A DNA stretch of 64,000 nucleotides from assembly GCA_019510125.1 (NCBI GenBank), contig JAEKKX010000004.1, positions 248,001-312,000 of the forward strand, written 5' to 3'. The notes below the pieces were generated by a model. That model worked only from the letters and a program-made list of their open reading frames with translations. It was not told where the DNA came from and ran no database searches. Below are positions 1 to 64,000 of this stretch, in pieces; within the stretch, counting starts at the first letter, position 1; the number at the start of each line of letters is the position of its first letter. Made by a program: the position numbers and the translations under genes. This DNA is from Lysobacterales bacterium. Its GTDB lineage: Bacteria > Pseudomonadota > Gammaproteobacteria > Xanthomonadales > Xanthomonadaceae.

Positions 1-1
1 C

Positions 2-148
2 GGCATCGTGCTGAGCATCATCCTGATCGGCGCGCTCATCAACTTCGCCGCCTGGATCGCCTGCATCGTGTTCAGCATCATCGGCGGCCTCAAGGCCAAC
101 AGCGGCGTCGCCTATCGCTACCCGTTCGCGCTGCGCCTGATCAAGTAA
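2..148 (+). CDS. DUF4870-type membrane protein, C-terminal part
   Basis: The left edge cuts this gene, leaving 48 codons and a TAA stop. The visible part is a hydrophobic helix pair of small and aliphatic residues ending in YRYPFALRLIK. That ending closely resembles the end of the complete DUF4870 protein at 3001-3426 (YRYPVTIRLF), so I read it as the C-terminus of a paralogue. DUF4870 proteins are small integral membrane proteins of unknown function. An intrinsic terminator follows 32 nt downstream, so this gene ends its transcription unit. The start and N-terminus lie outside the window. Confidence 0.75.
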   Translation, partial: GIVLSIILIGALINFAAWIACIVFSIIGGLKANSGVAYRYPFALRLIK

Positions 149-180
149 TCGCGTCACCCGCGGTCCCGCCGCGAACGAAC

Positions 181-211
181 GCCCCCGGCCCGCGCCGGGG
201 GCGTTTTTTTT
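181..211 (+). terminator. Rho-independent terminator
   Basis: A 9-bp perfect GC-rich stem (arms 181-189 and 194-202, loop 190-193) is followed by eight consecutive T at 204-211. It closes the transcription unit of the truncated DUF4870 gene and insulates it from the DUF1800 gene. Confidence 0.9.
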
Positions 212-277
212 GCGCCCGCGGTCAACCCCGCGCGCGCCGCGGCGTTTCCGTCGTGGTCTTCCGCGACGGAGCAGGCG

Positions 278-1732
278 ATGAACGAGACGAGCGCGACCGC
301 GGCGGTCAACCGTTTCGGACTGGGCGCGAAGCCCGGCGAACTCGCGCAGGCGCGCGATCCGCGCGGCTGGCTGCGGGCGCAACTGCGGGCGGGCCCGGAC
401 CTCGCCGCGTTCGCCGGCCTGCCCGACAGCGGCGAGCTGCTGCGTCGCCAGAACGCGTACCGGCAGGCGCGGCGACAGGATCGCCGGGAGGACCGCGCGC
501 GGGACGCTCCGCCGTCCGCACCGGACGGGGCCCCGGCCGGTGCATCGACCCCGCAGGCGGCCGCCGCGCGCGAACGCTCGCCGCTGCAGCAGGCGTTGCG
601 GCGCGACGCCTTCGACGACCTCGGCCTGCGCTATCGCGTCGCCGCGACCACCGATGCGCCGTTCGTCGAGCGGCTGGTGCATTTCTGGTCCAACCACTTC
701 GCGATCTCGATCGACAAGAACCAGGCGCGGCTGATGGCCGCGCCGATGGAGCGCGAGGCGATCCGGCCGCACGTGACCGGCCGCTTCGCCGACCTGCTGC
801 TGGCGGTCGAGACCCACCCCGGGATGCTGCTGTACCTCGACAACGCTGCGTCGATCGGCGACGACTCGATGCTGGCCCGCCGCGCCGTGCGCCGGCAGCC
901 GAAGCGCAAGCTCGGCCTCAACGAGAACCTCGCGCGCGAGATCCTCGAACTGCACACGCTCGGCGTGAACGGCGGCTATGCCCAGCAGGACGTGATCGAA
1001 CTGGCGAAGGCGATCACCGGCTGGGGCACGCCGCTGCCGCGCGACGCGGGACGCGCCGACGGCGGCGGCTACGTCTACCGGCCGGTCGCGCACGAACCCG
1101 GCGCGCGCAGCGTGCTCGGCAGGCGCTACGCCGACGACGGCGAGGCCCAGGGCCGCGCGATCCTGCGCGATCTCGCGGTGCATCCGGCGACCGCCAGGCA
1201 CCTCGCCTTCAAGCTCGCGCGGCATTTCGTCGCCGATGCGCCGCCGCCGGCGCTGGTCGAGCGCATGGCCGCGGCCTACCTGCGCAGCGGCGGCGAACTG
1301 ACCGCGCTGTACACGGCGATGATCGACGACGACGCGGCGTGGTCGGACGCGGCGCGCAAGTTCAAGTCGCCGCAGGATTTCGTGGTCTCGGCGATGCGCG
1401 CCGGCGGGATCGCGCTGGACCGCAATCCGCCGGTGCTGCTGCGCCTGCTGCAGGCGCTGGGCCAGCCGAGTTTCACCCCGCGTTCGCCGGCGGGCTTCCC
1501 GGACACCGCCGCCGACTGGGCCAGCGGCGATGCGCTGCGCAAGCGGCTGCAGGCCGCCGCCGCGCTCGCCGGCCAGGTGTCGGCGCAGCGGCGGCCGCTC
1601 GACCTGGCCGCGGCCACCCTGGGCCCGGCGGCGGCGCAGGGCCCGCTGGCCGATGCGCTGCGTCGCGCCGGTTCGCCGCAGGAAGGCTTCGCGCTGCTGT
1701 TCTCCAGTCCCGCGTTCCAGTGGAGGGTGTGA
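278..1732 (+). CDS. DUF1800 domain-containing protein
   Basis: A 484-residue protein of the DUF1800 family. Family features include the N-terminal NRFGLGAKPGEL segment, the RLVHFWSNHFAIS stretch and the ENLAREILELHTLGVNGGY block with its following ITGW. Biochemical function is unknown. Members nearly always lie beside a DUF1501 gene, as here: the stop overlaps the ATG of the next gene by one base (TGATG), which indicates translational coupling. The ATG at 278 is chosen because family homology begins within the first ten codons. The N-terminus has no obvious signal peptide, whereas the DUF1501 partner has a Tat signal, so the two might be exported as a complex; that is inference. Confidence 0.88.
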   Translation: MNETSATAAVNRFGLGAKPGELAQARDPRGWLRAQLRAGPDLAAFAGLPDSGELLRRQNAYRQARRQDRREDRARDAPPSAPDGAPAGASTPQAAAARERSPLQQALRRDAFDDLGLRYRVAATTDAPFVERLVHFWSNHFAISIDKNQARLMAAPMEREAIRPHVTGRFADLLLAVETHPGMLLYLDNAASIGDDSMLARRAVRRQPKRKLGLNENLAREILELHTLGVNGGYAQQDVIELAKAITGWGTPLPRDAGRADGGGYVYRPVAHEPGARSVLGRRYADDGEAQGRAILRDLAVHPATARHLAFKLARHFVADAPPPALVERMAAAYLRSGGELTALYTAMIDDDAAWSDAARKFKSPQDFVVSAMRAGGIALDRNPPVLLRLLQALGQPSFTPRSPAGFPDTAADWASGDALRKRLQAAAALAGQVSAQRRPLDLAAATLGPAAAQGPLADALRRAGSPQEGFALLFSSPAFQWRV

Positions 1733-2886
1733 TGACCGATCCGCGCATGACCCGTCGCCGCTTCCTGGCCGCGCTCGGCGGCACCGCGGCGCTGACCCTG
1801 TGGCCGGGCCTGTCGCCCGCGGCCAGCGGCGGCGCGCAGACGCGCCTGCTGGTGGTGCTGCTGCGCGGCGCGATGGACGGCCTGCACCTGCTGCCGCCGT
1901 CCGACGACGCCGACTACCGCCGCCTGCGCGGCGCGCTGGCGGTGGCCGACGCGCAGCCGCTGGACGGCCATTTCGGCCTGCATCCGAAACTGTCGTTCGC
2001 GCACGGCCTGTACGCGCAGCGCGAGCTGCTGCCGATCGTCGCGGTGGCGCCGCCCTACCACCAGCGTTCGCATTTCGATGCGCAGGACTGTCTCGAGAAC
2101 GGCACCGCCGCGCCCGGCGGCGCGCGCGACGGCTGGATCGGCCGCTGCATCGGCGCGATGGCCGCCGACGAGGGCGTGGCGATCGCCCAGGTGATGCCGC
2201 TGGCGATGCGCGGTTCGACCCGCGCCGAGCTGTGGTCGCCGCCGCTGCCGCGGCCGGTGCCGGACGCGCTCATGCAGCAGTTGCAGCCGCTGTACGCGGC
2301 CGACCCGGCGCTCGCGCCGATGTTCGCCGACGCCATGGCCGAGGCCGACATGGACCGCAGCGATGGCGCGCGCGGCGCGTTCCGGCTGCCCGAGGCGATG
2401 GCGGCTGCGGCGAAGCGGATGCAGGGTGCGCAGGCGGCGCGAATTGGTTTCGTCGAGGACACCGGCTGGGACACCCATCGCGGCCAGCAGGCGGCGCTGG
2501 AGCGCAAGTTCGGCGAACTCGACGCCGGGCTGCGCGCGTACCGCGAGGGCATGGGCGGCGAGTGGGCGCGCAGCGTGGTCGTCGTCGTCACCGAATTCGG
2601 CCGCACTGCGGCGGCCAACGGCAGCGCCGGCACCGACCACGGCGTCGGCGGCATGGCGCTGCTGGCCGGCGGCGCGGTCCGCGGCGGCCGCGTCGGCGGC
2701 GACTGGCCGGGGCTGTCGCCGACGGCGCTGCACGAAGGCCGCGACCTGCGCCCGACCACCGACCTGCGCGCGCTGTTCAAGGGCGTGCTCGCGAGCCACC
2801 TGCGGGTGCCGGAGGCAGCGCTGGAGACGCGGATCTTCCCGGACAGCCGCGCGATCCGGCCGCTCGACGGGCTGCTGCGCGGCTGA
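1732..2886 (+). CDS. DUF1501 domain-containing protein with Tat signal
   Basis: A 384-residue protein starting with a twin-arginine signal (RRRFLAALGG followed by a hydrophobic segment and an Ala-rich cleavage region), so periplasmic export in a folded state is expected. The mature part has DUF1501 family traits: an LVVLLRGAMDGL strand near the start, a conserved FDAQDCLENG segment, DTGWDTHRGQQ, and VVVTEFGRT followed by TDHGVGG near the C-terminus. The fold is alkaline-phosphatase/sulfatase-like in this family, but no reaction is established. It is coupled to the upstream DUF1800 gene through a one-base stop/start overlap, and the pair form a two-gene unit. Confidence 0.88.
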   Translation: MTDPRMTRRRFLAALGGTAALTLWPGLSPAASGGAQTRLLVVLLRGAMDGLHLLPPSDDADYRRLRGALAVADAQPLDGHFGLHPKLSFAHGLYAQRELLPIVAVAPPYHQRSHFDAQDCLENGTAAPGGARDGWIGRCIGAMAADEGVAIAQVMPLAMRGSTRAELWSPPLPRPVPDALMQQLQPLYAADPALAPMFADAMAEADMDRSDGARGAFRLPEAMAAAAKRMQGAQAARIGFVEDTGWDTHRGQQAALERKFGELDAGLRAYREGMGGEWARSVVVVVTEFGRTAAANGSAGTDHGVGGMALLAGGAVRGGRVGGDWPGLSPTALHEGRDLRPTTDLRALFKGVLASHLRVPEAALETRIFPDSRAIRPLDGLLRG

Positions 2887-3000
2887 CTTCCGGCAGGGTG
2901 CCTTCGGTTGGCTTGCCTGCGCCGGCGCAGGCCCCATCCTGTGCCTGCGGCGGAGCATTCCGGCGCGCCCGGCGGGGGCCTGCCCCGCGAGGAGATCCGC

Positions 3001-3426
3001 ATGAACGACACCCTCCCTCCGCTCGAAACCGCCGTCGCCGAACCGCCTGCGGTCGAGGCCCCGTCCAGCGATCGCACCTGGGCCGCGGCCGCGCACCTGT
3101 CGGCGCTGGTCGCCGCGCTGATGACGTCCTGGTTCGCCGGCGTCGCCGGCGCCGTGGCCGCGTTCGTGGTCTGGTTGCTGGTGCGCGACAAGTCCGCGTT
3201 CGCGGCGGCCCACGCCAAGGAGGCGCTGAACTTCAACTTCAGCATGTTCCTGTACGCGGTCGCGAGCATCGTGCTGGTGGTGTTCACCCTCGGCCTCGGG
3301 CTGATCATCGCGGTGCCGCTGTGGATCGCGATGGCGATCGCCTGGCTGGTGTTCACCATCGTCGCGACGGTCAAGGCCTACGACGGCGAGGTCTACCGCT
3401 ACCCGGTGACGATCCGGCTGTTCTGA
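3001..3426 (+). CDS. DUF4870 domain-containing membrane protein
   Basis: A 141-residue protein. About 25 polar, Pro/Glu-rich residues are followed by hydrophobic segments around residues 25-60 and 78-128, ending in YRYPVTIRLF. This is the usual DUF4870 layout. The ATG at 3001 is preceded by a GAGGAGAT ribosome-binding site; in-frame codons further upstream lack one. It is a paralogue of the truncated gene at the left edge, so two DUF4870 genes bracket the DUF1800/DUF1501 pair. Function is unknown; the protein probably sits in the inner membrane. Confidence 0.82.
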   Translation: MNDTLPPLETAVAEPPAVEAPSSDRTWAAAAHLSALVAALMTSWFAGVAGAVAAFVVWLLVRDKSAFAAAHAKEALNFNFSMFLYAVASIVLVVFTLGLGLIIAVPLWIAMAIAWLVFTIVATVKAYDGEVYRYPVTIRLF

Positions 3427-3693
3427 GCGGGACTTCGTGCTTCCGGCGACGCGGCGATCCGCCGCGTCGCCGTCCTCCTCGCGGCGTGGTCAGCCGACGC
3501 GTGAATCGCGAAGGCCGAAGCGCAGCGATCGAAGCGGAGCGATCGAATCGGGGCCGACCCCTCGGGATCGCCGCGACCCGCCCCGGCGATGCAGCGTTCC
3601 GCACGCCGGCGCACCGTCCGCCGCTTCCGTCTCCTCTGTGTCCGGGTACGCGCCCGATGCGCGTGCGATCCATCCCGCCCGAGGAGAGAGACC

Positions 3694-4263
3694 ATGCGCC
3701 TGCAACCGCCCCAGGCCGCGCCGCGACTGCCGCTGACCGACATCGACGGGCGTCCCGTCGTCGTCGGCGAGGGCCGGCGCATGCTGCTGTCGGTGTTCCG
3801 CGAAGCCAGTTGCCCGTTCTGCAACGTCCGCGTCTACGCCCTGACCCACGACCACGACGACCTGCGCGCGCTCGGCCTCGACGTGGTGGTGATCTTCCAT
3901 TCCGACGAACAGGACGTGCGCCGCTTCATCGCGCGCCAGCCGCGGCCGTTCCGGATGGTCGCCGACCCGCTGGGGCGCGCCCACGAGGCCTTCGGCGCCG
4001 AGCGCTCGTCGCTGCGCAAGCTGCGCGCGATGTTCACCCGCTTCCCGGCGATGCTGCGCGGCCTGCGCCTGATCGGCGCGACCGCCGGCGGGCGGCGTCC
4101 GGGCGACCTGATCCCGGCCGACTTCCTGATCGACGGCGACGGCCGGGTGGCGGAGACTTGGTACGGCCGCGACGCCGGCGACCACATCCCGCTGGCGCGG
4201 GTGCGTGCGTTCGCGGCGGCGGGGCGGCCGGTCGTGCCGGGTCGCTTGCGCGCGGCCGGCTGA
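3694..4263 (+). CDS. Thioredoxin-fold redoxin (AhpC/TSA-like)
   Basis: A 189-residue cytoplasmic protein with a thioredoxin-like fold. The strand LLSVFREASCPFCN carries a CPFC dithiol around residues 37-40, followed by an ALTHDHDDLRALGLDVVVIFHS segment and a PFRMVADP motif typical of AhpC/TSA redoxins. A late LIPADFLIDGDGRV segment is the family's conserved beta-hairpin. I chose ATG 3694 because it follows GAGGAGAGAG; an earlier in-frame ATG would add an Arg-rich tail unlike the family. It probably acts as a thiol peroxidase or disulfide reductase; the substrate cannot be told from sequence. It converges on ispA. Confidence 0.78.
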   Translation: MRLQPPQAAPRLPLTDIDGRPVVVGEGRRMLLSVFREASCPFCNVRVYALTHDHDDLRALGLDVVVIFHSDEQDVRRFIARQPRPFRMVADPLGRAHEAFGAERSSLRKLRAMFTRFPAMLRGLRLIGATAGGRRPGDLIPADFLIDGDGRVAETWYGRDAGDHIPLARVRAFAAAGRPVVPGRLRAAG

Positions 4264-4298
4264 GCATGACCGGTTGAGCGTGCCCGGCGAGCGCGGCT

Positions 4299-5195
4299 TC
4301 AGCGGTCGCGTTCGACGACCTGCCGGGCCAGCGCGGCGAGCACGCCGGCGTCCGCGCCGAACGGCGCCAGCGCGGCGCGCATCGCTTCGGCCTGTTCGGC
4401 CAGCGCGGCGCGGGCGCCGTCGACGCCGAGCAGGGCGGGGAAGGTGGCCTTGTTCTGCGCGAGGTCCTTGCCGGCGGTCTTGCCCAGCGTCGCGCTGTCG
4501 CTTTCGATGTCGAGCAGGTCGTCGCGGATCTGGAACGCGAGCCCGAGCGCGTCGGCGTAGCGGTCGAGCGCGGCCGCGGCGTCCGCGTCGGCGGCTCCGG
4601 CGATCGCGCCCAGCCGCACCGCGCAGCGCAGCAGCGCCCCGGTCTTCAGCGCGTGCAGCCGGCGCAGTTCGTCCAGCGCGATGTCGCCGCCGCGCCCGGT
4701 GGCGTCGATGTCGAACGCCTGGCCGCCGCACATGCCGGCGGCGCCGGCGGCGGTCGCCAGCTCGCGGACCATCGCGATCCGCGCCTCGGCCGCGATCGGG
4801 CCGTCGGCGAGGACGCGGAAGGCCAGCGATTGCAGCGCGTCGCCGGCGAGCACGGCGGTCGCCTCGTCGAACGCCACGTGCACCGTCGGCTGGCCGCGTC
4901 GCAGCGCGTCGTCGTCCATCGCCGGCAGGTCGTCGTGGACCAGCGAGTAGGCGTGGATCAGCTCCACCGCCGCGGCCGGGGCGTCCAGCGCCGCGGCGTC
5001 GGCGCCGAGCAGCGCGCCGGTGGCGTGGACCAGCAGCGGGCGCATGCGCTTGCCGCCGAGCAGGGTCGCGTGGCGCATCGCCGCGTGCAGGCGGGTGCCC
5101 GGCTGCGCGTGCGCGTCGAGCGCGCGATCGAGCGCCGCGTCCACGCGCGTGCGCCAGGCGGCGAGCGCGGGCGCGGCCGGCGCCGGGTCAGACAT
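4299..5195 (-). CDS. ispA: (2E,6E)-farnesyl diphosphate synthase
   Basis: A 298-residue short-chain trans-prenyl transferase that condenses isopentenyl and dimethylallyl/geranyl diphosphate to farnesyl diphosphate for quinone and undecaprenyl synthesis. The first aspartate-rich motif DDLPAMD is at about residues 88-94 and the second, DDLLD, at about 225-229, with the GGKRMRP diphosphate-binding segment near 47-53. Length is normal. It lies 8 nt downstream of xseB on the same strand, the xseB-ispA order common in gammaproteobacteria. No dxs follows here. Confidence 0.95.
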   Translation of the reverse strand: MSDPAPAAPALAAWRTRVDAALDRALDAHAQPGTRLHAAMRHATLLGGKRMRPLLVHATGALLGADAAALDAPAAAVELIHAYSLVHDDLPAMDDDALRRGQPTVHVAFDEATAVLAGDALQSLAFRVLADGPIAAEARIAMVRELATAAGAAGMCGGQAFDIDATGRGGDIALDELRRLHALKTGALLRCAVRLGAIAGAADADAAAALDRYADALGLAFQIRDDLLDIESDSATLGKTAGKDLAQNKATFPALLGVDGARAALAEQAEAMRAALAPFGADAGVLAALARQVVERDR

Positions 5196-5203
5196 CGCCG
5201 GCG

Positions 5204-5476
5204 TCAGGCATCGCCGAAGGGTTCCGCGGCGTCGGGCTGTTCCGGGTCGCTGAGCAGGCGCACGCGCAGTTCGGCCTGTTCCAGCGCCTGCTGGCAGCGA
5301 CGGTAGAGGCCGACGCCGCGCTCGTAGGCGGCGAGCGAATCCTCGAGGCTCATCTGCCCCTGTTCCATCTTTTCCACCAGGCGTTCCAGCGCGTCCAGCG
5401 AATGCTCGAAATCCGCGACCGGGGACGCCGCGTCGGCGGCGCTGTCGGGCGTGTCCGTGGAGAGTTTGCGGGCCAT
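5204..5476 (-). CDS. xseB: Exodeoxyribonuclease VII small subunit
   Basis: A 90-residue helical protein matching XseB. The [18 protein letters not shown] start of the domain, the [23 protein letters not shown] core and a following charged helix are all present. XseB binds the catalytic XseA to form the ssDNA exonuclease VII, which trims single-stranded DNA during repair. The large subunit is not in this window. The first 20 residues are a variable Ala/Asp-rich extension. ispA begins 8 nt after its stop, so the two are cotranscribed. Confidence 0.95.
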
Positions 5477-5525
5477 TCGCGAAGTGTAGAGCCTGCGTCG
5501 CGCTTTTTCATGCGCGGCGTGCGCG

Positions 5526-6860
5526 TCAGTCGTGGCCCTGGCCGCGCGTCCACGCCAGGTCGGCGCCGACCGCGCCCAGCCACTGGTCGAACGCCTCCGC
5601 GCGGAGGGTGTCGCCGACCGCCAGCAGGACGTCGGCCCGGGTCACCAGCAGCGGCATTCGCGCGCGTTCCCACGGCGGGATGCCATGCGCCTGCAGCACG
5701 TGCTTGAGCGTGTGGTGGTGGTCGCGATCGGGCAGCAGGATGCGCTCGCCGCCGACGCGGGCGCGGACCCGCAGCGGGCTCGGGAAGCCGTCGATGCCGG
5801 TCAGCGCGAGGCGGTCGCCGTTGGGCAGCGCCAGCGGCGCGCGGCCGTCCCAGTCGCAGGACCAGCCCGCCGGCAGCGCGTGGCGCGGATCGACCGCGTG
5901 CAGGGCCCCGCGCCAGCGCCGGATTTCCACGCCGTGCCAGGCGTGGACCGGGCTGCGGTCGGCGGCGACCGGCGCCGCCAGCAGTTGCGTTTCGATCGTC
6001 GCGATGGCGTTCGCCGGCAGCGGCGGCCAGCCCAGCGTCGCCACCCAGTGGCGGAGGACGCGGGCGCGCCTGGGCGGCGTCAGCGCGCACAGGCGCCGCA
6101 CCGACAGGCCGTGGCCGACTTCCTCGCGGACGCTCGCGAGCAGGCCCGGATCGTGCGCCGCCAGCAGGTCGGCGGCTTCCGTCGCCAGCGCCGCGGATCG
6201 CGCGAACGCGGCGGCGGCGTGCGGCCAGCGCTCGCGCAGCAGCGGCAGCACCCGGTGGCGCACGAAGTTGCGGTCGAGCGCGAGGTCGGCGTTGGTCGGG
6301 TCCTCGATCCAGCGCAGGCCGTGGGCCTCGGCGTAGGCACGCAACCGCGCCCGCGGGGTGTCGAGCAGCGGCCGCCACATCCAGCCGTTGGCGAACCGCC
6401 GCCACGGCCGGATCGCCGCCAGCCCCTCGGGCCCGGACGCGCGCAGCGCGCGCAGCAGGAAGGTCTCGGCCTGGTCGTCGCGGTGCTGCGCCAGCGCCAG
6501 GGTCTCGTCGTCGCCCAGGCCGTCGGCGAACGCCGCGCGCCGGGCCGCGCGCGCCGCGGCCTCCGGGCCCAGTCCGGCGTCGCGATCGACGGCGACGCGG
6601 CGCACCGTCAGCGGTACGCCCAGCGCCGCGCAGGCCTCCGCGCAGCGGGTCGCCCAGGCGTCGGCGTCGGCGTGCAGCCCGTGGTGGACGTGCACGGCGC
6701 GCAGACCGCGTTCGCGCTGCAGCGGGTCGGACGCCAGCCGGTGCAGCAGCGCGGTCGAATCGAGGCCGCCGCTGAAGGCGACGCAGACCGGGCCGGCGGC
6801 GTCGGCGCCGGTCGTGTCGGCACCGGTGGGGATCAGCGGGAGGTCGGGGGCCGCGGGCAT
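5526..6860 (-). CDS. tilS: tRNA(Ile)-lysidine synthetase
   Basis: A 444-residue TilS. It ligates lysine to C34 of the CAU-anticodon isoleucine tRNA, an essential step for AUA decoding. The PP-loop ATP pyrophosphatase motif SGGLDST is at residues 30-36, followed by [11 protein letters not shown] and the [14 protein letters not shown] segment. The C-terminal TilS domain extends from about residue 360. The N-terminus carries a short extra Pro/Gly/Ala segment. It is transcribed on the minus strand, about 50 nt upstream of xseB. Confidence 0.96.
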
Positions 6861-6940
6861 GGGACGATGCTAGCGGTTGCCGCGGGCGGCATTCCGCGAT
6901 GGACGGCCGGATTCCGGCGTCGCCGCCGGGTCGTGGGGCC

Positions 6941-7690
6941 TCAGCCGGCCAGTTCGGCCAGCGTGCGCTTCGCCAGGTCCAGCCATTCCCGCTGCTGGCG
7001 CTGGTAGTACTTCGGGGCCAGCCCGGTGCGCTTGATCGAGGCGCGCAGCACCTCGGCCGCCTCCGCGTCGCGGCCGGCGCGGCGCAGCAGCAGGCCGTGG
7101 CGGACCCGGGCCTCCTCGCCGGGATAGCCGTCGACCAGCGCGGCGTACTCGTGCAGCGCGCCGTCGATGTCGCCGCTCGCCTCCAGGCTGCGCGCGTAGA
7201 GCAGGTGGCCCTCGGGCGAACGGAAGTCGGGGTTGGCCGCGATCAGGTCGTCGAGGGTCTGCCGGGCCTCGGCATGCCGGCCCTGCGCGAATTCGGCGCG
7301 GGCCAGGCCGAGCATCAGGTCGGGATCGGTCCGGTACAGGCCGCGCAGGCCGGAGCGGTACATCTCGGCCGCCTGGGCGTAGTCGCCGCTGTCGAAACAT
7401 TCCCCGGCGAGCCGCTTGCGGTTGTCGAGGGTGTCGGCGACCTCCAGTTGGCGCGAGGCCTCGCGGCGGCGGCGGTCGGGATCGACCCGGTCCCGGGCCT
7501 GGCGCAGCACCTGGCGCGCGGCGCGGTTGTGGCGCATGTCCGGCAGCAGTTCGGCGATCACGTAGGCGGCCACGCCGACGAACGAACCCGCCATCAGGAT
7601 GAAGATCCACCAGTAGGCGCGTCCGGTGCGGATGGCATGCACGATGCAGCCGATCTGGAACAGCGCGGACAGCGACAACAGTGGATACAT
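6941..7690 (-). CDS. TPR-repeat membrane protein
   Basis: A 249-residue protein with two N-terminal hydrophobic segments (about residues 3-20 and 25-45), then a soluble region of tetratricopeptide-like helix pairs. These include [42 protein letters not shown] and [20 protein letters not shown]. The layout suits an inner-membrane anchored TPR scaffold. I do not recognise a named family beyond that. The ATG at 7690 gives a membrane segment directly at the N-terminus. It is divergent from the nitroreductase gene at 7862, with a palindrome in the 171-nt gap. Confidence 0.75.
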
Positions 7691-7753
7691 CGGCGACTCC
7701 GGACGACGGTCGCGCGGCCCCCGCCGCGGTCGGCGGAGTGTAGCAGCGGTCCG

Positions 7754-7767
7754 ATCCGGTACCGGAT
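7754..7767. promoter_or_regulatory. 14-bp perfect palindrome, candidate operator
   Basis: ATCCGGTACCGGAT reads identically on both strands. It lies in the divergent gap between the TPR gene (start 7690) and the nitroreductase gene (start 7862), and a second CCGGATCC half-site follows within 10 nt. It sits about 40 bp upstream of a plausible -10 (TATCGT, 7805-7810) for the rightward operon, a position where an activator or repressor could bind. No cognate regulator is encoded nearby. Confidence 0.4.
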
Positions 7768-7861
7768 GCGCCACCGGATCCGTTCGGCGCCGCGCCGGGC
7801 CTGCTATCGTTTGCACGCGCCGTGCCGCGGGCAGTCTCCGCGGCGCGGCCGGAGAACCTGC

Positions 7862-8530
7862 ATGAAGCCGTACCCCACCATCGCCCTGCCGCCGATGCCG
7901 GCCCGCACCGACGCCGAGCGCATCGCCGCCGCACGCGATTTCGCCGACCGCCTGTCCCGGCGGCGCACCGTCCGCGATTTCGCGGCCACCCCGGTGCCGC
8001 GCGAGCTGATCGAACACTGCCTGCGCGCCGCGGGCACCGCGCCCAGCGGCGCCAATCAGCAGCCCTGGCGCTTCGTCGCGGTGCAGGATCCGGCGCTGAA
8101 GCGCCGCATCCGCGACGCCGCCGAGGCCGAGGAGCGCGCGTTCTACGCCCATCGCGCCCCGGGCGAATGGCTGGAGGCGCTGGCGCCGCTCGGGACCGAC
8201 GCCGACAAGCCTTTCCTGGAGACGGCGCCGTGGCTGATCGGCATTTTCTACGAGCGCTTCGCCTTCGACGACGCCGGCAACAAGGTCAAGCGCTATTACC
8301 CGCACGAGTCCGTCGGCATCGCCACCGGCCTGCTGATCGCCGCGCTGCACGAGGCCGGCCTGGCCACGCTGACCCACACCCCCAGCCCGATGGGCTTCCT
8401 CAACGCGCTGCTCGGCCGCCCGAAGCACGAGATGGCCTACCTGCTGCTGGTCGTCGGCCACCCGGCCGCGGACTGCCGGGTGCCGGACCTCCGCCGCCTG
8501 GCGCTGGACGAGTACGCGGGGTTCCTGTGA
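7862..8530 (+). CDS. Iodotyrosine-deiodinase-like nitroreductase-family flavoprotein
   Basis: A 222-residue FMN-dependent nitroreductase-fold enzyme closest to the iodotyrosine deiodinase subgroup. Shared features are RRTVRDF at 34-40, [16 protein letters not shown] at 57-72, an EERAFYAHR lid segment near 90-98, LETAPWLI at 119-126, and [20 protein letters not shown] at 148-167. Glu91, Tyr95 and Lys116 occupy the positions of the Glu/Tyr/Lys set that holds the amino-acid substrate in that subgroup. The family performs reductive dehalogenation or other flavin chemistry; the substrate here is unknown. A GGAG site precedes the ATG. Its stop overlaps the next gene's GTG by 4 nt, making it the first gene of a four-gene unit ending in the borosin-like precursor. 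Confidence 0.85.
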
Positions 8531-9141
8531 ACGCCGCCGTGGACTGGGGCTACGCGGCGCGCCGTGTCGGCGCGCGGCTGGTCGACGATCGCGATCGCGC
8601 GCTGTACCGGTCGCTGTATTCCGACGCCGCGGTGATGGCCCACGTCGGCGCGGCGCTGGCCCCGGAGGCCGCCGATGCGCTGTTCGCGAAGGTGTGCGCG
8701 GCGAACGCGGCGACGCCCGCGATGGCCCGCTACTGGCGCGTGGACGATGCCCGCGGCGGCGGCCCGATCGGGCAGGTGTCGATGCTCCGCGACGCCGCCG
8801 ATCCGCGCTGCGCGGACCTGGGCGTGATGCTGCTGCCGCAGTGGCAGAACCGCGGCGTCGGCCTGTCCGCGCTGGCCGGGCTGGTCGATGCGCTGCTGTC
8901 GGATCGCTGGCCGCTGGCGCTCGAGACGCTGACCGCCCGCCACGCCGCGGCCAATCCGAACGCGGGCCGGCTCACCGGCGCGCTCGGCTTCGTGGTCGCG
9001 TCGGCGGACGCGGCGCAGGTGCTCTGGCGGCTCGACCGCCGCGACTGGCCGCAGGCCAGGGCGCACTGGCCCGCGGCCGCGCTGGGCAGGCAGCGCGCGG
9101 CCGTCGCCGTCGCGTCCGATCGGTCGGGGGAATCCGCATGA
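8527..9141 (+). CDS. GNAT-family N-acetyltransferase
   Basis: A 204-residue protein with the RimJ/RimL-like GNAT layout: an N-terminal [18 protein letters not shown] strand-helix, a central IGQVSMLRD strand, then [21 protein letters not shown], which carries the acetyl-CoA pyrophosphate-binding turn (QNRGVG). A later [17 protein letters not shown] segment is the family's C-terminal motif. It starts with GTG inside the nitroreductase stop (GTGA) and ends in an ATGA overlap with the methyltransferase gene, so its translation is coupled on both sides. GNAT enzymes modify proteins, antibiotics and some peptide natural products. Here a role in modifying the neighbouring peptide is an inference from gene order. 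Confidence 0.83.
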
Positions 9142-9971
9142 GTACGCAGGGCCGTTTCGTCGCAGTCGGGCTCGGGATGATGCTGGGCGCGCACCTTAGT
9201 CCGCGCGCGCGCAGCGAGATCGAGCACGCCGACGTCGTGTTCGGCCTCGTCTCCAACGCCCTGGTCGAACTGTGGCTGCAGGAGATGCGCCCCGACCTGC
9301 GCAGCCTCCAGCCGTTCTACGCCGAGGGCAAGCGGCGCACCGAGAGCTACCGCGAAATGATCGAGGCGATGATCGCCGAGGTGCGGGCCGGGCGCCGGGT
9401 GTGCGGCGTGTTCTACGGGCATCCCGGCGTGTTCGCGCAGGTCCCGCACCACGCCATCCGCGAGGCGCGCCGCGCCGGCTTCGAGGCCGAGATGCACCCC
9501 GGGATCTCCGCCGAGGATTGCCTGTACGCCGACCTCGGCATCGATCCGGGCACCTTCGGCTGCCAGCACTACGAAGCCAGCCAGTTGATGTTCCATCGGC
9601 GGCGGATCGATCTGGCCGCCTACCTCGTGGTCTGGCAGGTGGGGCTGGCCGGAGATCGCAGCCTGTCCCGGTACAGCACCTCCGTCGCCCACCGCCGGCT
9701 GCTGGTCGATCTGCTCGTCGAACACGGGTATCCGCCGGCGCACGAGGTGATCGTCTACGAGGCGGCGACGCTGCCGATCGACGTCCCGCGCATGGACCGG
9801 ATGCCGCTGGCGGCGCTCGCCGAGGCCGAGCTCGGCCTCGCCTCGACCCTGGTGGTGCCGCCGGCGCAGGCGATGGAAAGGAATCTCGCCATGCTCGCGC
9901 GCCTCGAAACCCTGGACGCGGCGCCGGGCGGCGCGGCGGAGCCTGCCGTCGCCCCCGCCGGACCGGCATGA
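9138..9971 (+). CDS. Borosin-type peptide backbone alpha-N-methyltransferase (split form)
   Basis: A 277-residue tetrapyrrole-methylase-fold protein that closely resembles the OphMA/SonM family, which iteratively methylates backbone amides of a peptide with SAM. Diagnostic blocks are GVFYGHPGVF at 90-99, PGISAEDCLYADLGIDPGTFGC at 121-142, HYEAS, and VVWQVG near 164-169. Tyr61, Arg67 and Tyr71 fall at the positions of the catalytic Tyr66/Arg72/Tyr76 of OphMA. Fungal borosin enzymes carry the substrate on their own C-terminus. Here the C-terminus is a short Ala/Pro-rich tail with no core-like segment, so this is the split type. The separate precursor candidate lies 218 nt downstream. Its ATG overlaps the GNAT stop (ATGA). 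Confidence 0.93.
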   Translation: MSTQGRFVAVGLGMMLGAHLSPRARSEIEHADVVFGLVSNALVELWLQEMRPDLRSLQPFYAEGKRRTESYREMIEAMIAEVRAGRRVCGVFYGHPGVFAQVPHHAIREARRAGFEAEMHPGISAEDCLYADLGIDPGTFGCQHYEASQLMFHRRRIDLAAYLVVWQVGLAGDRSLSRYSTSVAHRRLLVDLLVEHGYPPAHEVIVYEAATLPIDVPRMDRMPLAALAEAELGLASTLVVPPAQAMERNLAMLARLETLDAAPGGAAEPAVAPAGPA

Positions 9972-10006
9972 GCGTCCGGCGAGGGCCGAAAAATCGCCTG
10001 AAGTGA

Positions 10007-10035
10007 TTGATGCAGATGGATTTTTCGCATAGCCT
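10007..10035 (+). promoter_or_regulatory. Possible promoter for the borosin precursor
   Basis: TTGATG at 10007-10012 and TAGCCT at 10030-10035 are separated by 17 bp in a locally AT-richer stretch. This would give the precursor its own promoter besides read-through from the methyltransferase. The -10 match is weak. Confidence 0.3.
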
Positions 10036-10132
10036 GCAGGCGCGATCAGGCGTCGCGGACCCAAGGGAACGGCCAAAAAAGCCTTCTTCATCAATGGGTT
10101 ACGTCGCCCTCGGGGTCGCTGCCGTTGACGCC

Positions 10133-10156
10133 GATGACCGGTGGGAGCCGGTCATC
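10133..10156 (+). promoter_or_regulatory. Hairpin in the leader of the borosin precursor
   Basis: A perfect 9-bp stem (GATGACCGG at 10133-10141, CCGGTCATC at 10148-10156, 6-nt loop) ends 22 nt before the precursor's AGGGGG ribosome-binding site (10179-10184). No T tract follows, so it is unlikely to be a simple terminator. It could stabilise or separate the precursor transcript, which must be made in excess over the enzyme, or bind a regulator. Confidence 0.45.
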
Positions 10157-10189
10157 CCGTTGGAAAATCAAGCTGAATAGGGGGATTCG

Positions 10190-10465
10190 ATGTCGAATGT
10201 GATCCAGTTCCTTGCATCCATGGGAGCAAATGCCCCAATGGCGAGGATGTCTATGGAAGAATACGAAGCCGCCATCGCCGCGCTGGATGCGGGCGACCGA
10301 ACCCTGCAGGCGCTGAAGCGCAAGGACGTCAAGTCGCTCGTCGACGAACTCAGCGATCGCGACACGATGATGTGCATGGTCTTCGCGCCCGACGAGAAAC
10401 AGCCGGAAGATGCCCCGGGCGAGGAAGAGGAAGAACAGGTCCCCGACGACAAGTCCCTCGAATAA
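10190..10465 (+). CDS. Split-borosin precursor peptide (candidate)
   Basis: A 91-residue small protein directly after the borosin-type methyltransferase. Residues 1-57 are a helical domain (VIQFLASMGANAPM, then EEYEAAIAALDAGDRTL, then ALKRKDVKSLVDELSD). From memory, its spacing and residue pattern resemble the borosin-binding leader of SonA from Shewanella oneidensis. A short hydrophobic stretch follows, TMMCMVFAP at about 59-67, in the place where SonA carries its methylated core. Residues 68-91 form an acidic Pro/Glu/Asp tail, which SonA lacks. The ATG has a strong AGGGGG site 5 nt upstream. The assignment rests on gene order and pattern similarity; the methylated residues cannot be told from sequence. 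Confidence 0.82.
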   Translation: MSNVIQFLASMGANAPMARMSMEEYEAAIAALDAGDRTLQALKRKDVKSLVDELSDRDTMMCMVFAPDEKQPEDAPGEEEEEQVPDDKSLE

Positions 10466-10524
10466 ACGTTCCACCGGTGCGCCGGTCTGCCGTTCAAGAT
10501 TCAAGTTCCCGCTGAGGTCTCTCC

Positions 10525-12327
10525 ATGCAAAGGAAGCATTTCGCCGCAGTCCTCCTCCTCCTGTCGTCCCTGCTGGGCGCGCGCGTCGAGGCGGCTGCAC
10601 CGCTGGATCTGGACAAGACCCTGGCGGAAGCCGACGGCATCCGGAGCGCCCGACCCAAGGAGTTCCTGGGGCTGCTGCAGCAGCTCCAGGAACGCCGCGC
10701 CGCGGCCACGGCCGTGCAGGCCCAGCACATCGACTACCTGCAGGCGTACGCGCTGGGCGTCTACAAGGACAAGCCCGAGGAGAGCGTGCGCCTCGCCAGG
10801 AAGATCTTCGACGAGACCCGCGACGAAACCCTGAAGTACCGCGCCGGCAGCCTGGTGGCGAACATGTCGGGTCTGATCCGCGACTTCAGCACCGGCCTGC
10901 GCTACATGCAGCGGACGCTGCCGCTGCGCAACCGGGTCGGCAACCGCGATTTCCGCCATGACGGCATCGGCGCCGCGGCGGTGCTCTACAACGAGATCGG
11001 CCAGTACCAGATCGGCCTGCGCTACGCCAAGGAAATGCTCGCCGACAAGCCGAGCCCGCGGATCAAGTGCGCCGCCGGATACGTCCAGATCGAATCCATG
11101 CTCGAACTCGGCACCCTGCCGAAGGACGACGACCTGGTCAACGGCGTGATCGGCGACTGTTCCGCCATCCACGAGCTGATCCCGCTGAACATCTCGCGGA
11201 TGGTGCTCGCCCGGAAGTGGGCCGCCGAACAGAAATTCGAGGACTCGATCAAGCTGCTCGAGGATTCGCTGCCCGAGATCGAGCTCACCCGCTACCCGCG
11301 GCTGATCGCGCGCGCCCACGCGCTGATCGCCGATTTCAAGCTCAAGACCGGCGACGTGAAGTCCTCCGAGGCGCACGCGAACATCGCGATTTCGCTCGGC
11401 GAGCAGATCAAGTCCTCCACGACGCTGGTCAGCGCCTACAACACGCTGTACCAGATCGCCGCGCGCCGCGAGAAGCCGACCCTCGCGCTCGAACTCTACA
11501 AGCGCTACGCCGAGTCCGAGATCGCGCACCAGAACGACGTCAAGGCGAAGGAACTCGCGTTCGAGATCGTCCGCCACGAAACCATGCGCCAGACCCAGCA
11601 GATCGCGCTGCTGGAACGCAACAACCAGGTCCTGCGCCTGCAGCAGTCGCTCGACCGCGAGAACGCGCAGAAGGCGCGGCTGGCGACGGTGTTCCTGATG
11701 CTGCTGCTGGCCGGCATCGTGTTCTGGGCCATCCAGGTCAAGCGGCACCAGGCGCAGTTGCAGCGGTTGGCGCAGACCGACGGCCTGACCGGCATGCGCA
11801 ACCGCCACTTCTTCACCCAGAAGTCGGAGCGCGCCCTGGTCGACGCCGCGCGCGCGGGCGAGCCGGCGGCGCTGGTCATGTTCGACCTCGACCACTTCAA
11901 GGCGATCAACGACACCTACGGCCACGGCGCCGGCGACTGGGTGCTCAAGCAGGTCGGCAAGACCTGTTCGGCGCACTGCCGGCGGATCGACTACCTCAGC
12001 CGCATCGGCGGCGAGGAGTTCGCGGTGCTGCTGCGCGGGTTCGACCTCGCGGCCGCGGCGCGGCTGGCCGAGGACTGCCGCGCGCAGCTCGCCCAGATCG
12101 ATACCCGCGAGAGCGGCTATTCGTTCGTCGTGACCGCCAGCTTCGGCGTCAGCTCGACCGCGCAGTCCGGCTACGACCTCTCGCGCCTGATGTCGCACGC
12201 CGACCAGATGCTGTACCGCGCGAAGAACGAGGGCCGCAACCGCGTCTGCGCCTACACCGCCGAGGCCGCGACCGAGCGCCGCAACGCGCCCAAGCGTTCG
12301 CCGTCGCTGACGGTCGTCGGCTCCTGA
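10525..12327 (+). CDS. TPR-containing diguanylate cyclase (GGDEF)
   Basis: A 600-residue protein with an N-terminal signal peptide (hydrophobic run to about residue 24), a periplasmic region of TPR-like helices (about 30-370), one membrane segment at about 386-406, and a cytoplasmic GGDEF domain. The catalytic loop is GGEEF at 495-499. An RxxD inhibitory site (RRID) precedes it by five residues, so the enzyme should make cyclic di-GMP and be product-inhibited. This is the layout of extracytoplasmic-sensing diguanylate cyclases. It starts 59 nt after the borosin precursor in the same direction and may share its transcript; a functional link is not established. Confidence 0.92.
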   Translation: MQRKHFAAVLLLLSSLLGARVEAAAPLDLDKTLAEADGIRSARPKEFLGLLQQLQERRAAATAVQAQHIDYLQAYALGVYKDKPEESVRLARKIFDETRDETLKYRAGSLVANMSGLIRDFSTGLRYMQRTLPLRNRVGNRDFRHDGIGAAAVLYNEIGQYQIGLRYAKEMLADKPSPRIKCAAGYVQIESMLELGTLPKDDDLVNGVIGDCSAIHELIPLNISRMVLARKWAAEQKFEDSIKLLEDSLPEIELTRYPRLIARAHALIADFKLKTGDVKSSEAHANIAISLGEQIKSSTTLVSAYNTLYQIAARREKPTLALELYKRYAESEIAHQNDVKAKELAFEIVRHETMRQTQQIALLERNNQVLRLQQSLDRENAQKARLATVFLMLLLAGIVFWAIQVKRHQAQLQRLAQTDGLTGMRNRHFFTQKSERALVDAARAGEPAALVMFDLDHFKAINDTYGHGAGDWVLKQVGKTCSAHCRRIDYLSRIGGEEFAVLLRGFDLAAAARLAEDCRAQLAQIDTRESGYSFVVTASFGVSSTAQSGYDLSRLMSHADQMLYRAKNEGRNRVCAYTAEAATERRNAPKRSPSLTVVGS

Positions 12328-12364
12328 CCGGGCGCGGCGCCGCGGCGTCCGCGCAGGTTTCGCC

Positions 12365-13036
12365 ATGACGACTTCGACGTCCCCCGGCGATCCCGCGCCG
12401 GAGGACGGCGCGCCGGTCGCGCTGCCCGAGGCGCAGTGGCAGGCGCTGCGCGAGGCCTACGCCACGCCGGTGCGGGCCTACCACCACTTCGGACACGTGC
12501 GCGAGACGCTGGCGCACCATCGCGCGGTCGCGCGCGAGGCCGGCTGGACGTCGCCGGCCGAGACCTGGCTGGCGCTGCTCTACCACGACGCGATCTACGT
12601 CCCCGGCCGCAAGGACAACGAGGCGCGTTCGGCCGAGCTGGCGCAGGCGCACCTGCGGCGCTGGCCGCCGCCCGCCGGCGTCGACCCGTCGCGGGTCGCC
12701 GCGCTGATCGCGCTGACCGCGCGCCACGGCGCCCTCGACGCCGACGATTTCCCGCGCACGCCGGAGGGCGAGGACACGCGGCGCTTCCTCGACTGCGACA
12801 TGGCGATCCTCGGCGCCGATCCGGACGCGTTCGCGGCCTACGATCGCGCCATCGCCGAGGAATACCGCGCCGTGCCGCGCTGGCTCTATCGCCGCAAGCG
12901 CCGCGCGTTCTTCCGCGGCCTGCTCGAACGCGAGCGGATCTTCCTGAGCGACTTCTTCCGCGACCGCCTCGAAGCCGCGGCCCGGCGCAATCTGCAGGCG
13001 ATGCTGGCGGACGGCGACGCCGCCGGCGCGCGCTAA
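12365..13036 (+). CDS. HD-superfamily metal-dependent phosphohydrolase-like protein
   Basis: A 223-residue protein of the group annotated as predicted metal-dependent HD phosphohydrolases. The YHHFGHV segment (about residues 39-45), the HD pair in LLYHDAIYVPGR, the NEARSAELA helix and a later FLDCDMAILGAD give a complete set of potential metal ligands. The substrate is unknown; some databases give the family a misleading receptor-subunit name. The TAA stop is part of the TAAAAT that may be the -10 box of the following trhO gene. Confidence 0.8.
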   Translation: MTTSTSPGDPAPEDGAPVALPEAQWQALREAYATPVRAYHHFGHVRETLAHHRAVAREAGWTSPAETWLALLYHDAIYVPGRKDNEARSAELAQAHLRRWPPPAGVDPSRVAALIALTARHGALDADDFPRTPEGEDTRRFLDCDMAILGADPDAFAAYDRAIAEEYRAVPRWLYRRKRRAFFRGLLERERIFLSDFFRDRLEAAARRNLQAMLADGDAAGAR

Positions 13037-13039
13037 AAT
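13034..13039 (+). promoter_or_regulatory. -10 box TAAAAT for leaderless trhO transcript
   Basis: TAAAAT lies 6 nt before the trhO ATG (13046), which would place the transcription start on or next to the A of ATG. There is no Shine-Dalgarno sequence in that gap. No good -35 is visible, as for several other -10-like boxes in this window. Confidence 0.5.
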
Positions 13040-13045
13040 CGCCGG

Positions 13046-13882
13046 ATGGATCGCAACGCCGCCGAGCTGCCCGTCGAGAACATCGCCGCCTACCGATTCG
13101 TGCCGATCGCGGACCCCGCCGTGGTCGCCGACCGACTGCGCGCGCAGGCGGAAAGCCTCGGCCTGCGCGGCTCGGTGCTGGTGGCGCCGGAGGGCCTGAA
13201 CCTGTTCCTCGCCGGCGGGGACGACGCGATCGCCGCCTTCCTCGATGCGCTGCGCGCGGACGCCCGCTTCGCCGGTCTCCAGGCCAGGCGCAGCCGCAGC
13301 GCGACGACGCCGTTCGCGCGGCTCAAGGTCAAGGTCAAGCCCGAGATCATCGCGTTCCGCCGCGACGACGCCTCGCCGCTCGCCGCGCGCGCGCCCGCGG
13401 TCGCGCCCGCGACGCTGGCGCGCTGGATCGCGCAGGGCGCCGACGACGACGGCCGCCGTCTCCTGCTGCTCGATACGCGCAACCGCGAGGAGGTGGCGCA
13501 CGGTACCTTCGCCGGTGCGCTGGCGCTGCCGATCGACAATTTCGTCGACCTGCCGGCGGCGGTGCTGGCCGAACGCGAGGCCCTGGCCGACGCCACCGTG
13601 GTCAGCTTCTGCACCGGCGGCATCCGCTGCGAGAAGGCGGCGCTGTGGATGCGCGCGCAGGGCCTGGACAACGTGCTGCAACTGGACGGCGGCATCCTCG
13701 GCTATTTCGAGGCGGTCGGCGGCTTCGGCTACGAGGGCGCCTGCTTCGTGTTCGACGCGCGGGTGGCGCTGGATCCCGCGCTTGCCCCGCTGCCGGACCC
13801 GGCGCCGGCGCCCGGGATCGCGTCCCCGCCGGCTCCCGCTGGCGCCGGCGAACGGGCAGAATCCGCATCTGGCACCCACTGA
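13046..13882 (+). CDS. trhO: tRNA uridine(34) hydroxylase, rhodanese-fold
   Basis: A 278-residue protein of the TrhO (YceA) family, which installs the hydroxyl at wobble U34 of certain tRNAs as the first step towards 5-(carboxy)methoxyuridine. The N-terminal acylphosphatase-like domain includes the GSVLVAPEGLNLFLAG stretch (about residues 42-57). The rhodanese domain carries the active-site loop CTGGIRCEKA with two cysteines, followed by NVLQLDGGILGYFE. A variable Pro/Ala-rich tail follows. Length is typical of shorter members. It may be translated from a leaderless message. Confidence 0.9.
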   Translation: MDRNAAELPVENIAAYRFVPIADPAVVADRLRAQAESLGLRGSVLVAPEGLNLFLAGGDDAIAAFLDALRADARFAGLQARRSRSATTPFARLKVKVKPEIIAFRRDDASPLAARAPAVAPATLARWIAQGADDDGRRLLLLDTRNREEVAHGTFAGALALPIDNFVDLPAAVLAEREALADATVVSFCTGGIRCEKAALWMRAQGLDNVLQLDGGILGYFEAVGGFGYEGACFVFDARVALDPALAPLPDPAPAPGIASPPAPAGAGERAESASGTH

Positions 13883-13900
13883 TCGAGGAGCGGCGGAACG

Positions 13901-14065
13901 ATGGCGGACATGAGCTGGATCGGACTGGTGCTGGCCGTCGTCGCGGCGTATTTCGCGATCAAGGTGGTCAAGTTCCTGTTCAAGCTGGTGTGGTGGGGCC
14001 TCGTGCTGGCCGGCGCGTACTGGTTCCTCGCGCCGATGCTCGACCTGCCGCGGCCGTTCGGCTGA
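13901..14065 (+). CDS. Small two-helix membrane protein
   Basis: A 54-residue hydrophobic protein with two predicted membrane helices (about residues 6-22 and 28-46), separated by a KVVKFLFK turn with four basic residues in or near it, ending in PMLDLPRPFG. A GAGGAGCGG site lies 9 nt before the ATG. It is 18 nt downstream of trhO and 11 nt upstream of the next gene, so it is probably part of that operon. I do not recognise the family. Confidence 0.7.
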   Translation: MADMSWIGLVLAVVAAYFAIKVVKFLFKLVWWGLVLAGAYWFLAPMLDLPRPFG

Positions 14066-14076
14066 GGCGCGTCGCC

Positions 14077-14682
14077 ATGGGCGAACGCGATCCGCGCATC
14101 GACGCCTACATCGCGAAGGCCGAGCCGTTCGCGCGGCCGATCCTCGAACACCTGCGCGCGCGCGTCCACGAGGCCTGCCCCGACGCCGACGAGACGATCA
14201 AGTGGGGCATGCCGTTCTTCGTCTTCGCCGGTGCGCCGCTGTGCCACATGGCCGCGTTCAAGCGCCACGCCGCCTTCGGCTTCTGGCGGCACGTGGAGGT
14301 GATGGGCGGCGAGCGCCCGGCCGAAGGCATGGGCAGTTTCGGCAAGCTGGCCTCGCTCGACGACCTGCCGGCGAAGCGTACGCTGGCGACGCTGCTCAAG
14401 CGCGCCGCGGCGCTGAACGCCTCGGGCACGAAACCGGTCCGCGCCGCCGCGAAGAAGACGCCCGCGCCGCCGCCGGAGCTGCCGGCCGACTTCGCCGCGG
14501 CGCTGGCGGGTGCGCCGGCTGCGCGGCGCACCTGGGACGCCTTCTCGCCCAGCCACCGGCGCGAATACCTCGAGTGGATCCTCGAAGCCAAGCGCGACGA
14601 GACCCGCGCGAAACGCATCGCCCAGGCCGTCGAATGGCTGGCCGAGGGCAAGGCCCGGAACTGGAAGTACGCGCGCGGCTGA
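14077..14682 (+). CDS. YdeI/OmpD-associated family protein (DUF1801 plus YdeI-like tail)
   Basis: A 201-residue protein. The N-terminal half is DUF1801-like (IDAYIAKAEPFARPILEHLR, ETIKWGMPFFVF, MAAFKRHAAFGFW). The C-terminal third has the YdeI segment (TWDAFSPSHRREYLEWILEAK, followed by TRAKRIAQAVEWLAEGK). A flexible Ala/Lys/Pro linker joins them. DUF1801 has an iron-chaperone/frataxin-like fold in some annotations, but no function is proven. It ends the trhO operon; a GTAG REP element follows. Confidence 0.83.
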   Translation: MGERDPRIDAYIAKAEPFARPILEHLRARVHEACPDADETIKWGMPFFVFAGAPLCHMAAFKRHAAFGFWRHVEVMGGERPAEGMGSFGKLASLDDLPAKRTLATLLKRAAALNASGTKPVRAAAKKTPAPPPELPADFAAALAGAPAARRTWDAFSPSHRREYLEWILEAKRDETRAKRIAQAVEWLAEGKARNWKYARG

Positions 14683-14707
14683 ACGCAGCCGCGCATGCGG
14701 CCCCACC

Positions 14708-14823
14708 GGTCGAGCGGACCGGTCGAGCGGTCAGGTAGAGCGGACCGGTAGAGCGGGCTTCAGCCCGCTGCGGCCCTTTGGTGAAGCCGCAAAGTGAGCA
14801 AGCGGGCCGAAGCCCGCTCTACC
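14708..14823. repeat. GTAG-type REP (BIME-like) element with amplified end
   Basis: The core at 14747-14823 is a long imperfect palindrome. GGTAGAGCGGGCTTCAGCCC at the left is mirrored by an inverted copy ending GCCCGCTCTACC, with an inner stem between. To its left the terminal unit occurs as four direct copies of exactly 13 bp (14708, 14721, 14734, 14747: GGTCGAGCGG or GGTAGAGCGG plus three bases). A related element is at 42871-42941. GTAG-ended REPs are known from Stenotrophomonas and relatives, where RAYT transposases mobilise them; no RAYT gene is in this window. Confidence 0.85.
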
Positions 14824-14841
14824 GTTGGAGCGTTCGACGCG

Positions 14842-16623
14842 TCACGGCGCGCTGTCGACCCGCAGCACCGGATACAGGCCGAAGCGTTCGTCCCAGGCGC
14901 TGTGGCGGCGGTAGAAGAACGCGAGGCGGGCGGCCGGGTCGGCGGCGAACTTCGGATCGTCCTTCAGCTTCCGCTCGAACGCGGCCTTAAGCGCCGGATC
15001 GCGCGCCAGCATGTCGCGGGCCACGTCCTCGGCGACGTAGTCCTCCATGTATTCCTTCTGCTCGAAGGCATTGTTGAATTCGCCCCACGCGAGCAGCGAA
15101 TCCGGCGCCTGCGGCTCCAGCAGCGACATCGCCAGCCGCGCCCTGGGCTGGGCGATCGGCACGAACAGCGCGCCCGGGCCGACGTCGCGGGTCTCCGGCG
15201 TCCACGCGCCGTCGACGGTGAGCCGCTGGTGGCTTTCCATCGAGGCCGCGGCGAACGTCGGCGTCTCGTCGCGGAACGCCTGCACCGCCAGCCCGGGATG
15301 CGCCGTCTCCAGCCGCAGGAACGCGACGCCGTGCTGGCGCAGTTTCGGCTCGACCAGGGGCGACCAGGCCGCGGGCACGACGTAGCCCGCGCCCGGCGCG
15401 GTCACCACCAGCGACGGCACGATCTCGTCGCGCAGCGGGACCTTCCACACCTGCGGCGTGCGGTCGTCGTAGCGCGTCATCAGCGCGCCGGACACGTCCG
15501 ACGGCGTGCGCGTGTAGGCGTAGCCGAGGAAATCGATGGTGCGGACCTTGTCGGTCGCCTTCCAGGTCAGCGCCACCGGCGTGCCGGCGAGCGCGGAGGC
15601 GCGGGCGTCGGCCGCATCGGCGAGGCGCCGCCACTCGGCGCCGTGCCGCGCGACGAGATCGAGCACCGCCACCACCGCGTCGTGGGTGATCTTCACCCGC
15701 GTGGCGTAGTCCTTCCACGAGTGGGTCTCGACCAGCATCGCCAGCCGGTTGCGCATCAGGAAATAGCCGGTGGAGAAGCGCGGCGCCGACACGCCGTCGG
15801 TGAAGCCGGAGGTCGGGTCGTCGCTTTCGACGAACGACGGATAGAACGGCACCGGCAGCGAACCGCGCTTGCGCAGGCGTTCCAGCGTGCCATCGCGCAG
15901 TTGCAGGCCGGCGGCGCGCAGGCCCTCGTCGCCGGCGTGCAGCGGTTCGACCTGGATCGAGACGTCGTGGCGGAACTTGGCGCCGTCGGTGACGTGCAGG
16001 TCGATGGTGGCGATCGGGTCCCACGCGTTCTCCAGCGCCAGCATCGCCTGCATTTCCGGCGCATCGGCCTTGACGTAGTCGCGGTTGAGATTGAAGTTCT
16101 GCGCGGTGACGCGCCAGCCCATCGCCTCGGGCCCGACCTGGTTCGGGCGGTTCCAGCGGCCGAAGCGCTCGTGGCCGTCGACGTTGAACACCGGCACGAA
16201 CACCAGCACCAGTTTGTCCAGCGCGCCCTTCGCGAGCTGGCCGTCGAGCACCTCGCGCAGGGCGAGGAAGCCCGCGTCCTTGCCGTCGATCTCGCCGGCG
16301 TGGATGCCGCCCTGCACCAGCAGCACCGGCAGGCCCGCGGCCTTGGCCTGTTCCGGGGTGAACGCGCCGCGGCGACTGGCGACCAGCGCCTTCATCGGCC
16401 GGCCTTCCGGGGTGACGCCGAAATCGATGCAGCGCACCGCGTCCGGATGGCGCTGCGCGAACGCCTCGCACAGCGCGATCACCTCGGCGTAGCGGCCGGT
16501 GCGCACGAAGCCGCTGCGCTCGGCCTCGGTGGCCAGTGCGTCGGCGGCGCGCGCGGGCGCGGGCGCCCACAGCGGCAGCGCGAGCGCGAGGAGGGCGAAG
16601 GCGGGCAGGGCGGTCGTGCGCAT
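14842..16623 (-). CDS. M14-family zinc carboxypeptidase, secreted
   Basis: A 593-residue secreted metallopeptidase. A Sec signal (MRTTALPAFALLALALPLW to ARA, about 26 residues) is followed by the M14 catalytic domain. Zinc ligands are visible as HAGE in VQGGIHAGEIDGKD and the later His in ATIDLHVTDG. NVDGHERFGR and NFNLNRDY match the substrate-binding Asn/Arg block. The roughly 250-residue C-terminal part is a family extension of unknown role. I start at ATG 16623, which places the signal peptide at the N-terminus; an ATG 11 codons upstream would add a charged stretch. It converges with the YdeI gene across the REP element. Confidence 0.88.
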   Translation of the reverse strand: MRTTALPAFALLALALPLWAPAPARAADALATEAERSGFVRTGRYAEVIALCEAFAQRHPDAVRCIDFGVTPEGRPMKALVASRRGAFTPEQAKAAGLPVLLVQGGIHAGEIDGKDAGFLALREVLDGQLAKGALDKLVLVFVPVFNVDGHERFGRWNRPNQVGPEAMGWRVTAQNFNLNRDYVKADAPEMQAMLALENAWDPIATIDLHVTDGAKFRHDVSIQVEPLHAGDEGLRAAGLQLRDGTLERLRKRGSLPVPFYPSFVESDDPTSGFTDGVSAPRFSTGYFLMRNRLAMLVETHSWKDYATRVKITHDAVVAVLDLVARHGAEWRRLADAADARASALAGTPVALTWKATDKVRTIDFLGYAYTRTPSDVSGALMTRYDDRTPQVWKVPLRDEIVPSLVVTAPGAGYVVPAAWSPLVEPKLRQHGVAFLRLETAHPGLAVQAFRDETPTFAAASMESHQRLTVDGAWTPETRDVGPGALFVPIAQPRARLAMSLLEPQAPDSLLAWGEFNNAFEQKEYMEDYVAEDVARDMLARDPALKAAFERKLKDDPKFAADPAARLAFFYRRHSAWDERFGLYPVLRVDSAP

Positions 16624-16751
16624 GGCGATCACGGAAGGCGACGGGCGATCGCGCATTGTGCCCCGGCATCCACGCGGCCGGGCCTGTCGATGGTCATGCG
16701 CAGCCTGCGGGAAGGCTGTGCGACACTTGGCGTTTCCGCGCCGGAGCCGCC

Positions 16752-17396
16752 ATGGGCACGCCGAACTACCTCCTCCACTATTCGCCGGGCGCCGCGAGTC
16801 TCGTCGTCCACTGGCTGCTGCTGGAGGTGGACGCGCCGCATGCGCTGGCGCTGGTCGACACCCAGGCCGGCGCGCAGAAGCGCCCGGAATACCTCGCGCT
16901 CAACCCCAACGGCGTGGTGCCGACGCTGGAGATCGACGGGGCGCCGCACTACGAGGCCGCCGCGCTGATCATGCACCTGGCCGACGCCCATCCCGCCGCC
17001 GGCCTCGCGCCCGCGCCCGGCGACGCGGCCCGCATCGACTACGTGCAGTGGATGTTCAATCTCGCGAACATGGTCCAGCCGCTGTTCCGGCAGTGGTGGT
17101 ATCCGCACGAGCCGGCCGGCGAGGCCAACGCCGAGGTGGTGCTGGCGCACGCGCGGCCGCGGATCGAGGCGCAGTGGGAGCGGATCGACGCGCATCTCGC
17201 CGCGCACGGCCCGCACCTGCTGGGCGAGCGCCTGACCGCCGCCGATTTCCACCTGACGATGCTGATGCGCTGGTCGCGCAACATGCCCAGGCCGGCGACC
17301 GAATGGCCGCACCTGGCGGCGATCGCCGCGCGCCTGAAGGCGCGGCCGTCCTTCACCGAACTGTATCGTCGCGAGGGACTGACCGAATGGGCGTGA
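16752..17396 (+). CDS. Glutathione S-transferase family protein
   Basis: A 214-residue cytosolic GST. The N-terminal thioredoxin-like domain has LLHYSPGAASLVVHW and the GSH-binding block NPNGVVPTLEIDG plus EAAALIMHLAD. The helical C-terminal domain contains LTAADFHLTMLMRW, the conserved Asp cap. There is no catalytic Cys in the first motif; a Ser occupies it. The substrate is unknown. Its last ten bases overlap the start of the peptide transporter gene. Confidence 0.88.
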   Translation: MGTPNYLLHYSPGAASLVVHWLLLEVDAPHALALVDTQAGAQKRPEYLALNPNGVVPTLEIDGAPHYEAAALIMHLADAHPAAGLAPAPGDAARIDYVQWMFNLANMVQPLFRQWWYPHEPAGEANAEVVLAHARPRIEAQWERIDAHLAAHGPHLLGERLTAADFHLTMLMRWSRNMPRPATEWPHLAAIAARLKARPSFTELYRREGLTEWA

Positions 17397-18994
17397 CCGC
17401 GACGGAAACCACCGGGGCGCGGCTGCCGCGCCAGATCCCCTACATCATCGGCAACGAGGCCTGCGAGCGCTTCAGCTTCTACGGGATGCGCAACATCCTG
17501 GTGAGCTTCCTCACCGGCAGCGTGCTGCTCGCCTACCTGCCGCTCGCCGAGCGCGAGGGCATGGCGAAGGAGGTCTTCCACAGCTTCGTGATCGGCGTGT
17601 ACTTCTTCCCGCTGCTGGGCGGCTGGCTGTCCGATCGCTTCTTCGGCAAGTACAACACCATCTTCTGGCTGTCGCTGCTGTACTGCGCCGGCCATGCCTG
17701 CCTCGCGATCTTCGAGCACAATCGGGCCGGCTTCTACACCGGCCTGTTCCTCATCGCGCTGGGCTCAGGGGGCATCAAGCCGCTGGTGTCGGCGTTCGTC
17801 GGCGACCAGTTCACGCAGGCCAACAAGCACCTGGCGAAGGTGGTCTACGACGCGTTCTACTGGACCATCAATTTCGGTTCGTTCTTCGCCTCGCTGCTGA
17901 TGCCGCTGCTGCTCAACGGCTTCGGGCCGGCGGTCGCGTTCGGCGTGCCGGGAGTGCTGATGTTCATCGCGACCATCATCTTCCGGCTGGGCCGCGACAG
18001 GTACGTCAACCTGCCGCCGTCGCCGGCGGACCCGGACGGGTTCACGAACGTGGTGCGCACCGCGCTGCGCGGCGGCGCGCAGGGCAGCGGCCCGGGCACG
18101 TACGTGGCGATCGCCGGCGTCGCGCTGGCGACGTCGCTGCTCGCGGGCTGGGCGCTGGGCGGCGAGGCCTGGCCGGAGAAGCTCGGCTTCGTGCCGACGT
18201 TCTGCCTGGCGCTGGGCGCGGTGCTCGCGCTGGGCGGCATCGGCACCGCGCTGCAGTTGGAGCGCGCGCGCGGCTTCCACTCCGACGCGGCGGTGGACGG
18301 CGTGCGCGCGCTGCTGCGCGTGCTGATCGTGTTCGCCATCGTCAGCCCGTTCTGGTCGCTGTTCGACCAGAAGGCGTCGACCTGGGTGCTGCAGGGCAAG
18401 GCCATGGAGATCCCGCACGCGTCGTGGTGGTGGCCGAGCTGGCTGGTGAAGGACGCCACCCAGATGCAGGCGCTGAACCCGCTGCTGGTGATGCTGCTGA
18501 TCCCGTTCAACAACCTGGTGCTGTATCCGGCGCTGGCGAAGCTGGGCTTCAAGGTCACGGCGCTGCGCCGGATGGGCTTCGGCATCGCGTTCTCGGGACT
18601 GGCCTGGGTGTTCGCGGGCGTGCTGCAACTGTCGATCGACGGCGGCGACCCGGTGTCGCTCGCGTGGCAGATCGCGCCCTACGCGCTGCTGACCTTCGGC
18701 GAGGTGCTGGTCTCGGCGACCGGCCTGGAGTTCGCCTACAGCCAGAGCCCGTCGAACATGAAGGGCGTGATCATGAGCTTCTGGATGCTGTCGGTGACCT
18801 TCGGCAACGTCTGGGTGCTGCTGACGAACGCGGGCGTGAAGAGCGCCGGCATGCAGGCGATGGTCGCCTCCTCGGGGGTCAGCGAGACCGCGTTCCTGAT
18901 GTTCTTCTTCGCGGGATTCGCGTTCGCGGCGGCGCTGCTGTTCGCGCTGTATGCGCGGCGCTACCCGATGCAGGACCATTACCGGGCCGGTTGA
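17387..18994 (+). CDS. POT-family proton-dependent oligopeptide transporter
   Basis: A 535-residue major-facilitator membrane protein. The proton-coupling motif ExxER (Glu24, Glu27, Arg28) lies in IGNEACERFSFYGMR, and the PTR2 signature follows with FLIALGSGGIKPLVSAFVGDQF. About a dozen hydrophobic helices span the rest, including the late GLEFAYSQSPSNMKG motif characteristic of the family. It imports di- and tripeptides across the inner membrane, which fits the several secreted or periplasmic peptidases encoded nearby. The ATG overlaps the end of the GST gene, so translation may be coupled. Confidence 0.93.
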   Translation: MGVTATETTGARLPRQIPYIIGNEACERFSFYGMRNILVSFLTGSVLLAYLPLAEREGMAKEVFHSFVIGVYFFPLLGGWLSDRFFGKYNTIFWLSLLYCAGHACLAIFEHNRAGFYTGLFLIALGSGGIKPLVSAFVGDQFTQANKHLAKVVYDAFYWTINFGSFFASLLMPLLLNGFGPAVAFGVPGVLMFIATIIFRLGRDRYVNLPPSPADPDGFTNVVRTALRGGAQGSGPGTYVAIAGVALATSLLAGWALGGEAWPEKLGFVPTFCLALGAVLALGGIGTALQLERARGFHSDAAVDGVRALLRVLIVFAIVSPFWSLFDQKASTWVLQGKAMEIPHASWWWPSWLVKDATQMQALNPLLVMLLIPFNNLVLYPALAKLGFKVTALRRMGFGIAFSGLAWVFAGVLQLSIDGGDPVSLAWQIAPYALLTFGEVLVSATGLEFAYSQSPSNMKGVIMSFWMLSVTFGNVWVLLTNAGVKSAGMQAMVASSGVSETAFLMFFFAGFAFAAALLFALYARRYPMQDHYRAG

Positions 18995-19057
18995 CGCCGC
19001 GTCCGGGATGACGCCCCGCCTCGTTCCGTCACTTTCCTTCTTCCGGAGCCACCGCGG

Positions 19058-19678
19058 ATGACCGGTTACGTCACTCTCGCCCTGATCGCGGTCACCGTGA
19101 TCGTGTCCTGGCAGGCCTGGCAGCAGCCGCGCCTGCTCGAGCGCCTGATCCTGTGGCCGCCGGCGATCGACCGCCAGCGCCAGTACGACCGGCTGCTCAC
19201 CCACGGCTTCATCCATGCCGACTGGGGGCACCTGCTGTTCAACATGATCACGCTGTATTCGTTCGGCTCGGCGATGGAGCGCTATTTCACCGACCGGATC
19301 ACCGCGATCGGCTACCTGCTGTTCTACCTGTCGGCGTTGGTCATGGCGATCCTGCCGACCTACATGCGCCACAAGCACGACGCCCACTACCGCAGCCTGG
19401 GCGCTTCCGGCGCGGTGTCGGCGGTGCTGTTCGCGTTCATGCTGCTCGCGCCGTGGTCGAGCATCTACGTGTTCCTGATCCCGATCGGGATCCCGGCGAT
19501 CGTCTACGCGGTCCTGTACGTGGCCTACAGCATCTGGATGGACCGCCGCGGCGGCGACAACATCAACCACAGCGCGCATCTGTGGGGCGGACTCTACGGG
19601 GTGATGTTCACCCTGCTGCAGGACCCGGGACAGGCCGGCCGCTTCCTGCAGCGGCTGGCCGGCCCGGGGTTCTCCTGA
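19058..19678 (+). CDS. Rhomboid-family intramembrane serine protease
   Basis: A 206-residue membrane protein with about six helices. The catalytic Ser117 lies in GASGAV and His174 in HSAHLWGGLYG, giving the Ser/His dyad. The HADWGHLLFNM block (about 53-63) is the family's conserved first motif. It cleaves transmembrane segments within the inner membrane; the substrate is unknown. The C-terminus is short and cytoplasmic. A single-gene unit is likely, as the next gene is convergent. Confidence 0.92.
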   Translation: MTGYVTLALIAVTVIVSWQAWQQPRLLERLILWPPAIDRQRQYDRLLTHGFIHADWGHLLFNMITLYSFGSAMERYFTDRITAIGYLLFYLSALVMAILPTYMRHKHDAHYRSLGASGAVSAVLFAFMLLAPWSSIYVFLIPIGIPAIVYAVLYVAYSIWMDRRGGDNINHSAHLWGGLYGVMFTLLQDPGQAGRFLQRLAGPGFS

Positions 19679-19717
19679 GCGCGATCCGGCCCGGATCGGA
19701 CCTGACGCAGCCCGCGA

Positions 19718-19894
19718 TCAGGCCGCGTAGCCCTGGGTGACGTCGCAGCCGTAGGTCTGCAGCAGTCGCTTGACGATGACGTGGTCGAGCAACTGGTACT
19801 CGCGGGTGCTGGTGTCGCCCTGGCGGGCGAGGTCGTAGAGGCGGGCGACGATCAGATCGTCGCTGACGCCGGGGGCCGGGGTTTCGGTCTGCAT
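19718..19894 (-). CDS. Conserved-looking small protein, unknown
   Basis: A 58-residue mostly helical protein. After a short Pro-rich start comes DDLIVARLYDLARQGDTSTREYQLLDHVIVKRLLQT with a regular heptad-like Leu/Val pattern, and then a single Cys near the end. A GAGGAG site 5 nt upstream supports ATG 19894; a longer in-frame version from 19939 lacks one. Codon use is normal for the window. I do not recognise a family. Confidence 0.6.
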   Translation of the reverse strand: MQTETPAPGVSDDLIVARLYDLARQGDTSTREYQLLDHVIVKRLLQTYGCDVTQGYAA

Positions 19895-20204
19895 GGGGAC
19901 TCCTCGAAGACGGAGCGGTTCTGGACGGAACATCTGCACGGGTGATTCGCTCTGGCATCAAGCAGGAAGCGTGCCAGCGAACGGCCGCCGTCGTCCGCGC
20001 AGGAAGTTGTCGCGGTGCGTCACATTGCGGCTTGCCGGGCCCGGGAAGACGCGGGACGTCGGCGCCGGCCGGGACCGCGCAGCGGCGGCCCCGGATCCGC
20101 CGAGTCCCGGGAAATTCCCGGGATTTCCGGGCCGGGGCGTCCCGGGGGCACGATCCGCGGGCGCGCGGAGACCGCCGGAGCGCACGAAAAGTTCCGTCGA
20201 CCCC

Positions 20205-20417
20205 TTCACAAAAGGCAGGTCTTGTGGTGTATGTTGCGCGGACTGTTCCAAGCGGGCACGGTACATCGTGGCCCGATGCGGTAGATCCAAGGTCGCCACC
20301 GTTCCACGGTCAGCCCCAGCCGATCCGCTCATCGTTCGCGTTACCCCTGGCTAGACAGTCGCGGCGCCCCCGGGCGTCGTGTGACCACCCAACTGTTGAA
20401 TGTGAGGAGTAACACCC
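20205..20417 (+). promoter_or_regulatory. Candidate promoter and long leader of the cold-shock gene
   Basis: The 523-nt gap from 19895 to 20417 holds no convincing gene. Its right part contains TTCACA (20205-20210) and TATGTT (20230-20235), 19 bp apart, as a possible promoter, giving a leader of about 180 nt. A GAGGAG site at 20404-20409 sits 8 nt before the ATG. Long structured leaders are typical of cspA-type genes, where they control translation at low temperature. The left part of the gap has a TCCCGGGA pair at 20105-20123 and nothing else I can name. Confidence 0.4.
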
Positions 20418-20627
20418 ATGTCCGATCGTCAGAGCGGCACCGTCAAGTGGTTCAACGATGCCAAGGGCTACGGCTTCATCACCCCGGAAAGCGGCCAGGA
20501 CCTGTTCGTCCACTTCCGCTCGATCCAGGGCACCGGCTTCAAGTCGCTGAAGGAAGGCCAGAAGGTCACCTTCAAGGTCGTGCAGGGCCAGAAGGGCCTG
20601 CAGGCCGACGAAGTCCAGCCGCTGTAA
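20418..20627 (+). CDS. Cold-shock protein, CspA family
   Basis: A 69-residue single OB-fold protein that binds single-stranded nucleic acid and melts RNA structure. RNP1 (KGYGFI) and RNP2 (DLFVHF) are both present, and SGTVKWFN at the N-terminus is canonical. Full length for the family. It is a stand-alone gene with a long leader and its own terminator. Confidence 0.97.
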
Positions 20628-20648
20628 TCCGACGTTCATCGCGTCAGG

Positions 20649-20683
20649 AGCCCCGGGCGTCCGCGCCCGGGGCTTTTCTTTTT
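20649..20683 (+). terminator. Rho-independent terminator of the cold-shock gene
   Basis: An 11-bp perfect stem (20649-20659 with 20664-20674, 4-nt loop) is followed by a T-rich tract TTTCTTTTT. It ends transcription about 20 nt after the csp stop codon. Confidence 0.92.
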
Positions 20684-20767
20684 CGCGCCCGGCGGCCCCG
20701 TCGCGCGCGCCGCATCCGTTATCCTGATCCACGGCTCCCCACAAGGATCGGGAATCGCCGTCCCGAC

Positions 20768-21685
20768 ATGCGCATGACCTTCTCTCCCCGTTTTGCTTCC
20801 GCGAACCGCGCCGTACTGGCGGCGTGCGTCGTCCTGGCCCTTGGTCTCACAGCCTGCCGCGACAAGGAGGAGGCCGCCGCGCCCGCTCCCGCGGCGCAGA
20901 CCGCGCCGCCGCCCGCCCCCCCGGCACCGGAGCTCAAGGACGTGATCGAGCACGATCCGCGCTACGTGGTCGGGATCAGCTTCCCGCCCGAGGCCCGGCA
21001 GTACCCCGGCCTGGCCGTCGCGCTGCAGCGCTACGCCGATGGCGCCAGGGCCGACCTGATCAAGGCCGTCCAGGCCGCCGATCCGGCGAAACAGACCTCG
21101 CCGTACGACCTGACCCTGAATTTCTCGATGCTGGTCCAGACCCCGGAGCTGGTGGCGGTGGCCGCCGACGGTTCCAGCTACACCGGCGGCGCCCACGGCG
21201 ATCCGCTGGTGGCGCGGTTCGTCTGGCTGCCGAAGCAGGACCGGATGCTGACCGCCAACGACCTGTTCGCCAACGCCACGGCCTGGAACACCATTTCCGA
21301 TTACGCGCGCGAGCAGTTGCACGCCGCGCTGTCGCAGCGGATCGACGCCGACGAACTGCCGCCGGCCGAGCGCGCCGAGACCATCCGCACGGTCGGACGG
21401 ATGATCGACGAAGGCACCCAGCCGACGGCGGCCACGTTCGCCGCGTTCGAGCCGATCCCGGCGCCCGCGCCGGACGGCGAGCGCCTGATGGGTCTGCGTT
21501 TCGTGTTCCCGCCCTACCAGGTCGGGCCCTACGTCGACGGCGTGCGCACGGTGGAGGTGCCGACCGCGCTGCTGACGCCGCTGCTGGTCCCGCAGCTCAA
21601 GCCGCTGTTCGTCGACGTGAAGCCGCCGCAGACCGACGCATCGGACGAGGGCGACGCGGCGGGCCTGCCGCAGATCGCGAAATAG
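20768..21685 (+). CDS. DUF3298 (RsiV-like) lipoprotein
   Basis: A 305-residue protein with a lipoprotein signal (hydrophobic run ending LGLTAC, about residues 16-33), then an Ala/Pro-rich linker. The C-terminal part resembles DUF3298/RsiV-type domains: an SYTGGAHGDP segment and late FVFPPYQVGPYVDG. The GGAHG block and the YQVGPYVDG block are the recognisable signatures of this fold, which occurs in periplasmic and cell-envelope proteins. No sigma-factor gene is adjacent, so an anti-sigma role is not indicated. It converges on the sirtuin gene. Confidence 0.8.
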   Translation: MRMTFSPRFASANRAVLAACVVLALGLTACRDKEEAAAPAPAAQTAPPPAPPAPELKDVIEHDPRYVVGISFPPEARQYPGLAVALQRYADGARADLIKAVQAADPAKQTSPYDLTLNFSMLVQTPELVAVAADGSSYTGGAHGDPLVARFVWLPKQDRMLTANDLFANATAWNTISDYAREQLHAALSQRIDADELPPAERAETIRTVGRMIDEGTQPTAATFAAFEPIPAPAPDGERLMGLRFVFPPYQVGPYVDGVRTVEVPTALLTPLLVPQLKPLFVDVKPPQTDASDEGDAAGLPQIAK

Positions 21686-21727
21686 CCGCGGCGCCGCGGC
21701 GCAGGCTGTCGCGGCGAGGCGCAGCGA

Positions 21728-22663
21728 CTAAGGGCGTGCAGCCCCGGAAAGCGTCGCCGTGGAAGGCGCCGGCTCGTCAGGCGCCGGCTCGGCAAGCGTC
21801 GCCTCGGCAAGCGTCGCCGTGGAGAGGATCGCGCCGCAGTCGCCGTCCAGGCGCAGGGTCGCCAGCGCGTCGGCGCGGGTGCGGCCGCGGTTGAGGATCG
21901 CCAGCGGCAGCCCGCGCTCGCGGGCGATCCGCGCGAACCGGAATCCCGAGTACACCATCAGCGACGTCCCGACCGCGAGCATGGCGTCGGCGGCCTCCAG
22001 CGCGGCGACCGCGCGCGCGTAGCGTTCGCGCGGCACGTTCTCGCCGAAGAACACCACGTCCGGTTTCAGCGGCCCGCCGCAGGTCTCGCACCATGGCGGC
22101 GCGAAGCGGGCGACCGCCGCGGCATCGATGTCGGCATCGCCGTCGGGCGCGGCCGCCGAGGCCTGCGCCCGCCAGCCGGGATTCGCGTCCGTCATCCGCG
22201 CCTGCAGCGTTTCGCGCGGCGTCGCTTCGCCGCAGGCCAGGCAGACCACGCGATCGAGCCGGCCGTGCAGGTCGATCACCTCGCGGCTGCCCGCGCGCTG
22301 GTGCAGGCCGTCCACGTTCTGGGTGACCAGCGCCGTCAGCACGCCGCGGCGCTCGAGTCCGGCCAGCGCCGCGTGCGCGGCGTTCGGGCGCGAGGCCGAG
22401 AACCCGGGCCAGCCGACGTGGCTGCGCGCCCAGTAGCGGCGGTAGGTGGCCGGGTCGCCGGTGAAGGCCTGCCAGGTCACCGGCGGGGTGCGCTTCCACG
22501 CGCCGTCGGCGTCGCGGTAATCGGGAATGCCCGAGTCGGTGCTGACCCCGGCGCCGGTGAGCACGAACACGCGCCGATGCCGCTGCAGCCAATCGCGCAG
22601 CGCCGTCGCCGGAGCGTCGGCGGTGGAGGAGGCTTCGGAAGGCGGGCGCGGATCGAGTGGCAT
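21728..22663 (-). CDS. cobB: NAD-dependent protein deacetylase, sirtuin family
   Basis: A 311-residue sirtuin that removes acyl groups from lysines using NAD+. The NAD-binding GAGVSTDSGIPDYRD is at 37-51, TQNVDGLH at 114-121, and the catalytic His133 in DLHGRLD. Zinc-binding cysteines are the pair at 141/144 and a later CETC. The FGENVP and GTSLMVYSG motifs are also present. The C-terminus carries a repetitive Ala/Thr/Pro/Glu tail of low complexity. An insertion between the two Cys pairs is longer than in the smallest bacterial sirtuins. The symbol follows common bacterial usage. Confidence 0.9.
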   Translation of the reverse strand: MPLDPRPPSEASSTADAPATALRDWLQRHRRVFVLTGAGVSTDSGIPDYRDADGAWKRTPPVTWQAFTGDPATYRRYWARSHVGWPGFSASRPNAAHAALAGLERRGVLTALVTQNVDGLHQRAGSREVIDLHGRLDRVVCLACGEATPRETLQARMTDANPGWRAQASAAAPDGDADIDAAAVARFAPPWCETCGGPLKPDVVFFGENVPRERYARAVAALEAADAMLAVGTSLMVYSGFRFARIARERGLPLAILNRGRTRADALATLRLDGDCGAILSTATLAEATLAEPAPDEPAPSTATLSGAARP

Positions 22664-22690
22664 TCGGGGGCGGGGCGCGTGGGCCGGAAA

Positions 22691-22721
22691 CGACACCGCC
22701 CGGGCGAGCCGGGCGGTGTCG
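22691..22721 (-). terminator. Hairpin downstream of the M3 peptidase gene
   Basis: A perfect 13-bp stem (22691-22703 with 22709-22721, 5-nt loop) lies 20 nt beyond the M3 peptidase stop. On the minus strand only a short TTT follows, so termination efficiency is uncertain. It separates the peptidase from the sirtuin gene downstream. Confidence 0.6.
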
Positions 22722-22740
22722 GGTGCGGCGGGTCGGGCGC

Positions 22741-24924
22741 TTACTTGCCGGTCAGGCCGCGACGCTCCAGCAGCGGCTGGATGTACGGATCGCGACCGGA
22801 GAAGTCGTGGAACAGCAGCATCGCGTCCTTCGAACCGCCGCGGCTGAGCAGCGTGTCGCGGAAGTGGTCGCCGTTCTTGCGGGTGAGGCCGCCGTTCTGC
22901 TTGAACCACTCCACGCTGTCGGCGTCGAGCACTTCCGACCAGATGTAGGCGTAGTAGCCGGCCGCGTAGCCGCCCATGATGTGGCTGAAGTACGGCGTGC
23001 GGTAGCGCGGCGGCACCGGCGTGTAGTCGACCCCGGCGTCGTGCAGCGACTTCGCCTCGTAGGCCATCACCCCGGCGGCGTCGGGCAGCTTGTCGGCCGC
23101 GGCCTGGTGCCAGCGCTGGTCGAGGATCGCGGCGCCCAGGTACTCGGTGGTGTCGTAGCCCTGGTTGAACTTGTCGGCGGCGAGCACCTTGTCCAGCAGT
23201 GCCTTCGGCATCGGTTCGCCGGTCTGGTAGTGCTTGGCGTAGTTGGCCAGCACTTCCGGCCAGGTCGACCACATCTCGTTGACCTGCGACGGGTATTCGA
23301 CGAAGTCGCGCGGCACGTTGGTGCCGCTGAAGTACGGATACTTCACGTTCGAGAACATGCCGTGCAGCACGTGGCCGAACTCGTGGAACGCGGTGTTGAC
23401 GTCGTCCCACGTCATCAGCGCGGGCTTGCCGGCGCCGGGCTTGGTGACGTTGAGGTGCAGGGCGACGACCGGCTTCTGGCCGAGCAGTTCGGACTGGTCG
23501 ACGTAGGAGCTCATCCACGCGCCGCCGCGCTTGGACGGACGCGCGTAGGGGTCGACCAGCACGATCGCCAGTTGCGAGCCGTCCTCGTTGGAGACGTCGT
23601 ACACGCGCACGTCCTCCTGGTAGGTCGGCAGGTCGGTGCGACGCTTGAACTTCAGGCCGTACAGCTTCTCGGCGGCGAAGAACACGCCGTTGTTGAGGAC
23701 GTTGTCCATCTCCAGGTACGGCTTGAGCTGGGCCTCGTCATAGTCGTACTCGGCCTTGCGGACCTTTTCGCTGTAGTACTGCCAGTCCCAGGGCTGGACC
23801 TCGAAGGTCGGTTCGCCCTTGGCCTTCTGCTCGGCGTCGATCACGGCCTGCAGCTTGGCGGCTTCCTTCTTCGCGTTGGCGACCGCCGGGCCGGCGAGCT
23901 GGCCCAGCATGCGGTTGATCGCTTCGGGGTTCTTGGCGGTTTCTTCGGCCACCGCAAACGCGGCGTAGTTCGGATAGCCCATGATCGCGGCGCGCTCGGC
24001 GCGCAGCTTGGCGACCTTCGACACGATGGCGGTGTTGTCCCACTGGTTGCCGCGGCTGCCGCGGGCCATCGACGCCTTGTAGATGCGCTCGCGCAGGGCG
24101 CGGTTGTCCATCTGCCCGGTGATCGGCTGGATCGTGGTGTTGAGCAGCGCGATCAGGTACTTGCCCTTCAGCCCCTTCTTCTCGGCGGCTTCGGCCAGCG
24201 GCGCGATCTGGTCGTCGGACAGGCCCTTCAGCTCGTCGCGCGAATCGACCACGATGGCCGAATCGTTGACCTCGGCGAGGACGTTCTGGCCGTACTGGGT
24301 GGACAGCGAGGCCAGTTCGGCGTTGATCGCCTTGACCCGGGCCTTCTGCTGGTCGTCGAGCTTGGCGCCGGCGCGGACGAAATCGGTGTAGTAGCGCTCG
24401 ACCAGGCGCACGCCTTCGGCGTCGAGGCCGAGGTCGTTGCGCTTGTCGTACAGGGCCTGCACGCGCTGGAACAGCTTGGGATTGAGGTAGATGCTGTCGA
24501 AGTGGGCGGCGAACTTCGGCGAATACTCCGCGTCCAGCTTGTCCAGCGCGTCGTTGGTGTTGGCGCTGGTGAGGTTGCCGAAGACCTTGGTGGCGCGGCC
24601 CAGCAACTGGCCGGAGCGCTCCATCGCCAGGATCGTGTTGTCGAAGGTCGGCGCCTCGGCGCTGTCGGCGATCGCCTGGATCTCCTTGATCTGGTCGGCC
24701 ATGCCGCGATCGAAGGCCGGCGCGAAGTCGGTGTCCTTGATCTTGTCGAACTGCGGGTAGTGCAGCGGCAGCGGGCTCTCGGCGAAGAAGGGATTCTCGT
24801 GCGCGGCTTCGGCGGGCATGGCGGCCTTGTCGGTGGCGGTGGTCCGCTCGGCGGGCTTGTCGCAGGCGGACAGCATGGCGGTGGAGAGTGCCAGCGCCAG
24901 GGCGCAGGCGATCGGGCGGTTCAT
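22741..24924 (-). CDS. dcp: M3-family peptidyl-dipeptidase, lipoprotein
   Basis: A 727-residue zinc metallopeptidase of the Dcp/oligopeptidase A family, which removes dipeptides from peptide C-termini. The zinc site HEFGH is at 514-518, followed by VLHGMFSNVKYP. The N-terminus carries a lipoprotein signal ending LSAC at about residue 21, so the enzyme is probably membrane-anchored in the periplasm. The conserved YEAKSLHDAG and late ILDQRWHQAA blocks are also present. It pairs functionally with the POT transporter in peptide use. It is divergent from the TonB-dependent receptor. Confidence 0.93.
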   Translation of the reverse strand: MNRPIACALALALSTAMLSACDKPAERTTATDKAAMPAEAAHENPFFAESPLPLHYPQFDKIKDTDFAPAFDRGMADQIKEIQAIADSAEAPTFDNTILAMERSGQLLGRATKVFGNLTSANTNDALDKLDAEYSPKFAAHFDSIYLNPKLFQRVQALYDKRNDLGLDAEGVRLVERYYTDFVRAGAKLDDQQKARVKAINAELASLSTQYGQNVLAEVNDSAIVVDSRDELKGLSDDQIAPLAEAAEKKGLKGKYLIALLNTTIQPITGQMDNRALRERIYKASMARGSRGNQWDNTAIVSKVAKLRAERAAIMGYPNYAAFAVAEETAKNPEAINRMLGQLAGPAVANAKKEAAKLQAVIDAEQKAKGEPTFEVQPWDWQYYSEKVRKAEYDYDEAQLKPYLEMDNVLNNGVFFAAEKLYGLKFKRRTDLPTYQEDVRVYDVSNEDGSQLAIVLVDPYARPSKRGGAWMSSYVDQSELLGQKPVVALHLNVTKPGAGKPALMTWDDVNTAFHEFGHVLHGMFSNVKYPYFSGTNVPRDFVEYPSQVNEMWSTWPEVLANYAKHYQTGEPMPKALLDKVLAADKFNQGYDTTEYLGAAILDQRWHQAAADKLPDAAGVMAYEAKSLHDAGVDYTPVPPRYRTPYFSHIMGGYAAGYYAYIWSEVLDADSVEWFKQNGGLTRKNGDHFRDTLLSRGGSKDAMLLFHDFSGRDPYIQPLLERRGLTGK

Positions 24925-25035
24925 CGGGTGGTCCTCGGTGGTGCGAAGGAAGGTGTGCGCCGGTCAGGGTATCCCACCGCCCCGCCCGGGGCCCATGACG
25001 AAAGCCATGGGCGGCCCCCCGGGGCTGTGCCGACG

Positions 25036-25062
25036 TTGCCCGTATCACGATTTGTTTACAAT
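25036..25062 (+). promoter_or_regulatory. Candidate promoter of the TonB-dependent receptor
   Basis: TTGCCC (25036-25041) and TACAAT (25057-25062) are 15 bp apart in an AT-rich patch of the divergent gap (24925-25145). The leader would be about 77 nt. The spacing is short, so the -35 assignment is tentative. Confidence 0.4.
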
Positions 25063-25145
25063 TCGCCCCTCGATCCGGTGCGGTATGGCGCAGGTCCGGC
25101 CTTCGTGCGGGTCGAAATCCCCCCAAGTCGACACAGGACCCGCCC

Positions 25146-27404
25146 ATGTCTCCCGCCACGCCCTCCCGCCATCGCCGCCTCCGCCTCGGCGTCCTCGCCG
25201 CCGCCGTCGGCCTGGCGCTCCCCGCCCTGGCCCAGGACGCCACCCCCGACGCTCCCGAGCTCGACGCGATCACCGTCACCGCCCAGCGCCGCGCCGAGAA
25301 CATCCAGGACGTGCCGGTGGCGATCACCACCATCGACCGCGAGAAGCTGGAGGTCCTGACCGCCAGCGGCGACGACATCCGCCTGCTGTCCGGCCGCCTG
25401 CCGAGCCTGAACATCGAGTCCTCGTTCGGCCGCGCCTTCCCGCGCTTCTACATCCGCGGGCTGGGCAACACCGACTTCGACCTCAACGCCTCGCAGCCGG
25501 TGTCGCTGGTGTACGACGGCGTGGTCCAGGAGAACCCGATCCTCAAGGGCTATCCGATGTTCGACCTCGACCAGATCGAGATGGACCGCGGCCCGCAGGG
25601 CACGCTGTTCGGCCGCAACACCCCGGCCGGCGTGATCAAGTTCGAATCGGCGCGCCCGGAAAGCACCTTCGGCGGCTACGGCCGCATCGGCTACGGCAGC
25701 CACGGCACGCTGAACGCCGAAGGCGTGGTCACCGGCCCGATCGGCGAGACCGTCTCCGGGCGCCTGTCGGTGCTGCACCAGCAGCGCGACGACTACGTCG
25801 ACAACACCTTCAACGGCCCCGGCGACGACCTCGAGGGCTACCGCGAGACCGCGGCGCGCGGGCAGTTGCTGTTCAAGCCCAGCGACACCTTCGAGGCGCT
25901 GCTCAACCTCCATACCCGCAAGCTCGACGGCACCGCGCGGCTGTTCCGCGCCGGCATTATCCGGCCGGGCAGCAACGACCTGATCTCCGGCTTCGACCGC
26001 GATCGCGTCTCGATCGACGGCCGCAACGAGCAGACGCTCGACCAGTTCGGCGGCAACCTGCGGATGCGCTGGGACCTCGGCCGGGTCAGCCTGCATTCGA
26101 TCACCGGCTACGAAAGCGTCGAGACCTACAGCCGCGGCGACATCGACGGCGGCTCGGTCTACGCCTTCCCGACCGGCGCCCTCGGCGTGGCCCTGTTCCC
26201 GTCCGAATCCGCCGACGGGCTGCCGCACCACAAGCAGTACAGCCAGGAATTCCGCGTCGAGTCGAAGGAGTGGGGCCGCTTCGACTGGCAGGCGGGCCTG
26301 TTCTGGTTCAACGAGAAGATCGACGTCGACAGCTTCAGCTACGACACCCTGAGCCCGGGCCGTCCGCAGAACGGCTACGCGCGCCAGACCCAGGACAACA
26401 CCGCGTGGGCGGTGTTCGCCTCGGGCGATTTCGACGCCACCGACCGCCTGAAGCTGCGCGCCGGCGTGCGCTACACCGACGACCGCAAGGACTTCACCGC
26501 CGAGCGCGTGGTCGGTCCGTTCGGCCCGCCGATCGCGCCGATCACCGTGCATCCCAGCGACAGCGACGTCAGTTGGGACGTCAGCGCGGTCTACAAGCTC
26601 AGCGACGCGGTCAACGTCTATGGCCGCGTGGCCAAGGGCTTCCGTGCGCCGAGCGTGCAGGGCCGGCTGATGTTCGCCGACGCCACGCTGCCCGCCGACG
26701 AGCTGGTGACGGTGGCCGACACCGAGACCGTGATCTCCTGGGAAGGCGGCGTGAAGGCCCAGCTCTGGGACAACCGCCTGCGCCTGGGCTTCGCGCTGTA
26801 CCGCTATGCCGTAGACAACCAGCAGTTGAGCGCGGTCGGCGGCAACGCCAACGTCGCCCGGCTGGTCAACGCCGACAAGACCATCGGCCAGGGCGCCGAG
26901 CTCGACCTGCAGGCCTGGCTCACCGACCACCTGTTCGTCACCCTCGGCGCCAGCTACAACGACACCGAAATCCAGGACCGCAACCTGGTCGTCTTCGGCT
27001 GCGGCGGCGGCTGCACCATGCGCGATCCGGCCGGCGCCGTGCCCGGCACCTACCGCATCGACGGCAATGCGCTGCCGCAGGCGCCGCGCAACGTCTACAA
27101 CCTCACCGCGCGCTACGGCCTGCCGGTCGGCAACGGCGGCGAGTTCTACGCCTACACCGACTGGGCCTACCGCAGCCAGGTCAACTTCTTCCTGTACGAG
27201 TCGACCGAATTCACCGGCGCCTCGCTGCTGGAAGGCGGCCTGCGCGTGGGCTATTCGTGGCGCAACGGCGACTACGACGTGGCGGTGTACGGCCGCAACA
27301 TCACCGACGAGACCGCGATCGTCGGCGGCATCGACTTCAACAACCTCACCGGCTTCCTCAACGAGCCGCGCACGGTCGGCGTGGAGTTCAAGGCCCGGTT
27401 CTGA
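25146..27404 (+). CDS. TonB-dependent outer-membrane receptor
   Basis: A 752-residue receptor with a signal peptide ending ALAQ at residue 30, a TonB box (DAITVTAQ, 40-47), and a plug domain (VPVAITTIDREKLE through IEMDRGPQGTLFGRNTPAG). The rest is a beta-barrel ending with an aromatic Phe (VEFKARF). The plug motif PQGTLFGRNTPAGVIKF and the late barrel resemble the large group of xanthomonad receptors for siderophores, vitamins or plant compounds. No cognate regulator or transporter is adjacent, so the ligand is unknown. The final codons lie in a tandem repeat. Confidence 0.93.
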   Translation: MSPATPSRHRRLRLGVLAAAVGLALPALAQDATPDAPELDAITVTAQRRAENIQDVPVAITTIDREKLEVLTASGDDIRLLSGRLPSLNIESSFGRAFPRFYIRGLGNTDFDLNASQPVSLVYDGVVQENPILKGYPMFDLDQIEMDRGPQGTLFGRNTPAGVIKFESARPESTFGGYGRIGYGSHGTLNAEGVVTGPIGETVSGRLSVLHQQRDDYVDNTFNGPGDDLEGYRETAARGQLLFKPSDTFEALLNLHTRKLDGTARLFRAGIIRPGSNDLISGFDRDRVSIDGRNEQTLDQFGGNLRMRWDLGRVSLHSITGYESVETYSRGDIDGGSVYAFPTGALGVALFPSESADGLPHHKQYSQEFRVESKEWGRFDWQAGLFWFNEKIDVDSFSYDTLSPGRPQNGYARQTQDNTAWAVFASGDFDATDRLKLRAGVRYTDDRKDFTAERVVGPFGPPIAPITVHPSDSDVSWDVSAVYKLSDAVNVYGRVAKGFRAPSVQGRLMFADATLPADELVTVADTETVISWEGGVKAQLWDNRLRLGFALYRYAVDNQQLSAVGGNANVARLVNADKTIGQGAELDLQAWLTDHLFVTLGASYNDTEIQDRNLVVFGCGGGCTMRDPAGAVPGTYRIDGNALPQAPRNVYNLTARYGLPVGNGGEFYAYTDWAYRSQVNFFLYESTEFTGASLLEGGLRVGYSWRNGDYDVAVYGRNITDETAIVGGIDFNNLTGFLNEPRTVGVEFKARF

Positions 27405-27460
27405 CGGGGCCCGCTCTGACGGAGCCGGTTCTGACGGAGCCCGTTCTGACGAGGCCCGGC
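27391..27460 (+). repeat. 15-bp tandem repeat across the receptor stop codon
   Basis: The hexamer CTGACG recurs at 27401, 27416, 27431 and 27446, exactly 15 bp apart, each preceded by a GCCCGGTT-like stretch. The first copy contains the last receptor codons and TGA; the later ones repeat them downstream. Copies differ by one to three bases. Confidence 0.8.
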
Positions 27461-27502
27461 GCCCGACGTCGGACGCGACGTCGATCGAGCGGCTGCAAGA
27501 CG

Positions 27503-27539
27503 GAACGCCGGACGGGAAACCGTCCGGCGTTCTTCGTTT
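27503..27539 (+). terminator. Rho-independent terminator of the receptor gene
   Basis: A 13-bp perfect stem (27503-27515 with 27520-27532) with a GAAA tetraloop, followed by TTCGTTT. It ends the receptor transcript about 100 nt after the stop. Confidence 0.8.
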
Positions 27540-27607
27540 GCGGCCTGCCGCGGCGGTCGCGCGCGAAGCGCCCCGCGGTCGCCTCCTGCTGCCGCAGGCT
27601 CCGGCGG

Positions 27608-28375
27608 TCAGCCGTGCGCGCCGGCGTTGGCGTTCACCGCGGCCTGCACGTAGGCGGCGAGGCCGTCGGCGCGATCGTCGTAGTGCGCGCGGAAACGGTC
27701 GTCGCCGGTGTACATGGCCGCGACCTGCGCGTGCATCGCGTGGCTGCAGGGATAGAACCAGCGCTCGATGTGTTCGCGGTGGCGCTCGGCCAGCGCCGTC
27801 GCGCGCGCGCCGTCGGCCGCGTCGCCCTGCTGCATCGCGGCGAGCCACTGGTCGGTGATCGCGTCGCTCTCGGCGCGGATCTTCGCCCAGTCGTCTTTCG
27901 TGTAGCGGGCGGTGCGCTTGCGGGAGATCTTCCAGGCGTCGGTGTCGCCCCAGCGGCGTTCGGCTTCCTGCGCGTATTCGCCGTTGCGGAACCGGTCGTG
28001 GCCTTCGAACAGGGTGTCGATGTTCATGGGTGTGCTCGCGTCGAGGGAATGGAGGGTCGCATCGATCGCGCCCAGGACCGCGTCCGCGTGCGCGCGCTGG
28101 CGTTCCAGCGTCGCGCGCTGGGCGAGGAGGGCCTCGCGCCGGCGTGCGACCGGCGCGTCCAGCAGTTCGCGTACCGCCTCCAGCCCGAAGCCCAATTCGC
28201 GCAGCACCAGCACCTGCTGCAGTCGGCGCAGGTCGTCTTCGCCGTAGAGGCGGTAGCCGGCGGCGCTGCGGCAGGTCGGCGACACCAGGCCGATCGCGTC
28301 GTAGTGGTGCAGGGCGCGGACGGTGAGGCCGGTGATGGCCGCGATCCGGCCGATGGTGCGTTCACGGGAGGACAT
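27608..28375 (-). CDS. MerR-family regulator with TipAS ligand-binding domain
   Basis: A 255-residue regulator. The N-terminal MerR winged helix (IGRIAAITGLTVRALHHYDAIGLVSP, about 8-33) is followed by a dimerisation helix and a C-terminal TipAS domain (EYAQEAERRWGDTDAW, then a bundle with MQQGDAADG, HREHIERWFYPCSHAMH and YTGDDRFRAHYD). TipAS domains bind bulky hydrophobic peptide antibiotics such as thiopeptides or albicidin and switch on resistance genes. No obvious transporter is adjacent; the neighbouring amidohydrolase is divergent. ATG 28375 begins the MerR domain directly. Confidence 0.88.
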   Translation of the reverse strand: MSSRERTIGRIAAITGLTVRALHHYDAIGLVSPTCRSAAGYRLYGEDDLRRLQQVLVLRELGFGLEAVRELLDAPVARRREALLAQRATLERQRAHADAVLGAIDATLHSLDASTPMNIDTLFEGHDRFRNGEYAQEAERRWGDTDAWKISRKRTARYTKDDWAKIRAESDAITDQWLAAMQQGDAADGARATALAERHREHIERWFYPCSHAMHAQVAAMYTGDDRFRAHYDDRADGLAAYVQAAVNANAGAHG

Positions 28376-28545
28376 GGCGGACGCGTTCCTGTCGTTTCGA
28401 TGCGGGAGGCATCCTGCTGCCTGACGTTGCGTCGGGGTCAAGCCCCGCGTCGGCCGGCGACCCCGGCACGGGCGACAGGGGGGTGAAACGGCTAGACTCG
28501 AACGCCTCCCCGTGCAAGCCAACCCCTTCCCGAAAGGAGAACGAC

Positions 28546-30591
28546 ATGCTGCGTCCCGCCCTCATCGGCCTGCTGCTGGCGTCGGCATGGTCGCCCTTGG
28601 CGGCGCGTGCCGCCGAAACGCTGCGATACACGGTGCTGGTCGACGGCGGCAAGCCGGCCGGCCACCAGGTGGTCCAGCGCGCCGACGACGGCAGCGTCCA
28701 CGTCGACTTCGTGTTCAAGGACAACGGCCGCGGACCGGAGTTGAAGGAAGACTACACCCTCGCCGCCGACGGCACCTTCGCGACCTATGCGGTCAAGGGC
28801 ACGTCCACGTTCGGCGCGCCGGTCGACGAAAGCTTCCGCGTCGAGAACGGCGTCGCGCACTGGAAATCGACCTCGGACGAAGGCGAGCAGCCGCTGTCCG
28901 ACGGCGCGGCCTACTGGTCGCTCGGCGGCACGCCGCAGAGCGGCGCGCAGGTGCTGTCCGCGCTGCTGGCGCGCGGCGACAACCGGCTGCCGCTGATCCC
29001 CGGCGGCGCGCTCAGCGCCCGCGCGGTCGCCGACGTCACCCTCGGCGGCGACCGCAAGGTCCGGCTGATGCGGGTGACCGGAGTCGGTTTCACCCCGCAG
29101 TTCGTGTGGATGACCGCCGATGCGCAGCCGCGCTTCTACGCGCTGATCGTGCCCGGCTACCTGCAAGTGCTGGAGGAAGGCCGCGAAGCCGATGGCGCCG
29201 TGCTCGAGGCGCGCCAGAAGCAGGCCGAGGACGACGCGCTGACCGAACTGCGCGACACGCTCGCGCATCCGCTGCGCGGCGCCACCCTGATCCGCAACGC
29301 CCGCGTCTTCGACAGCGAGACGGCGACCGTCGGGCCGGCGTCCGACCTGCTGATCGCGAACGGCCGGATCGTGTCGATCTCCGGCGCAGGCCAGGAAAAG
29401 GCCGCGGTCGAGCAGACCATCGACGCCGGCGGCCGGGTGCTGACCCCGGGCCTGTTCGACATGCACGGCCACATCAGCGCGTGGCAGGGCGGGCTGCATC
29501 TCGCCGCCGGCGTGACCACCGTCCGCGACATGGGCAACGACAACGCGACGTTGCAGCAACTGATCGCCGACGAGCGCGAGGGACGGGTGCTGTCGCCGTC
29601 GATCGTGCCGGCCGGCTTCATCGAGGGCGAGAGCCCGATGTCGGCGCGCAACGGTTTCGTGATCTCCGACCTCGACGGCGCGAAGAAGGCCATCGACTGG
29701 TACGCCAGCCACGGCTATCCGCAGATCAAGATCTACAACTCGTTCCCGAAGGACATCCTGCGCGACACCGTCGCCTACGCGCACAGCCGCGACCTGCGGG
29801 TGAGCGGGCACATCCCGGTGTACCTGCGCGCGCAGGACGCGCTCGACGCCGGCTACGACGAAATCCAGCACATCAACCAGGTGCTGCTGAACTTCCTGGT
29901 GAAGGACGACACCGACACCCGGACCCTCGAGCGCTTCTACCTGCCGGCGCGCGAGGTCGCGGGCATGGACTTCGACGCCAAACCGGTCCAGGACTTCATC
30001 GCCCGGCTGGCGCGCGACCAGATCGCGATCGATCCGACCCTGGCGACCTTCGACTTCATCCGCCAGCGCCCGGGCCAACTGTCGGAGGCCTACGCCGCGG
30101 TGGCCGACCATCTGCCGCCGGACGTGCGCCGCGGGCTGAAGACCGCGGAATTCGACATCCCCGACGACACCACCGCCGCGCGCTACCGCAAGTCCTACGA
30201 CAAGATGGTGGACTTCGTCGGCCGCATGTACCGCGCGGGCGTGCCGATCCTCGCCGGCACCGACGCGACCCCGGGCTTCGCCCTGCAGCGCGAACTCGCG
30301 CTGTACGTGCAGGCCGGCATGACCCCGTCGCAGGCGCTGCAGGTCGCCACCCTCAACGCCGCGAAGTACTCGCGCACGCTCAACGACCGCGGCACCGTCG
30401 CGGTCGGCAAGCGCGCCGACCTGGTGCTGTTCGACGGCGATCCGACCGTCGACATCGGCGATCTGCGACGGGTCGCGCTCGTCATCAAGAACGGCGAGGC
30501 CTACTATCCGGCGGAGATCGACCGCGCGCTCGGCATCGAGCCGTTCGCCGAGCCGGTCCGGGCCGTCCCCGCCGGGGACGCCGCGCCCTGA
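28546..30591 (+). CDS. Secreted amidohydrolase-family protein
   Basis: A 681-residue protein with a Sec signal (about 22 residues ending ARA). The first ~240 residues are a separate domain with no recognised motif. An amidohydrolase domain follows, with the metal site Asp305-His307-His309 in FDMHGH, then SGHIPVYLRAQDALDAGYDEIQHINQ and the late ILAGTDATPGFALQRELALYVQAGM and GKRADLVLFDGDP. A metal-dependent hydrolase acting on an amide or imide substrate in the periplasm is expected; such proteins are often imidazolonepropionase- or prolidase-like. A GAAAGGAG site precedes ATG 28546. Confidence 0.87.
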   Translation: MLRPALIGLLLASAWSPLAARAAETLRYTVLVDGGKPAGHQVVQRADDGSVHVDFVFKDNGRGPELKEDYTLAADGTFATYAVKGTSTFGAPVDESFRVENGVAHWKSTSDEGEQPLSDGAAYWSLGGTPQSGAQVLSALLARGDNRLPLIPGGALSARAVADVTLGGDRKVRLMRVTGVGFTPQFVWMTADAQPRFYALIVPGYLQVLEEGREADGAVLEARQKQAEDDALTELRDTLAHPLRGATLIRNARVFDSETATVGPASDLLIANGRIVSISGAGQEKAAVEQTIDAGGRVLTPGLFDMHGHISAWQGGLHLAAGVTTVRDMGNDNATLQQLIADEREGRVLSPSIVPAGFIEGESPMSARNGFVISDLDGAKKAIDWYASHGYPQIKIYNSFPKDILRDTVAYAHSRDLRVSGHIPVYLRAQDALDAGYDEIQHINQVLLNFLVKDDTDTRTLERFYLPAREVAGMDFDAKPVQDFIARLARDQIAIDPTLATFDFIRQRPGQLSEAYAAVADHLPPDVRRGLKTAEFDIPDDTTAARYRKSYDKMVDFVGRMYRAGVPILAGTDATPGFALQRELALYVQAGMTPSQALQVATLNAAKYSRTLNDRGTVAVGKRADLVLFDGDPTVDIGDLRRVALVIKNGEAYYPAEIDRALGIEPFAEPVRAVPAGDAAP

Positions 30592-30637
30592 TCCGGCCCC
30601 TCCGGACGATCCCCACCCCCACACCGGAGCGTTCACG

Positions 30638-31120
30638 ATGAAGACCGCCTACGACTTTTCCGCCGTCGACATCGACGGCCACGACCAGGCCCTGTCCGAC
30701 TATCGCGGCAAGGTGCTGCTGGTGGTCAACGTCGCCTCGAAGTGCGGCTTCACGCCGCAGTACGCGGGCCTGCAGAAGCTCTGGGAGACCTACCGCGACC
30801 GCGGCCTGGTGATCCTCGGCTTCCCGTGCGACCAGTTCGGGCACCAGGAGCCGGGCGACGAGGCCGAGATCCGCAATTTCTGCTCGCTGACCTACGACGT
30901 CGATTTCCCGATGTTCGCCAAGATCGACGTCAACGGCGGCAAGGCGCATCCGCTGTGGGCCTGGCTCAAGGAGCAGAAGAGCGGCCTGCTCGGGATCGGC
31001 GCGATCAAGTGGAACTTCAGCAAGTTCCTGATCGGCCGCGACGGCAAGGTCATCAAGCGCTACGCGCCGACCGATACCCCCGAATCGCTGGCCCGGGACA
31101 TCGAGGCCGCCCTGGGGTGA
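30638..31120 (+). CDS. Glutathione peroxidase family protein
   Basis: A 160-residue thioredoxin-fold peroxidase. The peroxidatic Cys36 is in ASKCGFTPQY, followed by GFPCDQFGHQEPG (conserved Gln and a second Cys) and IKWNFSKFLIGRDG (conserved Trp/Asn). It reduces hydrogen peroxide and organic hydroperoxides, in bacteria usually with thioredoxin as donor. It lacks selenocysteine. It starts 46 nt after the amidohydrolase gene, with the small gene below directly downstream. Confidence 0.94.
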   Translation: MKTAYDFSAVDIDGHDQALSDYRGKVLLVVNVASKCGFTPQYAGLQKLWETYRDRGLVILGFPCDQFGHQEPGDEAEIRNFCSLTYDVDFPMFAKIDVNGGKAHPLWAWLKEQKSGLLGIGAIKWNFSKFLIGRDGKVIKRYAPTDTPESLARDIEAALG

Positions 31121-31133
31121 CCGGCAGGACGCC

Positions 31134-31553
31134 ATGAGCGACGACCCCGCCGCCGGCACGCCCGTCCCGGACGCGCCCGGCTACGCACTGACGATCGCGA
31201 CCGACAGCAGCGCGCTGGTGGCGACGGTCACCGGGCGGATCGAGGCGGTCGAACCGCTGATCGAGATCTTCCTGCGCATCGGCGACGAGGCGAAGCGCAC
31301 CGGCCTGCGCCGGATCCTGGTGCTCGACCACACCCACGGCGTGGTGCCGGCGGAGACCCAACTGCGCAAGCTGTTCGATGCGGTGGAGGGCAGCGGGCTG
31401 GCACAGGTGCGGCTGGCCTATGTCGACGCCCGCGGCACTGCGGTCAGCCGGATGGAACTGGGCGAGATCCTGGGCCGCGAGCGCGGATACGACTGCCGGG
31501 TGTTCGACAACGCGTCGCGCGCCCGGATCTGGCTGCACTACGGCGAGGCCTGA
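31134..31553 (+). CDS. Small STAS/SpoIIAA-like protein, unknown
   Basis: A 139-residue soluble protein. The secondary-structure pattern (ALTIATDSSALVATVTG, then EIFLRIGDEAKRTGLRRILVLDHTHG, then a helix and VRLAYVDARG) resembles a small alpha/beta SpoIIAA/STAS-like fold, but I see no family-defining motif. It follows the glutathione peroxidase by 13 nt, suggesting a shared transcript. Its 3' end overlaps the convergent hydrolase gene by 16 nt. Confidence 0.6.
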   Translation: MSDDPAAGTPVPDAPGYALTIATDSSALVATVTGRIEAVEPLIEIFLRIGDEAKRTGLRRILVLDHTHGVVPAETQLRKLFDAVEGSGLAQVRLAYVDARGTAVSRMELGEILGRERGYDCRVFDNASRARIWLHYGEA

Positions 31554-32341
31554 GTCGCGTCGCCGGCAGCGTCGTTGCGGCCGGGGTCGCCGTGGCCCGC
31601 GTCGATGCGCCGCAGCAGCGCCTCGATCGCCGGGGTCCACACCTGCCAGCGATGGCCGCCGTCGCGCAGCAGCACGTGGCCGGCCGGCAGCGCCGGCGCG
31701 AACAGTTCGATCGCCGGGCGCAGCCGGTCCTCGCGGCCGTAGGCCAGCCAGACGCGTCCGGCCGCGGCCGGGTCGGCGGAGATCGCATGCAGGTGCCGCC
31801 ACAGATCGTACTGCCAGGCGTCGCGTTCGGGCAGGCCGGCGGTGTCGGGCGGGGTCCACCGCGACAGCCCGCCGGCCGCGGCGACCGAATCCGGGACCGC
31901 GCCCTCGCCGAGGTAGGGCGCGAGCAGGATCAGCCCGGCGGTGGCGCCCGGATGCAGGCGGTCGTACATCAGCGTGCCCATGCCGCCGAGCGAGGCGCCC
32001 GCCAGCCAGATCTCGCGATAGCCCGCGGCCTGCGCCGGCAGCATCACGTCGCGATGCAGGCGTTCCGGGGCGTCGCCGCGCCTGTAGTCGCCGAGCCGGA
32101 GTTCGGCGAAGGTCACGTCGGCATCGGGCCAGGCGCGCCGGATCGCATCGGCGACGCCGCTGCGCCGCAGCGCGGCGAGATCGTCGGCGCGTCCGGGCAG
32201 CACCACGACCAGCCGCTTCGAGGCCGCCTGCGACGCGGCCGGCAGATGCAGCGTCGGGATCGGCTGGTCCGCGCGCGTGCCCGGCAGGCAGCCGGCCAGC
32301 GGCAGGCACAGGGCGGCGATCAGGAGGAGGGCATGGCGCAT
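31538..32341 (-). CDS. Alpha/beta-hydrolase lipoprotein
   Basis: A 267-residue protein with a lipoprotein signal (hydrophobic run ending LAGC at about residue 18). The nucleophile elbow GASLGG carries the catalytic Ser, and a late DGGHRWQVW supplies the His, with YGREDRL before it as a likely Asp strand. The substrate is unknown; an esterase acting at the cell envelope is plausible. It is 108 nt downstream of fpr on the same strand. Confidence 0.78.
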   Translation of the reverse strand: MRHALLLIAALCLPLAGCLPGTRADQPIPTLHLPAASQAASKRLVVVLPGRADDLAALRRSGVADAIRRAWPDADVTFAELRLGDYRRGDAPERLHRDVMLPAQAAGYREIWLAGASLGGMGTLMYDRLHPGATAGLILLAPYLGEGAVPDSVAAAGGLSRWTPPDTAGLPERDAWQYDLWRHLHAISADPAAAGRVWLAYGREDRLRPAIELFAPALPAGHVLLRDGGHRWQVWTPAIEALLRRIDAGHGDPGRNDAAGDATQASP

Positions 32342-32450
32342 CGTCGGGCTTCCGCGGCAGGTGGCGTCCCGACGATACGCCCGACGCCGGCCGGCGGATG
32401 CAGCGGGCCTGCCGGTCGCGCGTGCGCCGGCCCGCGCCGGCGGGGCGTCC

Positions 32451-33260
32451 TCACTTCTCGACGAAGGCGCGCTCGAACACGTATTCGCCGGCGGTGCCGA
32501 TCCGCGGCGAGGCGTTGAAGCCGCGCCGGTCGAGGATCTCGCGGAAATCGGCCAGCATCTGCGGGCTGCCGCAGATCATCGCGCGATCGTGCGCCGGGTC
32601 CAGCGGCGGCAGGCCGAGGTCGGCGGCGATGCGCCCGCTGTCGAGCAGGTCGGTGATGCGCCCGCGCTGCGAGCGGCCGTGCCAGAAGAAGTCCTCGCGG
32701 CTGACCGCCGGGTAGTACAGCAGCTTGGCCCGGATTTCCTCGCCGAGGTATTCGTGGCACTGCAGGCCGCGGCTGATGTAGTCGCGGTAGGCGAGGTCCG
32801 GTTCGCCACGCACGCCGTGGCAGACGATCACCTTCTCGAAGCGCTCGTAGGTGGCCGGGTCCTTGATCACCGCCAGCCAGGGCGCGAGCCCGGTCCCGGT
32901 CGCCAGCAGGTAGAGGTTGCGGCCGGGATGGACGTCGGAAATCAGCAGCGTGCCGGTCGGCTTGCGGCCGATGAGCAGGGTGTCGCCGGGCTTGATGTGC
33001 TGCAGGCGCGAGGTCAACGGCCCGTCCTGCACCTTGATGCTGAAGAATTCGAGTTCTTCTTCCCAGTTCGCGCTGGCGATCGAATAGGCGCGCATCAGCG
33101 GCCGGGTCGAGCCGTCCGCCTGCGGCACTTCCAGCCCGATCATCACGAACTGGCCGTTGTCGAACCGGAAACCGTCTTCTCGGGTGGTGGTGAAGCTGAA
33201 ATAGGCGTCGGTCCAGTGGCGGACGTCCAGCACGGTTTCGGTGCCGTAGGGGGAGGCCAT
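32451..33260 (-). CDS. fpr: Ferredoxin--NADP reductase
   Basis: A 269-residue FAD enzyme that passes electrons between NADPH and ferredoxin or flavodoxin. The FAD-binding block RAYSIASANWEEELEF, the phosphate-binding LLIGRKPTGTLL, and the NADPH-binding LLATGTGLAPW, with the CGSPQML C-terminal motif and the final VEK, match bacterial class I Fpr proteins. In pseudomonads and enterics fpr is induced by oxidative or redox stress. The upstream ATTAGC palindrome may be its operator. Confidence 0.93.
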   Translation of the reverse strand: MASPYGTETVLDVRHWTDAYFSFTTTREDGFRFDNGQFVMIGLEVPQADGSTRPLMRAYSIASANWEEELEFFSIKVQDGPLTSRLQHIKPGDTLLIGRKPTGTLLISDVHPGRNLYLLATGTGLAPWLAVIKDPATYERFEKVIVCHGVRGEPDLAYRDYISRGLQCHEYLGEEIRAKLLYYPAVSREDFFWHGRSQRGRITDLLDSGRIAADLGLPPLDPAHDRAMICGSPQMLADFREILDRRGFNASPRIGTAGEYVFERAFVEK

Positions 33261-33277
33261 GCGTGGGGGTCTGAAGT

Positions 33278-33293
33278 ATTAGCTGGCGCTAAT
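33278..33293. promoter_or_regulatory. ATTAGC-N4-GCTAAT palindrome upstream of fpr
   Basis: A perfect 6-bp inverted repeat with 4-bp spacer (33278-33283 and 33288-33293) lies 18 nt upstream of the fpr ATG, in an AT-rich patch of GC-rich DNA. It has the T-N11-A shape of LysR-type sites and overlaps likely -10 sequence on the minus strand. In Pseudomonas, fpr is controlled by the LysR-type FinR; whether that holds here is inference. Confidence 0.5.
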
Positions 33294-33394
33294 TGTAGAC
33301 GAGCGCGTGGGCGCGGGGATTTGATTCGGCTCAGAAAGCCCGGCCCGGAGGGACATGCCCGATCGGCCATGTCCGCACCTGGCCGGCGGCCGGT

Positions 33395-33943
33395 CTACAG
33401 CGTCAACGTGTGGACGACCTGGGTGCGGTCGTCGGGATCGCCCGAGGTCACGAAGCCGAGGTGGTGCGCCAAATGCGCCATTTCCTGGTTCTCGGCGAAG
33501 TCCAGCGACACCATCGTGCGGATGCCGCGTTCGCGCGCGGCCTCGATCAGCCGCCGCATCAGTGCGGTGCCCAGGCCGTGGCCCTGCCAGTCGTCGAGCA
33601 CCGTCACCGCGATCTCGCACTGGCGCGGGTCGTTGCCGACCGCGTAGCGCGACACGCCCACGATGCGCGCGTCGCCGGCTTCGCCGTCGAGGGCGACGAA
33701 GGCCTCGTCGTTGACATGGTCGACATCGACCAGCCGCCGCACCAGCGCTTCGTCGGGCTCGCTGAACTGCTCCTGGAAACGGTAGCGGCGGGCGCGCGGC
33801 GACAGGGCGGCGATGAAGGTCCGCTCCGCGTCCGCGTCGCCGGGGTTCATCGGGCGGACCAGGACCTGGCGGCCGTCGGACAGGGTCTCCAGCGCGTAGG
33901 GCAGGAAGCCTTCGGCCGCGGGAAGGGGCGAGACGTCGTTCAT
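33395..33943 (-). CDS. GNAT-family N-acetyltransferase
   Basis: A 182-residue GNAT protein. The N-terminal GRQVLVRPMNPGDADAER and RRYRFQEQFSEP segments, the central VALDGEAGDARIVGVSRY, and the acetyl-CoA loop WQGHGLGTALM followed by RGIRTMVSLDFAENQEM define the fold. The layout resembles the acetyltransferase module fused to protein acetylation enzymes, but here it stands alone. The acceptor is unknown. It is encoded upstream of fpr on the same strand with a separate gap of 134 nt. Confidence 0.85.
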   Translation of the reverse strand: MNDVSPLPAAEGFLPYALETLSDGRQVLVRPMNPGDADAERTFIAALSPRARRYRFQEQFSEPDEALVRRLVDVDHVNDEAFVALDGEAGDARIVGVSRYAVGNDPRQCEIAVTVLDDWQGHGLGTALMRRLIEAARERGIRTMVSLDFAENQEMAHLAHHLGFVTSGDPDDRTQVVHTLTL

Positions 33944-34114
33944 GGCGAAGCTCCGGGGGAGGTGTGGCGATCATGCTGCGCTGCAGCACGAGCGGTTTTC
34001 CTGATCCGGATCAGATTGGCGCGGGGCTGCCGTGGCGCGCGACGAACGGTCCGGATGGACGCTCCGGGCGCGCCGGCGTTCCGCCCGCCCCGCGGTCGAT
34101 GGCCCTGCCTTCGC

Positions 34115-34642
34115 TCAGCGCTCGGCGGCGGCCTTCATGTTGGCCAGGCCGGCCTCGAAATCCTTGCCGATCAGCCTGTCCATGCCGACGACGGTGTCCA
34201 TCACCTTGGTGAGGTAGGGACTGGGGCCGCGCATGGTCCAGGTCACCTCGGTGCCGCCGTCCTTCGGCGCCAGCACGAATTCGGTGACGTTGTCCGATTC
34301 CATCGGTTCGATGAAGTCGAGCTTGATCGCGATCCGGCCCGGCGGGGTCGATTCGGTGATTTCCATCCGTCCCTGGCCCACGTCCTTGTTGCCCTTCCAC
34401 GCGTAGACCGCGCCGGTCCCGCTGGCGGGCCCCTCGAAGGTGCGGGTCATGGCCGGGTCGAGCTTCTCCCACGGCGACCATTCGCCCCAGCGGTGGAAAT
34501 CGTCGATCAGGGCGAACACCCGCTCCGGCGGCGCCGCGATGGTCGCCCGGCGCTGGACCTGGAAGGTGTCGGGTTTGGTCGCGGCGTAGAGCAGCACGCC
34601 GGCGACCGCAAGGACCAGGACGATGAGGATCTTCTTCAGCAT
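34115..34642 (-). CDS. SRPBCC (START-like) family membrane-anchored protein
   Basis: A 175-residue protein with one N-terminal membrane segment (about residues 3-20), then an SRPBCC ligand-binding domain: RRATIAAPPERVFALIDDFHRWGEWSPWEKLDP, the VYAWKGNKDVGQGRMEI strand pair, and the C-terminal helix with MDTVVGMDRLIGKDF. These domains bind hydrophobic ligands in a deep cavity; the ligand is unknown. The internal ATG at 34642 is chosen because it places the membrane helix at the N-terminus. Confidence 0.83.
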   Translation of the reverse strand: MLKKILIVLVLAVAGVLLYAATKPDTFQVQRRATIAAPPERVFALIDDFHRWGEWSPWEKLDPAMTRTFEGPASGTGAVYAWKGNKDVGQGRMEITESTPPGRIAIKLDFIEPMESDNVTEFVLAPKDGGTEVTWTMRGPSPYLTKVMDTVVGMDRLIGKDFEAGLANMKAAAER

Positions 34643-34725
34643 GACGGCTCCCCCGCGGCGGATGCCGGAGCATACTCCGCCGATGGTCGGGGGACGCAAG
34701 TGGGGCCCCGACCGGCCACGCGCGG

Positions 34726-34731
34726 TAAAAT
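34726..34731 (+). promoter_or_regulatory. -10 box TAAAAT upstream of fumarase
   Basis: TAAAAT lies 30 nt before the fumarase start, giving a leader of about 24 nt. No clear -35 is visible. Confidence 0.4.
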
Positions 34732-34761
34732 CGCGGTCCCACACGTCCCGAAGACCCGTCC

Positions 34762-36321
34762 GTGTCCGCAGCCCACGCTCCCGCCATGCCCGCCGAACGC
34801 CGCCCGGTCTCGATCCGGCAGGCCGATCTGATCCAGTCGATCGCCGACGCCCTGCAGTACATCAGCTACTACCATCCGGTCGACTACATCCGGAACCTCG
34901 CCGCCGCCTACGAGCGCGAGGAATCCGCTGCGGCGAAGGACGCGATCGCGCAGATCCTGATCAACTCGCGGATGTGCGCCGAAGGCCATCGCCCGATCTG
35001 CCAGGACACCGGCATCGTCACCGTGTTCCTCGAGATCGGCATGGACGTGCGCTGGGACGACGCGACCATGAGCGTCGAGGACATGGTCCACGAGGGCGTG
35101 CGCCGCGCCTACAACGACCCGGACAACAAGCTGCGCGCTTCGGTGCTGGCTGATCCCGCCGGCAAGCGGATCAACACGAAGGACAACACGCCCGGCGTGG
35201 TCAACGTGAAGATCGTGCCCGGCAACACCGTCGAGGTGATCGTGGCGGCGAAGGGCGGCGGCTCCGAGGCGAAGTCGAAATTCGCGATGCTCAATCCGTC
35301 CGACTCCATCGTCGACTGGGTGCTGAAGACCGTGCCGACCATGGGCGCCGGCTGGTGCCCGCCGGGCATGCTCGGCATCGGCATCGGCGGCACCGCCGAG
35401 AAGGCGATGCTGCTGGCGAAGGAAGCGCTGATGGAGCCGATCGACATCACCGACCTGCAGGCGCGCGGCCCGTCGAACCGCGCCGAGGAGCTGCGCCTGG
35501 AGCTGTACGAGAAGGTCAATGCGCTCGGCATCGGCGCGCAGGGTCTGGGCGGCCTGACCACCGTGCTCGACATCAAGATCAAGGACTACCCGACCCACGC
35601 CGCGAATCTGCCGGTGGCGATGATCCCGAACTGCGCCGCCACCCGTCACGCGCACTTCACCCTCGACGGCAGCGGTCCGGTGATGCTCGATCCGCCGTCG
35701 CTCGAAGACTGGCCGAAGCTCACCTACGACGCATCGAAGGGCCGTCGCGTGAATCTCGACACGGTGACGAAGGAGGAAGTCGCGTCGTGGAAGCCCGGCG
35801 AAGTGCTGCTGCTCAACGGCACGCTGCTCACCGGTCGCGACGCCGCGCACAAGCGCATGGTCGACATGCTCGACAAGGGCGAGCCGCTGCCGGTCGACCT
35901 GCGCGGCAAATTCATCTACTACGTCGGCCCGGTCGATCCGGTGCGCGACGAGGTCGTCGGCCCCGCCGGCCCGACCACCGCCACGCGCATGGACAAGTTC
36001 ACCGAGCAGGTGCTCGCCCAGACCGGCCTGATGGGCATGGTCGGCAAGGCCGAGCGCGGCCCGGCCGCGATCGACGCCATCCGCAGGCACCAGTCGGTCT
36101 ACCTGATGGCCGTGGGCGGCGCGGCGTACCTGGTGTCGAAGGCGATCAAGGCGGCGAAGGTCGTCGGTTTCGCCGACCTCGGCATGGAGGCGATCTACGC
36201 GTTCGAGGTGCAGGACATGCCGGTGACGGTCGCGGTGGATTCGCAGGGCACGTCGGTCCACCAGACCGGTCCGCGCGAATGGCAGGCCAGGATCGGCAAG
36301 ATCCCGGTGGTCGTCGCCTGA
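34762..36321 (+). CDS. Class I fumarate hydratase
   Basis: A 519-residue iron-sulfur fumarase interconverting fumarate and malate in the TCA cycle. It is the single-chain type with fused alpha (to about residue 300) and beta domains. Cluster-binding cysteines are visible in SRMCAEGH/ICQDTG, NCAATRHAH and neighbouring motifs. The beta domain has GEVLLLNGTLLTGRDAAHKRM and FIYYVGPVDPVRDE. I use GTG 34762; ATG 34786 is an alternative, and neither has a strong Shine-Dalgarno site. Gene order places it between a START-like gene and a glycine-zipper gene, not with sdh. Confidence 0.94.
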   Translation: MSAAHAPAMPAERRPVSIRQADLIQSIADALQYISYYHPVDYIRNLAAAYEREESAAAKDAIAQILINSRMCAEGHRPICQDTGIVTVFLEIGMDVRWDDATMSVEDMVHEGVRRAYNDPDNKLRASVLADPAGKRINTKDNTPGVVNVKIVPGNTVEVIVAAKGGGSEAKSKFAMLNPSDSIVDWVLKTVPTMGAGWCPPGMLGIGIGGTAEKAMLLAKEALMEPIDITDLQARGPSNRAEELRLELYEKVNALGIGAQGLGGLTTVLDIKIKDYPTHAANLPVAMIPNCAATRHAHFTLDGSGPVMLDPPSLEDWPKLTYDASKGRRVNLDTVTKEEVASWKPGEVLLLNGTLLTGRDAAHKRMVDMLDKGEPLPVDLRGKFIYYVGPVDPVRDEVVGPAGPTTATRMDKFTEQVLAQTGLMGMVGKAERGPAAIDAIRRHQSVYLMAVGGAAYLVSKAIKAAKVVGFADLGMEAIYAFEVQDMPVTVAVDSQGTSVHQTGPREWQARIGKIPVVVA

Positions 36322-36358
36322 GGCGCCCGCGCCGCGCCGCGCACAGGACGCTCCATCG

Positions 36359-36389
36359 GCAGGGAGCCGCGACGATCGCGGCTCCCTGC
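36359..36389. terminator. Hairpin between convergent genes
   Basis: A perfect 14-bp stem with a 3-nt loop (36359-36372 with 36376-36389) lies between the convergent fumarase and glycine-zipper genes and could serve both. No T run is present on either side. Confidence 0.5.
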
Positions 36390-36429
36390 TGCGTTGCGGC
36401 GCGGCTGCGACCGCTGCGGATCGGCAGCG

Positions 36430-36906
36430 TCAGATCCGGAACGCGCGGCCGTTGCGCACCTGCACGCGCGAACCCACGGTGATGCCGTTGAGGTCGTCCT
36501 GCGACACGATGACCTCGCGGCCGTCGCGCATCCGCACCGTGACGTCGTAACCCTTGCCGTACCTGTTCTGCACGGCGTTGCCGACCGCGGCGCCCGCGGC
36601 GGCGCCGGCGACGGTGGCGGTGTTCTGGCGGCCCTTGCTGTCGGTGTTGTCCTTGGCGATCTCGCGCGCGGCGAGGCCGCCGATCACCGCGCCGACGACG
36701 GCGCCGGTGGCGTTCGGCGTGCGGCTGCCGGCGCCCTCGTCGATGCGGGTCACGGTGCCGCAGTCGGGGCAGGGATCGCCGTAGGCGGGCGACGGCGCGG
36801 ACGCGTATCCCGAGGACGGCGCAGTCGCGCAGGCCGAGAGCATCAGCGACGAGGCGACGGCGATGGAAGCGAACAGCGTCGGGCGAAGGTTCATGCGGGC
36901 ATTCAT
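36430..36906 (-). CDS. Glycine-zipper 2TM-domain lipoprotein
   Basis: A 158-residue outer-membrane lipoprotein. The signal ends LSAC at about residue 25. Two Gly/Ala-rich segments (AVVGAVIGGLAAREI and VAGAAAGAAVGNAVQ) form the glycine-zipper 2TM domain of the SlyB/Rick_17kDa type. A C-terminal RMRDGREVIVSQDDLNG domain follows. Such proteins tether the envelope and support outer-membrane integrity. A GGAGACA site supports ATG 36906 over an in-frame ATG 12 nt later. Confidence 0.86.
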   Translation of the reverse strand: MNARMNLRPTLFASIAVASSLMLSACATAPSSGYASAPSPAYGDPCPDCGTVTRIDEGAGSRTPNATGAVVGAVIGGLAAREIAKDNTDSKGRQNTATVAGAAAGAAVGNAVQNRYGKGYDVTVRMRDGREVIVSQDDLNGITVGSRVQVRNGRAFRI

Positions 36907-37051
36907 GTCTTGTCTCCGGACGAGGTGAGCATCGCGATCCGGGATCGCGACGGGGACACCCTCGCGCCGGCGGCGTGAATCGCACGCGAACGCCCTGGCA
37001 AACCGTTTCGGTCATGCGCGATGCCCGGCGATCGTGCGCAGCATGCCGTGG

Positions 37052-37073
37052 AAAAAAGCCTGCCGCCGCAGGC
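37052..37073 (-). terminator. Rho-independent terminator, minus strand
   Basis: A 6-bp stem (37058-37063 with 37068-37073) is followed on the minus strand by six T (A run 37052-37057 on the plus strand). It would end the transcript of the secreted protein gene whose stop is at 37198. The remaining part of the 36907-37197 gap holds no gene I can support. Confidence 0.6.
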
Positions 37074-37197
37074 GGGGCGTTCAGCGCACGCCGCGCAAAC
37101 GGCACTGCCGCTCGAATAGCCACGCTGCGCCGACAACCGGGCTGTTCAAATCAGTCAGGCTGGTCGGATACCCGGGACGTTCGGATATCCGGGCCTC

Positions 37198-37701
37198 TCA
37201 AATGTCGAGGAAGTACAGATCGACGTAGTCGGCCGCGGTGTCGCAGGGGTTGTCGATTTCCTGCATGCGCCAGTATTTGCGGCCGGTCCTGGTCTCGAAA
37301 TGATAGGTGCCGTCGCGCCTGCACGTGCGCCCGCCCGCGATGTGCGAGACCCGGGTGAGGATCGTGCCCTCGAAGGTGAAGCCGTCCCGGGTGGCGGCCA
37401 CGATGCGGCCGGAGACGCGCACGTAGTCGCCTTCGCTGTCGCCGTGTCCGCGCTGCTCGCCTTCCACCGCCAGCGCATCGCCGCGATCGGTCACGGTCGC
37501 GCGGCCGGCGCCGTCGAGGTTGCCCCAGCCGATCCACTGCAGGGTGAGCAGGTGGGCGCCGACCAGTCGGGCGCGGGCCGCGGCGTCCAGTCCGTTCTTC
37601 GGCGGCGTCGCATCGGCGGCGCCGATGCCGGCAGTACCGGCGAGGGCTGCGAACAGGGCAACGGACAGCGCGATCGGGGCCAGGCGGACGTACGGGCGCA
37701 T
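37198..37701 (-). CDS. Secreted protein of unknown function
   Basis: A 167-residue protein with a likely signal peptide (MRPYVRLAPIALSVALFAALAG and cleavage near residue 30). The mature part is beta-rich: LTLQWIGWGNLDGAGRATV, YVRVSGRIVAATRDGFTFEGTI, and TYHFETRTGRKYWRMQEIDNPCD. Two cysteines (in GGRTCRRDG and NPCDTAA) could form a disulfide. I do not recognise the family. An upstream in-frame ATG would add a non-signal Arg/Gly stretch, so ATG 37701 is preferred. Confidence 0.68.
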   Translation of the reverse strand: MRPYVRLAPIALSVALFAALAGTAGIGAADATPPKNGLDAAARARLVGAHLLTLQWIGWGNLDGAGRATVTDRGDALAVEGEQRGHGDSEGDYVRVSGRIVAATRDGFTFEGTILTRVSHIAGGRTCRRDGTYHFETRTGRKYWRMQEIDNPCDTAADYVDLYFLDI

Positions 37702-37827
37702 GCGGCGATCCGGCAGCGGGGCGGGCGAGGCATGATCCCGCCAGCCGCGGCCCGGATCAATGCCCGGATCCATGCTTGCCGCGGCGCCCGGACCAGGCCC
37801 GCGCCGAGGCACGGATCGCCCCGGGCA

Positions 37828-38115
37828 TCACTGTCGGCGGCCGGCCGCGGCCTGTCGGGCGGCCCGCGCGTTCGCGCGGCGGCGGGCGACCCGGGCGGCC
37901 AGCGCCGCCAGCAGCGCGGACAGCCCGACCCAGCTCGCGACGTAGCACCACGTCGCCGGGCCGGAATGCCCGACCGACTCGATCCCCGTCGACGCCTCGA
38001 TCCGCGACCACAGCGGCATCAGCACGACGGTCGCCGCGACCGCGGGCGGCAGCGCCAGCAGGACGATCGCCAGCAGGCCCAGGGCCCCCGGCACGACGCG
38101 ACGCAGTCGGGACAT
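37828..38115 (-). CDS. Small membrane protein, unknown
   Basis: A 95-residue protein with two hydrophobic helices (about 8-35 and 57-77), a short periplasmic loop between, and a basic Arg/Ala-rich C-terminal tail. It is 27 nt downstream of the MscS-type channel gene on the same strand and may be cotranscribed. No family was recognised. Confidence 0.6.
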   Translation of the reverse strand: MSRLRRVVPGALGLLAIVLLALPPAVAATVVLMPLWSRIEASTGIESVGHSGPATWCYVASWVGLSALLAALAARVARRRANARAARQAAAGRRQ

Positions 38116-38142
38116 GGCGGCGCTCCTCGTGGTGGCCGCGGC

Positions 38143-39234
38143 CTACGGCGCGTGCGCGCCGGGCTGCAGCAGGTTCTGCCCGTTGGCGTCGGCGCGGGCG
38201 GCGGCGAGCTGGTCGTCGATGTCGCGGTTGACCGACGTGTCGGTGCCGCCGTTGTGGTCGGGCTCGACCGGAGGGGCGGCGCGATCGTCGGGGAGCCGGG
38301 CGATGTACTGGATCGTGCGCGGCGCTTCGATGCCGGCCTTCGCGAACGCGGCCTTGGTCTGCCGGATCGCCTCGCTGCGGGTCTTGCCGAGGTCGCTCTC
38401 GCGCTGGTCGATCCAGGCGAGGAAGCGCAGCACGATGCCGGCGCTGCCGTGTTCGACCACCAGCCAGGACGGCGCCGGGTCCTCGAGCACACCTTCGACC
38501 CCGGCGATCGCCGCCATCGCCAGGGTCTCGGACTTGCGGATCGACTGGGTGGCGTCGATCGCCACGGTGAAATCGAATCGACGCTTCGGATTGCGCGAGT
38601 AGTTCAGGATCACCGACTTGAACACCAGGCTGTTCGGCATCTGCAGGTGGTTGCCGTCGAAGGTGATCAGCACCGTCGCGCGCGAGGTCACCGAGATCAC
38701 CTTGCCTTCGCGACCGTCGATGTTGACGCTGTCGCCGGGCTCGAACGGGCGGCGCACGCTGAGCAGGATGCCCGCGATGTAGTTCTCGGCGATGTCGCGG
38801 AACGCGAAGCCCAGCACCAGCCCGACCACGCCGGCGGAGCCGAGGACCGCGCCGACCACGGCGGTGAGGCCGAGCAGGTCCAGCGCGATCAGCACGCCGA
38901 CGAGGATGATCGCGGTGCGCACCACCGTGCGCACGAGGCCGTCCATGTACGGATTGCGCGAGCGCAGGTGCAGCAGGTGCAGGCGCCGGCCCGCGAACCG
39001 CGCGCACCACAGCGCGAACAGCAGCACCAGCACCGCGAGGACGAGCTGCGGGATGCGCTCGACCAGCCGCAGCAGCGCGTGATTGGCGTAGTCGGCCATC
39101 GCATGCGCGCACTGGTGCAGGTCGTCGAAGGTGCAGGAGACGGCCGGTTTCGGCGTGGCGTCGCCGGACGCGGGGGCGGCCGCGGTCGGCAGCAGGATGG
39201 ACAGCGGTGACGGTGCGGGCGTCGGCGTGGGCAT
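38143..39234 (-). CDS. MscS-family small-conductance mechanosensitive channel
   Basis: A 363-residue channel subunit. A Pro/Thr-rich N-terminus is followed by three membrane helices (about 60-80, 100-125, 128-150). The pore helix and adjoining loop VVGLVLGFAFRDIAENYIAGI match MscS TM3, then the beta domain RRPFEPGDSVNIDGREG and the C-terminal alpha/beta domain. It opens on membrane tension to release solutes at hypo-osmotic shock. The polar ~70-residue C-terminus is variable. Confidence 0.93.
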   Translation of the reverse strand: MPTPTPAPSPLSILLPTAAAPASGDATPKPAVSCTFDDLHQCAHAMADYANHALLRLVERIPQLVLAVLVLLFALWCARFAGRRLHLLHLRSRNPYMDGLVRTVVRTAIILVGVLIALDLLGLTAVVGAVLGSAGVVGLVLGFAFRDIAENYIAGILLSVRRPFEPGDSVNIDGREGKVISVTSRATVLITFDGNHLQMPNSLVFKSVILNYSRNPKRRFDFTVAIDATQSIRKSETLAMAAIAGVEGVLEDPAPSWLVVEHGSAGIVLRFLAWIDQRESDLGKTRSEAIRQTKAAFAKAGIEAPRTIQYIARLPDDRAAPPVEPDHNGGTDTSVNRDIDDQLAAARADANGQNLLQPGAHAP

Positions 39235-39303
39235 CGGAAGAACGGGTCGCAGGCGGGACGGGAGGGGCGCGGGACTGGGACGCGCCGGACGGGAAGGGCC
39301 TGA

Positions 39304-39804
39304 CTAGAAAAACCAGGCGATCAGGAACAGGCCGATCATCGCGCAGGCGAGCGCGAGCTTGAACACCACGCCGAGCAGGATGCCCAGCCAGGTGCCGAGG
39401 CCGACCTTGGTGGCCTGGCCGAGGTGGTGCGCTTCGAGACGCCGACGATGCAGCAGTTCGCCGGCGACGGCGCCGACGAAGGGCGCCACGAACACCCCGA
39501 CCAGCCCGAAGAACAGGCCCGCGACGGTGCCGATGGCCGCGCCGAGCAGCGCCAGCCGGCTGGCGCCGACGCGCTTGGCGCCCATCGCCGTCGCCGCCAG
39601 GTCCACGAGCACCGAAAGCGCGGTCAGCAGGCCCAGCACCACCAGCGTCAGCGCGCCGATCCGCTCGAAGCCGTCGGCCCAAGCGGCCAGCAGCATGCCG
39701 GCGTACACCAGCGGCAGGCCGGGGAGGGCGGGCAGCACCACGCCGACCAGGCCCAGCAGCACCAGCAGCGCGGCGAGCACGTAGAACAGGACCTGCACGT
39801 CCAT
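39304..39804 (-). CDS. DUF456 domain-containing membrane protein
   Basis: A 166-residue protein of hydrophobic helices. The paired glycine-rich segments [20 protein letters not shown] and [23 protein letters not shown] match DUF456. Function is unknown; several transmembrane helices place it in the inner membrane. A longer frame continues upstream through the 36-bp repeats, but the domain and ATG 39804 define the real N-terminus. It lies 69 nt upstream of the mscS-type gene. Confidence 0.85.
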
Positions 39805-39945
39805 CGGGCATCCGGTCCGCGGGTCGGGAGGTCGCGGCGGCGGCATCATGGCACGGCGCCGGAACGGTCGCACGACCGGGCGGTGAACGTGCCGTCTGCG
39901 GGGGCGTCGCACGATCCGCGGGCCGGTCCGGGGTCGGAAAGAGGC

Positions 39946-40118
39946 AACGGCCCGCGATGCGGGCCCGCGGGCGGAAAAGGAAACGGCCCGCGATGCGGGC
40001 CCGGGGCAGGAAAAGGAAACGGCCCGCGATGCGGGCCCGGGGCAGGAAAAGGAAACGGCCCGCGATGCGGGCCCGGGGCAGGAAAAGGAAACGGCCCGCG
40101 ATGCGGGCCGTTTCCGGG
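39946..40118 (-). repeat. Five tandem 36-bp copies of a terminator hairpin
   Basis: The 332-nt gap 39805-40137 is dominated by a direct repeat of exactly 36 bp. The palindrome CGGCCCGCGATGCGGGCC starts at 39948, 39984, 40020, 40056 and 40092; the units are joined by an A/G-rich linker (GCAGGAAAAGGAAA). On the minus strand each copy reads as a GC stem followed by a T-rich tract. The copy next to the M35 protease gene has the longest stem, GAAACGGCCCGC mirrored by GCGGGCCGTTTC. The array therefore looks like the protease terminator amplified in tandem. The rest of the gap shows nothing. Confidence 0.9.
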
Positions 40119-40137
40119 GGAGCAACAGCGCGAGCCG

Positions 40138-41238
40138 TCAGTTCTGCGCCGGATTGTTCTCGGCGAAGTACTCGTGGTTGTCGGCGTTGTCCAGAGCCTT
40201 GGTCGGGTTGCTGATCGCCAGGCTCTTGGCGGCCGACTGCCCGTAGGCCCAGTCGTCGGTGGCGGCGACGACGTTGAAGTGGCTCATCTCGTGGACCAGC
40301 GTGCCCGCCTTCGAATCCGTGCCGGTGTTCGGCGCGCTCCAGAACGCCTTGCAGACGTAGATCTGGTACGGCTGGGTCGGATAGACGTAGGCGTAGTAGC
40401 TCTGGTTGCAGCCGCAGTTGATCGTGATCTGGCCGGCGTTCTGGTCCATGGCCGAGTCGATCGCCGCGTAGTGCTGCTTGGCGGTGGCGTAGCGGCTGGA
40501 GGTGTACGCGCCGAACCAGGTGGTGTAGCGCGCTCCGGTCGTGCCCGCGTTGAGATAGCCCTTCGCGTTCTCGGTGTAGGTCCGGGCCGAATTCACCGCG
40601 GTGCCCGCCGAGTTCTGCTGCGTGCTGGTGCAGCCGGTGTAGTTGACGCCGTTCACCACCACGCCCTGCGACGGCTTGGCCTTGGTCGAGAAGCCCATGC
40701 GCTGGGCCGGGGTCTGCTGGCCGTTGTCGACCCAGATGCGCAGCGGCGCGCTCTGCGTCAGCAGCGGCAGACCGTTGGCCTGCTTGAGCATCGTCCCGCC
40801 CGACAGCGAGGCGTACTGCAGCGGCGCAGCGAAGGTCACCGTGTAGTCGCCGCCCTGCGAGAGGTCGTAGGCGGCGCCGAGGTCGACCGTCGCCTTGTAG
40901 GCGCGACCCGGGCGCAGCACGACGAAGTCGGACGCCCCCGGCAGCCCGCGCTTGATCATGGCGCCTTCGTAGCGGACTTCGACGCCGTCGCGGGCGACCG
41001 CGAACACGTTCGACTGCGCCAGCGTGGACGGCAACTGCCAGTTCGGCACGCGCACGGTCTTGCGGCTGGTGTTGGTCACCGTGACTTCGACGATGCCGTC
41101 GCCCAGCGACAGCATGCCGACGCGCAGCGGGTTGGCGGTCTGGACCGCCGGCACGGCGGCGACCGAACCGAACGCGGCGGCGATACCCGCGACGAGCGCG
41201 GTGGTGGCACCGATGGTGCCGATCGTTTTCAGCTTCAT
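40138..41238 (-). CDS. M35 (deuterolysin-like) secreted metalloendopeptidase
   Basis: A 366-residue secreted zinc protease of the aspzincin type. A signal peptide (about 30 residues), a beta-rich propeptide-like region (about 35-190) and a catalytic domain with HEMSH at 316-320 are visible. The third ligand Asp329 lies in TDDWAYG, the GTxDxxYG-like motif of the family. Cysteines at 203, 275, 277 and 296 could form disulfides. The late [12 protein letters not shown] motif is also family-specific. Relatives are peptidyl-Lys endopeptidases. This fits a predatory or proteolytic lifestyle. The hairpin array lies directly beyond the stop. Confidence 0.9.
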
Positions 41239-41257
41239 TCCCTTGTGTCCCCGGATT

Positions 41258-41283
41258 CGAAAACGCCCGCGGAGTGCGGGCGT
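41258..41283 (-). terminator. Terminator-like hairpin between cytochrome and protease genes
   Basis: An 8-bp stem (41263-41270 with 41276-41283, 5-nt loop) is followed on the minus strand by TTT and then CG. It would end the cytochrome gene's transcript and precede the protease ATG by 25 nt. Confidence 0.5.
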
Positions 41284-41407
41284 CGGGATCATAAGGGGGC
41301 GGGGTGCCCGGCGCATGCTGCTTAGCAGCAGCGTCGGGGGAGGCGTCGACGCGCCCGTCGCGGGGCGGCGGCCCGGGCCGGCGGAGCTCCCGCCGGCGGA
41401 AGCGCCG

Positions 41408-41851
41408 TCAGCGGAAGTCCTGGTGGCAGCCCTTGCAGCTCTCGCCGATCTTGGCGGTCACGGCGTTCACGCCTTCGCAGTTGATCGGCGGCGCGGCGAG
41501 GGCGGCGTCGAGGGTGGCGCGCATGCCGCTGGCCTGCTTGGTGAAACGCTCGTCGTCGGCATCGCCCGGGAAGGCGCGCTCCAGATCGTCGGCCATCGTG
41601 CGCAGGCCCTTGAGGTGCGGGATGATGTCGGTCGCGTTGCAGTGGTTGGTGGCCGCCTTCTCGCCGAGCTGCTTCATGTGCCACTCCTGGACGTACATCA
41701 CGCTCTCGGGGAAGTGGTCGCGACGCTGCTGCCAGGTCCGCATCAGCATGACGACGGCGATCGCGCCGATGGCCAGGCCGATCAGGAACACGAAGAAGTA
41801 GCGGCTGAAGGCGGAGGACTTGGGCTTGCTCGGGTCGGGCGATGTCGACAT
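41408..41851 (-). CDS. Membrane-anchored c-type cytochrome-like protein
   Basis: A 147-residue protein with an N-terminal cytoplasmic Ser/Pro-rich stretch, one membrane anchor (about 17-37), and a periplasmic helical domain ending in CKGCHQDFR. The CxxCH haem c site at the extreme C-terminus is the arrangement of cytochrome c-prime family proteins. Two further cysteines (in NHCNATDI and PINCEGV) lie in the helical part. It may carry electrons or sense a ligand such as NO; this is unproven. It is divergent from tcdA. Confidence 0.8.
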   Translation of the reverse strand: MSTSPDPSKPKSSAFSRYFFVFLIGLAIGAIAVVMLMRTWQQRRDHFPESVMYVQEWHMKQLGEKAATNHCNATDIIPHLKGLRTMADDLERAFPGDADDERFTKQASGMRATLDAALAAPPINCEGVNAVTAKIGESCKGCHQDFR

Positions 41852-41914
41852 GGAACGGCTCCGTGACGGTTGTCGAAAACATACCACGACCGGCGTCGCC
41901 GTGTTCCGCCCGGC

Positions 41915-41920
41915 TACAAT
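41915..41920 (+). promoter_or_regulatory. -10 box TACAAT for leaderless tcdA transcript
   Basis: TACAAT ends 6 nt before the tcdA ATG (41927), the same spacing as at trhO, so transcription would start at or near the A of ATG. No clear -35 or Shine-Dalgarno sequence is present. Confidence 0.5.
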
Positions 41921-41926
41921 GGTCCG

Positions 41927-42820
41927 ATGCACGAAACCCTCCGCAACGCCCCGCCCGCAGCGACGCCCGGCGATGACCCGGGCAACGGCCGCGACGACGG
42001 CCGCAACGATGGCCTGGACGCGCACTGGCGCGACCGCTTCGCCGGGATCGACCGTCTCTACGGACGCGGCGCGCTGGCGACGTTCGCGCGCAGCCACGTC
42101 GCGGTGGTCGGTCTGGGCGGGGTCGGCTCCTGGGTGGTCGAGGCGCTGGCCCGCAGCGGCGTCGGTCGCCTGACCCTGATCGACGCCGACGACCTGTGCG
42201 TGTCCAACACCAACCGCCAGTTGCCCGCGCTCGAAGGCCAGTACGGTCGCGGCAAGGCCGATGCGATGGCCGAACGCTGCCGCGCGATCAACCCCGGCAT
42301 CGCGGTCGAGGCCATCGCCAGCTTCCTGGTGCCGTCGAACCTCGACGACCTGCTCGGCCGCGACCACGACCTGGTGATCGACGCCTGCGACAGCTTCCGC
42401 ACGAAGGTCGAGGCGATCGCCTGGTGCCGCCGCCGCAAGCGGCCGATCCTCACCGTCGGCGCGGCCGGCGGCCGGCTCGATCCGACCCTCGTGCGCGTGC
42501 GCGACCTCTCGCGCACCGAGCACGACGCGATGCTCGCACTGATCCGCAAGAAGCTGCGGAGCGAGTTCAATTTCCCGAAGAACCCGCAGCGCTACTTCGG
42601 CGTGCCGGCGATCTATTCGCTGGAGAACGTGCGCTATCCGCAGGCCGACGGCAGCGTCTGCGGCCTGCGCCCGCAGCTCGGCGCCGACGCGGCGCTGAAG
42701 CTCGACTGCGGCGCGGGGCTGGGCGCGGCCACCCACATCACCGGCGCGTTCGCGTTCGCCGCGGCCGGCAAGGCGCTGGAGATGCTGCTGAAGCCGAAGG
42801 CCGTCGTGCCGTCCCCGTAA
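41927..42820 (+). CDS. tcdA: tRNA threonylcarbamoyladenosine dehydratase
   Basis: A 297-residue E1-like ThiF/MoeB-fold enzyme that cyclises t6A37 in ANN-decoding tRNAs to ct6A using ATP. The nucleotide-binding VVGLGGVGSWVVEALARSG is at about 53-71, then LIDADDLCVSNTNRQ and DACDSFRTKVEA. The LGAATHITGAFAFAAAGKALEML C-terminus is typical. The first ~40 residues are a low-complexity extension rich in Asp, Asn and Gly. Transcription may start at the ATG itself. Confidence 0.92.
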   Translation: MHETLRNAPPAATPGDDPGNGRDDGRNDGLDAHWRDRFAGIDRLYGRGALATFARSHVAVVGLGGVGSWVVEALARSGVGRLTLIDADDLCVSNTNRQLPALEGQYGRGKADAMAERCRAINPGIAVEAIASFLVPSNLDDLLGRDHDLVIDACDSFRTKVEAIAWCRRRKRPILTVGAAGGRLDPTLVRVRDLSRTEHDAMLALIRKKLRSEFNFPKNPQRYFGVPAIYSLENVRYPQADGSVCGLRPQLGADAALKLDCGAGLGAATHITGAFAFAAAGKALEMLLKPKAVVPSP

Positions 42821-42870
42821 CCCGGAGCCGGTCACCCGAACAGGGTTACCCAGATGGGGCATCCCATTTC

Positions 42871-42941
42871 GGTAGAGCGGCCTTCAGGCCGCTGCTGCCC
42901 CCTCTCCGGAGATGCGACAGCGGCCTGAAGGCCGCTCTACC
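42871..42941. repeat. GTAG-type REP palindrome
   Basis: GGTAGAGCGGCCTTCAGGCC at the left is mirrored by a nearly exact inverted copy ending GGCCGCTCTACC, with a 20-nt loop between. It is the second element of the type at 14747-14823 and lies between convergent tcdA and tatD-like genes, where it may also act as a terminator. Confidence 0.85.
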
Positions 42942-43707
42942 GATCGGACGGCAGGCGGAACAACCGCTCCGCATTCGCCGTGGTGGCCGCGGCGACTTCG
43001 GCGGGCGGCATGCTCCGCAGTTCGGCGACGGTTTCGAGCACGCGCACCAGCCGCGCCGGCTCGTTGCGCTGCCCGCGATGATCGCTGTCGGGCTGGTCGG
43101 GGGCGTCGGTTTCCAGCAGCAGGCATTCGATCGGCAGCGTCGCCGCGAGCGTGCGCAGCCGGTTCGCACGGTCGTAGGTGACCGGCCCGCCGATCCCGAC
43201 GAGGAAGCCGAGGTCGAACAGCCGCTTCGCCTGGTCGGCACTGCCCGGATAACTGTGGATCACGCCGCGCAGCGGGCCGAAGCGGCGGATCGCGGCGATG
43301 ACCTGGTCGACCGCGCGCCGCGCGTGCACGACCACCGGCAGGTCGAAGTCGCGCGCCAGCCGCAGTTGGCCGTCGAAGAACAGCGCCTGCCGCGCCGGAT
43401 CGAGTCCTTCGACGAAGAAGTCGAGCCCGCACTCGCCGACCGCGACCGGGCGCTCGCGTTCGATCCACGCATGCAGCTCGACGAGATCCGTTTCGCGATG
43501 GTCGTCGAGGTACATCGGATGCAGGCCGTAGGCCGGCAGCAGCCCGGCTTCGCCGCGGCACAGCTCGCGCAGCTTCGGCCAGCCGGCGGCGTTCACCGCC
43601 GGCACGATCTGCCGGGCCACGCCTGCGGCGCGCGCGCGGGCGAGCACCGCGTCGCGGTCGGCGTCGAACTCGGGCGCGTCGAGGTGGGCGTGGCTGTCGA
43701 CCAGCAT
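42937..43707 (-). CDS. TatD-family metal-dependent hydrolase
   Basis: A 256-residue TIM-barrel hydrolase of the TatD family (metal-dependent DNase-like). The metal site DSHAHLD is at 4-10, with GLHPMYL, the AVGECGLDFF Glu, VVVHARRA, VIHSYPG and the C-terminal LLETDAPDQP. All ligand positions appear intact. Its stop codon falls within the edge of the REP element. It follows the small membrane protein gene by 8 nt, forming a two-gene unit. Confidence 0.92.
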   Translation of the reverse strand: MLVDSHAHLDAPEFDADRDAVLARARAAGVARQIVPAVNAAGWPKLRELCRGEAGLLPAYGLHPMYLDDHRETDLVELHAWIERERPVAVGECGLDFFVEGLDPARQALFFDGQLRLARDFDLPVVVHARRAVDQVIAAIRRFGPLRGVIHSYPGSADQAKRLFDLGFLVGIGGPVTYDRANRLRTLAATLPIECLLLETDAPDQPDSDHRGQRNEPARLVRVLETVAELRSMPPAEVAAATTANAERLFRLPSDR

Positions 43708-43715
43708 CGGCGCGA

Positions 43716-43961
43716 TCAACCGCTGCGCTGGCCCTCGATCGGCGGTTTCGCGGTCGGCGTTTCCGTCACTGCGGGCGCCTTGCGCTTGCGGAAGCTGGCG
43801 AGCAGCAGCGTGGCGATGCCCAGCAGCAGTTCGTCGATGAACGGGATGAAGTCCGGGACGACCATGTCGACCGCCCACAGCACGGCGGCGATCACGAACA
43901 GGCGGGGGAAACTCAATCGGCCGAGGAAGCCCAGGATCGGGGCGACGAGCGGATTGGCCAT
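43716..43961 (-). CDS. Small membrane protein, unknown
   Basis: An 81-residue protein with two hydrophobic segments (about 5-14 and 18-53, with DMVVPDFIPFIDEL between them), then a basic patch FRKRKAP and a Pro/Thr-rich tail. The VVPDFIPFIDELLLGIATLLLA stretch resembles several small proteobacterial membrane families, but I cannot name one with confidence. It lies directly upstream of the TatD-family gene. Confidence 0.65.
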   Translation of the reverse strand: MANPLVAPILGFLGRLSFPRLFVIAAVLWAVDMVVPDFIPFIDELLLGIATLLLASFRKRKAPAVTETPTAKPPIEGQRSG

Positions 43962-44142
43962 GACGGCGAAACTCCGGACAGGGGACGAATGCGCGAACGC
44001 TATCACGCTGTCAGGGGCTTTCGGTGCGGAATTCAGGGTTTCGTCATGCAGGCGGGGCCGGAATCGGGGGACGTTCAGCCAGCCGGTGCTGGAATCCGAC
44101 CCGACGGGGGATTCCATCCGATGCAGCCCTGAGGAGGACCGC

Positions 44143-44955
44143 ATGAACCAGAAGAACACCATCGCCATCGCCATCGGGGCGCTGCTGCTGGGCGGCGTCG
44201 CAACCGCAGCCTACCTGGGCAACCGCGCGCCGTTGCCGTCCGAGGCGTCCGCCGACCTCGCGCGGCCGGCGACCCTCGCCGCCGAGGATCGCGCCGAGGA
44301 CGACAGCCGCATCCCGACCGCGGGCGGGCTCGAATACGCCGATGTCGTCGACGTGAAGCCGATCACCGAGAAGTCGGCGCAGTACGCGACCGTGCTCGGC
44401 ACCGAACCGGTCCGCGAGACCACCACCGCTTCGACCCCGCGCGAGGTCTGCGAGGACGTCGCCGTGCAGGAGCGCCTGCCCGAGCGCGACGGCAACGTCG
44501 GCGGCACGGTCGCCGGCGCCGTAATCGGCGGCCTGGTCGGCAACCAGATCGGCAAGGGCGACGGCCGCAAGCTGGCCACCGTGGCCGGCGCCGTCGGCGG
44601 CGGTTTCGCCGGGCGCGAGATCGACAGGCGCCACGTCGGCGGCCAGGTCGTGACCAAGACCGAGCGCCAGTGCCACACCGTCACCGACACCTCCAGCCGC
44701 AGCCGCACCGTGGCCTGGAACGTGACCTACCGCAACCCCGACGGGACCACCGGCACGATGCGCACCGACCGCAAGCCCGGCAGCCGCATCCCGCTGGGCA
44801 GCGAAAGTCACGTGGTCGGCTACGACGTGACCTACCGTTACCGCGGCGCGGAGCAGACGCTGCGGATGGACGAGAAGCCCGGCGATCGCCTGCCCGTCGT
44901 CGACGGCCAGGTGGTGACGGCGGTCGCCACGGCCGGGGCGCCGGGTCGCGGCTGA
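44143..44955 (+). CDS. Glycine-zipper 2TM-domain protein
   Basis: A 270-residue envelope protein. One N-terminal membrane or signal segment (about 6-24) is followed by a polar linker, then the glycine-zipper pair GGTVAGAVIGGLVGNQIGKG and [14 protein letters not shown] (about 121-158). The C-terminal domain contains two similar copies, SRTVAWNVTYRNPDGTTGTMRTDRKPG and VVGYDVTYRYRGAEQTLRMDEKPG. The duplication of a (V/Y)NVTYR-x-MR-KPG unit suggests an internal repeat. A strong GAGGAGG site precedes the ATG. Function is unknown; envelope stabilisation is likely by analogy with SlyB. Confidence 0.84.
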   Translation: MNQKNTIAIAIGALLLGGVATAAYLGNRAPLPSEASADLARPATLAAEDRAEDDSRIPTAGGLEYADVVDVKPITEKSAQYATVLGTEPVRETTTASTPREVCEDVAVQERLPERDGNVGGTVAGAVIGGLVGNQIGKGDGRKLATVAGAVGGGFAGREIDRRHVGGQVVTKTERQCHTVTDTSSRSRTVAWNVTYRNPDGTTGTMRTDRKPGSRIPLGSESHVVGYDVTYRYRGAEQTLRMDEKPGDRLPVVDGQVVTAVATAGAPGRG

Positions 44956-45010
44956 CGCCGGCGACCACGCCAAGCGGTCCGCGGCCGACCCCTCGGACGG
45001 CCGCACGACA

Positions 45011-45045
45011 GGCGGGACCGGAGCGATCCGGTCCCGCCTTCTTTT
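45011..45045 (+). terminator. Rho-independent terminator
   Basis: A 12-bp perfect stem (45011-45022 with 45027-45038, GCGA loop) is followed by TTCTTTT. It ends the glycine-zipper gene. Confidence 0.88.
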
Positions 45046-45151
45046 CGGGCGGCCGACCGGCTGGCGAAATCGCGGCCTTTGCGGCGGAAGTCGTCGCTTC
45101 GCCGTCGTGTTTTGGTCGGTCCGCAGGTATCGGCTGCGCAGGTTGCCCCCT

Positions 45152-45157
45152 TACAAT
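45152..45157 (+). promoter_or_regulatory. -10 box TACAAT upstream of gcdH
   Basis: TACAAT lies 28 nt before the gcdH ATG, so the leader would be about 22 nt. A -35 is not clear. Confidence 0.4.
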
Positions 45158-45185
45158 GACGTTTTGCCCGAATCGACCTCGCGCC

Positions 45186-46349
45186 ATGGCCCTGCATCCC
45201 TACGATCTGTACGACGTCCGTTCCCTGCTCAGCGAAGAAGAGCGTGCCGTCCAGGACACGGTCGCCCGCTTCACCGACGAGCGCGTGCTGCCGATCATCG
45301 GCAAGGCGTTCGACGAAGGCCGCTTCCCGAAGGAACTGATCCCCGAGATCGCCGAACTCGGCCTGCTCGGCTCCTCGCTGCCCGAACAGTACGGCTGCGC
45401 CGGCCTCAACGGCGTCAGCTACGGTCTGATCTGCCAGGAACTCGAGCGCGGCGACTCCGGCATCCGCAGCTTCGTCAGCGTGCAGTCCTCGCTGTGCATG
45501 TATCCGATCTACGCCTACGGTTCGGAAGAGCAGCGCATGCGCTGGCTGCCGGACATGGCCGCGGGCAAGGTCATCGGCTGCTTCGGCCTGACCGAGCCGC
45601 ACGGCGGCTCCGACCCGGCGAACATGAAGACCCGCGCCGTGCGCGACGGCGGCGACTGGGTGATCAACGGCTCGAAGATGTGGATCACCAACGGCAACCT
45701 GGCCGATATCGCGATCGTCTGGGCGCAGACCGACGACGGCATCCAGGGCTTCGTGCTGGAGAAGGGCATGCCGGGCTTCACCGCCCAGGAGATCAAGCAC
45801 AAGATGAGCCTGCGTGCGTCGGTCACCAGCGCGCTGTTCTTCGACAACGTGCGCGTGCCGGACGCCAACCGGCTGCCGAACGTGAAGGGCCTCAAGGGCC
45901 CGCTCGGCTGCCTCACCCAGGCCCGCTACGGCATCACCTGGGGCCCGATCGGCGCCGCCATCGCCTGCCTCGACGAGGCGCTGCGCTACAGCAAGGAGCG
46001 CATCCTGTTCGATCGCCCGGTCGCGGCGACGCAGAGCGCGCAGCTCAAGATGGCCGACTGGGCCCGCCGCATCACCGCCGCGCAGTTGATCTCGCTGCAG
46101 CTCGGCCGCCTCAAGGACGCCGGCAACATGCAGCCGACCCAGGTGTCGCTGGCGAAGTGGAACAACGTGCGCATGGCGATCGACATCGCCCGCGAGGCGC
46201 GCGACCTGCTCGGCGGCGCCGGCATCACCACCGAGCACTGCCCGATCCGCCACGCGCTGAACCTCGAATCGGTGATCACCTACGAAGGCACGGAAACCGT
46301 GCACCAGTTGGTGGTCGGCCGCGAACTCACCGGCATCAACGCGTTCTGA
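45186..46349 (+). CDS. gcdH: Glutaryl-CoA dehydrogenase
   Basis: A 387-residue acyl-CoA dehydrogenase strongly resembling glutaryl-CoA dehydrogenase, which oxidatively decarboxylates glutaryl-CoA to crotonyl-CoA in lysine and tryptophan breakdown. The SVQSSL segment with the preceding Arg94 (DSGIRSF), GCFGLTEPHGGSDP at 131-144, WITNG and the catalytic Glu367 in VITYEGT are all as in that enzyme. The IRHALNLESVITYEG end and the final ITGINAF-like tail also fit. FAD is the cofactor; electrons go to ETF. No other lysine-degradation gene is next to it. Confidence 0.94.
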   Translation: MALHPYDLYDVRSLLSEEERAVQDTVARFTDERVLPIIGKAFDEGRFPKELIPEIAELGLLGSSLPEQYGCAGLNGVSYGLICQELERGDSGIRSFVSVQSSLCMYPIYAYGSEEQRMRWLPDMAAGKVIGCFGLTEPHGGSDPANMKTRAVRDGGDWVINGSKMWITNGNLADIAIVWAQTDDGIQGFVLEKGMPGFTAQEIKHKMSLRASVTSALFFDNVRVPDANRLPNVKGLKGPLGCLTQARYGITWGPIGAAIACLDEALRYSKERILFDRPVAATQSAQLKMADWARRITAAQLISLQLGRLKDAGNMQPTQVSLAKWNNVRMAIDIAREARDLLGGAGITTEHCPIRHALNLESVITYEGTETVHQLVVGRELTGINAF

Positions 46350-46371
46350 CCGGACCGGGGACGCGACGCGC

Positions 46372-46914
46372 ATGGACACGCCGGTGCTCGAGACCGAACG
46401 CCTGCTCCTGCGCGTCCCGCGGATCGAGGACTTCGACCGCTACGCCGAGTTCTTCGCGCACGAGTCGTCGCGGATCATCGGCGGCCCGCACGCCCGCGGC
46501 GACGCGTGGCGCCGGTTCCTGCAGATGCCGGGCGCGTGGCTGCTGCAGGGGTTCGCGATGTTCTCGGTGGTCGAAAAGGCCTCCGGCCTGTGGGTCGGCC
46601 AGGCCGGCCCGTGGCGGCCCGACGGCTGGCCCGGCACCGAGGTCGGCTATGCCTTCCACCAGGACGCGCGCGGCAAGGGCTATTGCACCGAAGCCTGCGT
46701 CGCGTCGATGGACTGGGCGTTCGACGCGCTCGGCTGGGACGACGTGATCCACTGCATCTCGCCCGAGAACGCCGCCTCGCAGGCGGTCGCGCAACGGCTT
46801 GGATCGCGCAACCGCGGCCCCGGCAAGCTGCCGCCGCCGCTGGATGCGCACGCGATCGACCTGTGGGGCCAGACCCGCGGCGAATGGCGCGTCCACCGGG
46901 AGCGCTTCGCATGA
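46372..46914 (+). CDS. GNAT-family N-acetyltransferase
   Basis: A 180-residue RimJ/RimL-like GNAT. It begins with LETERLLLRVPRIEDFDRYAEFF, has a central LWVGQAGPWRPDGWPGTEVGYAF strand pair, the acetyl-CoA loop ARGKGYCTEA, and the C-terminal VIHCISPENAASQAVAQRLG block. The acceptor is unknown. The ATG of the downstream GST gene overlaps its stop (ATGA), so the two are translationally coupled. Confidence 0.88.
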   Translation: MDTPVLETERLLLRVPRIEDFDRYAEFFAHESSRIIGGPHARGDAWRRFLQMPGAWLLQGFAMFSVVEKASGLWVGQAGPWRPDGWPGTEVGYAFHQDARGKGYCTEACVASMDWAFDALGWDDVIHCISPENAASQAVAQRLGSRNRGPGKLPPPLDAHAIDLWGQTRGEWRVHRERFA

Positions 46915-47531
46915 TCACGCTGTACGGCATGTCCTCGTCGGGCAACTGCTACAAGCTGCAGTTGCTGATGGCGCAGCTCGGCCGCGAATACGACTGGGAA
47001 GAGATCGACGTCACCCGCGGCGAGAACCTCTCGCCCGAGTTCCTGGCGATGAACGACCGCGGCAAGGTGCCGGTGCTGAAGCTCGACGACGGTCGCACGA
47101 TGTCCGAATCGAACGCGATCCTGAACTACCTCGCGCAGGGCACATCCTTGCTGCCGGACGATCCGTGGGATCGCGCGAAGACCCTGCAGTGGATGTTCTT
47201 CGAGCAGTACAGCCACGAGCCGTACATCGCGGTGTCGCGCTTCATCCGCAGGTTCCTGCCGGCGGACCATCCGCGCCGCGCCCACCTCGACGCGCTGAAG
47301 GCGTCGGGCGAAGAGGCGCTGGCGGCGATGGAGCGGCACCTGTGCCGGCTGCCGTGGTTCGGCGGCGAGCGCTACACGATCGCCGACATCGCGCTGTTCG
47401 CGTACACCCACGTCGCCGAGGACGGCGGCTTCGACCTCGGCGGCTATCCGCACGTCGAGCGCTGGATCAAGCGGGTGACGCAGCAGCCCGGCTTCGTGCC
47501 GATGCGCGACGCCGACCGCGTCGAGGACTGA
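46911..47531 (+). CDS. Glutathione S-transferase family protein
   Basis: A 206-residue GST. The thioredoxin-like domain has LYGMSSSGNCYKLQLLMAQLG with Ser/Cys in the active-site turn, NDRGKVPVLKLDDGRTMSESNAIL for GSH binding, and a helical domain with FGGERYTIADIALFAYTHVAEDGGFDL, which carries the conserved Asp. It is distinct from the GST at 16752. Detoxification by glutathione conjugation or disulfide exchange is likely. Confidence 0.9.
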   Translation: MITLYGMSSSGNCYKLQLLMAQLGREYDWEEIDVTRGENLSPEFLAMNDRGKVPVLKLDDGRTMSESNAILNYLAQGTSLLPDDPWDRAKTLQWMFFEQYSHEPYIAVSRFIRRFLPADHPRRAHLDALKASGEEALAAMERHLCRLPWFGGERYTIADIALFAYTHVAEDGGFDLGGYPHVERWIKRVTQQPGFVPMRDADRVED

Positions 47532-47573
47532 CGCGCCCGAGACCCGCAAACGCCGCGCCGCAGAGCGGAACGC

Positions 47574-47592
47574 AGTTCCGCTGCCCCGTTGC
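47574..47592 (+). terminator. Hairpin downstream of the GST gene
   Basis: A perfect 8-bp stem with a GCA loop (47574-47581 with 47585-47592). There is no T run, so it is only a possible terminator or processing site between the GST and E1 genes. Confidence 0.3.
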
Positions 47593-47680
47593 CGGAACAG
47601 GTCCGGCCTTCCCGCGGCCGCAATCCAAGACCCGTTCCGCAGCGGATCCCCGATCCGCGCCACCGAGACCAGAGCCCGCC

Positions 47681-49966
47681 ATGTTCGCCACCGTCCCGAA
47701 TCCCATCCCGGCCCGCATGAAGGGCCTCAACCGCGCCGAGATCTGCGACGTCAATTTCCAGGCGTTCGTGAAGGACTGGGACGGCCCGGTGCAGCCGAAG
47801 CCGGCCCCGGGCGAGGCCATCCTGGACGGCAGCGCGCTCGACGCCCGCGGCTTCCGCGAACTGTTCGAGTCGCAGCTCGTCTCGCGCCACCTCGACCTGA
47901 TGGCGCGCGTGCTGCGCGTGCAGAACAAGGTCTTCTACACCATCGGTTCGTCGGGCCACGAAGGCAACGCGATGGTCGCGCGGCTCACCCGCCACACCGA
48001 CCCGGCGTTCCTGCACTACCGCTCCGGCGGCTTCATGGCCGAGCGCTTCCGCAAGTTGCCGGGCATGGACCCGATCATGGACTCCGCGCTGTCGTTCGCG
48101 GCCAGCGCCGAGGACCCGGCCAGCGGCGGCCGCCACAAGGTGTGGGGCAGCAAGCCGCTGTGGGTGCTGCCGCAGACCTCGACGATCGCCTCGCATCTGC
48201 CGAAGGCGCTGGGCACCGCGATCGCGATCGAGCACGCGCGCCGCATCGGCCACGCGCTGCCGATCCCCGGCGACAGCATCGCGATCTGCTCGTTCGGCGA
48301 CGCCTCCAGCAACCACGCCACCGCGCAGACCGCGTTCAACGCCGCTGCGTGGACCGCGTACCAGAAGCTGCCGGCGCCGGTGCTGTACGTGTGCGAGGAC
48401 AACGGGATCGGCATCTCGGTGAAGACGCCCGACGGCTGGGTCGCGCGCAACTACCGCGATCGCGCCGACCTCGACTATTTCTACGCCGACGGCCTGGATC
48501 TCGCGAACGGCTACGGCCAGGTGCAGGCGGCGGTCGAACATTGCCGCAGCACCCGCCGCCCGACCTTCCTGCACCTGCGCACCATCCGGATCATGGGCCA
48601 CGCCGGCACCGACTTCGAGATCGAATGGCGCAACATCGAGGAACTGTGCGCGGTGGAGGCCAGCGACCCGCTGCTGCGCAGCGCGCAGATCGCGCTGGAA
48701 TCCGGGCTGATGTCGAAGGACGAGGTCCTCGCCCTGTACGAGGCGACGCGCGCGAAGTGCTTCGCCGCCGCCGAGGATGCCGACCGCCGTCCGCGGCTGA
48801 CCACGCTGGAAGACGTGATGAAGCCGCTGGCGCCGTACACGCCCGCCGCGGTGAAGGCCGAGGCCGAGCGCTTCGACTACGCCGAGAAGCGACTGCAAGT
48901 CTTCGGCGGCGAGGCGAAGCTGCCCGAGCACCAGCCGGCGAAGCACCTCGCGATCCAGATCAACCAGGCGCTGCACGACCTGTTCTGCAAGTATCCCGAG
49001 ACGATGCTGTTCGGCGAGGACGTCGCGCAGAAGGGCGGCGTCTACACGGTGACCAAGGGCCTGCACAAGGCGTTCGGACCGAAGCGCATCTTCAACACGC
49101 TGCTCGACGAGACGGTGATCCTCGGCCTCGCCCAGGGCTACGCGAACATGGGCATGCTGCCGATGCCCGAGATCCAGTACCTGGCGTACTTCCACAACGC
49201 CTGCGACCAGATCCGCGGCGAAGCGGCGAGCCTGCAGTTCTTCAGCAACGGCCAGTACCGCAACCCGATGGTGATGCGGATCGCCTCGCTGGGCTACCAG
49301 CGCGGTTTCGGCGGCCATTTCCACAACGACAATTCGATCACCGCGCTGCGCGACATCCCGGGGCTGGTGGTCGGCTGCCCGTCGCGCGGCGACGACGCGG
49401 CGACGATGCTGCGCACCCTCATGGCCCTCGCGAAGGTCGACGGCCGGGTCTGCGCCTTCCTCGAACCGATCGCGCTGTACATGGCCAAGGATCTGTACGA
49501 GCCCGGCGACGGGCTGTGGCAGACCGGGTATCCGTCGCCGGAGCAGGCGATGCCGCTGGGCGAGGGCCGCGTCTACCCGCCGGAGGACGGCGGCCGCGGC
49601 GACGACCTGGTGATCTTCACCTTCGGCAACGGCGTGCCGATGAGCCTGCGCGCCGCGCGCCGGATCGACGCCAAGCACGGCTGGAAGACGCGGGTGGTCG
49701 ACCTGCGCTGGCTGGTGCCGCTCAACGAGGCGTTCATCCGCGAACAGGCCGCGGGCGCGAAGCGGATCCTCATTGTCGACGAGGGCCGTCGCAGCGCCGG
49801 GGTCGGCGAGGGGGTGATCACCGCGCTGGTCGAGGGCGGATTCGGGGCGGTGCCGGTGCGCCGGGTGGTCGGCGCCGACACCTTCACCCCGCTCGCGGGG
49901 GCCGCGTTCCTGGTGATCCCGGCGGACGACGACATCGTCGCCGCGGCGGACGCGCTGGCCGGCTGA
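47681..49966 (+). CDS. 2-oxoacid dehydrogenase E1, fused alpha-beta chain
   Basis: A 761-residue thiamine-diphosphate enzyme. Residues ~1-400 are E1-alpha (GSSGHEGNAMVARL, HYRSGGFMAER, and the ThDP motif GDASSNHATAQTAFNAA through CEDNGIGISVKTP). Residues ~420-761 are E1-beta (LFGEDVAQKGGVYTVTKGL, LDETVILGLAQGYANMG, the FHNACDQIRGEAA helix, and the late VVDLRWLVPLN). Branched-chain 2-oxoacid E1 usually has separate chains; here they are fused. No E2 or E3 gene is adjacent. Some databases mislabel this group as a formylmethanofuran dehydrogenase. Substrate specificity (branched-chain or other) is not decided by sequence alone. Confidence 0.88.
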   Translation: MFATVPNPIPARMKGLNRAEICDVNFQAFVKDWDGPVQPKPAPGEAILDGSALDARGFRELFESQLVSRHLDLMARVLRVQNKVFYTIGSSGHEGNAMVARLTRHTDPAFLHYRSGGFMAERFRKLPGMDPIMDSALSFAASAEDPASGGRHKVWGSKPLWVLPQTSTIASHLPKALGTAIAIEHARRIGHALPIPGDSIAICSFGDASSNHATAQTAFNAAAWTAYQKLPAPVLYVCEDNGIGISVKTPDGWVARNYRDRADLDYFYADGLDLANGYGQVQAAVEHCRSTRRPTFLHLRTIRIMGHAGTDFEIEWRNIEELCAVEASDPLLRSAQIALESGLMSKDEVLALYEATRAKCFAAAEDADRRPRLTTLEDVMKPLAPYTPAAVKAEAERFDYAEKRLQVFGGEAKLPEHQPAKHLAIQINQALHDLFCKYPETMLFGEDVAQKGGVYTVTKGLHKAFGPKRIFNTLLDETVILGLAQGYANMGMLPMPEIQYLAYFHNACDQIRGEAASLQFFSNGQYRNPMVMRIASLGYQRGFGGHFHNDNSITALRDIPGLVVGCPSRGDDAATMLRTLMALAKVDGRVCAFLEPIALYMAKDLYEPGDGLWQTGYPSPEQAMPLGEGRVYPPEDGGRGDDLVIFTFGNGVPMSLRAARRIDAKHGWKTRVVDLRWLVPLNEAFIREQAAGAKRILIVDEGRRSAGVGEGVITALVEGGFGAVPVRRVVGADTFTPLAGAAFLVIPADDDIVAAADALAG

Positions 49967-50058
49967 ACGCCCCGGCGGCGGCGGGCGGGGACGCGGTTGG
50001 CGGCGTCCCCGGCCCGGTGTAGGATCGAACCGTTTCGTCGAAGGTCCAGGAGTCCGTG

Positions 50059-50559
50059 ATGCAGTACGCACCCCAAAACCCGTCCGATCCGGGGCACCCG
50101 GATTACGACCGCTACATGACCCTCCGCGGCATGGTCGACAAGATGCACGGCGAGAACGGCATCGACATCAGTTCCAGCGACATCAGCCACCGCGCCACCG
50201 CGGCCATGCTTCGCGCCTACAAGGCCGAAGCGATCCGCGAGAACGCCTCGCTCGACCCGAAGGCGGACGTCGACGGCGTGGTCCTGAGCCGCGGTAGCGT
50301 CGCCGGGCAGTACGCGATCCTGTACCAGGGCGACCCGAACAATCCGACGGTCCGCACTCTGGCGGTGCCGACCCAGGAGCTGACCCAGCCCGCGGACCGG
50401 AACTTCCAGGAAATCAACCGCATGAATGCGGACCAGATGACCCAGATGCAGGCGCAGAACCGGCAGCTCGGCCAGCAGCAGGACCAAATGCAGGCCCAGC
50501 AGCAGAGCCAGGCGCGCGACCAGAACGCCCCGAACCAGGGCGCCCGCTCGCTGTTCTGA
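50059..50559 (+). CDS. XVIPCD-like orphan protein, candidate T4SS substrate
   Basis: A 166-residue protein that looks like a bare XVIPCD, the C-terminal signal that VirD4 recognises on X-T4SS effectors. It opens with SDPGHPDYDRY, the domain's DP-HPD-LY start. It has a helix with AAMLRAYKAEAIRENAS, then DVDGVVLSRG and AILYQGDPNNPTVRTLAVPTQEL at the places of the IDHVVLS and FAVQG-DP motifs, and a Gln-rich tail (QAQNRQLGQQQDQMQAQQQSQ, about 133-156). There is no N-terminal toxin domain. CAGGAG 6 nt before ATG 50059 favours that start over the GTG three bases earlier. VirB genes lie 9 kb away. Confidence 0.72.
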   Translation: MQYAPQNPSDPGHPDYDRYMTLRGMVDKMHGENGIDISSSDISHRATAAMLRAYKAEAIRENASLDPKADVDGVVLSRGSVAGQYAILYQGDPNNPTVRTLAVPTQELTQPADRNFQEINRMNADQMTQMQAQNRQLGQQQDQMQAQQQSQARDQNAPNQGARSLF

Positions 50560-50584
50560 CCCGGCTGCCGGCGCTGTGGCGCGA

Positions 50585-51466
50585 TCAGCGCGCCAGTCCG
50601 CCGAGCAGCGTCCCGTATCGCCAGGAAGCCCCGCCCGCAGCGGGGCTTCCGTCGTTTCCGGCCGCTGCGGCGCCCGGAGCGCCGGAGACGACCGCAAGGG
50701 CGAGTTCGCCGGCCACCGAGACCACGGTGCCGGCATCGCCGCCGTCCGCGCCGACCAGCGGGCCGCCGGCCACGAGGGACGCGTCGGCGTGGACCAGGGC
50801 CAGCGCGCGCTTGGCCTGGCCGAGGAAATGGGTCCGCGCCACGATCTCCTGGCCGGGATAGCAGCCCTTCTTCACGCTGAAGGCCTGCAGGCGCTCCAGC
50901 GACAACTGCTGCGGTGTCCACTGCTCCGACTGGGCGGCGTCCAGCCGCGGCCAGCCGTGGGCGAGGTCTTCGCGGCGCCAGGCGGCGAGGGCGGCCGGGT
51001 CGTCCGCGGCGGCCGCGGCCGGGCCGATGCGCAGGCTGCGGCCGGTGCGGTCGCCGGACAGGTCCAGTTCGATGGCCGTGGCCGGATCGCCGGCCCAGTG
51101 GTTGCCGGAGGCCAGGTCCGACGCCCGCAGCCGCCCGGCGATCGCCAGATCGTCGCGCACCGCCAGCGCCACCTTGCTCCGGAACACGAACCGGCGCAGG
51201 CGATCGGCGAGCGCGTCGGCATCTGCATCCGGAACCACCAGCCACACCGTATCGTCGGCGATGCGCACCAGTCCGAACAGCACGATCACCCGGCCCTTGG
51301 CCGTCAGCCAGCCGTTCCACTGCCAGCGGCCGTCCTCCAGCGCGGCGACGTCGTTCATCGTCTGCGCCTGCGCGAACGCGACCGCATCGCGTCCTTCCAG
51401 GGACAGTAGACGATGGTCGGAGAGGCGGAACCAGGGGGCGATGGCGGTTTGCGGGTTGTCCGGCAT
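50585..51466 (-). CDS. ygfZ: Folate-binding Fe-S assembly/repair protein YgfZ
   Basis: A 293-residue GcvT-related protein that binds tetrahydrofolate and maintains certain iron-sulfur enzymes. The signature KGCYPGQE is at 200-207 with Cys202. LQAFSVKKGC and the following ARTHFLGQAKRAL are conserved, and the C-terminus lacks aminomethyltransferase residues. It is divergent from the SDH locus. That position is meaningful because succinate dehydrogenase carries three Fe-S clusters. Confidence 0.92.
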   Translation of the reverse strand: MPDNPQTAIAPWFRLSDHRLLSLEGRDAVAFAQAQTMNDVAALEDGRWQWNGWLTAKGRVIVLFGLVRIADDTVWLVVPDADADALADRLRRFVFRSKVALAVRDDLAIAGRLRASDLASGNHWAGDPATAIELDLSGDRTGRSLRIGPAAAAADDPAALAAWRREDLAHGWPRLDAAQSEQWTPQQLSLERLQAFSVKKGCYPGQEIVARTHFLGQAKRALALVHADASLVAGGPLVGADGGDAGTVVSVAGELALAVVSGAPGAAAAGNDGSPAAGGASWRYGTLLGGLAR

Positions 51467-51505
51467 GGGGGCGGGACTTAAACTTCACGGTTCAGGAATC
51501 CCGAC

Positions 51506-51676
51506 ATGATAGGCGAAACCGTTCTCATCTCCGCGACCGAACCGGAACTCCCGGCGACCGAACCGGCGCCCGCGCAGCGGCCGCCCGTCCCGGCGAAGGA
51601 GATCGGCGGTCGCGAGGGCCCGGACCCCACGCGCTACGGGGACTGGGAAAAGAACGGACGCTGCATAGACTTCTGA
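51506..51676 (+). CDS. DUF1674 (SDHAF4-like) succinate dehydrogenase assembly factor
   Basis: A 56-residue protein. After a variable Pro/Glu-rich N-terminus comes EIGGREGPDPTRYGDWEKNG and the final RCIDF, the defining C-terminal block of DUF1674. The eukaryotic homologue SDHAF4 binds flavinated SdhA and protects it before it joins SdhB. It lies 58 nt upstream of sdhC in the same direction and so is probably the first gene of the operon. It is often missed because of its size. Confidence is high because of the motif and the location. Confidence 0.9.
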   Translation: MIGETVLISATEPELPATEPAPAQRPPVPAKEIGGREGPDPTRYGDWEKNGRCIDF

Positions 51677-51734
51677 ACATCCCCGGCCCGCCGGGTCGTT
51701 GTTCTTCACCTTGACCGATCAGGGCGCCACTCGA

Positions 51735-52124
51735 ATGACCCAACGCGCACGTCCCCTGTCGCCGCATCTGCAGATCTACCGCAAGCAGATCACCAGCGTG
51801 ATGTCGATCCTGCATCGCATCAGCGGCATCGTCCTTTCCATCGGCGCGTTCGGCCTGGCCTGGTGGCTGCTGGCCGCGGCGCGCGGCGGCGAGACCTACG
51901 CCGACGCGGCGGCGCTGCTGGCCTCGCCGTTCGGCAAGCTGGTGCTGTTCGGCTTCTCGCTGGCGCTGATGTACCACCTGCTCAACGGCATCCGCCACCT
52001 GCTGTGGGACCTCGGCTGGGGCTTCCGCATCCCGCAGGTCTACCGTTCCGGCTACACCGTGATCGCGCTGACCTTCGTGCTGACGGCGGTGATCTGGGTG
52101 GTCGCACTGGGAGCGAAGGCATGA
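51735..52124 (+). CDS. sdhC: Succinate dehydrogenase cytochrome b556 subunit
   Basis: A 129-residue membrane anchor of complex II. It begins [11 protein letters not shown], with the quinone-site Ser/Arg segment SILHRISG (about residues 29-36), and carries the haem-ligand His in [15 protein letters not shown] (about 81-95). Three membrane helices are present. ATG 51735 is preferred because family homology starts a few residues later; an earlier in-frame start adds an unrelated stretch. It overlaps sdhD by 4 nt (ATGA). Confidence 0.95.
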
Positions 52125-52519
52125 GCACGCGGACGACCCCCGATTTCCGTTCCCCGGTGGGCCGCGCCCGCGGCCTCGGTTCGGCCAAGTCCGGCACCGG
52201 GCATTTCTGGTGGCAGCGCGTCACCGCGGTGTTCCTCGCCCTGCTGACCCCGTGGGTGATCGGCATGCTGGTCGCGCTGGCCGGCGCCGACCAGGGCCAG
52301 GTGCTGGCGGCGCTGGCCAGGCCCGCCAACGCGATCGCGCTGGCGCTGTTCGCGCTCAGCCTGTTCGCGCACGCCCGCCTCGGCCTGCAGGTGGTGATCG
52401 AGGACTACGTCCACCACCGCGCCGTCGAACTCGCGCTGCAGGTGCTGGTGCTCTTCGCCTGCGCGCTCGGCGCGCTCGCTTCCCTCTACGCGATCGGCCG
52501 GATCGCACTGCTGGCCTGA
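52121..52519 (+). CDS. sdhD: Succinate dehydrogenase membrane anchor subunit
   Basis: A 132-residue protein with three membrane helices, the second anchor of complex II. The segment [20 protein letters not shown] is the conserved N-terminal signature. [16 protein letters not shown] carries the haem-ligand His and the quinone-site Asp-Tyr pair. The start overlaps the sdhC stop (ATGA), and sdhA begins 5 nt after it. Confidence 0.94.
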
Positions 52520-52524
52520 TCGAC

Positions 52525-54348
52525 ATGACTGCCTACAAGATCACTGAACACAAGTACGACATGGTCGTGGTCGGCGCTGGCGGCGCCGGCCTGCGCGCCA
52601 CCTTCGGCCTCGCCCACAAGGGCCTGCAGACCGCGTGCATCACCAAGGTCTTCCCGACCCGCTCGCACACCGTCGCGGCGCAGGGCGGCATTTCCGCCGC
52701 GCTGGGCAACATGGGCGAGGACGACTGGCGCTTCCACTTCTACGACACCATCAAGGGCTCGGACTGGCTGGGCGACCAGGACGCGATCGAGTACATGTGC
52801 CGCGAGGCGATCCCGGCCGTGATCGAGCTCGAGCACCAGGGCGTGCCGTTCTCGCGCACCGACGAGGGCAAGATCTACCAGCGCCCGTTCGGCGGCATGA
52901 CCACGCACTACGGCAAGGGCACCGCGCAGCGCACCTGCGCCGCCGCCGACCGCACCGGCCACGCGATCCTGCACACGCTGTACCAGCAGTCGCTGGCGCA
53001 CGACGCGCGCTTCTTCATCGAATACTTCGCGCTCGACCTGATCATGGACGAGGAGGGCGCCTGCCGCGGCGTGCTCGCGCTCGACATGTCCGAGGGCACG
53101 CTGCACCTGTTCCGCGCCCAGGGCGTGGTGCTGGCGACCGGCGGCTACGGCCGCGCCTACTTCTCCGCGACCTCGGCGCACACCTGCACCGGCGACGGCG
53201 GCGGCATGGCGCTGCGCGCGGGCCTCGGCCTGCAGGACATGGAGTTCGTGCAGTTCCACCCGACCGGCATCTACGGCGCGGGCTGCCTGATCACCGAGGG
53301 CGTGCGCGGCGAAGGCGGCATCCTCCGTAACAACAAGGGCGAGCGCTTCATGGAGCGCTATGCGCCGAACGCCAAGGACCTCGCCTCGCGCGACGTGGTC
53401 TCGCGTTCGATGACCCTGGAGATCCGCGAAGGCCGCGGCGTCGGCGAGCACGGCGACCACATCCACCTCGACCTGACCCACCTCGATCCGAAGGACATCC
53501 ACGAGAAGCTGCCCGGCATCGCCGAGAGCGCGCGGATCTTCGCCGGCGTCGACGTCGAGAAGCAGCCGATCCCGGTGATCCCGACCGTCCACTACAACAT
53601 GGGCGGCATCCCGACCAACTACCACGGCGAAGTGGTGCAACTGCGCGACGGCAATCCCGACGCGGTGGTGCCCGGTCTGTACGCGATCGGCGAAGCCGCC
53701 TGCGTCTCGGTCCACGGCGCCAACCGCCTGGGCTCGAACTCGCTGCTCGACCTGGTGGTGTTCGGCCGCGCCGTCGCCAACCGCTGCGCCGAGACGATCA
53801 GGCCCGGCGCGCCGCACAAGGCGCTCCCGGGCGACGCCTGCGACAAGGCGCTGGCGAACCTCGACCGCGCGCGCAACGCCAACGGCGGCACCCCGACCGC
53901 GGAGCTGCGCCTGCGCATGCAGCGCATCATGCAGAAGGACGCCGCGGTGTTCCGCACGCCGGAAGGCCTGAAGGACGGCGTCCAGCGCATCCGCGAGTGC
54001 GTCAAGGGCTTCGACGACGTGCGGGTCAGCGACCGCTCGCTGGTCTGGAACTCCGACCTCATCGAAACGCTCGAGCTGCAGAACCTGCTCGGCCAGGCGC
54101 TGGTCACCATCGTGTCCGCCGACAACCGGATGGAGTCGCGCGGCGCCCACGCGCGCGAGGACTTCTGGGAGAAGGACGCGCAGGGCAACCTCGCCGACGA
54201 GGGCATCCGCGACGACGAGCACTGGATGAAGCACACGCTGTGCTGGACCGACGGCGCGGGCGGCACGCACATCGACTACCGGCCGGTCCACATGTACACG
54301 CTGACCGACGATGTCGCAGTCGTCCCGCCGAAGAAGCGCACCTACTGA
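52525..54348 (+). CDS. sdhA: Succinate dehydrogenase flavoprotein subunit
   Basis: A 607-residue catalytic subunit that oxidises succinate to fumarate with covalently bound FAD. The dinucleotide-binding GAGGAGLRA is at about 17-25. The His that carries FAD is His48 in [10 protein letters not shown]. The substrate-binding [15 protein letters not shown], the catalytic Arg in [10 protein letters not shown], and the C-terminal [24 protein letters not shown] all fit. SdhE, encoded 2 kb downstream, would attach the FAD; the DUF1674 protein would hold the flavinated form. Confidence 0.97.
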
Positions 54349-54384
54349 CGCCCCCGGCGCCGCACCGCATTCCGGATCGAGACA

Positions 54385-55170
54385 ATGGCCGAGTTCACCC
54401 TTCCCAAGAATTCCAAGGTCCACAAGGGCAAGCGCTTCTCCGCGCCCGCCGGCGCCAAGCGCACGCGGGCGTTCAAGATCTATCGCTGGAGCCCCGACGA
54501 CGACGAGAATCCGCGCACCGACACCTACGAGATCGACCTCGACGCCTGCGGGCCGATGGTTCTCGACGCGCTGATCAAGATCAAGAACGAAGTCGACCCG
54601 ACGCTGACCTTCCGCCGCTCGTGCCGCGAGGGCATCTGCGGGTCGTGCGCGATGAACATCGACGGCACCAACACCCTGGCCTGCACCAAGGCGATCGACG
54701 ACTGCGACGGCGGCGAAGTGCCGATCTATCCGCTGCCGCACATGCCGGTGATCAAGGACCTGGTGCCGGACCTCACCCATTTCTACGCGCAGTACGCCTC
54801 GATTCGCCCGTGGCTGCGCACGCAGACCCCGGCGCCGCCGGATCGCGAGCGCCTGCAGTCGAAGGAAGACCGCGCCAAACTCGACGGCCTGTACGAGTGC
54901 ATCCTCTGCGCCTGCTGCAGCACGAGCTGCCCGAGCTACTGGTGGAACGGCGACCGCTACCTCGGCCCGGCGATCCTGCTCCAGGCCTACCGCTGGATCG
55001 CCGACAGCCGCGACGAGGACGCCGGCGCGCGCCTGGACGACCTCGAGGACCCGTTCAAGCTGTATCGCTGCCACACGATCATGAACTGCGCGCGGACCTG
55101 CCCCAAGGGCCTGAACCCGGCGCAGGCGATCGGCGAGATCAAGCGGCTGATGCTGGCGAGACAGGTGTGA
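54385..55170 (+). CDS. sdhB: Succinate dehydrogenase iron-sulfur subunit
   Basis: A 261-residue protein that passes electrons from SdhA to the quinone site. The [2Fe-2S] cysteines are at 80, 85, 88 and 100 (CREGICGSC). The [4Fe-4S] motif [16 protein letters not shown] and the [3Fe-4S] motif [17 protein letters not shown] follow. It has a slightly long, basic N-terminus. A GTGA overlap joins its stop to the next gene. Confidence 0.97.
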
Positions 55171-55847
55171 CCGGCTCCGGCGGGTCGCCCGTGCGCGCCG
55201 CGTGGCTGGGCGCGCTCGTCCTCGCCGCGGTCTTCCCTTCCGCGCAGGCGACGCCGGCGAACGACGCGGCGCCGCCGGCATCCGTCGATCCGCAGCGCCT
55301 GCACCGGGTCGAGGCGCTGGTCGAGGTCTCGCAGTTCCCGAAGATCTACGACGCCACGATGCTCGGCATCGCCGACCCCGCGTCCGCCGACCCGGGCGCC
55401 CGGCTGGTCGCCGAAACCATGCGCCTGGTGGTGTGGTCGCGCTCCCGCGACGGCTGGCTGCCGCTGATGGCGCGCACGCTTCCCGACGACGCCCTGGACC
55501 GGGCCGAGGCGTTCTACGCCGGCGAGGCCGGTCGCGCGCTGGCCGCCTGCATCCGCACCGCGGAGGGATTGGCGTCGATCCGCGCCTGCGCCTCGATCCC
55601 GGAGGTCGGCGGCGCCGATGTCGCCGACTACGTCAGCGGCGAATTCCTGCGGCCCCGCGCCAGCGACGACACGATCTCGGCGGTCTTCAATGGCGCGTTC
55701 TGCGGCGCGCTGGCGCAGGACCGCCCGCTGCTCGAGCGCATCGCGGCGCTGTGCGAGCGGGACGCCACGGCGAAGGCCTGCGCGGCCTTCACCCGGCACG
55801 AGGGCCGGCTCGCGCTGGACCCCGACCGCTGCGTCCACACCTTCTGA
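55167..55847 (+). CDS. Secreted protein of unknown function in the sdh locus
   Basis: A 226-residue protein with a signal peptide ([19 protein letters not shown]). The mature part is helical with six cysteines (in [40 protein letters not shown] and DRCVHTF), several of which could pair in the periplasm. It starts with GTG inside the sdhB stop (GTGA); a second in-frame GTG at 55191 would leave only the signal. No family was recognised. Its position between sdhB and sdhE makes cotranscription likely. Confidence 0.7.
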
Positions 55848-55866
55848 TCCCGGGATCGCCCGAACG

Positions 55867-56301
55867 ATGATCGCCCCAGGCGCCAGCACCACCCTCTTCC
55901 TGCCCGGCCTCGCGATGGTCGCGCTGACCTTCGTGGTCCTCGGCGTGATGTTCCGCCGTCGCGTCGCGCAGATGCGGCGCGACCGCATCCGTCCGCAGCA
56001 GGTCGCCACCTCGCAGCAGGCCGCGGCGCTGTACGCCGACGTCGCGCCCGCGGACAACTTCCGCAACCTGTTCGAGATGCCGGTGCTGTTCTACTTCGCG
56101 CTGACGGTGGCGGCGATCAGCGGCCAGACCGGCCCGCTGGTGGTCGGCCTGGCCTGGGCCTACGTCGCCGCGCGCATCGCCCACAGCGTCATCCAGTGCA
56201 CCTACAACCGCGTGATGCACCGGTTCCGCGCGTTCGCGGCCAGCGTGTTCGTGCTGCTCGCGCTGTGGAGCGTGCTCGGCTACGGCCTGGTCGCCGGATG
56301 A
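55867..56301 (+). CDS. MAPEG-family membrane protein
   Basis: A 144-residue protein with four membrane helices. It contains the MAPEG signature [16 protein letters not shown] (about 64-79) and the late [25 protein letters not shown], in which the Asn/Arg residues bind glutathione in family members. Bacterial members are poorly characterised. Its stop overlaps the ATG of sdhE (ATGA), placing it in the same operon. Confidence 0.88.
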
Positions 56302-56555
56302 GCGCGCACGCCGACGACGCCGAGATCCAGCGCCTGCGCTGGCGCTGCCGTCGCGGGATGCGCGAGCTGGACCAGTTGTGCCTGCGCTATCTCGACCGCG
56401 TCTGGCGCGACGCGTCCGCGGACGAGCGCGCGACCTTCGAACGTCTGCTCGGCAGCGAGGACGATCGCCTCTGGCGCTGGTTCCTCGGCCATGAGGCCCC
56501 GGCCGATCCCGAACTGCATGCGCTCGTCGAACGCATCCGCGCCCTGCCGGTTTGA
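56298..56555 (+). CDS. sdhE: FAD assembly factor SdhE
   Basis: An 85-residue protein of the SdhE/SDHAF2 family that promotes covalent flavinylation of SdhA. The RGxxE motif is at 19-23 (RGMRELD), followed by the [20 protein letters not shown] helix, and the DRLWRWFLG segment is also conserved. ATGA overlap with the MAPEG gene and a 38-nt overlap with ygfX tie it into the locus. Confidence 0.93.
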
Positions 56556-56955
56556 GCTGCGGCCGTCGCGCTGGCTGGTCGGCGCGCTGCTCGCGCTGGC
56601 CGTGCTCGCGCCGTTCTCGACCCTGCAGTCGGAGATGCCGCGGCGCTACGCCTGGCCGCTGGCGCTGCTGGCGTTCGCGGCGGGGCTGTGGCTGGCGCGT
56701 CGCGAATGGCGCGCCCCGCGGCGGTCGGTGACCATCGACGGCGAGGGCGGGGCGACCGTCGACGGCGTCGCGGTGGAGGCGTTCCGGGTCGACTGGCGCG
56801 GACCGCTGGCGTTCCTGTCCTGGCGCGACCCCGCGGGCCGTCCGCATCGACGCAGCCTGTGGCCCGACACGCTGCCGGCCCCGCTGCGCCGTGAACTGCG
56901 ACTGGCCGCCGACCGTCGCGATGCTGGGCGCGGCGACGGCCCGATGGCACCATAG
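56518..56955 (+). CDS. ygfX: YgfX (CptA)-family membrane protein
   Basis: A 145-residue protein with two adjacent membrane helices (about 20-37 and 45-61), then a soluble beta domain ([38 protein letters not shown]) and [22 protein letters not shown]. The helix pair, the LWPDT-LRRELR end and the position directly after sdhE match YgfX, which pairs with SdhE (CptAB) and has been described as affecting cell division or as inner-membrane partner of SdhE. I place the start at ATG 56518 inside sdhE, giving a 38-nt overlap. A later start is possible. Confidence 0.78.
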
Positions 56956-56978
56956 CCCGATCCACGCCGCCGGTTCCC

Positions 56979-58238
56979 ATGTTCAAACCCCTGCCTGTCG
57001 CCATCGGCCTGCGCTATCTCCGCGCCAAGCGCCGCAACGGCTTCATCTCCTTCATCTCGCTGGCGTCGATGCTGGGCATCGCCCTGGGCGTGGCCGCGCT
57101 GATCACCACGCTCGCGGTGATGAGCGGTTTCCAGCGCGAGATCCGCGACCGCATGCTGCAGATGGCCGCGCACGCCACCATCAGCGCCGACGGCGAGCCG
57201 CTGCAGGGCTGGGCCGCCGCGGTCGACGAGGCCCGCCGCGACCCGCGCGTCGCCGGCGCGGCGCCCTACATCGAGCGCCCGGTGATGCTGCAGGGGCCGC
57301 GCGAGGAGGGCGCGTTGCTCCGCGGCGTCGATCCCGCCCGCGAGGGCGACGTGTCGGTGCTGGCCAGGAAGATGGTCGACGGCACCTCGCTGGACTCCCT
57401 GCGGCCGGGCGAATTCAACATCGTCCTCGGCCGCGAGCTGGCGCTGTGGCTCGGCGTCGGCGTCGGCGATTCGGTGATCGTCTACACCCCGGCGTTCCAG
57501 AGCACGCCGCTGGGCACGATGGTGCAGACCAAGCGCTTCAAGGTCACCGGCATCTTCGAGGCCGGCTACCAGGAATTCGACCGCAACCTCGCCGTGGTCC
57601 ACATCGCCGACGCCCAGCGCCTGCTGCGCATGGGCGACGGGGTCACCGGCGTGCGCCTGCGCCTGCACGACATGAACCTGGCCACCGACGTCTCGCGCGA
57701 GCTCGCGCGCCGGCTCGCGGTGCGCATGGACGAGGTCTTCCGGGTCAGCGACTGGTCGCACGAGAACGCCAACATGTTCCGCGCCCTGAAGCTGGAGAAG
57801 ACGATGATGGCGATCCTGCTGTCGCTGATCATCCTGATGGGCGCGTTCACCCTGGTGAATTCCCAGGTGATGCTGGTCACCGACAAGCAGGCCGACATCG
57901 CGATCCTGCGCACGCTGGGCTTCACCCCGCGCGGGGTGATGCAGGTGTTCATGGTGCAGGGCTCGATGATCGGGATCATCGGCACCGTGACCGGCGTGGT
58001 CGGCGGCATCCTGCTGACCCTCAACCTCGAATCGATCCTCGGCGCGATCGAACGCGTGTTCGGGGTGACCCTGCTGCCCGAGGACGTCTACTACATCACC
58101 GGGCTGCCGACCGACCTGCGCGCGTTCGACGTGAGCGCGATCGCGGCGGTGGCGCTGGTGATGGCCTTCCTCGCGACCCTGTATCCCGCCTGGCGCGCCG
58201 CGCGCACCGCTCCCGCGGAGGCCCTGCGCTATGAATGA
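56979..58238 (+). CDS. lolC: Lipoprotein-releasing ABC transporter permease (LolC/LolE type)
   Basis: A 419-residue permease of the LolCDE complex that extracts mature lipoproteins from the inner membrane for delivery to LolA. The N-terminal [33 protein letters not shown] and the large periplasmic domain (about 50-265) are typical. Three C-terminal helices follow, with the conserved [19 protein letters not shown] loop and the final [18 protein letters not shown]. It overlaps lolD by 8 nt. No second permease gene follows. Confidence 0.93.
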
Positions 58239-58935
58239 GCCGACGCCGCCGGCGCGGGAGCCGGTTCTCCGCTGCGAGGACCTGTCGATGACCTATGCCG
58301 AGGGCCGGATGCGCACCCCGGTCTTCGACGGACTGGCGCTTGCCGTCGCCGCGGGCGAGACCGTGGCCATCGTCGGCGCCTCCGGCGCGGGCAAGAGCAC
58401 CCTGCTGCACCTGCTGGGCGGGCTCGATCGCCCGAGCCGCGGCGAGGTCTACGTCGCCGGGCAGAAGATGAGCGCACTGTCCGACGCCGAACGCGGGCGG
58501 TTGCGCAACCGCGCGCTCGGGTTCGTCTACCAGTTCCACCATTTGCTGCCCGAGTTCACGGCGCTGGAGAACGTGATGCTCCCGGTCCTCCTGAACGGGG
58601 CGCCGGTGGCGGACGCCAGCGCGCGCGCGCGCGGCCTGCTCGAGGCCGTGGGGCTGGGCCATCGGCTCGCGCACAAACCCGGCGAGCTGTCCGGCGGCGA
58701 GCGCCAGCGCGCCGCGGTGGCGCGCGCGCTCGCCAATCGCCCGGCCTGCGTGCTCGGCGACGAGCCCACCGGCAACCTCGACGAAAAGACCGCCGCGATC
58801 GTGTTCGACCTCATGCTCGGGCTCAATCGGGAGCAGGGCACGAGCCTGGTGCTGGTCACCCACGACCGTCGCCTGGCGGCCCGGCTCGACCGGGTCCTGG
58901 AACTCCACGAGGGCCGGCTGCGGCCGGTGTCCTGA
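58231..58935 (+). CDS. lolD: Lipoprotein-releasing ABC transporter ATPase
   Basis: A 234-residue ABC ATPase. Walker A GASGAGKS is at about 49-56, the signature LSGGERQR near 152, Walker [12 protein letters not shown], and the switch His in LVTHDRR. It powers LolC. The segment [18 protein letters not shown] is the LolD-typical Q-loop region. It ends the lol operon; a 515-nt gap follows. Confidence 0.95.
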
Positions 58936-59041
58936 CCCGCCACGAACGGCGAATCCGGCCGCCGACGGCCGCTGGATGGCGGTCCATGACAGTCTCGTTT
59001 CCGCCCGCCGGGATCGATGCCGGAAAGACGCGCGGAGTTTC

Positions 59042-59071
59042 TTGACCAATCGCGGGGGATCGGGCTATGTT
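59042..59071 (+). promoter_or_regulatory. Candidate sigma-70 promoter for the virB operon
   Basis: TTGACC (59042-59047) and TATGTT (59066-59071) are 18 bp apart, the best promoter match in the 58936-59450 gap. Transcription from it would give a leader of roughly 370 nt before the virB7 GTG. The rest of the gap shows no gene with supporting features; I treat 59072-59450 as an untranslated leader. Confidence 0.55.
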
Positions 59072-59450
59072 GCCCCCTACGCAGCCAAGGATGCGTTCCA
59101 GCCTGTCGCCCCGTGGATCGACCAATCCGCAGGTCGCGGGGTGTCGGGGAGCACACTGGGATGAGCAGAAGGACGCCGCAAGCAGTTCGCGATTCGAGGA
59201 CGACCGGCGGCGATGATCGTGGCGAGGAGGGGGCCTGATCTGTCGTGACAACAGGGAACATGCCTGCCCGTGCCCGGTCGCGCCGTGCGCGGTTCCATTT
59301 GCCCATCGAAGTACCGTTCCCGGCACCGTGCATCGGAACCGGCGCGCGGTCTTGTGCCGTGTCTGCGTTTCCCCCGCGCGCGCGGCGCGCGGCGGCCTGC
59401 GTTACAACCTGTGTTTCACTCAATTTCTCCGATCTTTCTCCGGGTGGCGC

Positions 59451-59873
59451 GTGAAATCTCGAATCTCGATCCTGACCAAGTTCCTGCTCGCCATGGCCTT
59501 CGCCGTGGTCCTGTCCAGTTGCGCCACGCGTCCGGCTCCCGATTTCGGCGGCCGCTGGAAGACCGTCAACCGCTTCTCGGAAGAGACCCAGGCGATCCCG
59601 CTGCAGGACACCTATCTCTACTACGCCTCGCCGATGGACCGCACGCTCAAGAACATGCTCGAGCGCTGGGCGGACGATTCGCACATGGTCCTGACCTACC
59701 GGCATCCGATGGACTACACCCTGTACTCCGCCGTCGCCGACATCCGCACCCCGAGCCTGCAGGAAGCCGTTTCGCAGTTGAACGCGGCCTATTCCGCGCA
59801 GCAGGTCTCGATCGCGGTCAGCGGCAACGAGATCGTCGTGCGGATCGCCTCCGGCGACGGTTCCGGCCGCTGA
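59451..59873 (+). CDS. virB7: T4SS outer-membrane lipoprotein VirB7 with C-terminal N0-like domain
   Basis: A 140-residue lipoprotein. A GTG start gives a signal ending LSSC, with the lipid-bearing Cys at 24. A linker (about 25-80) that would contact VirB9 follows. The C-terminal domain (ADDSHMVLTYRHPMDYTLYSAV through SIAVSGNEIVVRI) has the layout of the N0 domain that distinguishes Xanthomonas VirB7 from the short Agrobacterium type. Length and order match the X-T4SS. A longer in-frame start upstream would hide the signal behind a basic stretch. It is 72 nt upstream of virB8. Confidence 0.88.
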   Translation: MKSRISILTKFLLAMAFAVVLSSCATRPAPDFGGRWKTVNRFSEETQAIPLQDTYLYYASPMDRTLKNMLERWADDSHMVLTYRHPMDYTLYSAVADIRTPSLQEAVSQLNAAYSAQQVSIAVSGNEIVVRIASGDGSGR

Positions 59874-59945
59874 TCCCCCGCGGCGTCCGCGCGGACGCCG
59901 CAAGCGGTTCCGGTCTCCTCCAATTCACGGACTACAGGCTCCAGA

Positions 59946-61025
59946 ATGCTCGGCAAGAAGAAAGAATCGCCGCAGATCGACAACACTGCCGCGAAAGGCG
60001 TCAACTTCGAGGTCAGCATCGCCGACCTCGCCCGGCGTAGCGAAAAGCGCGCGTGGATGATCGCGTGGACCTGCCTCTTCATCGTGATCGCGATGGTGGG
60101 CGGCTTCATCTACATCCTTCCGCTGAAGCGGGAAGTGCCCTACCTGATCATGGCCGACGCCTTCACCGGCCAGGCGACGGTGGCCACCCTGCGCGGCGAC
60201 TTCAACAGCCCCAACAGCATCACCGCCAGCGAAGCGCTGGCGCGCAGCAACGTCGCCCAGTACATCATCGCCCGCGAATCGTTCGACGTCGCGATGATGA
60301 ACCTGCGCGACTGGGACCTGGTGAACGTCATGTCCGCGCCGAACGTGCGCAACGGCTACGCCGCCATCCACGCCGGCAACAACCCCGACAGTCCGTTCAA
60401 GAAGTACGGCAAGGAGCGCGCGGTCCGGGTGAAGATCCTCAGCATCCAGCTCGAGCGAAAGGGCTCGGGCGACAGTGCCCGCAACAGCGCCACCGTGCGC
60501 TTCCAGCGCGTCGAATACGACAAGAAGACCGGCGACACCAAGCCGCTGGACAGCAAGATCGCGCGCCTGGAGTACACCTACAAGCCGAACCTGGCGATGG
60601 ACGAGAAGCAGCGGTACAACAATCCGCTCGGCTTCCAGGTCACCGAGTACACCGTCGACAACGACTACGCCGCGTCGCCGCCGGTCGAGAACCCGGTCTC
60701 CGCGCAGCCGCAGGTCCCGGCCGGCTATCCGGCGCAGCAGGGCTACGGCTATCCGGGCCAGGCCTATCCGGGCCAGCAGGTCCCGGGCCAGCCGGCGGTG
60801 CCGGGCCAGCAGGTCCCGGGCCAGCCGCCGGTGCCCGGCCAGCAGGTCCCGGGCCAGATGCCGGCGGGCCAGGGCCAGGTCTATCCGTCCGCCCCCGATT
60901 TCGGCAATCCGGCCGCGGCGCCCGCCGCGCAACCGCAGTACCCCGCAGGCGCCGCTCCGGCCGCCCCGCAACAGGTTCCGGCCGCGCAGGCCCCCAATCA
61001 AGTCAATGGAGTAGGCAACAGATGA
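59946..61025 (+). CDS. virB8: T4SS inner-membrane protein VirB8 with Pro/Gln-rich tail
   Basis: A 359-residue protein. The N-terminal cytoplasmic stretch (about 35 residues) is followed by one membrane helix (about 37-60), then the periplasmic VirB8 domain (LIMADAFTGQ, YIIARESFDVAMMNLRDWDLVNVMS, and LEYTYKPNLAMDEKQRYNNPLGFQV). Residues from about 240 to the end are a Pro/Gln/Ala-rich extension with three 11-residue repeats of PGQQVPGQP type. The tail is much longer than in plasmid VirB8. It ends in an ATGA overlap with virB9. Confidence 0.93.
   Translation: MLGKKKESPQIDNTAAKGVNFEVSIADLARRSEKRAWMIAWTCLFIVIAMVGGFIYILPLKREVPYLIMADAFTGQATVATLRGDFNSPNSITASEALARSNVAQYIIARESFDVAMMNLRDWDLVNVMSAPNVRNGYAAIHAGNNPDSPFKKYGKERAVRVKILSIQLERKGSGDSARNSATVRFQRVEYDKKTGDTKPLDSKIARLEYTYKPNLAMDEKQRYNNPLGFQVTEYTVDNDYAASPPVENPVSAQPQVPAGYPAQQGYGYPGQAYPGQQVPGQPAVPGQQVPGQPPVPGQQVPGQMPAGQGQVYPSAPDFGNPAAAPAAQPQYPAGAAPAAPQQVPAAQAPNQVNGVGNR
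60768..60866 (+). repeat. Three in-frame 33-bp repeats in virB8
   Basis: Units start at 60768, 60801 and 60834 and encode PGQQVPGQPAV, PGQQVPGQPPV and PGQQVPGQMPA. The period is a multiple of three, so copy-number change would keep the reading frame. Confidence 0.9.
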
Positions 61026-61807
61026 GTCGCTTGCATCGCTCTTGCTATGCGGTCCTGCTGTGCGCGCTGGCGGCGTTCGCGCCTGCGCGGATGGCGTTCG
61101 CGCAAGCCATCGTCCAGTACGAATACGAGCCGGACCGCATCTACGAAGTCCGCACAGGCCTGGGCATCACCACCCAGATCGAGTTGAGTCCGAGCGAGGA
61201 GATCCTCGACTACAGCACGGGCTTCAACTCCGGCTGGGAGCTCAACCGCCGCGACAACGTCTTCTACCTGAAGCCGAAGAACGTCGACGTCGACACCAAC
61301 ATGATGGTGCGCACGGCCACCCACTCCTACCTGTTCGAGCTGAAGGTGGTGGCGACCGACTGGACCGCGCTGGAGCAGGCGAAGCGGGCCGGCGTCAACT
61401 ACAAGATCACGTTCCTGTACGGCAACAGCACCGTGTTCTCGGCGGCCGCGGCCGCGGAGGCCAAGGGTGCGCCGAAGCCGCGCCAGAGCGAGATCGACAC
61501 CGAACTGGACAAGACGCGCAGCTATTACTTCGACTACTCGTTCTCGACGCGCACGAAGAACAAGTGGCTGGTCCCGGTGAACGTCTACGACGACGGTCAG
61601 TTCACCTACATCAAGTTCAACAACATCAATCGCTTCCCCACGGGCGACTTCCCGGCGGTGTTCGGCCGCGAGCGCGAGGGCAGCGAGGACTTCCTGGTCA
61701 ACACCACGGTCGAGGACAACACGCTCGTGGTCCATGGCACTTATCCCTTCCTGGTCATCCGCCACGGGAAGAACGTCGTCGGTCTGCGTAGGAACAAGCA
61801 AAAGTGA
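61022..61807 (+). CDS. virB9: T4SS outer-membrane-complex protein VirB9
   Basis: A 261-residue periplasmic protein. A signal peptide (about 27 residues, ending MAFA) precedes the N-terminal domain (YEYEPDRIYEVRTGLGITTQIEL) and the C-terminal TraO/VirB9 domain (RSYYFDYSFSTRTKNKWLVPVNVYDDGQFTYIKF, then DNTLVVHGTYPFLVIRHGK). It forms the core complex with VirB7 and VirB10. It overlaps virB8 (ATGA) and virB10 (GTGA). Confidence 0.95.
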   Translation: MSRLHRSCYAVLLCALAAFAPARMAFAQAIVQYEYEPDRIYEVRTGLGITTQIELSPSEEILDYSTGFNSGWELNRRDNVFYLKPKNVDVDTNMMVRTATHSYLFELKVVATDWTALEQAKRAGVNYKITFLYGNSTVFSAAAAAEAKGAPKPRQSEIDTELDKTRSYYFDYSFSTRTKNKWLVPVNVYDDGQFTYIKFNNINRFPTGDFPAVFGREREGSEDFLVNTTVEDNTLVVHGTYPFLVIRHGKNVVGLRRNKQK

Positions 61808-63108
61808 ACCAGAATTTCCCGCCGAATCCGCCGGGACAGTCCGGCGACTACCCCTCTGGCGACCCGCAGGGCCAGGGCTACGATCCCAACGCCCAGGGGA
61901 GCAACCCCTACTACTCGGCGCAGCAGTCGCAGCCGCCGCCGGACCTCGACGCTTCCGCGCCGCAGTTGAAGTCGGTCGAATCGCAGCGCATCAACCGCAA
62001 GATGCTGCTGATGCTCGGCGGCATCGTCGCGCTGCTGATCCTGATGACCCTCGTGGTGCTCAAGAACGCGACCTCGAAGAAGGAAGAGGACGTCAAGAAG
62101 CCGCGTGAGGAAAAGGTCGTCATTCCCGACCTGCCGAAGGGCGCGGGCTCGCCGACCGGCCCCGACTTCGCCGACGTCCAGCCGCAGCCGCAGCCGGTGC
62201 CGGTCCAGGAACTGCCGCCGCTGCCGCCGGAAGATCCGGTCCGCGCCACCGCCGATCGCGCCACGCGCGAGCGCGATGGCCGCGACGCCGGTCCCGCCCA
62301 GCCGATGGGGCCGCAGGGCCCGACCCTGGCCGAGCGCCGCATGGGCATGACCGAGGGCAGCGGTGGCCGTCCCGGCGCACCCGGCTCCAGCCCCGACAAC
62401 ATGCTGCAGTCCTACCTCAACAACATCGAACGGCTCAGCCCGCAACAGCAGGCCGCGGCGGCCAACGCCGGGCAGGCGCGCGACGGCGGCAACAAGATCA
62501 GCATCGCCCAGTACCAGCGCAATCCCGACACGCTGCTGGTGCGCGGCACCTACATCCGCTGCGTCCTGGAAACCCGCATCGTCACCGACGTCGACGGCTT
62601 CACCTCCTGCATCGTCACCGAGCCGGTGTACTCGATCAACGGCCACAAGCTGCTGCTGCCGAAGGGCTCGAAGGCGCTCGGCCGCTACCAGGGCGAACCG
62701 AAGGGTCCGCGCGTCGCCGTGCTGTGGGATCGCATCACCACGCCGAACGGCCTCGACATCACCCTCGAAGGCCCCGGTGTCGACAACCTCGGCGGCGCGG
62801 GTCATCCGGGCGACTACAACGCGCACTGGTTCAGCAAGATGAGCTCGGCGCTGATGATCAGCCTGATCAGCGATACCTTCAAGTATTACGCGGCCGAAAA
62901 CGGCCCGGCGACCGACTCGGTGACCACCGGCGGCAACATCGTCACCCAGCCGTTCGAGAGCAACACGGCGAAGACGATGGAACGCCTCGCCAACCAGGCG
63001 CTCAGCAAGTCGCTGGCGCGCCCGGCTACGGTGACCATCAACCAGGGCACCGTGCTGAACATCTACGTCGCCCAGGACGTGGACTTCTCGGGCGTCATCC
63101 GCCGCTGA
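61804..63108 (+). CDS. virB10: T4SS core-complex protein VirB10
   Basis: A 434-residue protein spanning both membranes. A cytoplasmic Pro/Gln-rich N-terminus is followed by the inner-membrane helix (about 66-85), a Pro-rich periplasmic linker (about 100-160), and the C-terminal TrbI domain (about 230-434: TYIRCVLETRIVTDVDGFTSCIV, LLLPKGSKALGRYQ, RVAVLWDRITTPNGLDI, and the late NIYVAQDVDFSGV). Two cysteines in the domain may pair. The start is a GTG in a GTGA overlap with virB9. A hairpin follows before virB11. Confidence 0.95.
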   Translation: MNQNFPPNPPGQSGDYPSGDPQGQGYDPNAQGSNPYYSAQQSQPPPDLDASAPQLKSVESQRINRKMLLMLGGIVALLILMTLVVLKNATSKKEEDVKKPREEKVVIPDLPKGAGSPTGPDFADVQPQPQPVPVQELPPLPPEDPVRATADRATRERDGRDAGPAQPMGPQGPTLAERRMGMTEGSGGRPGAPGSSPDNMLQSYLNNIERLSPQQQAAAANAGQARDGGNKISIAQYQRNPDTLLVRGTYIRCVLETRIVTDVDGFTSCIVTEPVYSINGHKLLLPKGSKALGRYQGEPKGPRVAVLWDRITTPNGLDITLEGPGVDNLGGAGHPGDYNAHWFSKMSSALMISLISDTFKYYAAENGPATDSVTTGGNIVTQPFESNTAKTMERLANQALSKSLARPATVTINQGTVLNIYVAQDVDFSGVIRR

Positions 63109-63120
63109 TGCCGGCCAGAC

Positions 63121-63168
63121 GCGGCGCCGGGCGTGCCTGCGGGCACGTCCAGGCGCCGCGTTTTCGTT
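63121..63168 (+). terminator. Hairpin with T-rich tail between virB10 and virB11
   Basis: Outer arms GCGGCGCC (63121-63128) and GGCGCCGC (63152-63159) and inner arms CGTGCC (63132-63137) and GGCACG (63142-63147) form a stem with an internal loop, followed by GTTTTCGTTT. It resembles an intrinsic terminator or attenuator within the virB operon. Confidence 0.55.
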
Positions 63169-63321
63169 TCCGGCCTTGCCGCAGCGGTGCGCGCCGCTCG
63201 CGCGGATCGCTTCGCGCGCCGCCGCGGCGGTACCCAGGCCGATCGCGCGCGTCTATGCTAGTCCTCTCCCGAACGCCGATCGCACCGGCGCCCACCGTTC
63301 CGACATTCGAGCCGCGCTGCC

Positions 63322-64000
63322 ATGGATATCGACAATTCACCCATCGCCAACGTTTCGAACGACTTCCTGGAATACCAGTACAGCGTGCTCGGCATCCTCG
63401 AGTACATGTCGTCGCCGGAAGTCACCGAAATCTGCATCAACCGTCCCGGTGAGCTGTACCTGGAAACCGTGCGCGGCTGGCAGCACATCGAAGTGCCCTC
63501 GCTGACCTTCGAGCGCGCGCGCCAGTTCTGCACCGCGGTCGTCAACGAGAGCAACACCGGCCAGCGCATCACCGACGTCGACCCGGTGGTCTCGCTGACC
63601 TTCCCGACCGGGCAGCGCGCCCAGTTCGTGATCCCGCCGGCCTGCGATTCGGGCAAGGTCTCGATCACCATCCGTCTTCCCGCCAAGCGCAACTTCACCC
63701 TGCAGAACTACGAGGAAAGCGGCTTCTTCAAGCAGATCCTCGAAGGCGCGCCGGAAGTCAGCGACTTCGACAAGGAGCTGCTGGGGCTGCGCGCCGAGCG
63801 CAACTACGCCGACTTCTTCAAGAAGGCGGTGCTGTACAAGAAGAACATCGTCGTCGCCGGCGCCACCGGCAGCGGCAAGACGACCTTCATGAAATCGCTG
63901 GTGGGCCACATCCCTCACGAGGAGCGCCTGGTCACCATCGAGGACGCCCGCGAACTGTTCATCGACCAGCCGAACATCGTCCACCTGCTGTATTCCAAGG
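63322..64000 (+). CDS. virB11: T4SS ATPase VirB11, N-terminal part
   Basis: The first 226 codons of a hexameric T4SS ATPase; the gene runs off the right edge. The N-terminal domain (to about 130) has EVTEICINRPGELYLE, and FPTGQRAQFVIPPA is also typical. The Walker A motif GATGSGKTT is at 180-188, then VTIEDARELF (Asp box). VirB11 drives pilus assembly and substrate transfer with VirB4 and VirD4. It starts 213 nt after virB10, a larger gap than elsewhere in the operon, with a terminator-like hairpin between. Confidence 0.95.
   Translation, partial: MDIDNSPIANVSNDFLEYQYSVLGILEYMSSPEVTEICINRPGELYLETVRGWQHIEVPSLTFERARQFCTAVVNESNTGQRITDVDPVVSLTFPTGQRAQFVIPPACDSGKVSITIRLPAKRNFTLQNYEESGFFKQILEGAPEVSDFDKELLGLRAERNYADFFKKAVLYKKNIVVAGATGSGKTTFMKSLVGHIPHEERLVTIEDARELFIDQPNIVHLLYSK

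Follow-up and report, generated by a model that had tools for sequence, protein, structure and literature searches.

SonM/SonA, the type IV split borosin from Shewanella oneidensis, is the closest described system to the locus analyzed here, and the excerpted 2021 SonM paper states that no split-borosin pathway had yet been tied to a final product (PMC8429565, in part). Two other precedents concern the cyclase side of the locus. The Figure 1 legend of PMC11395268 (a partial source) includes GGDEF among the domains of one drawn borosin architecture. In RcbB of Vibrio vulnificus, which combines TPR and GGDEF, the TPR part is described as keeping the protein's own cyclase repressed until a partner lifts the repression (excerpts of PMC12282931). 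A protease precedent is provided by shewasin, a bacterial pepsin (PMC4814920, in part).

The features of our locus are collected in Table 1; the window refers to the whole stretch of 64,000 nt that was analyzed. The gene arrangement reported in the initial annotation was borne out by the coordinates: three genes overlapping by 4 nt (GTGA between the nitroreductase and GNAT genes, ATGA between the GNAT and methyltransferase [MT] genes) are followed, after a gap of 218 nt, by the 91-aa precursor ORF. That annotation was silent on the TPR-like/GGDEF gene, which lies directly 3′ of the precursor after a gap of 59 nt. A consensus scan of positions 7600-12500 returned no sigma-70 promoter-like site, and two terminator-like sites were found versus 2.5 expected. 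The promoter-like element of Table 1, which the scan left unmatched too, was counted in the very sequences that had served to define it.

Table 1. Coordinates of the features in the window
Feature	Position	Strand	Description
Iodotyrosine-deiodinase-like nitroreductase	7862..8530	+	222 aa; PF00881 Nitroreductase, E 7.7e-24; operon neighbour in its own genus, judged outside the conserved system
GNAT acetyltransferase	8527..9141	+	204 aa, GTG start; PF13302 Acetyltransf_3, E 1.1e-13; conserved partner of acidic-tail precursors
SonM-like borosin alpha-N-methyltransferase (MT), predicted	9138..9971	+	277 aa; PF00590 TP_methylase, E 1.9e-24
Promoter-like element TTGAT-N17-(A/T)TAGCCT, genus-conserved	10007..10035	+	~180 nt upstream of precursor start
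Borosin precursor, predicted	10190..10465	+	91 aa; core lies between a SonA-like borosin binding domain and an acidic tail
Predicted core region DTMMCMVFAPDE	10361..10396	+	Precursor residues 58-69; placed by alignment near SonA L63/I65
Membrane diguanylate cyclase, predicted	10525..12327	+	600 aa; PF00990 GGDEF, E 9.5e-44
TPR-like ectodomain of cyclase	~10591-11640	+	Bears the conserved pair Cys182/Cys212
Cyclase TM	11683-11733	+	Between ectodomain and GGDEF domain
Cyclase GGDEF domain	~11770-12243	+	GGEEF and RxxD I-site

Methyltransferase and predicted precursor

The MT shares 48% identity with SonM and matched PDB entry 7ltc across residues 5-256 of 277 (E 6.4e-73), with OphMA also retrieved in the PDB search (E ~1e-45). 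Its residues Y61, R67, Y71, and Y93 correspond to the active-site residues Y58, R67, Y71, and Y93 of SonM, all four of which are kept. PF00590 was the only Pfam domain found in the protein, which has no fused core, and MT and precursor are encoded by separate ORFs. MT matches were present in 104 of the 297 sampled genomes of the family. The 91-aa precursor gave nothing above the Pfam cut-off, and its sequence alone retrieved no SonA match from the PDB, only chance matches with E ≥ 0.31. It is a member of a family found beside the MT, and the profile of this family matched SonA chains over the binding domain (E 1.8e-10 to 4.3e-9, including a match at 2.5e-10). Taken together, the SonM match, the four active-site residues, and the SonA profile match identify the pair by sequence as a split borosin of the type IV kind, in agreement with the borosin-type MT and separate precursor proposed in the initial annotation.

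The acidic tail was scored as at least 8 D/E among the last 25 residues, a rule set after the sequences had been inspected, and many cores contain a conserved Cys. One locus (L121) encodes a four-core precursor adjoining a C39-peptidase ABC exporter, the only exporter seen, another (L196) encodes a repeat precursor, and the precursors of L052 and L081 stop just past the core. At 24 of 163 loci the MT has a pepsin-like protease gene (PF00026) as a neighbour, and all 24 also have a GNAT. No peptidase or exporter is common to all loci, nor does the window's own cluster contain a conserved one.

Partners and neighbours of the methyltransferase

The 163 MT loci comprise 100 regions with strong MT matches, L013, L014, the window, another 20 regions, and 40 regions made up of G471, G360, and 38 hand-picked across genera from 126 places below E 1e-30. 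The 100 regions exclude two duplicate contigs (G029:C38, G188:C25) as well as G199, G168, G141, and G164. A GNAT gene was found near the MT in 79 of 103 loci, representing 28 of 38 genera, and in 98 of the larger set of 163, its position near the MT being kept despite changed gene order. Judged by this linkage, the GNAT is a real partner of the MT, and the pathway membership assigned to it in the initial annotation was upheld.

The same annotation had counted the nitroreductase as an extra tailoring enzyme. By sequence, the flavoprotein resembles iodotyrosine deiodinase (PDB 5ko7, E 6.1e-60; 3tnz, E 1.3e-49), and its gene was found near the MT in only 8 of 103 loci, all from its own genus (1 of 38 genera). 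Close homologues (54-77% identity) were also found in MT-less genomes, and outside the genus they lie on contigs other than that of the MT. Among relatives, presence of the nitroreductase did not track that of the MT (13/35 genomes with MT versus 7/24 without; Fisher p 0.59). Furthermore, its within-genus identity to the window (76-83%, versus 27-54% for the GNAT, across own-genus and near loci) is far above that of the GNAT, the pattern of an unrelated conserved enzyme. A single borosin pathway with both enzymes tailoring could draw on the 4-nt overlaps, the presence of the nitroreductase in 8 of the 10 own-genus loci, and possible genus-specific recruitment. Two genomes of the genus (G003 and G008) nevertheless have MT, GNAT, and precursor with no nitroreductase match, and with the evidence above we consider this reading highly unlikely. 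The nitroreductase was thus rejected as a tailoring enzyme on linkage and is probably a passenger outside the conserved system. Of the four-gene co-occurrence proposed for related genomes, the GNAT part stood and the nitroreductase part did not, so the full combination fails.

The product of the downstream gene, a putative receptor, has a signal-like N terminus and a TM ahead of its output domain by simple hydropathy, as do 154 of 162 such proteins. Its N-terminal region gave no Pfam TPR match and is called TPR-like because of its homologues, four of which (L014, L136, L140, and L145) have TPR matches above the cut-off. Among the 165 PDB matches of the ectodomain family profile are TPR proteins; those to the Rap receptors RapF and Rap105 are weak (E ~1e-6) and outscored by unrelated TPR proteins. 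The GG(D/E)(D/E)F motif is kept in 149 of 152 TPR-GGDEF ORFs and the I-site in 101 of 152. All 151 aligned ectodomains of the GGDEF type retain the Cys pair, 135 of them from separate and 16 from fused proteins, as do 3 of 10 of the kinase type; a link between this pair and the core Cys was rejected, the pair being kept with or without a core Cys. Output domains can be swapped, with TPR joined to HisKA, HATPase, and receiver domains at L140 and L141. In fused ORFs the MT lies at the C terminus of the GGDEF protein, as at L145, where Pfam finds TPR_12, GGDEF, and TP_methylase in one ORF.

A receptor gene was present in 146 of the 163 loci (119 GGDEF, 9 histidine kinase, and 18 in which a single ORF encodes both GGDEF and MT), although many loci share genera, so that these counts are non-independent, and the profiles were derived from the same loci later scanned. 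For 141 of 146 precursors, a same-strand receptor gene follows within 700 nt; seven divergent ones (L102, L105, L113, L116, L135, L141, and L013) escaped the profiles and were found by eye. By comparison, the genome containing the window encodes 16 GGDEF domains over 4.08 Mb, so a same-strand GGDEF within 5 kb downstream is expected in ~1% of loci. Among 59 relatives, 31 of the 35 genomes with MT carry the ectodomain and 32 of the 35 the precursor, whereas neither was found in any of the 24 without MT (p 9e-13 for the ectodomain, 1e-13 for the precursor). Precursor-receptor pairs are duplicated as units at L091, L120, and L122, and one lone pair (L166) lies 87 kb from its MT with no MT or GNAT alongside. 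A locus with 93% SonM identity, probably from Shewanella (L168), also has a precursor and then a TPR-GGDEF gene. On linkage, neither of the proposed tailoring enzymes is as close a partner as the TPR-like/GGDEF gene.

The association has exceptions. The profiles found no receptor in 17 of 163 loci, among them L051, L106, and L119, which are cut by contig ends; no receptor was found at the four-core locus L121. Receptors without a precursor occur at L165 and as second copies in L074, L077, and L088, and inspection by eye revealed no precursor ahead of the extra receptors of L074, L077, L088, L165, and L167. In a class sample scored for at most five candidates per genome, no full-length ectodomain match accompanied the MT in five other gammaproteobacterial genomes. 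Co-evolution with the core was not specific to the ectodomain in mirror-tree analysis, in which partial correlations given the MT were 0.29 for core-TPR and 0.39 for core-GGDEF.

A candidate peptide signal and its rivals

We lean towards reading the cassette of GNAT, MT, precursor, and membrane receptor as encoding a borosin peptide signal together with a dedicated receptor, the evidence being homology, active-site residues, domain order, linkage, the fusions, the pairing of precursor and receptor genes, and the existence of a lone pair. The MT would grip the helical leader of the precursor and N-methylate backbone positions in the core (~residues 58-69), and a peptidase would then trim the leader and acidic tail. 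The released peptide, or the precursor, would probably be acetylated by the GNAT. Once in the periplasm, the greasy methylated peptide could be bound by the TPR-like ectodomain, altering cytoplasmic GGDEF activity and with it the level of c-di-GMP. Other lineages have this ectodomain on a hybrid histidine kinase, which it would drive, or carry an MT at the C terminus of the GGDEF protein. The nitroreductase stays outside this scheme.

Chance or plainly inherited synteny could in principle account for the receptor linkage, given that many loci come from related genera. We assign this a negligible probability, since at least seven gene orders, the fusions, the lone pair, the spread of MT loci over two orders, and the absence of the ectodomain from MT-less relatives all argue against it. 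Linkage alone gives no direction, and the cyclase could instead be an input regulator whose ectodomain senses something else, c-di-GMP timing borosin production and the peptide having its role elsewhere, such as antibiotic action or metal binding. Acidic tails and the conserved Cys of many cores would suit such functions, and the core correlates with GGDEF as highly as with TPR. However, precursor-receptor pairing is tighter than precursor-MT pairing, as seen in the duplicated pairs and the pair without MT, histidine-kinase outputs substitute for GGDEF while the ectodomain is retained, and no c-di-GMP riboswitch or other Rfam family matched in the window. We therefore regard the input-regulator reading as rather unlikely.

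The precursor might also be a regulatory protein, methylated or not, whose cytoplasmic action targets the membrane protein through its MT and GGDEF portions, with no peptide being released. Consistent with this, GGDEF and MT share one ORF at 18 loci, no peptidase or exporter recurs across all loci, and SonA is described as a stable folded binding partner of SonM (PMC8429565, in part). This appears distinctly improbable in light of the four-core precursor with its C39-ABC exporter, the repeat precursor, the precursors that stop just past the core, and the pepsin-like proteases, each accompanied by a GNAT.

Returning to the peptide-signal reading, we are evenly divided on a broader version of it, in which bacterial split borosins, SonM/SonA included, would be widespread backbone-N-methylated ribosomal peptide signals. 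Each precursor would be paired with its own periplasmic TPR-type receptor feeding c-di-GMP or a phosphorelay, and one branch would combine receptor, cyclase, and MT in one protein. Literature searches found no paper on borosins with nitroreductase or Lysobacter, and none on borosins with diguanylate or c-di-GMP; the main borosin mining papers, Imani 2022 and Lee 2024, may carry earlier remarks on GGDEF neighbours. A receptor gene beside the precursor makes the function of split-borosin peptides directly testable via c-di-GMP. If the reading is true, backbone-methylated peptides would have to be counted among cell signals, and mature borosin molecules could be sought with a genetic reporter.

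Comparison with known systems

Rap and related receptors of Gram-positive bacteria are TPR folds that bind small secreted peptides. They differ from the window receptor in being cytoplasmic, with no TM or GGDEF, and the profile match to them is weak. Shewasin A is reported to cut a borosin precursor, and the PF00026 proteases found by the MT elsewhere resemble it; the window's own cluster has none. RcbB offers a precedent for ligand control via TPR, although its partner is another TPR protein and the excerpts of PMC12282931 mention no borosin genes or methyltransferase. The link between GGDEF and borosins has already been noticed in print, in the legend of PMC11395268; the available part of that paper gives the GGDEF borosin no role and no type, and is silent on signalling, on any TPR ectodomain, and on a receptor encoded separately. 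The SonM/SonA account, as excerpted, discusses no receptor, and describes a separate MT of the 263-aa class with a small precursor bearing an N-terminal binding domain (PMC8429565), an organization that our locus shares together with the active site. SonA-like precursors, whose loci are without a GNAT, stop at the core, whereas the window precursor continues into an acidic tail and has a GNAT gene upstream.

Methyltransferase, precursor, and gene layout

The reading of the window's methyltransferase and 91-residue protein as a split borosin, put forward in the initial annotation, is supported by sequence comparison. The enzyme's best match was SonM, the split-borosin methyltransferase of Shewanella oneidensis (PDB 7ltc, E 6.4e-73; 120 of 251 residues identical on the printed alignment), with OphMA-type enzymes next, and it retains all four of the SonM residues Y58, R67, Y71, and Y93 mutated in the SonM study (PMC8429565). 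As a lone query, the 91-residue protein found no relative in the PDB; a profile of 49 precursor-family members had chains of SonA, the SonM precursor, as its sole clear matches (E 1.8e-10 to 4.3e-9), spanning the binding domain and reaching the core. The predicted core of the window precursor is DTMMCMVFAPDE (residues 58 to 69), a placing supported by the precursor of locus L121, in which four similar units are seen by eye (SCLVFTPEE, FCWVATPEE, FCAVNTPEL, and FCGVLTPEE), and by two precursors (L052 and L081) that end directly past a core-like unit.

Other architectures were also observed. The four-core precursor of L121 (genome G031) adjoins a methyltransferase as well as a C39-peptidase ABC transporter; a GNAT gene is near, and no receptor was found nearby. 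At L196 (G721), a long repeat precursor (GYAxDAAIIK units) adjoins the methyltransferase and no TPR receptor was found. The methyltransferases of L163 and L164 (G304 and G294), about 39% identical to that of the window, carry some 170 additional C-terminal residues, and neither precursor nor receptor was found at these loci.

Features of the window cluster
Feature	Position	Strand	Remark
Nitroreductase	7862-8530	+	PF00881 (Pfam)
GNAT	8527-9141	+	PF13302 (Pfam)
Methyltransferase	9138-9971	+	PF00590 (Pfam)
Promoter-like element	10007-10035		TTGAT-N17-(A/T)TAGCCT
91-aa ORF (precursor)	10190-10465	+
600-aa ORF with GGDEF domain	10525-12327	+	next ORF past precursor
HD-domain-like protein	12365-13036		past cyclase; PF01966 below cut-off

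The ORF coordinates bear out the 4-nt overlaps joining the first three genes and the 218-nt gap before the precursor. The promoter-like element, which has 12 matches in total across 1.75 Mb, lies 172 to 183 nt 5' of the precursor in all nine own-genus loci with an identified precursor, which suggests a separate transcription start for precursor and receptor. An ORF related to the HD-domain-like protein lies downstream in 12 loci from six genera.

A putative receptor gene linked to the precursor

The 600-aa gene is the partner that the initial annotation missed. Its product begins with a signal-like N terminus; an ectodomain some 350 residues long and a single transmembrane segment come next, followed by a GGDEF domain that has a GGEEF motif and an I-site. 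Across the 4.08 Mb of the window's own genome, 16 GGDEF domains were found. Such receptors were found in 95 of the 103 loci of the first set (33 of 38 genera) and in 33 of 40 loci of a second order. Across 163 methyltransferase loci, the receptor was of the TPR-GGDEF kind in 119 and a TPR-histidine kinase in 9, and a single ORF encoded both GGDEF and methyltransferase in 18; these profiles found no receptor in 17, three of them truncated by contig ends. A receptor ORF follows within 700 nt for 141 of 146 precursors. Among 59 relatives, the ectodomain occurred in 31 of 35 methyltransferase genomes and 0 of 24 others, a count that leaves out weak matches in G032, which lacks the methyltransferase (E 5e-4), and in G014 and G023, where the genes are fused. 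In a sample of 369 genomes drawn from across the class, with up to five candidates scored per genome, at least four genomes had a full-length ectodomain match (E < 1e-50), each bearing the methyltransferase; among the matches listed, five of nine genomes with a strong methyltransferase had no full-length ectodomain match.

The pairing recurs in several arrangements. At locus L091, the methyltransferase is followed by two precursor-receptor pairs in succession; additional pairs also occur at L120 and L122; and the pair at L166 lies about 87 kb from the methyltransferase of the same genome, neither methyltransferase nor GNAT being found within about 5 kb on each side. In the fused loci (L145 to L162), 16 of 18 ORFs were recognized by the ectodomain profile and 17 of 18 had a precursor directly 5'; Pfam assigned TPR_12, GGDEF, and TP_methylase to that of L145. 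At L140 and L141, the ectodomain is joined to histidine-kinase and receiver domains. Locus L168, presumably from a Shewanella, encodes a methyltransferase 93% identical to SonM, then a SonA-like precursor and a TPR-GGDEF protein. On contigs C10 and C38 of G029, methyltransferase, precursor, and receptor were each matched twice with identical score, reflecting either duplication or an assembly artefact.

No TPR model exceeded the Pfam cut-off in the window's 600-aa protein, which is homologous to receptors in which one did (L014, L136, L140, and L145). A profile of 41 ectodomains matched TPR structures in general, Rap receptors included, which we take only as a fold-level hint. A cysteine pair, retained in 135 of 135 GGDEF-type, 16 of 16 fused, and 3 of 10 kinase-type receptors, fits a periplasmic disulphide; it showed no association with cysteine in the precursor core.

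GNAT, protease, and nitroreductase

The proposed co-occurrence of GNAT with the methyltransferase held in 79 of 103 loci (28 of 38 genera) and, in the wider set, in 98 of 163. The gene lies 5' of the methyltransferase, between methyltransferase and precursor, or 3' of the receptor. It was found in 79 of 90 loci with acidic-tail precursors versus 7 of 31 with tail-less ones (p 3.5e-11), and in none of the 18 fused loci. Since GNAT tracks the acidic-tail type, its probable substrate is the precursor with the tail or a product thereof. In eight loci of genus g61 (L070, L072, L078, L082, L084, L087, L097, and L101), GNAT lies 3' of the receptor, and four of these have a second GNAT 5' of the methyltransferase. 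A pepsin-like protease, assigned to PF00026 in the two cases tested, occurs in 24 loci, all with GNAT; none was found in the window's cluster.

The nitroreductase, initially annotated as part of the same pathway, is not a conserved neighbor: it lies near the methyltransferase in 8 of 103 loci, all from the window's genus, and two genomes of that genus (G003 and G008) have methyltransferase, GNAT, and precursor with no nitroreductase match. Among the 59 relatives, it was present in 13 of 35 methyltransferase genomes versus 7 of 24 without (p 0.59), and in the five methyltransferase genomes outside the genus that carry it, it was on contigs other than the methyltransferase's. Recruitment confined to the window's genus is conceivable though unlikely.

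A candidate signaling route and known borosins

Most likely, the core would be methylated by the methyltransferase, released by a peptidase, and modified by GNAT, and the ectodomain would sense the product and thereby set c-di-GMP; what the analysis showed directly is the genes, their residues, and their linkage. Several observations stand against it. No peptidase or export gene is common to all loci, and in a mirror-tree comparison of 73 loci the ectodomain was not favored over GGDEF (core-TPR 0.29, core-GGDEF 0.39). Receptors without a visible precursor in front occur at L165 and as second copies at L074, L077, and L088, and at L121, the locus with the exporter, no receptor lies close by.

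A figure of borosin types in PMC11395268 lists GGDEF among the domains, and the borosin-GGDEF link is therefore already known in itself; the passages concerned give no function for it. Our literature search, which did not extend to the main borosin mining papers, found no paper joining borosins with diguanylate or c-di-GMP. RcbB provides a case in which a TPR domain can keep a cyclase inactive, binding of a partner ending the block (PMC12282931). The 2021 paper defining split borosins states that no final product was known (PMC8429565); that split borosins may be peptide signals is a bold and testable reading of these gene neighborhoods.
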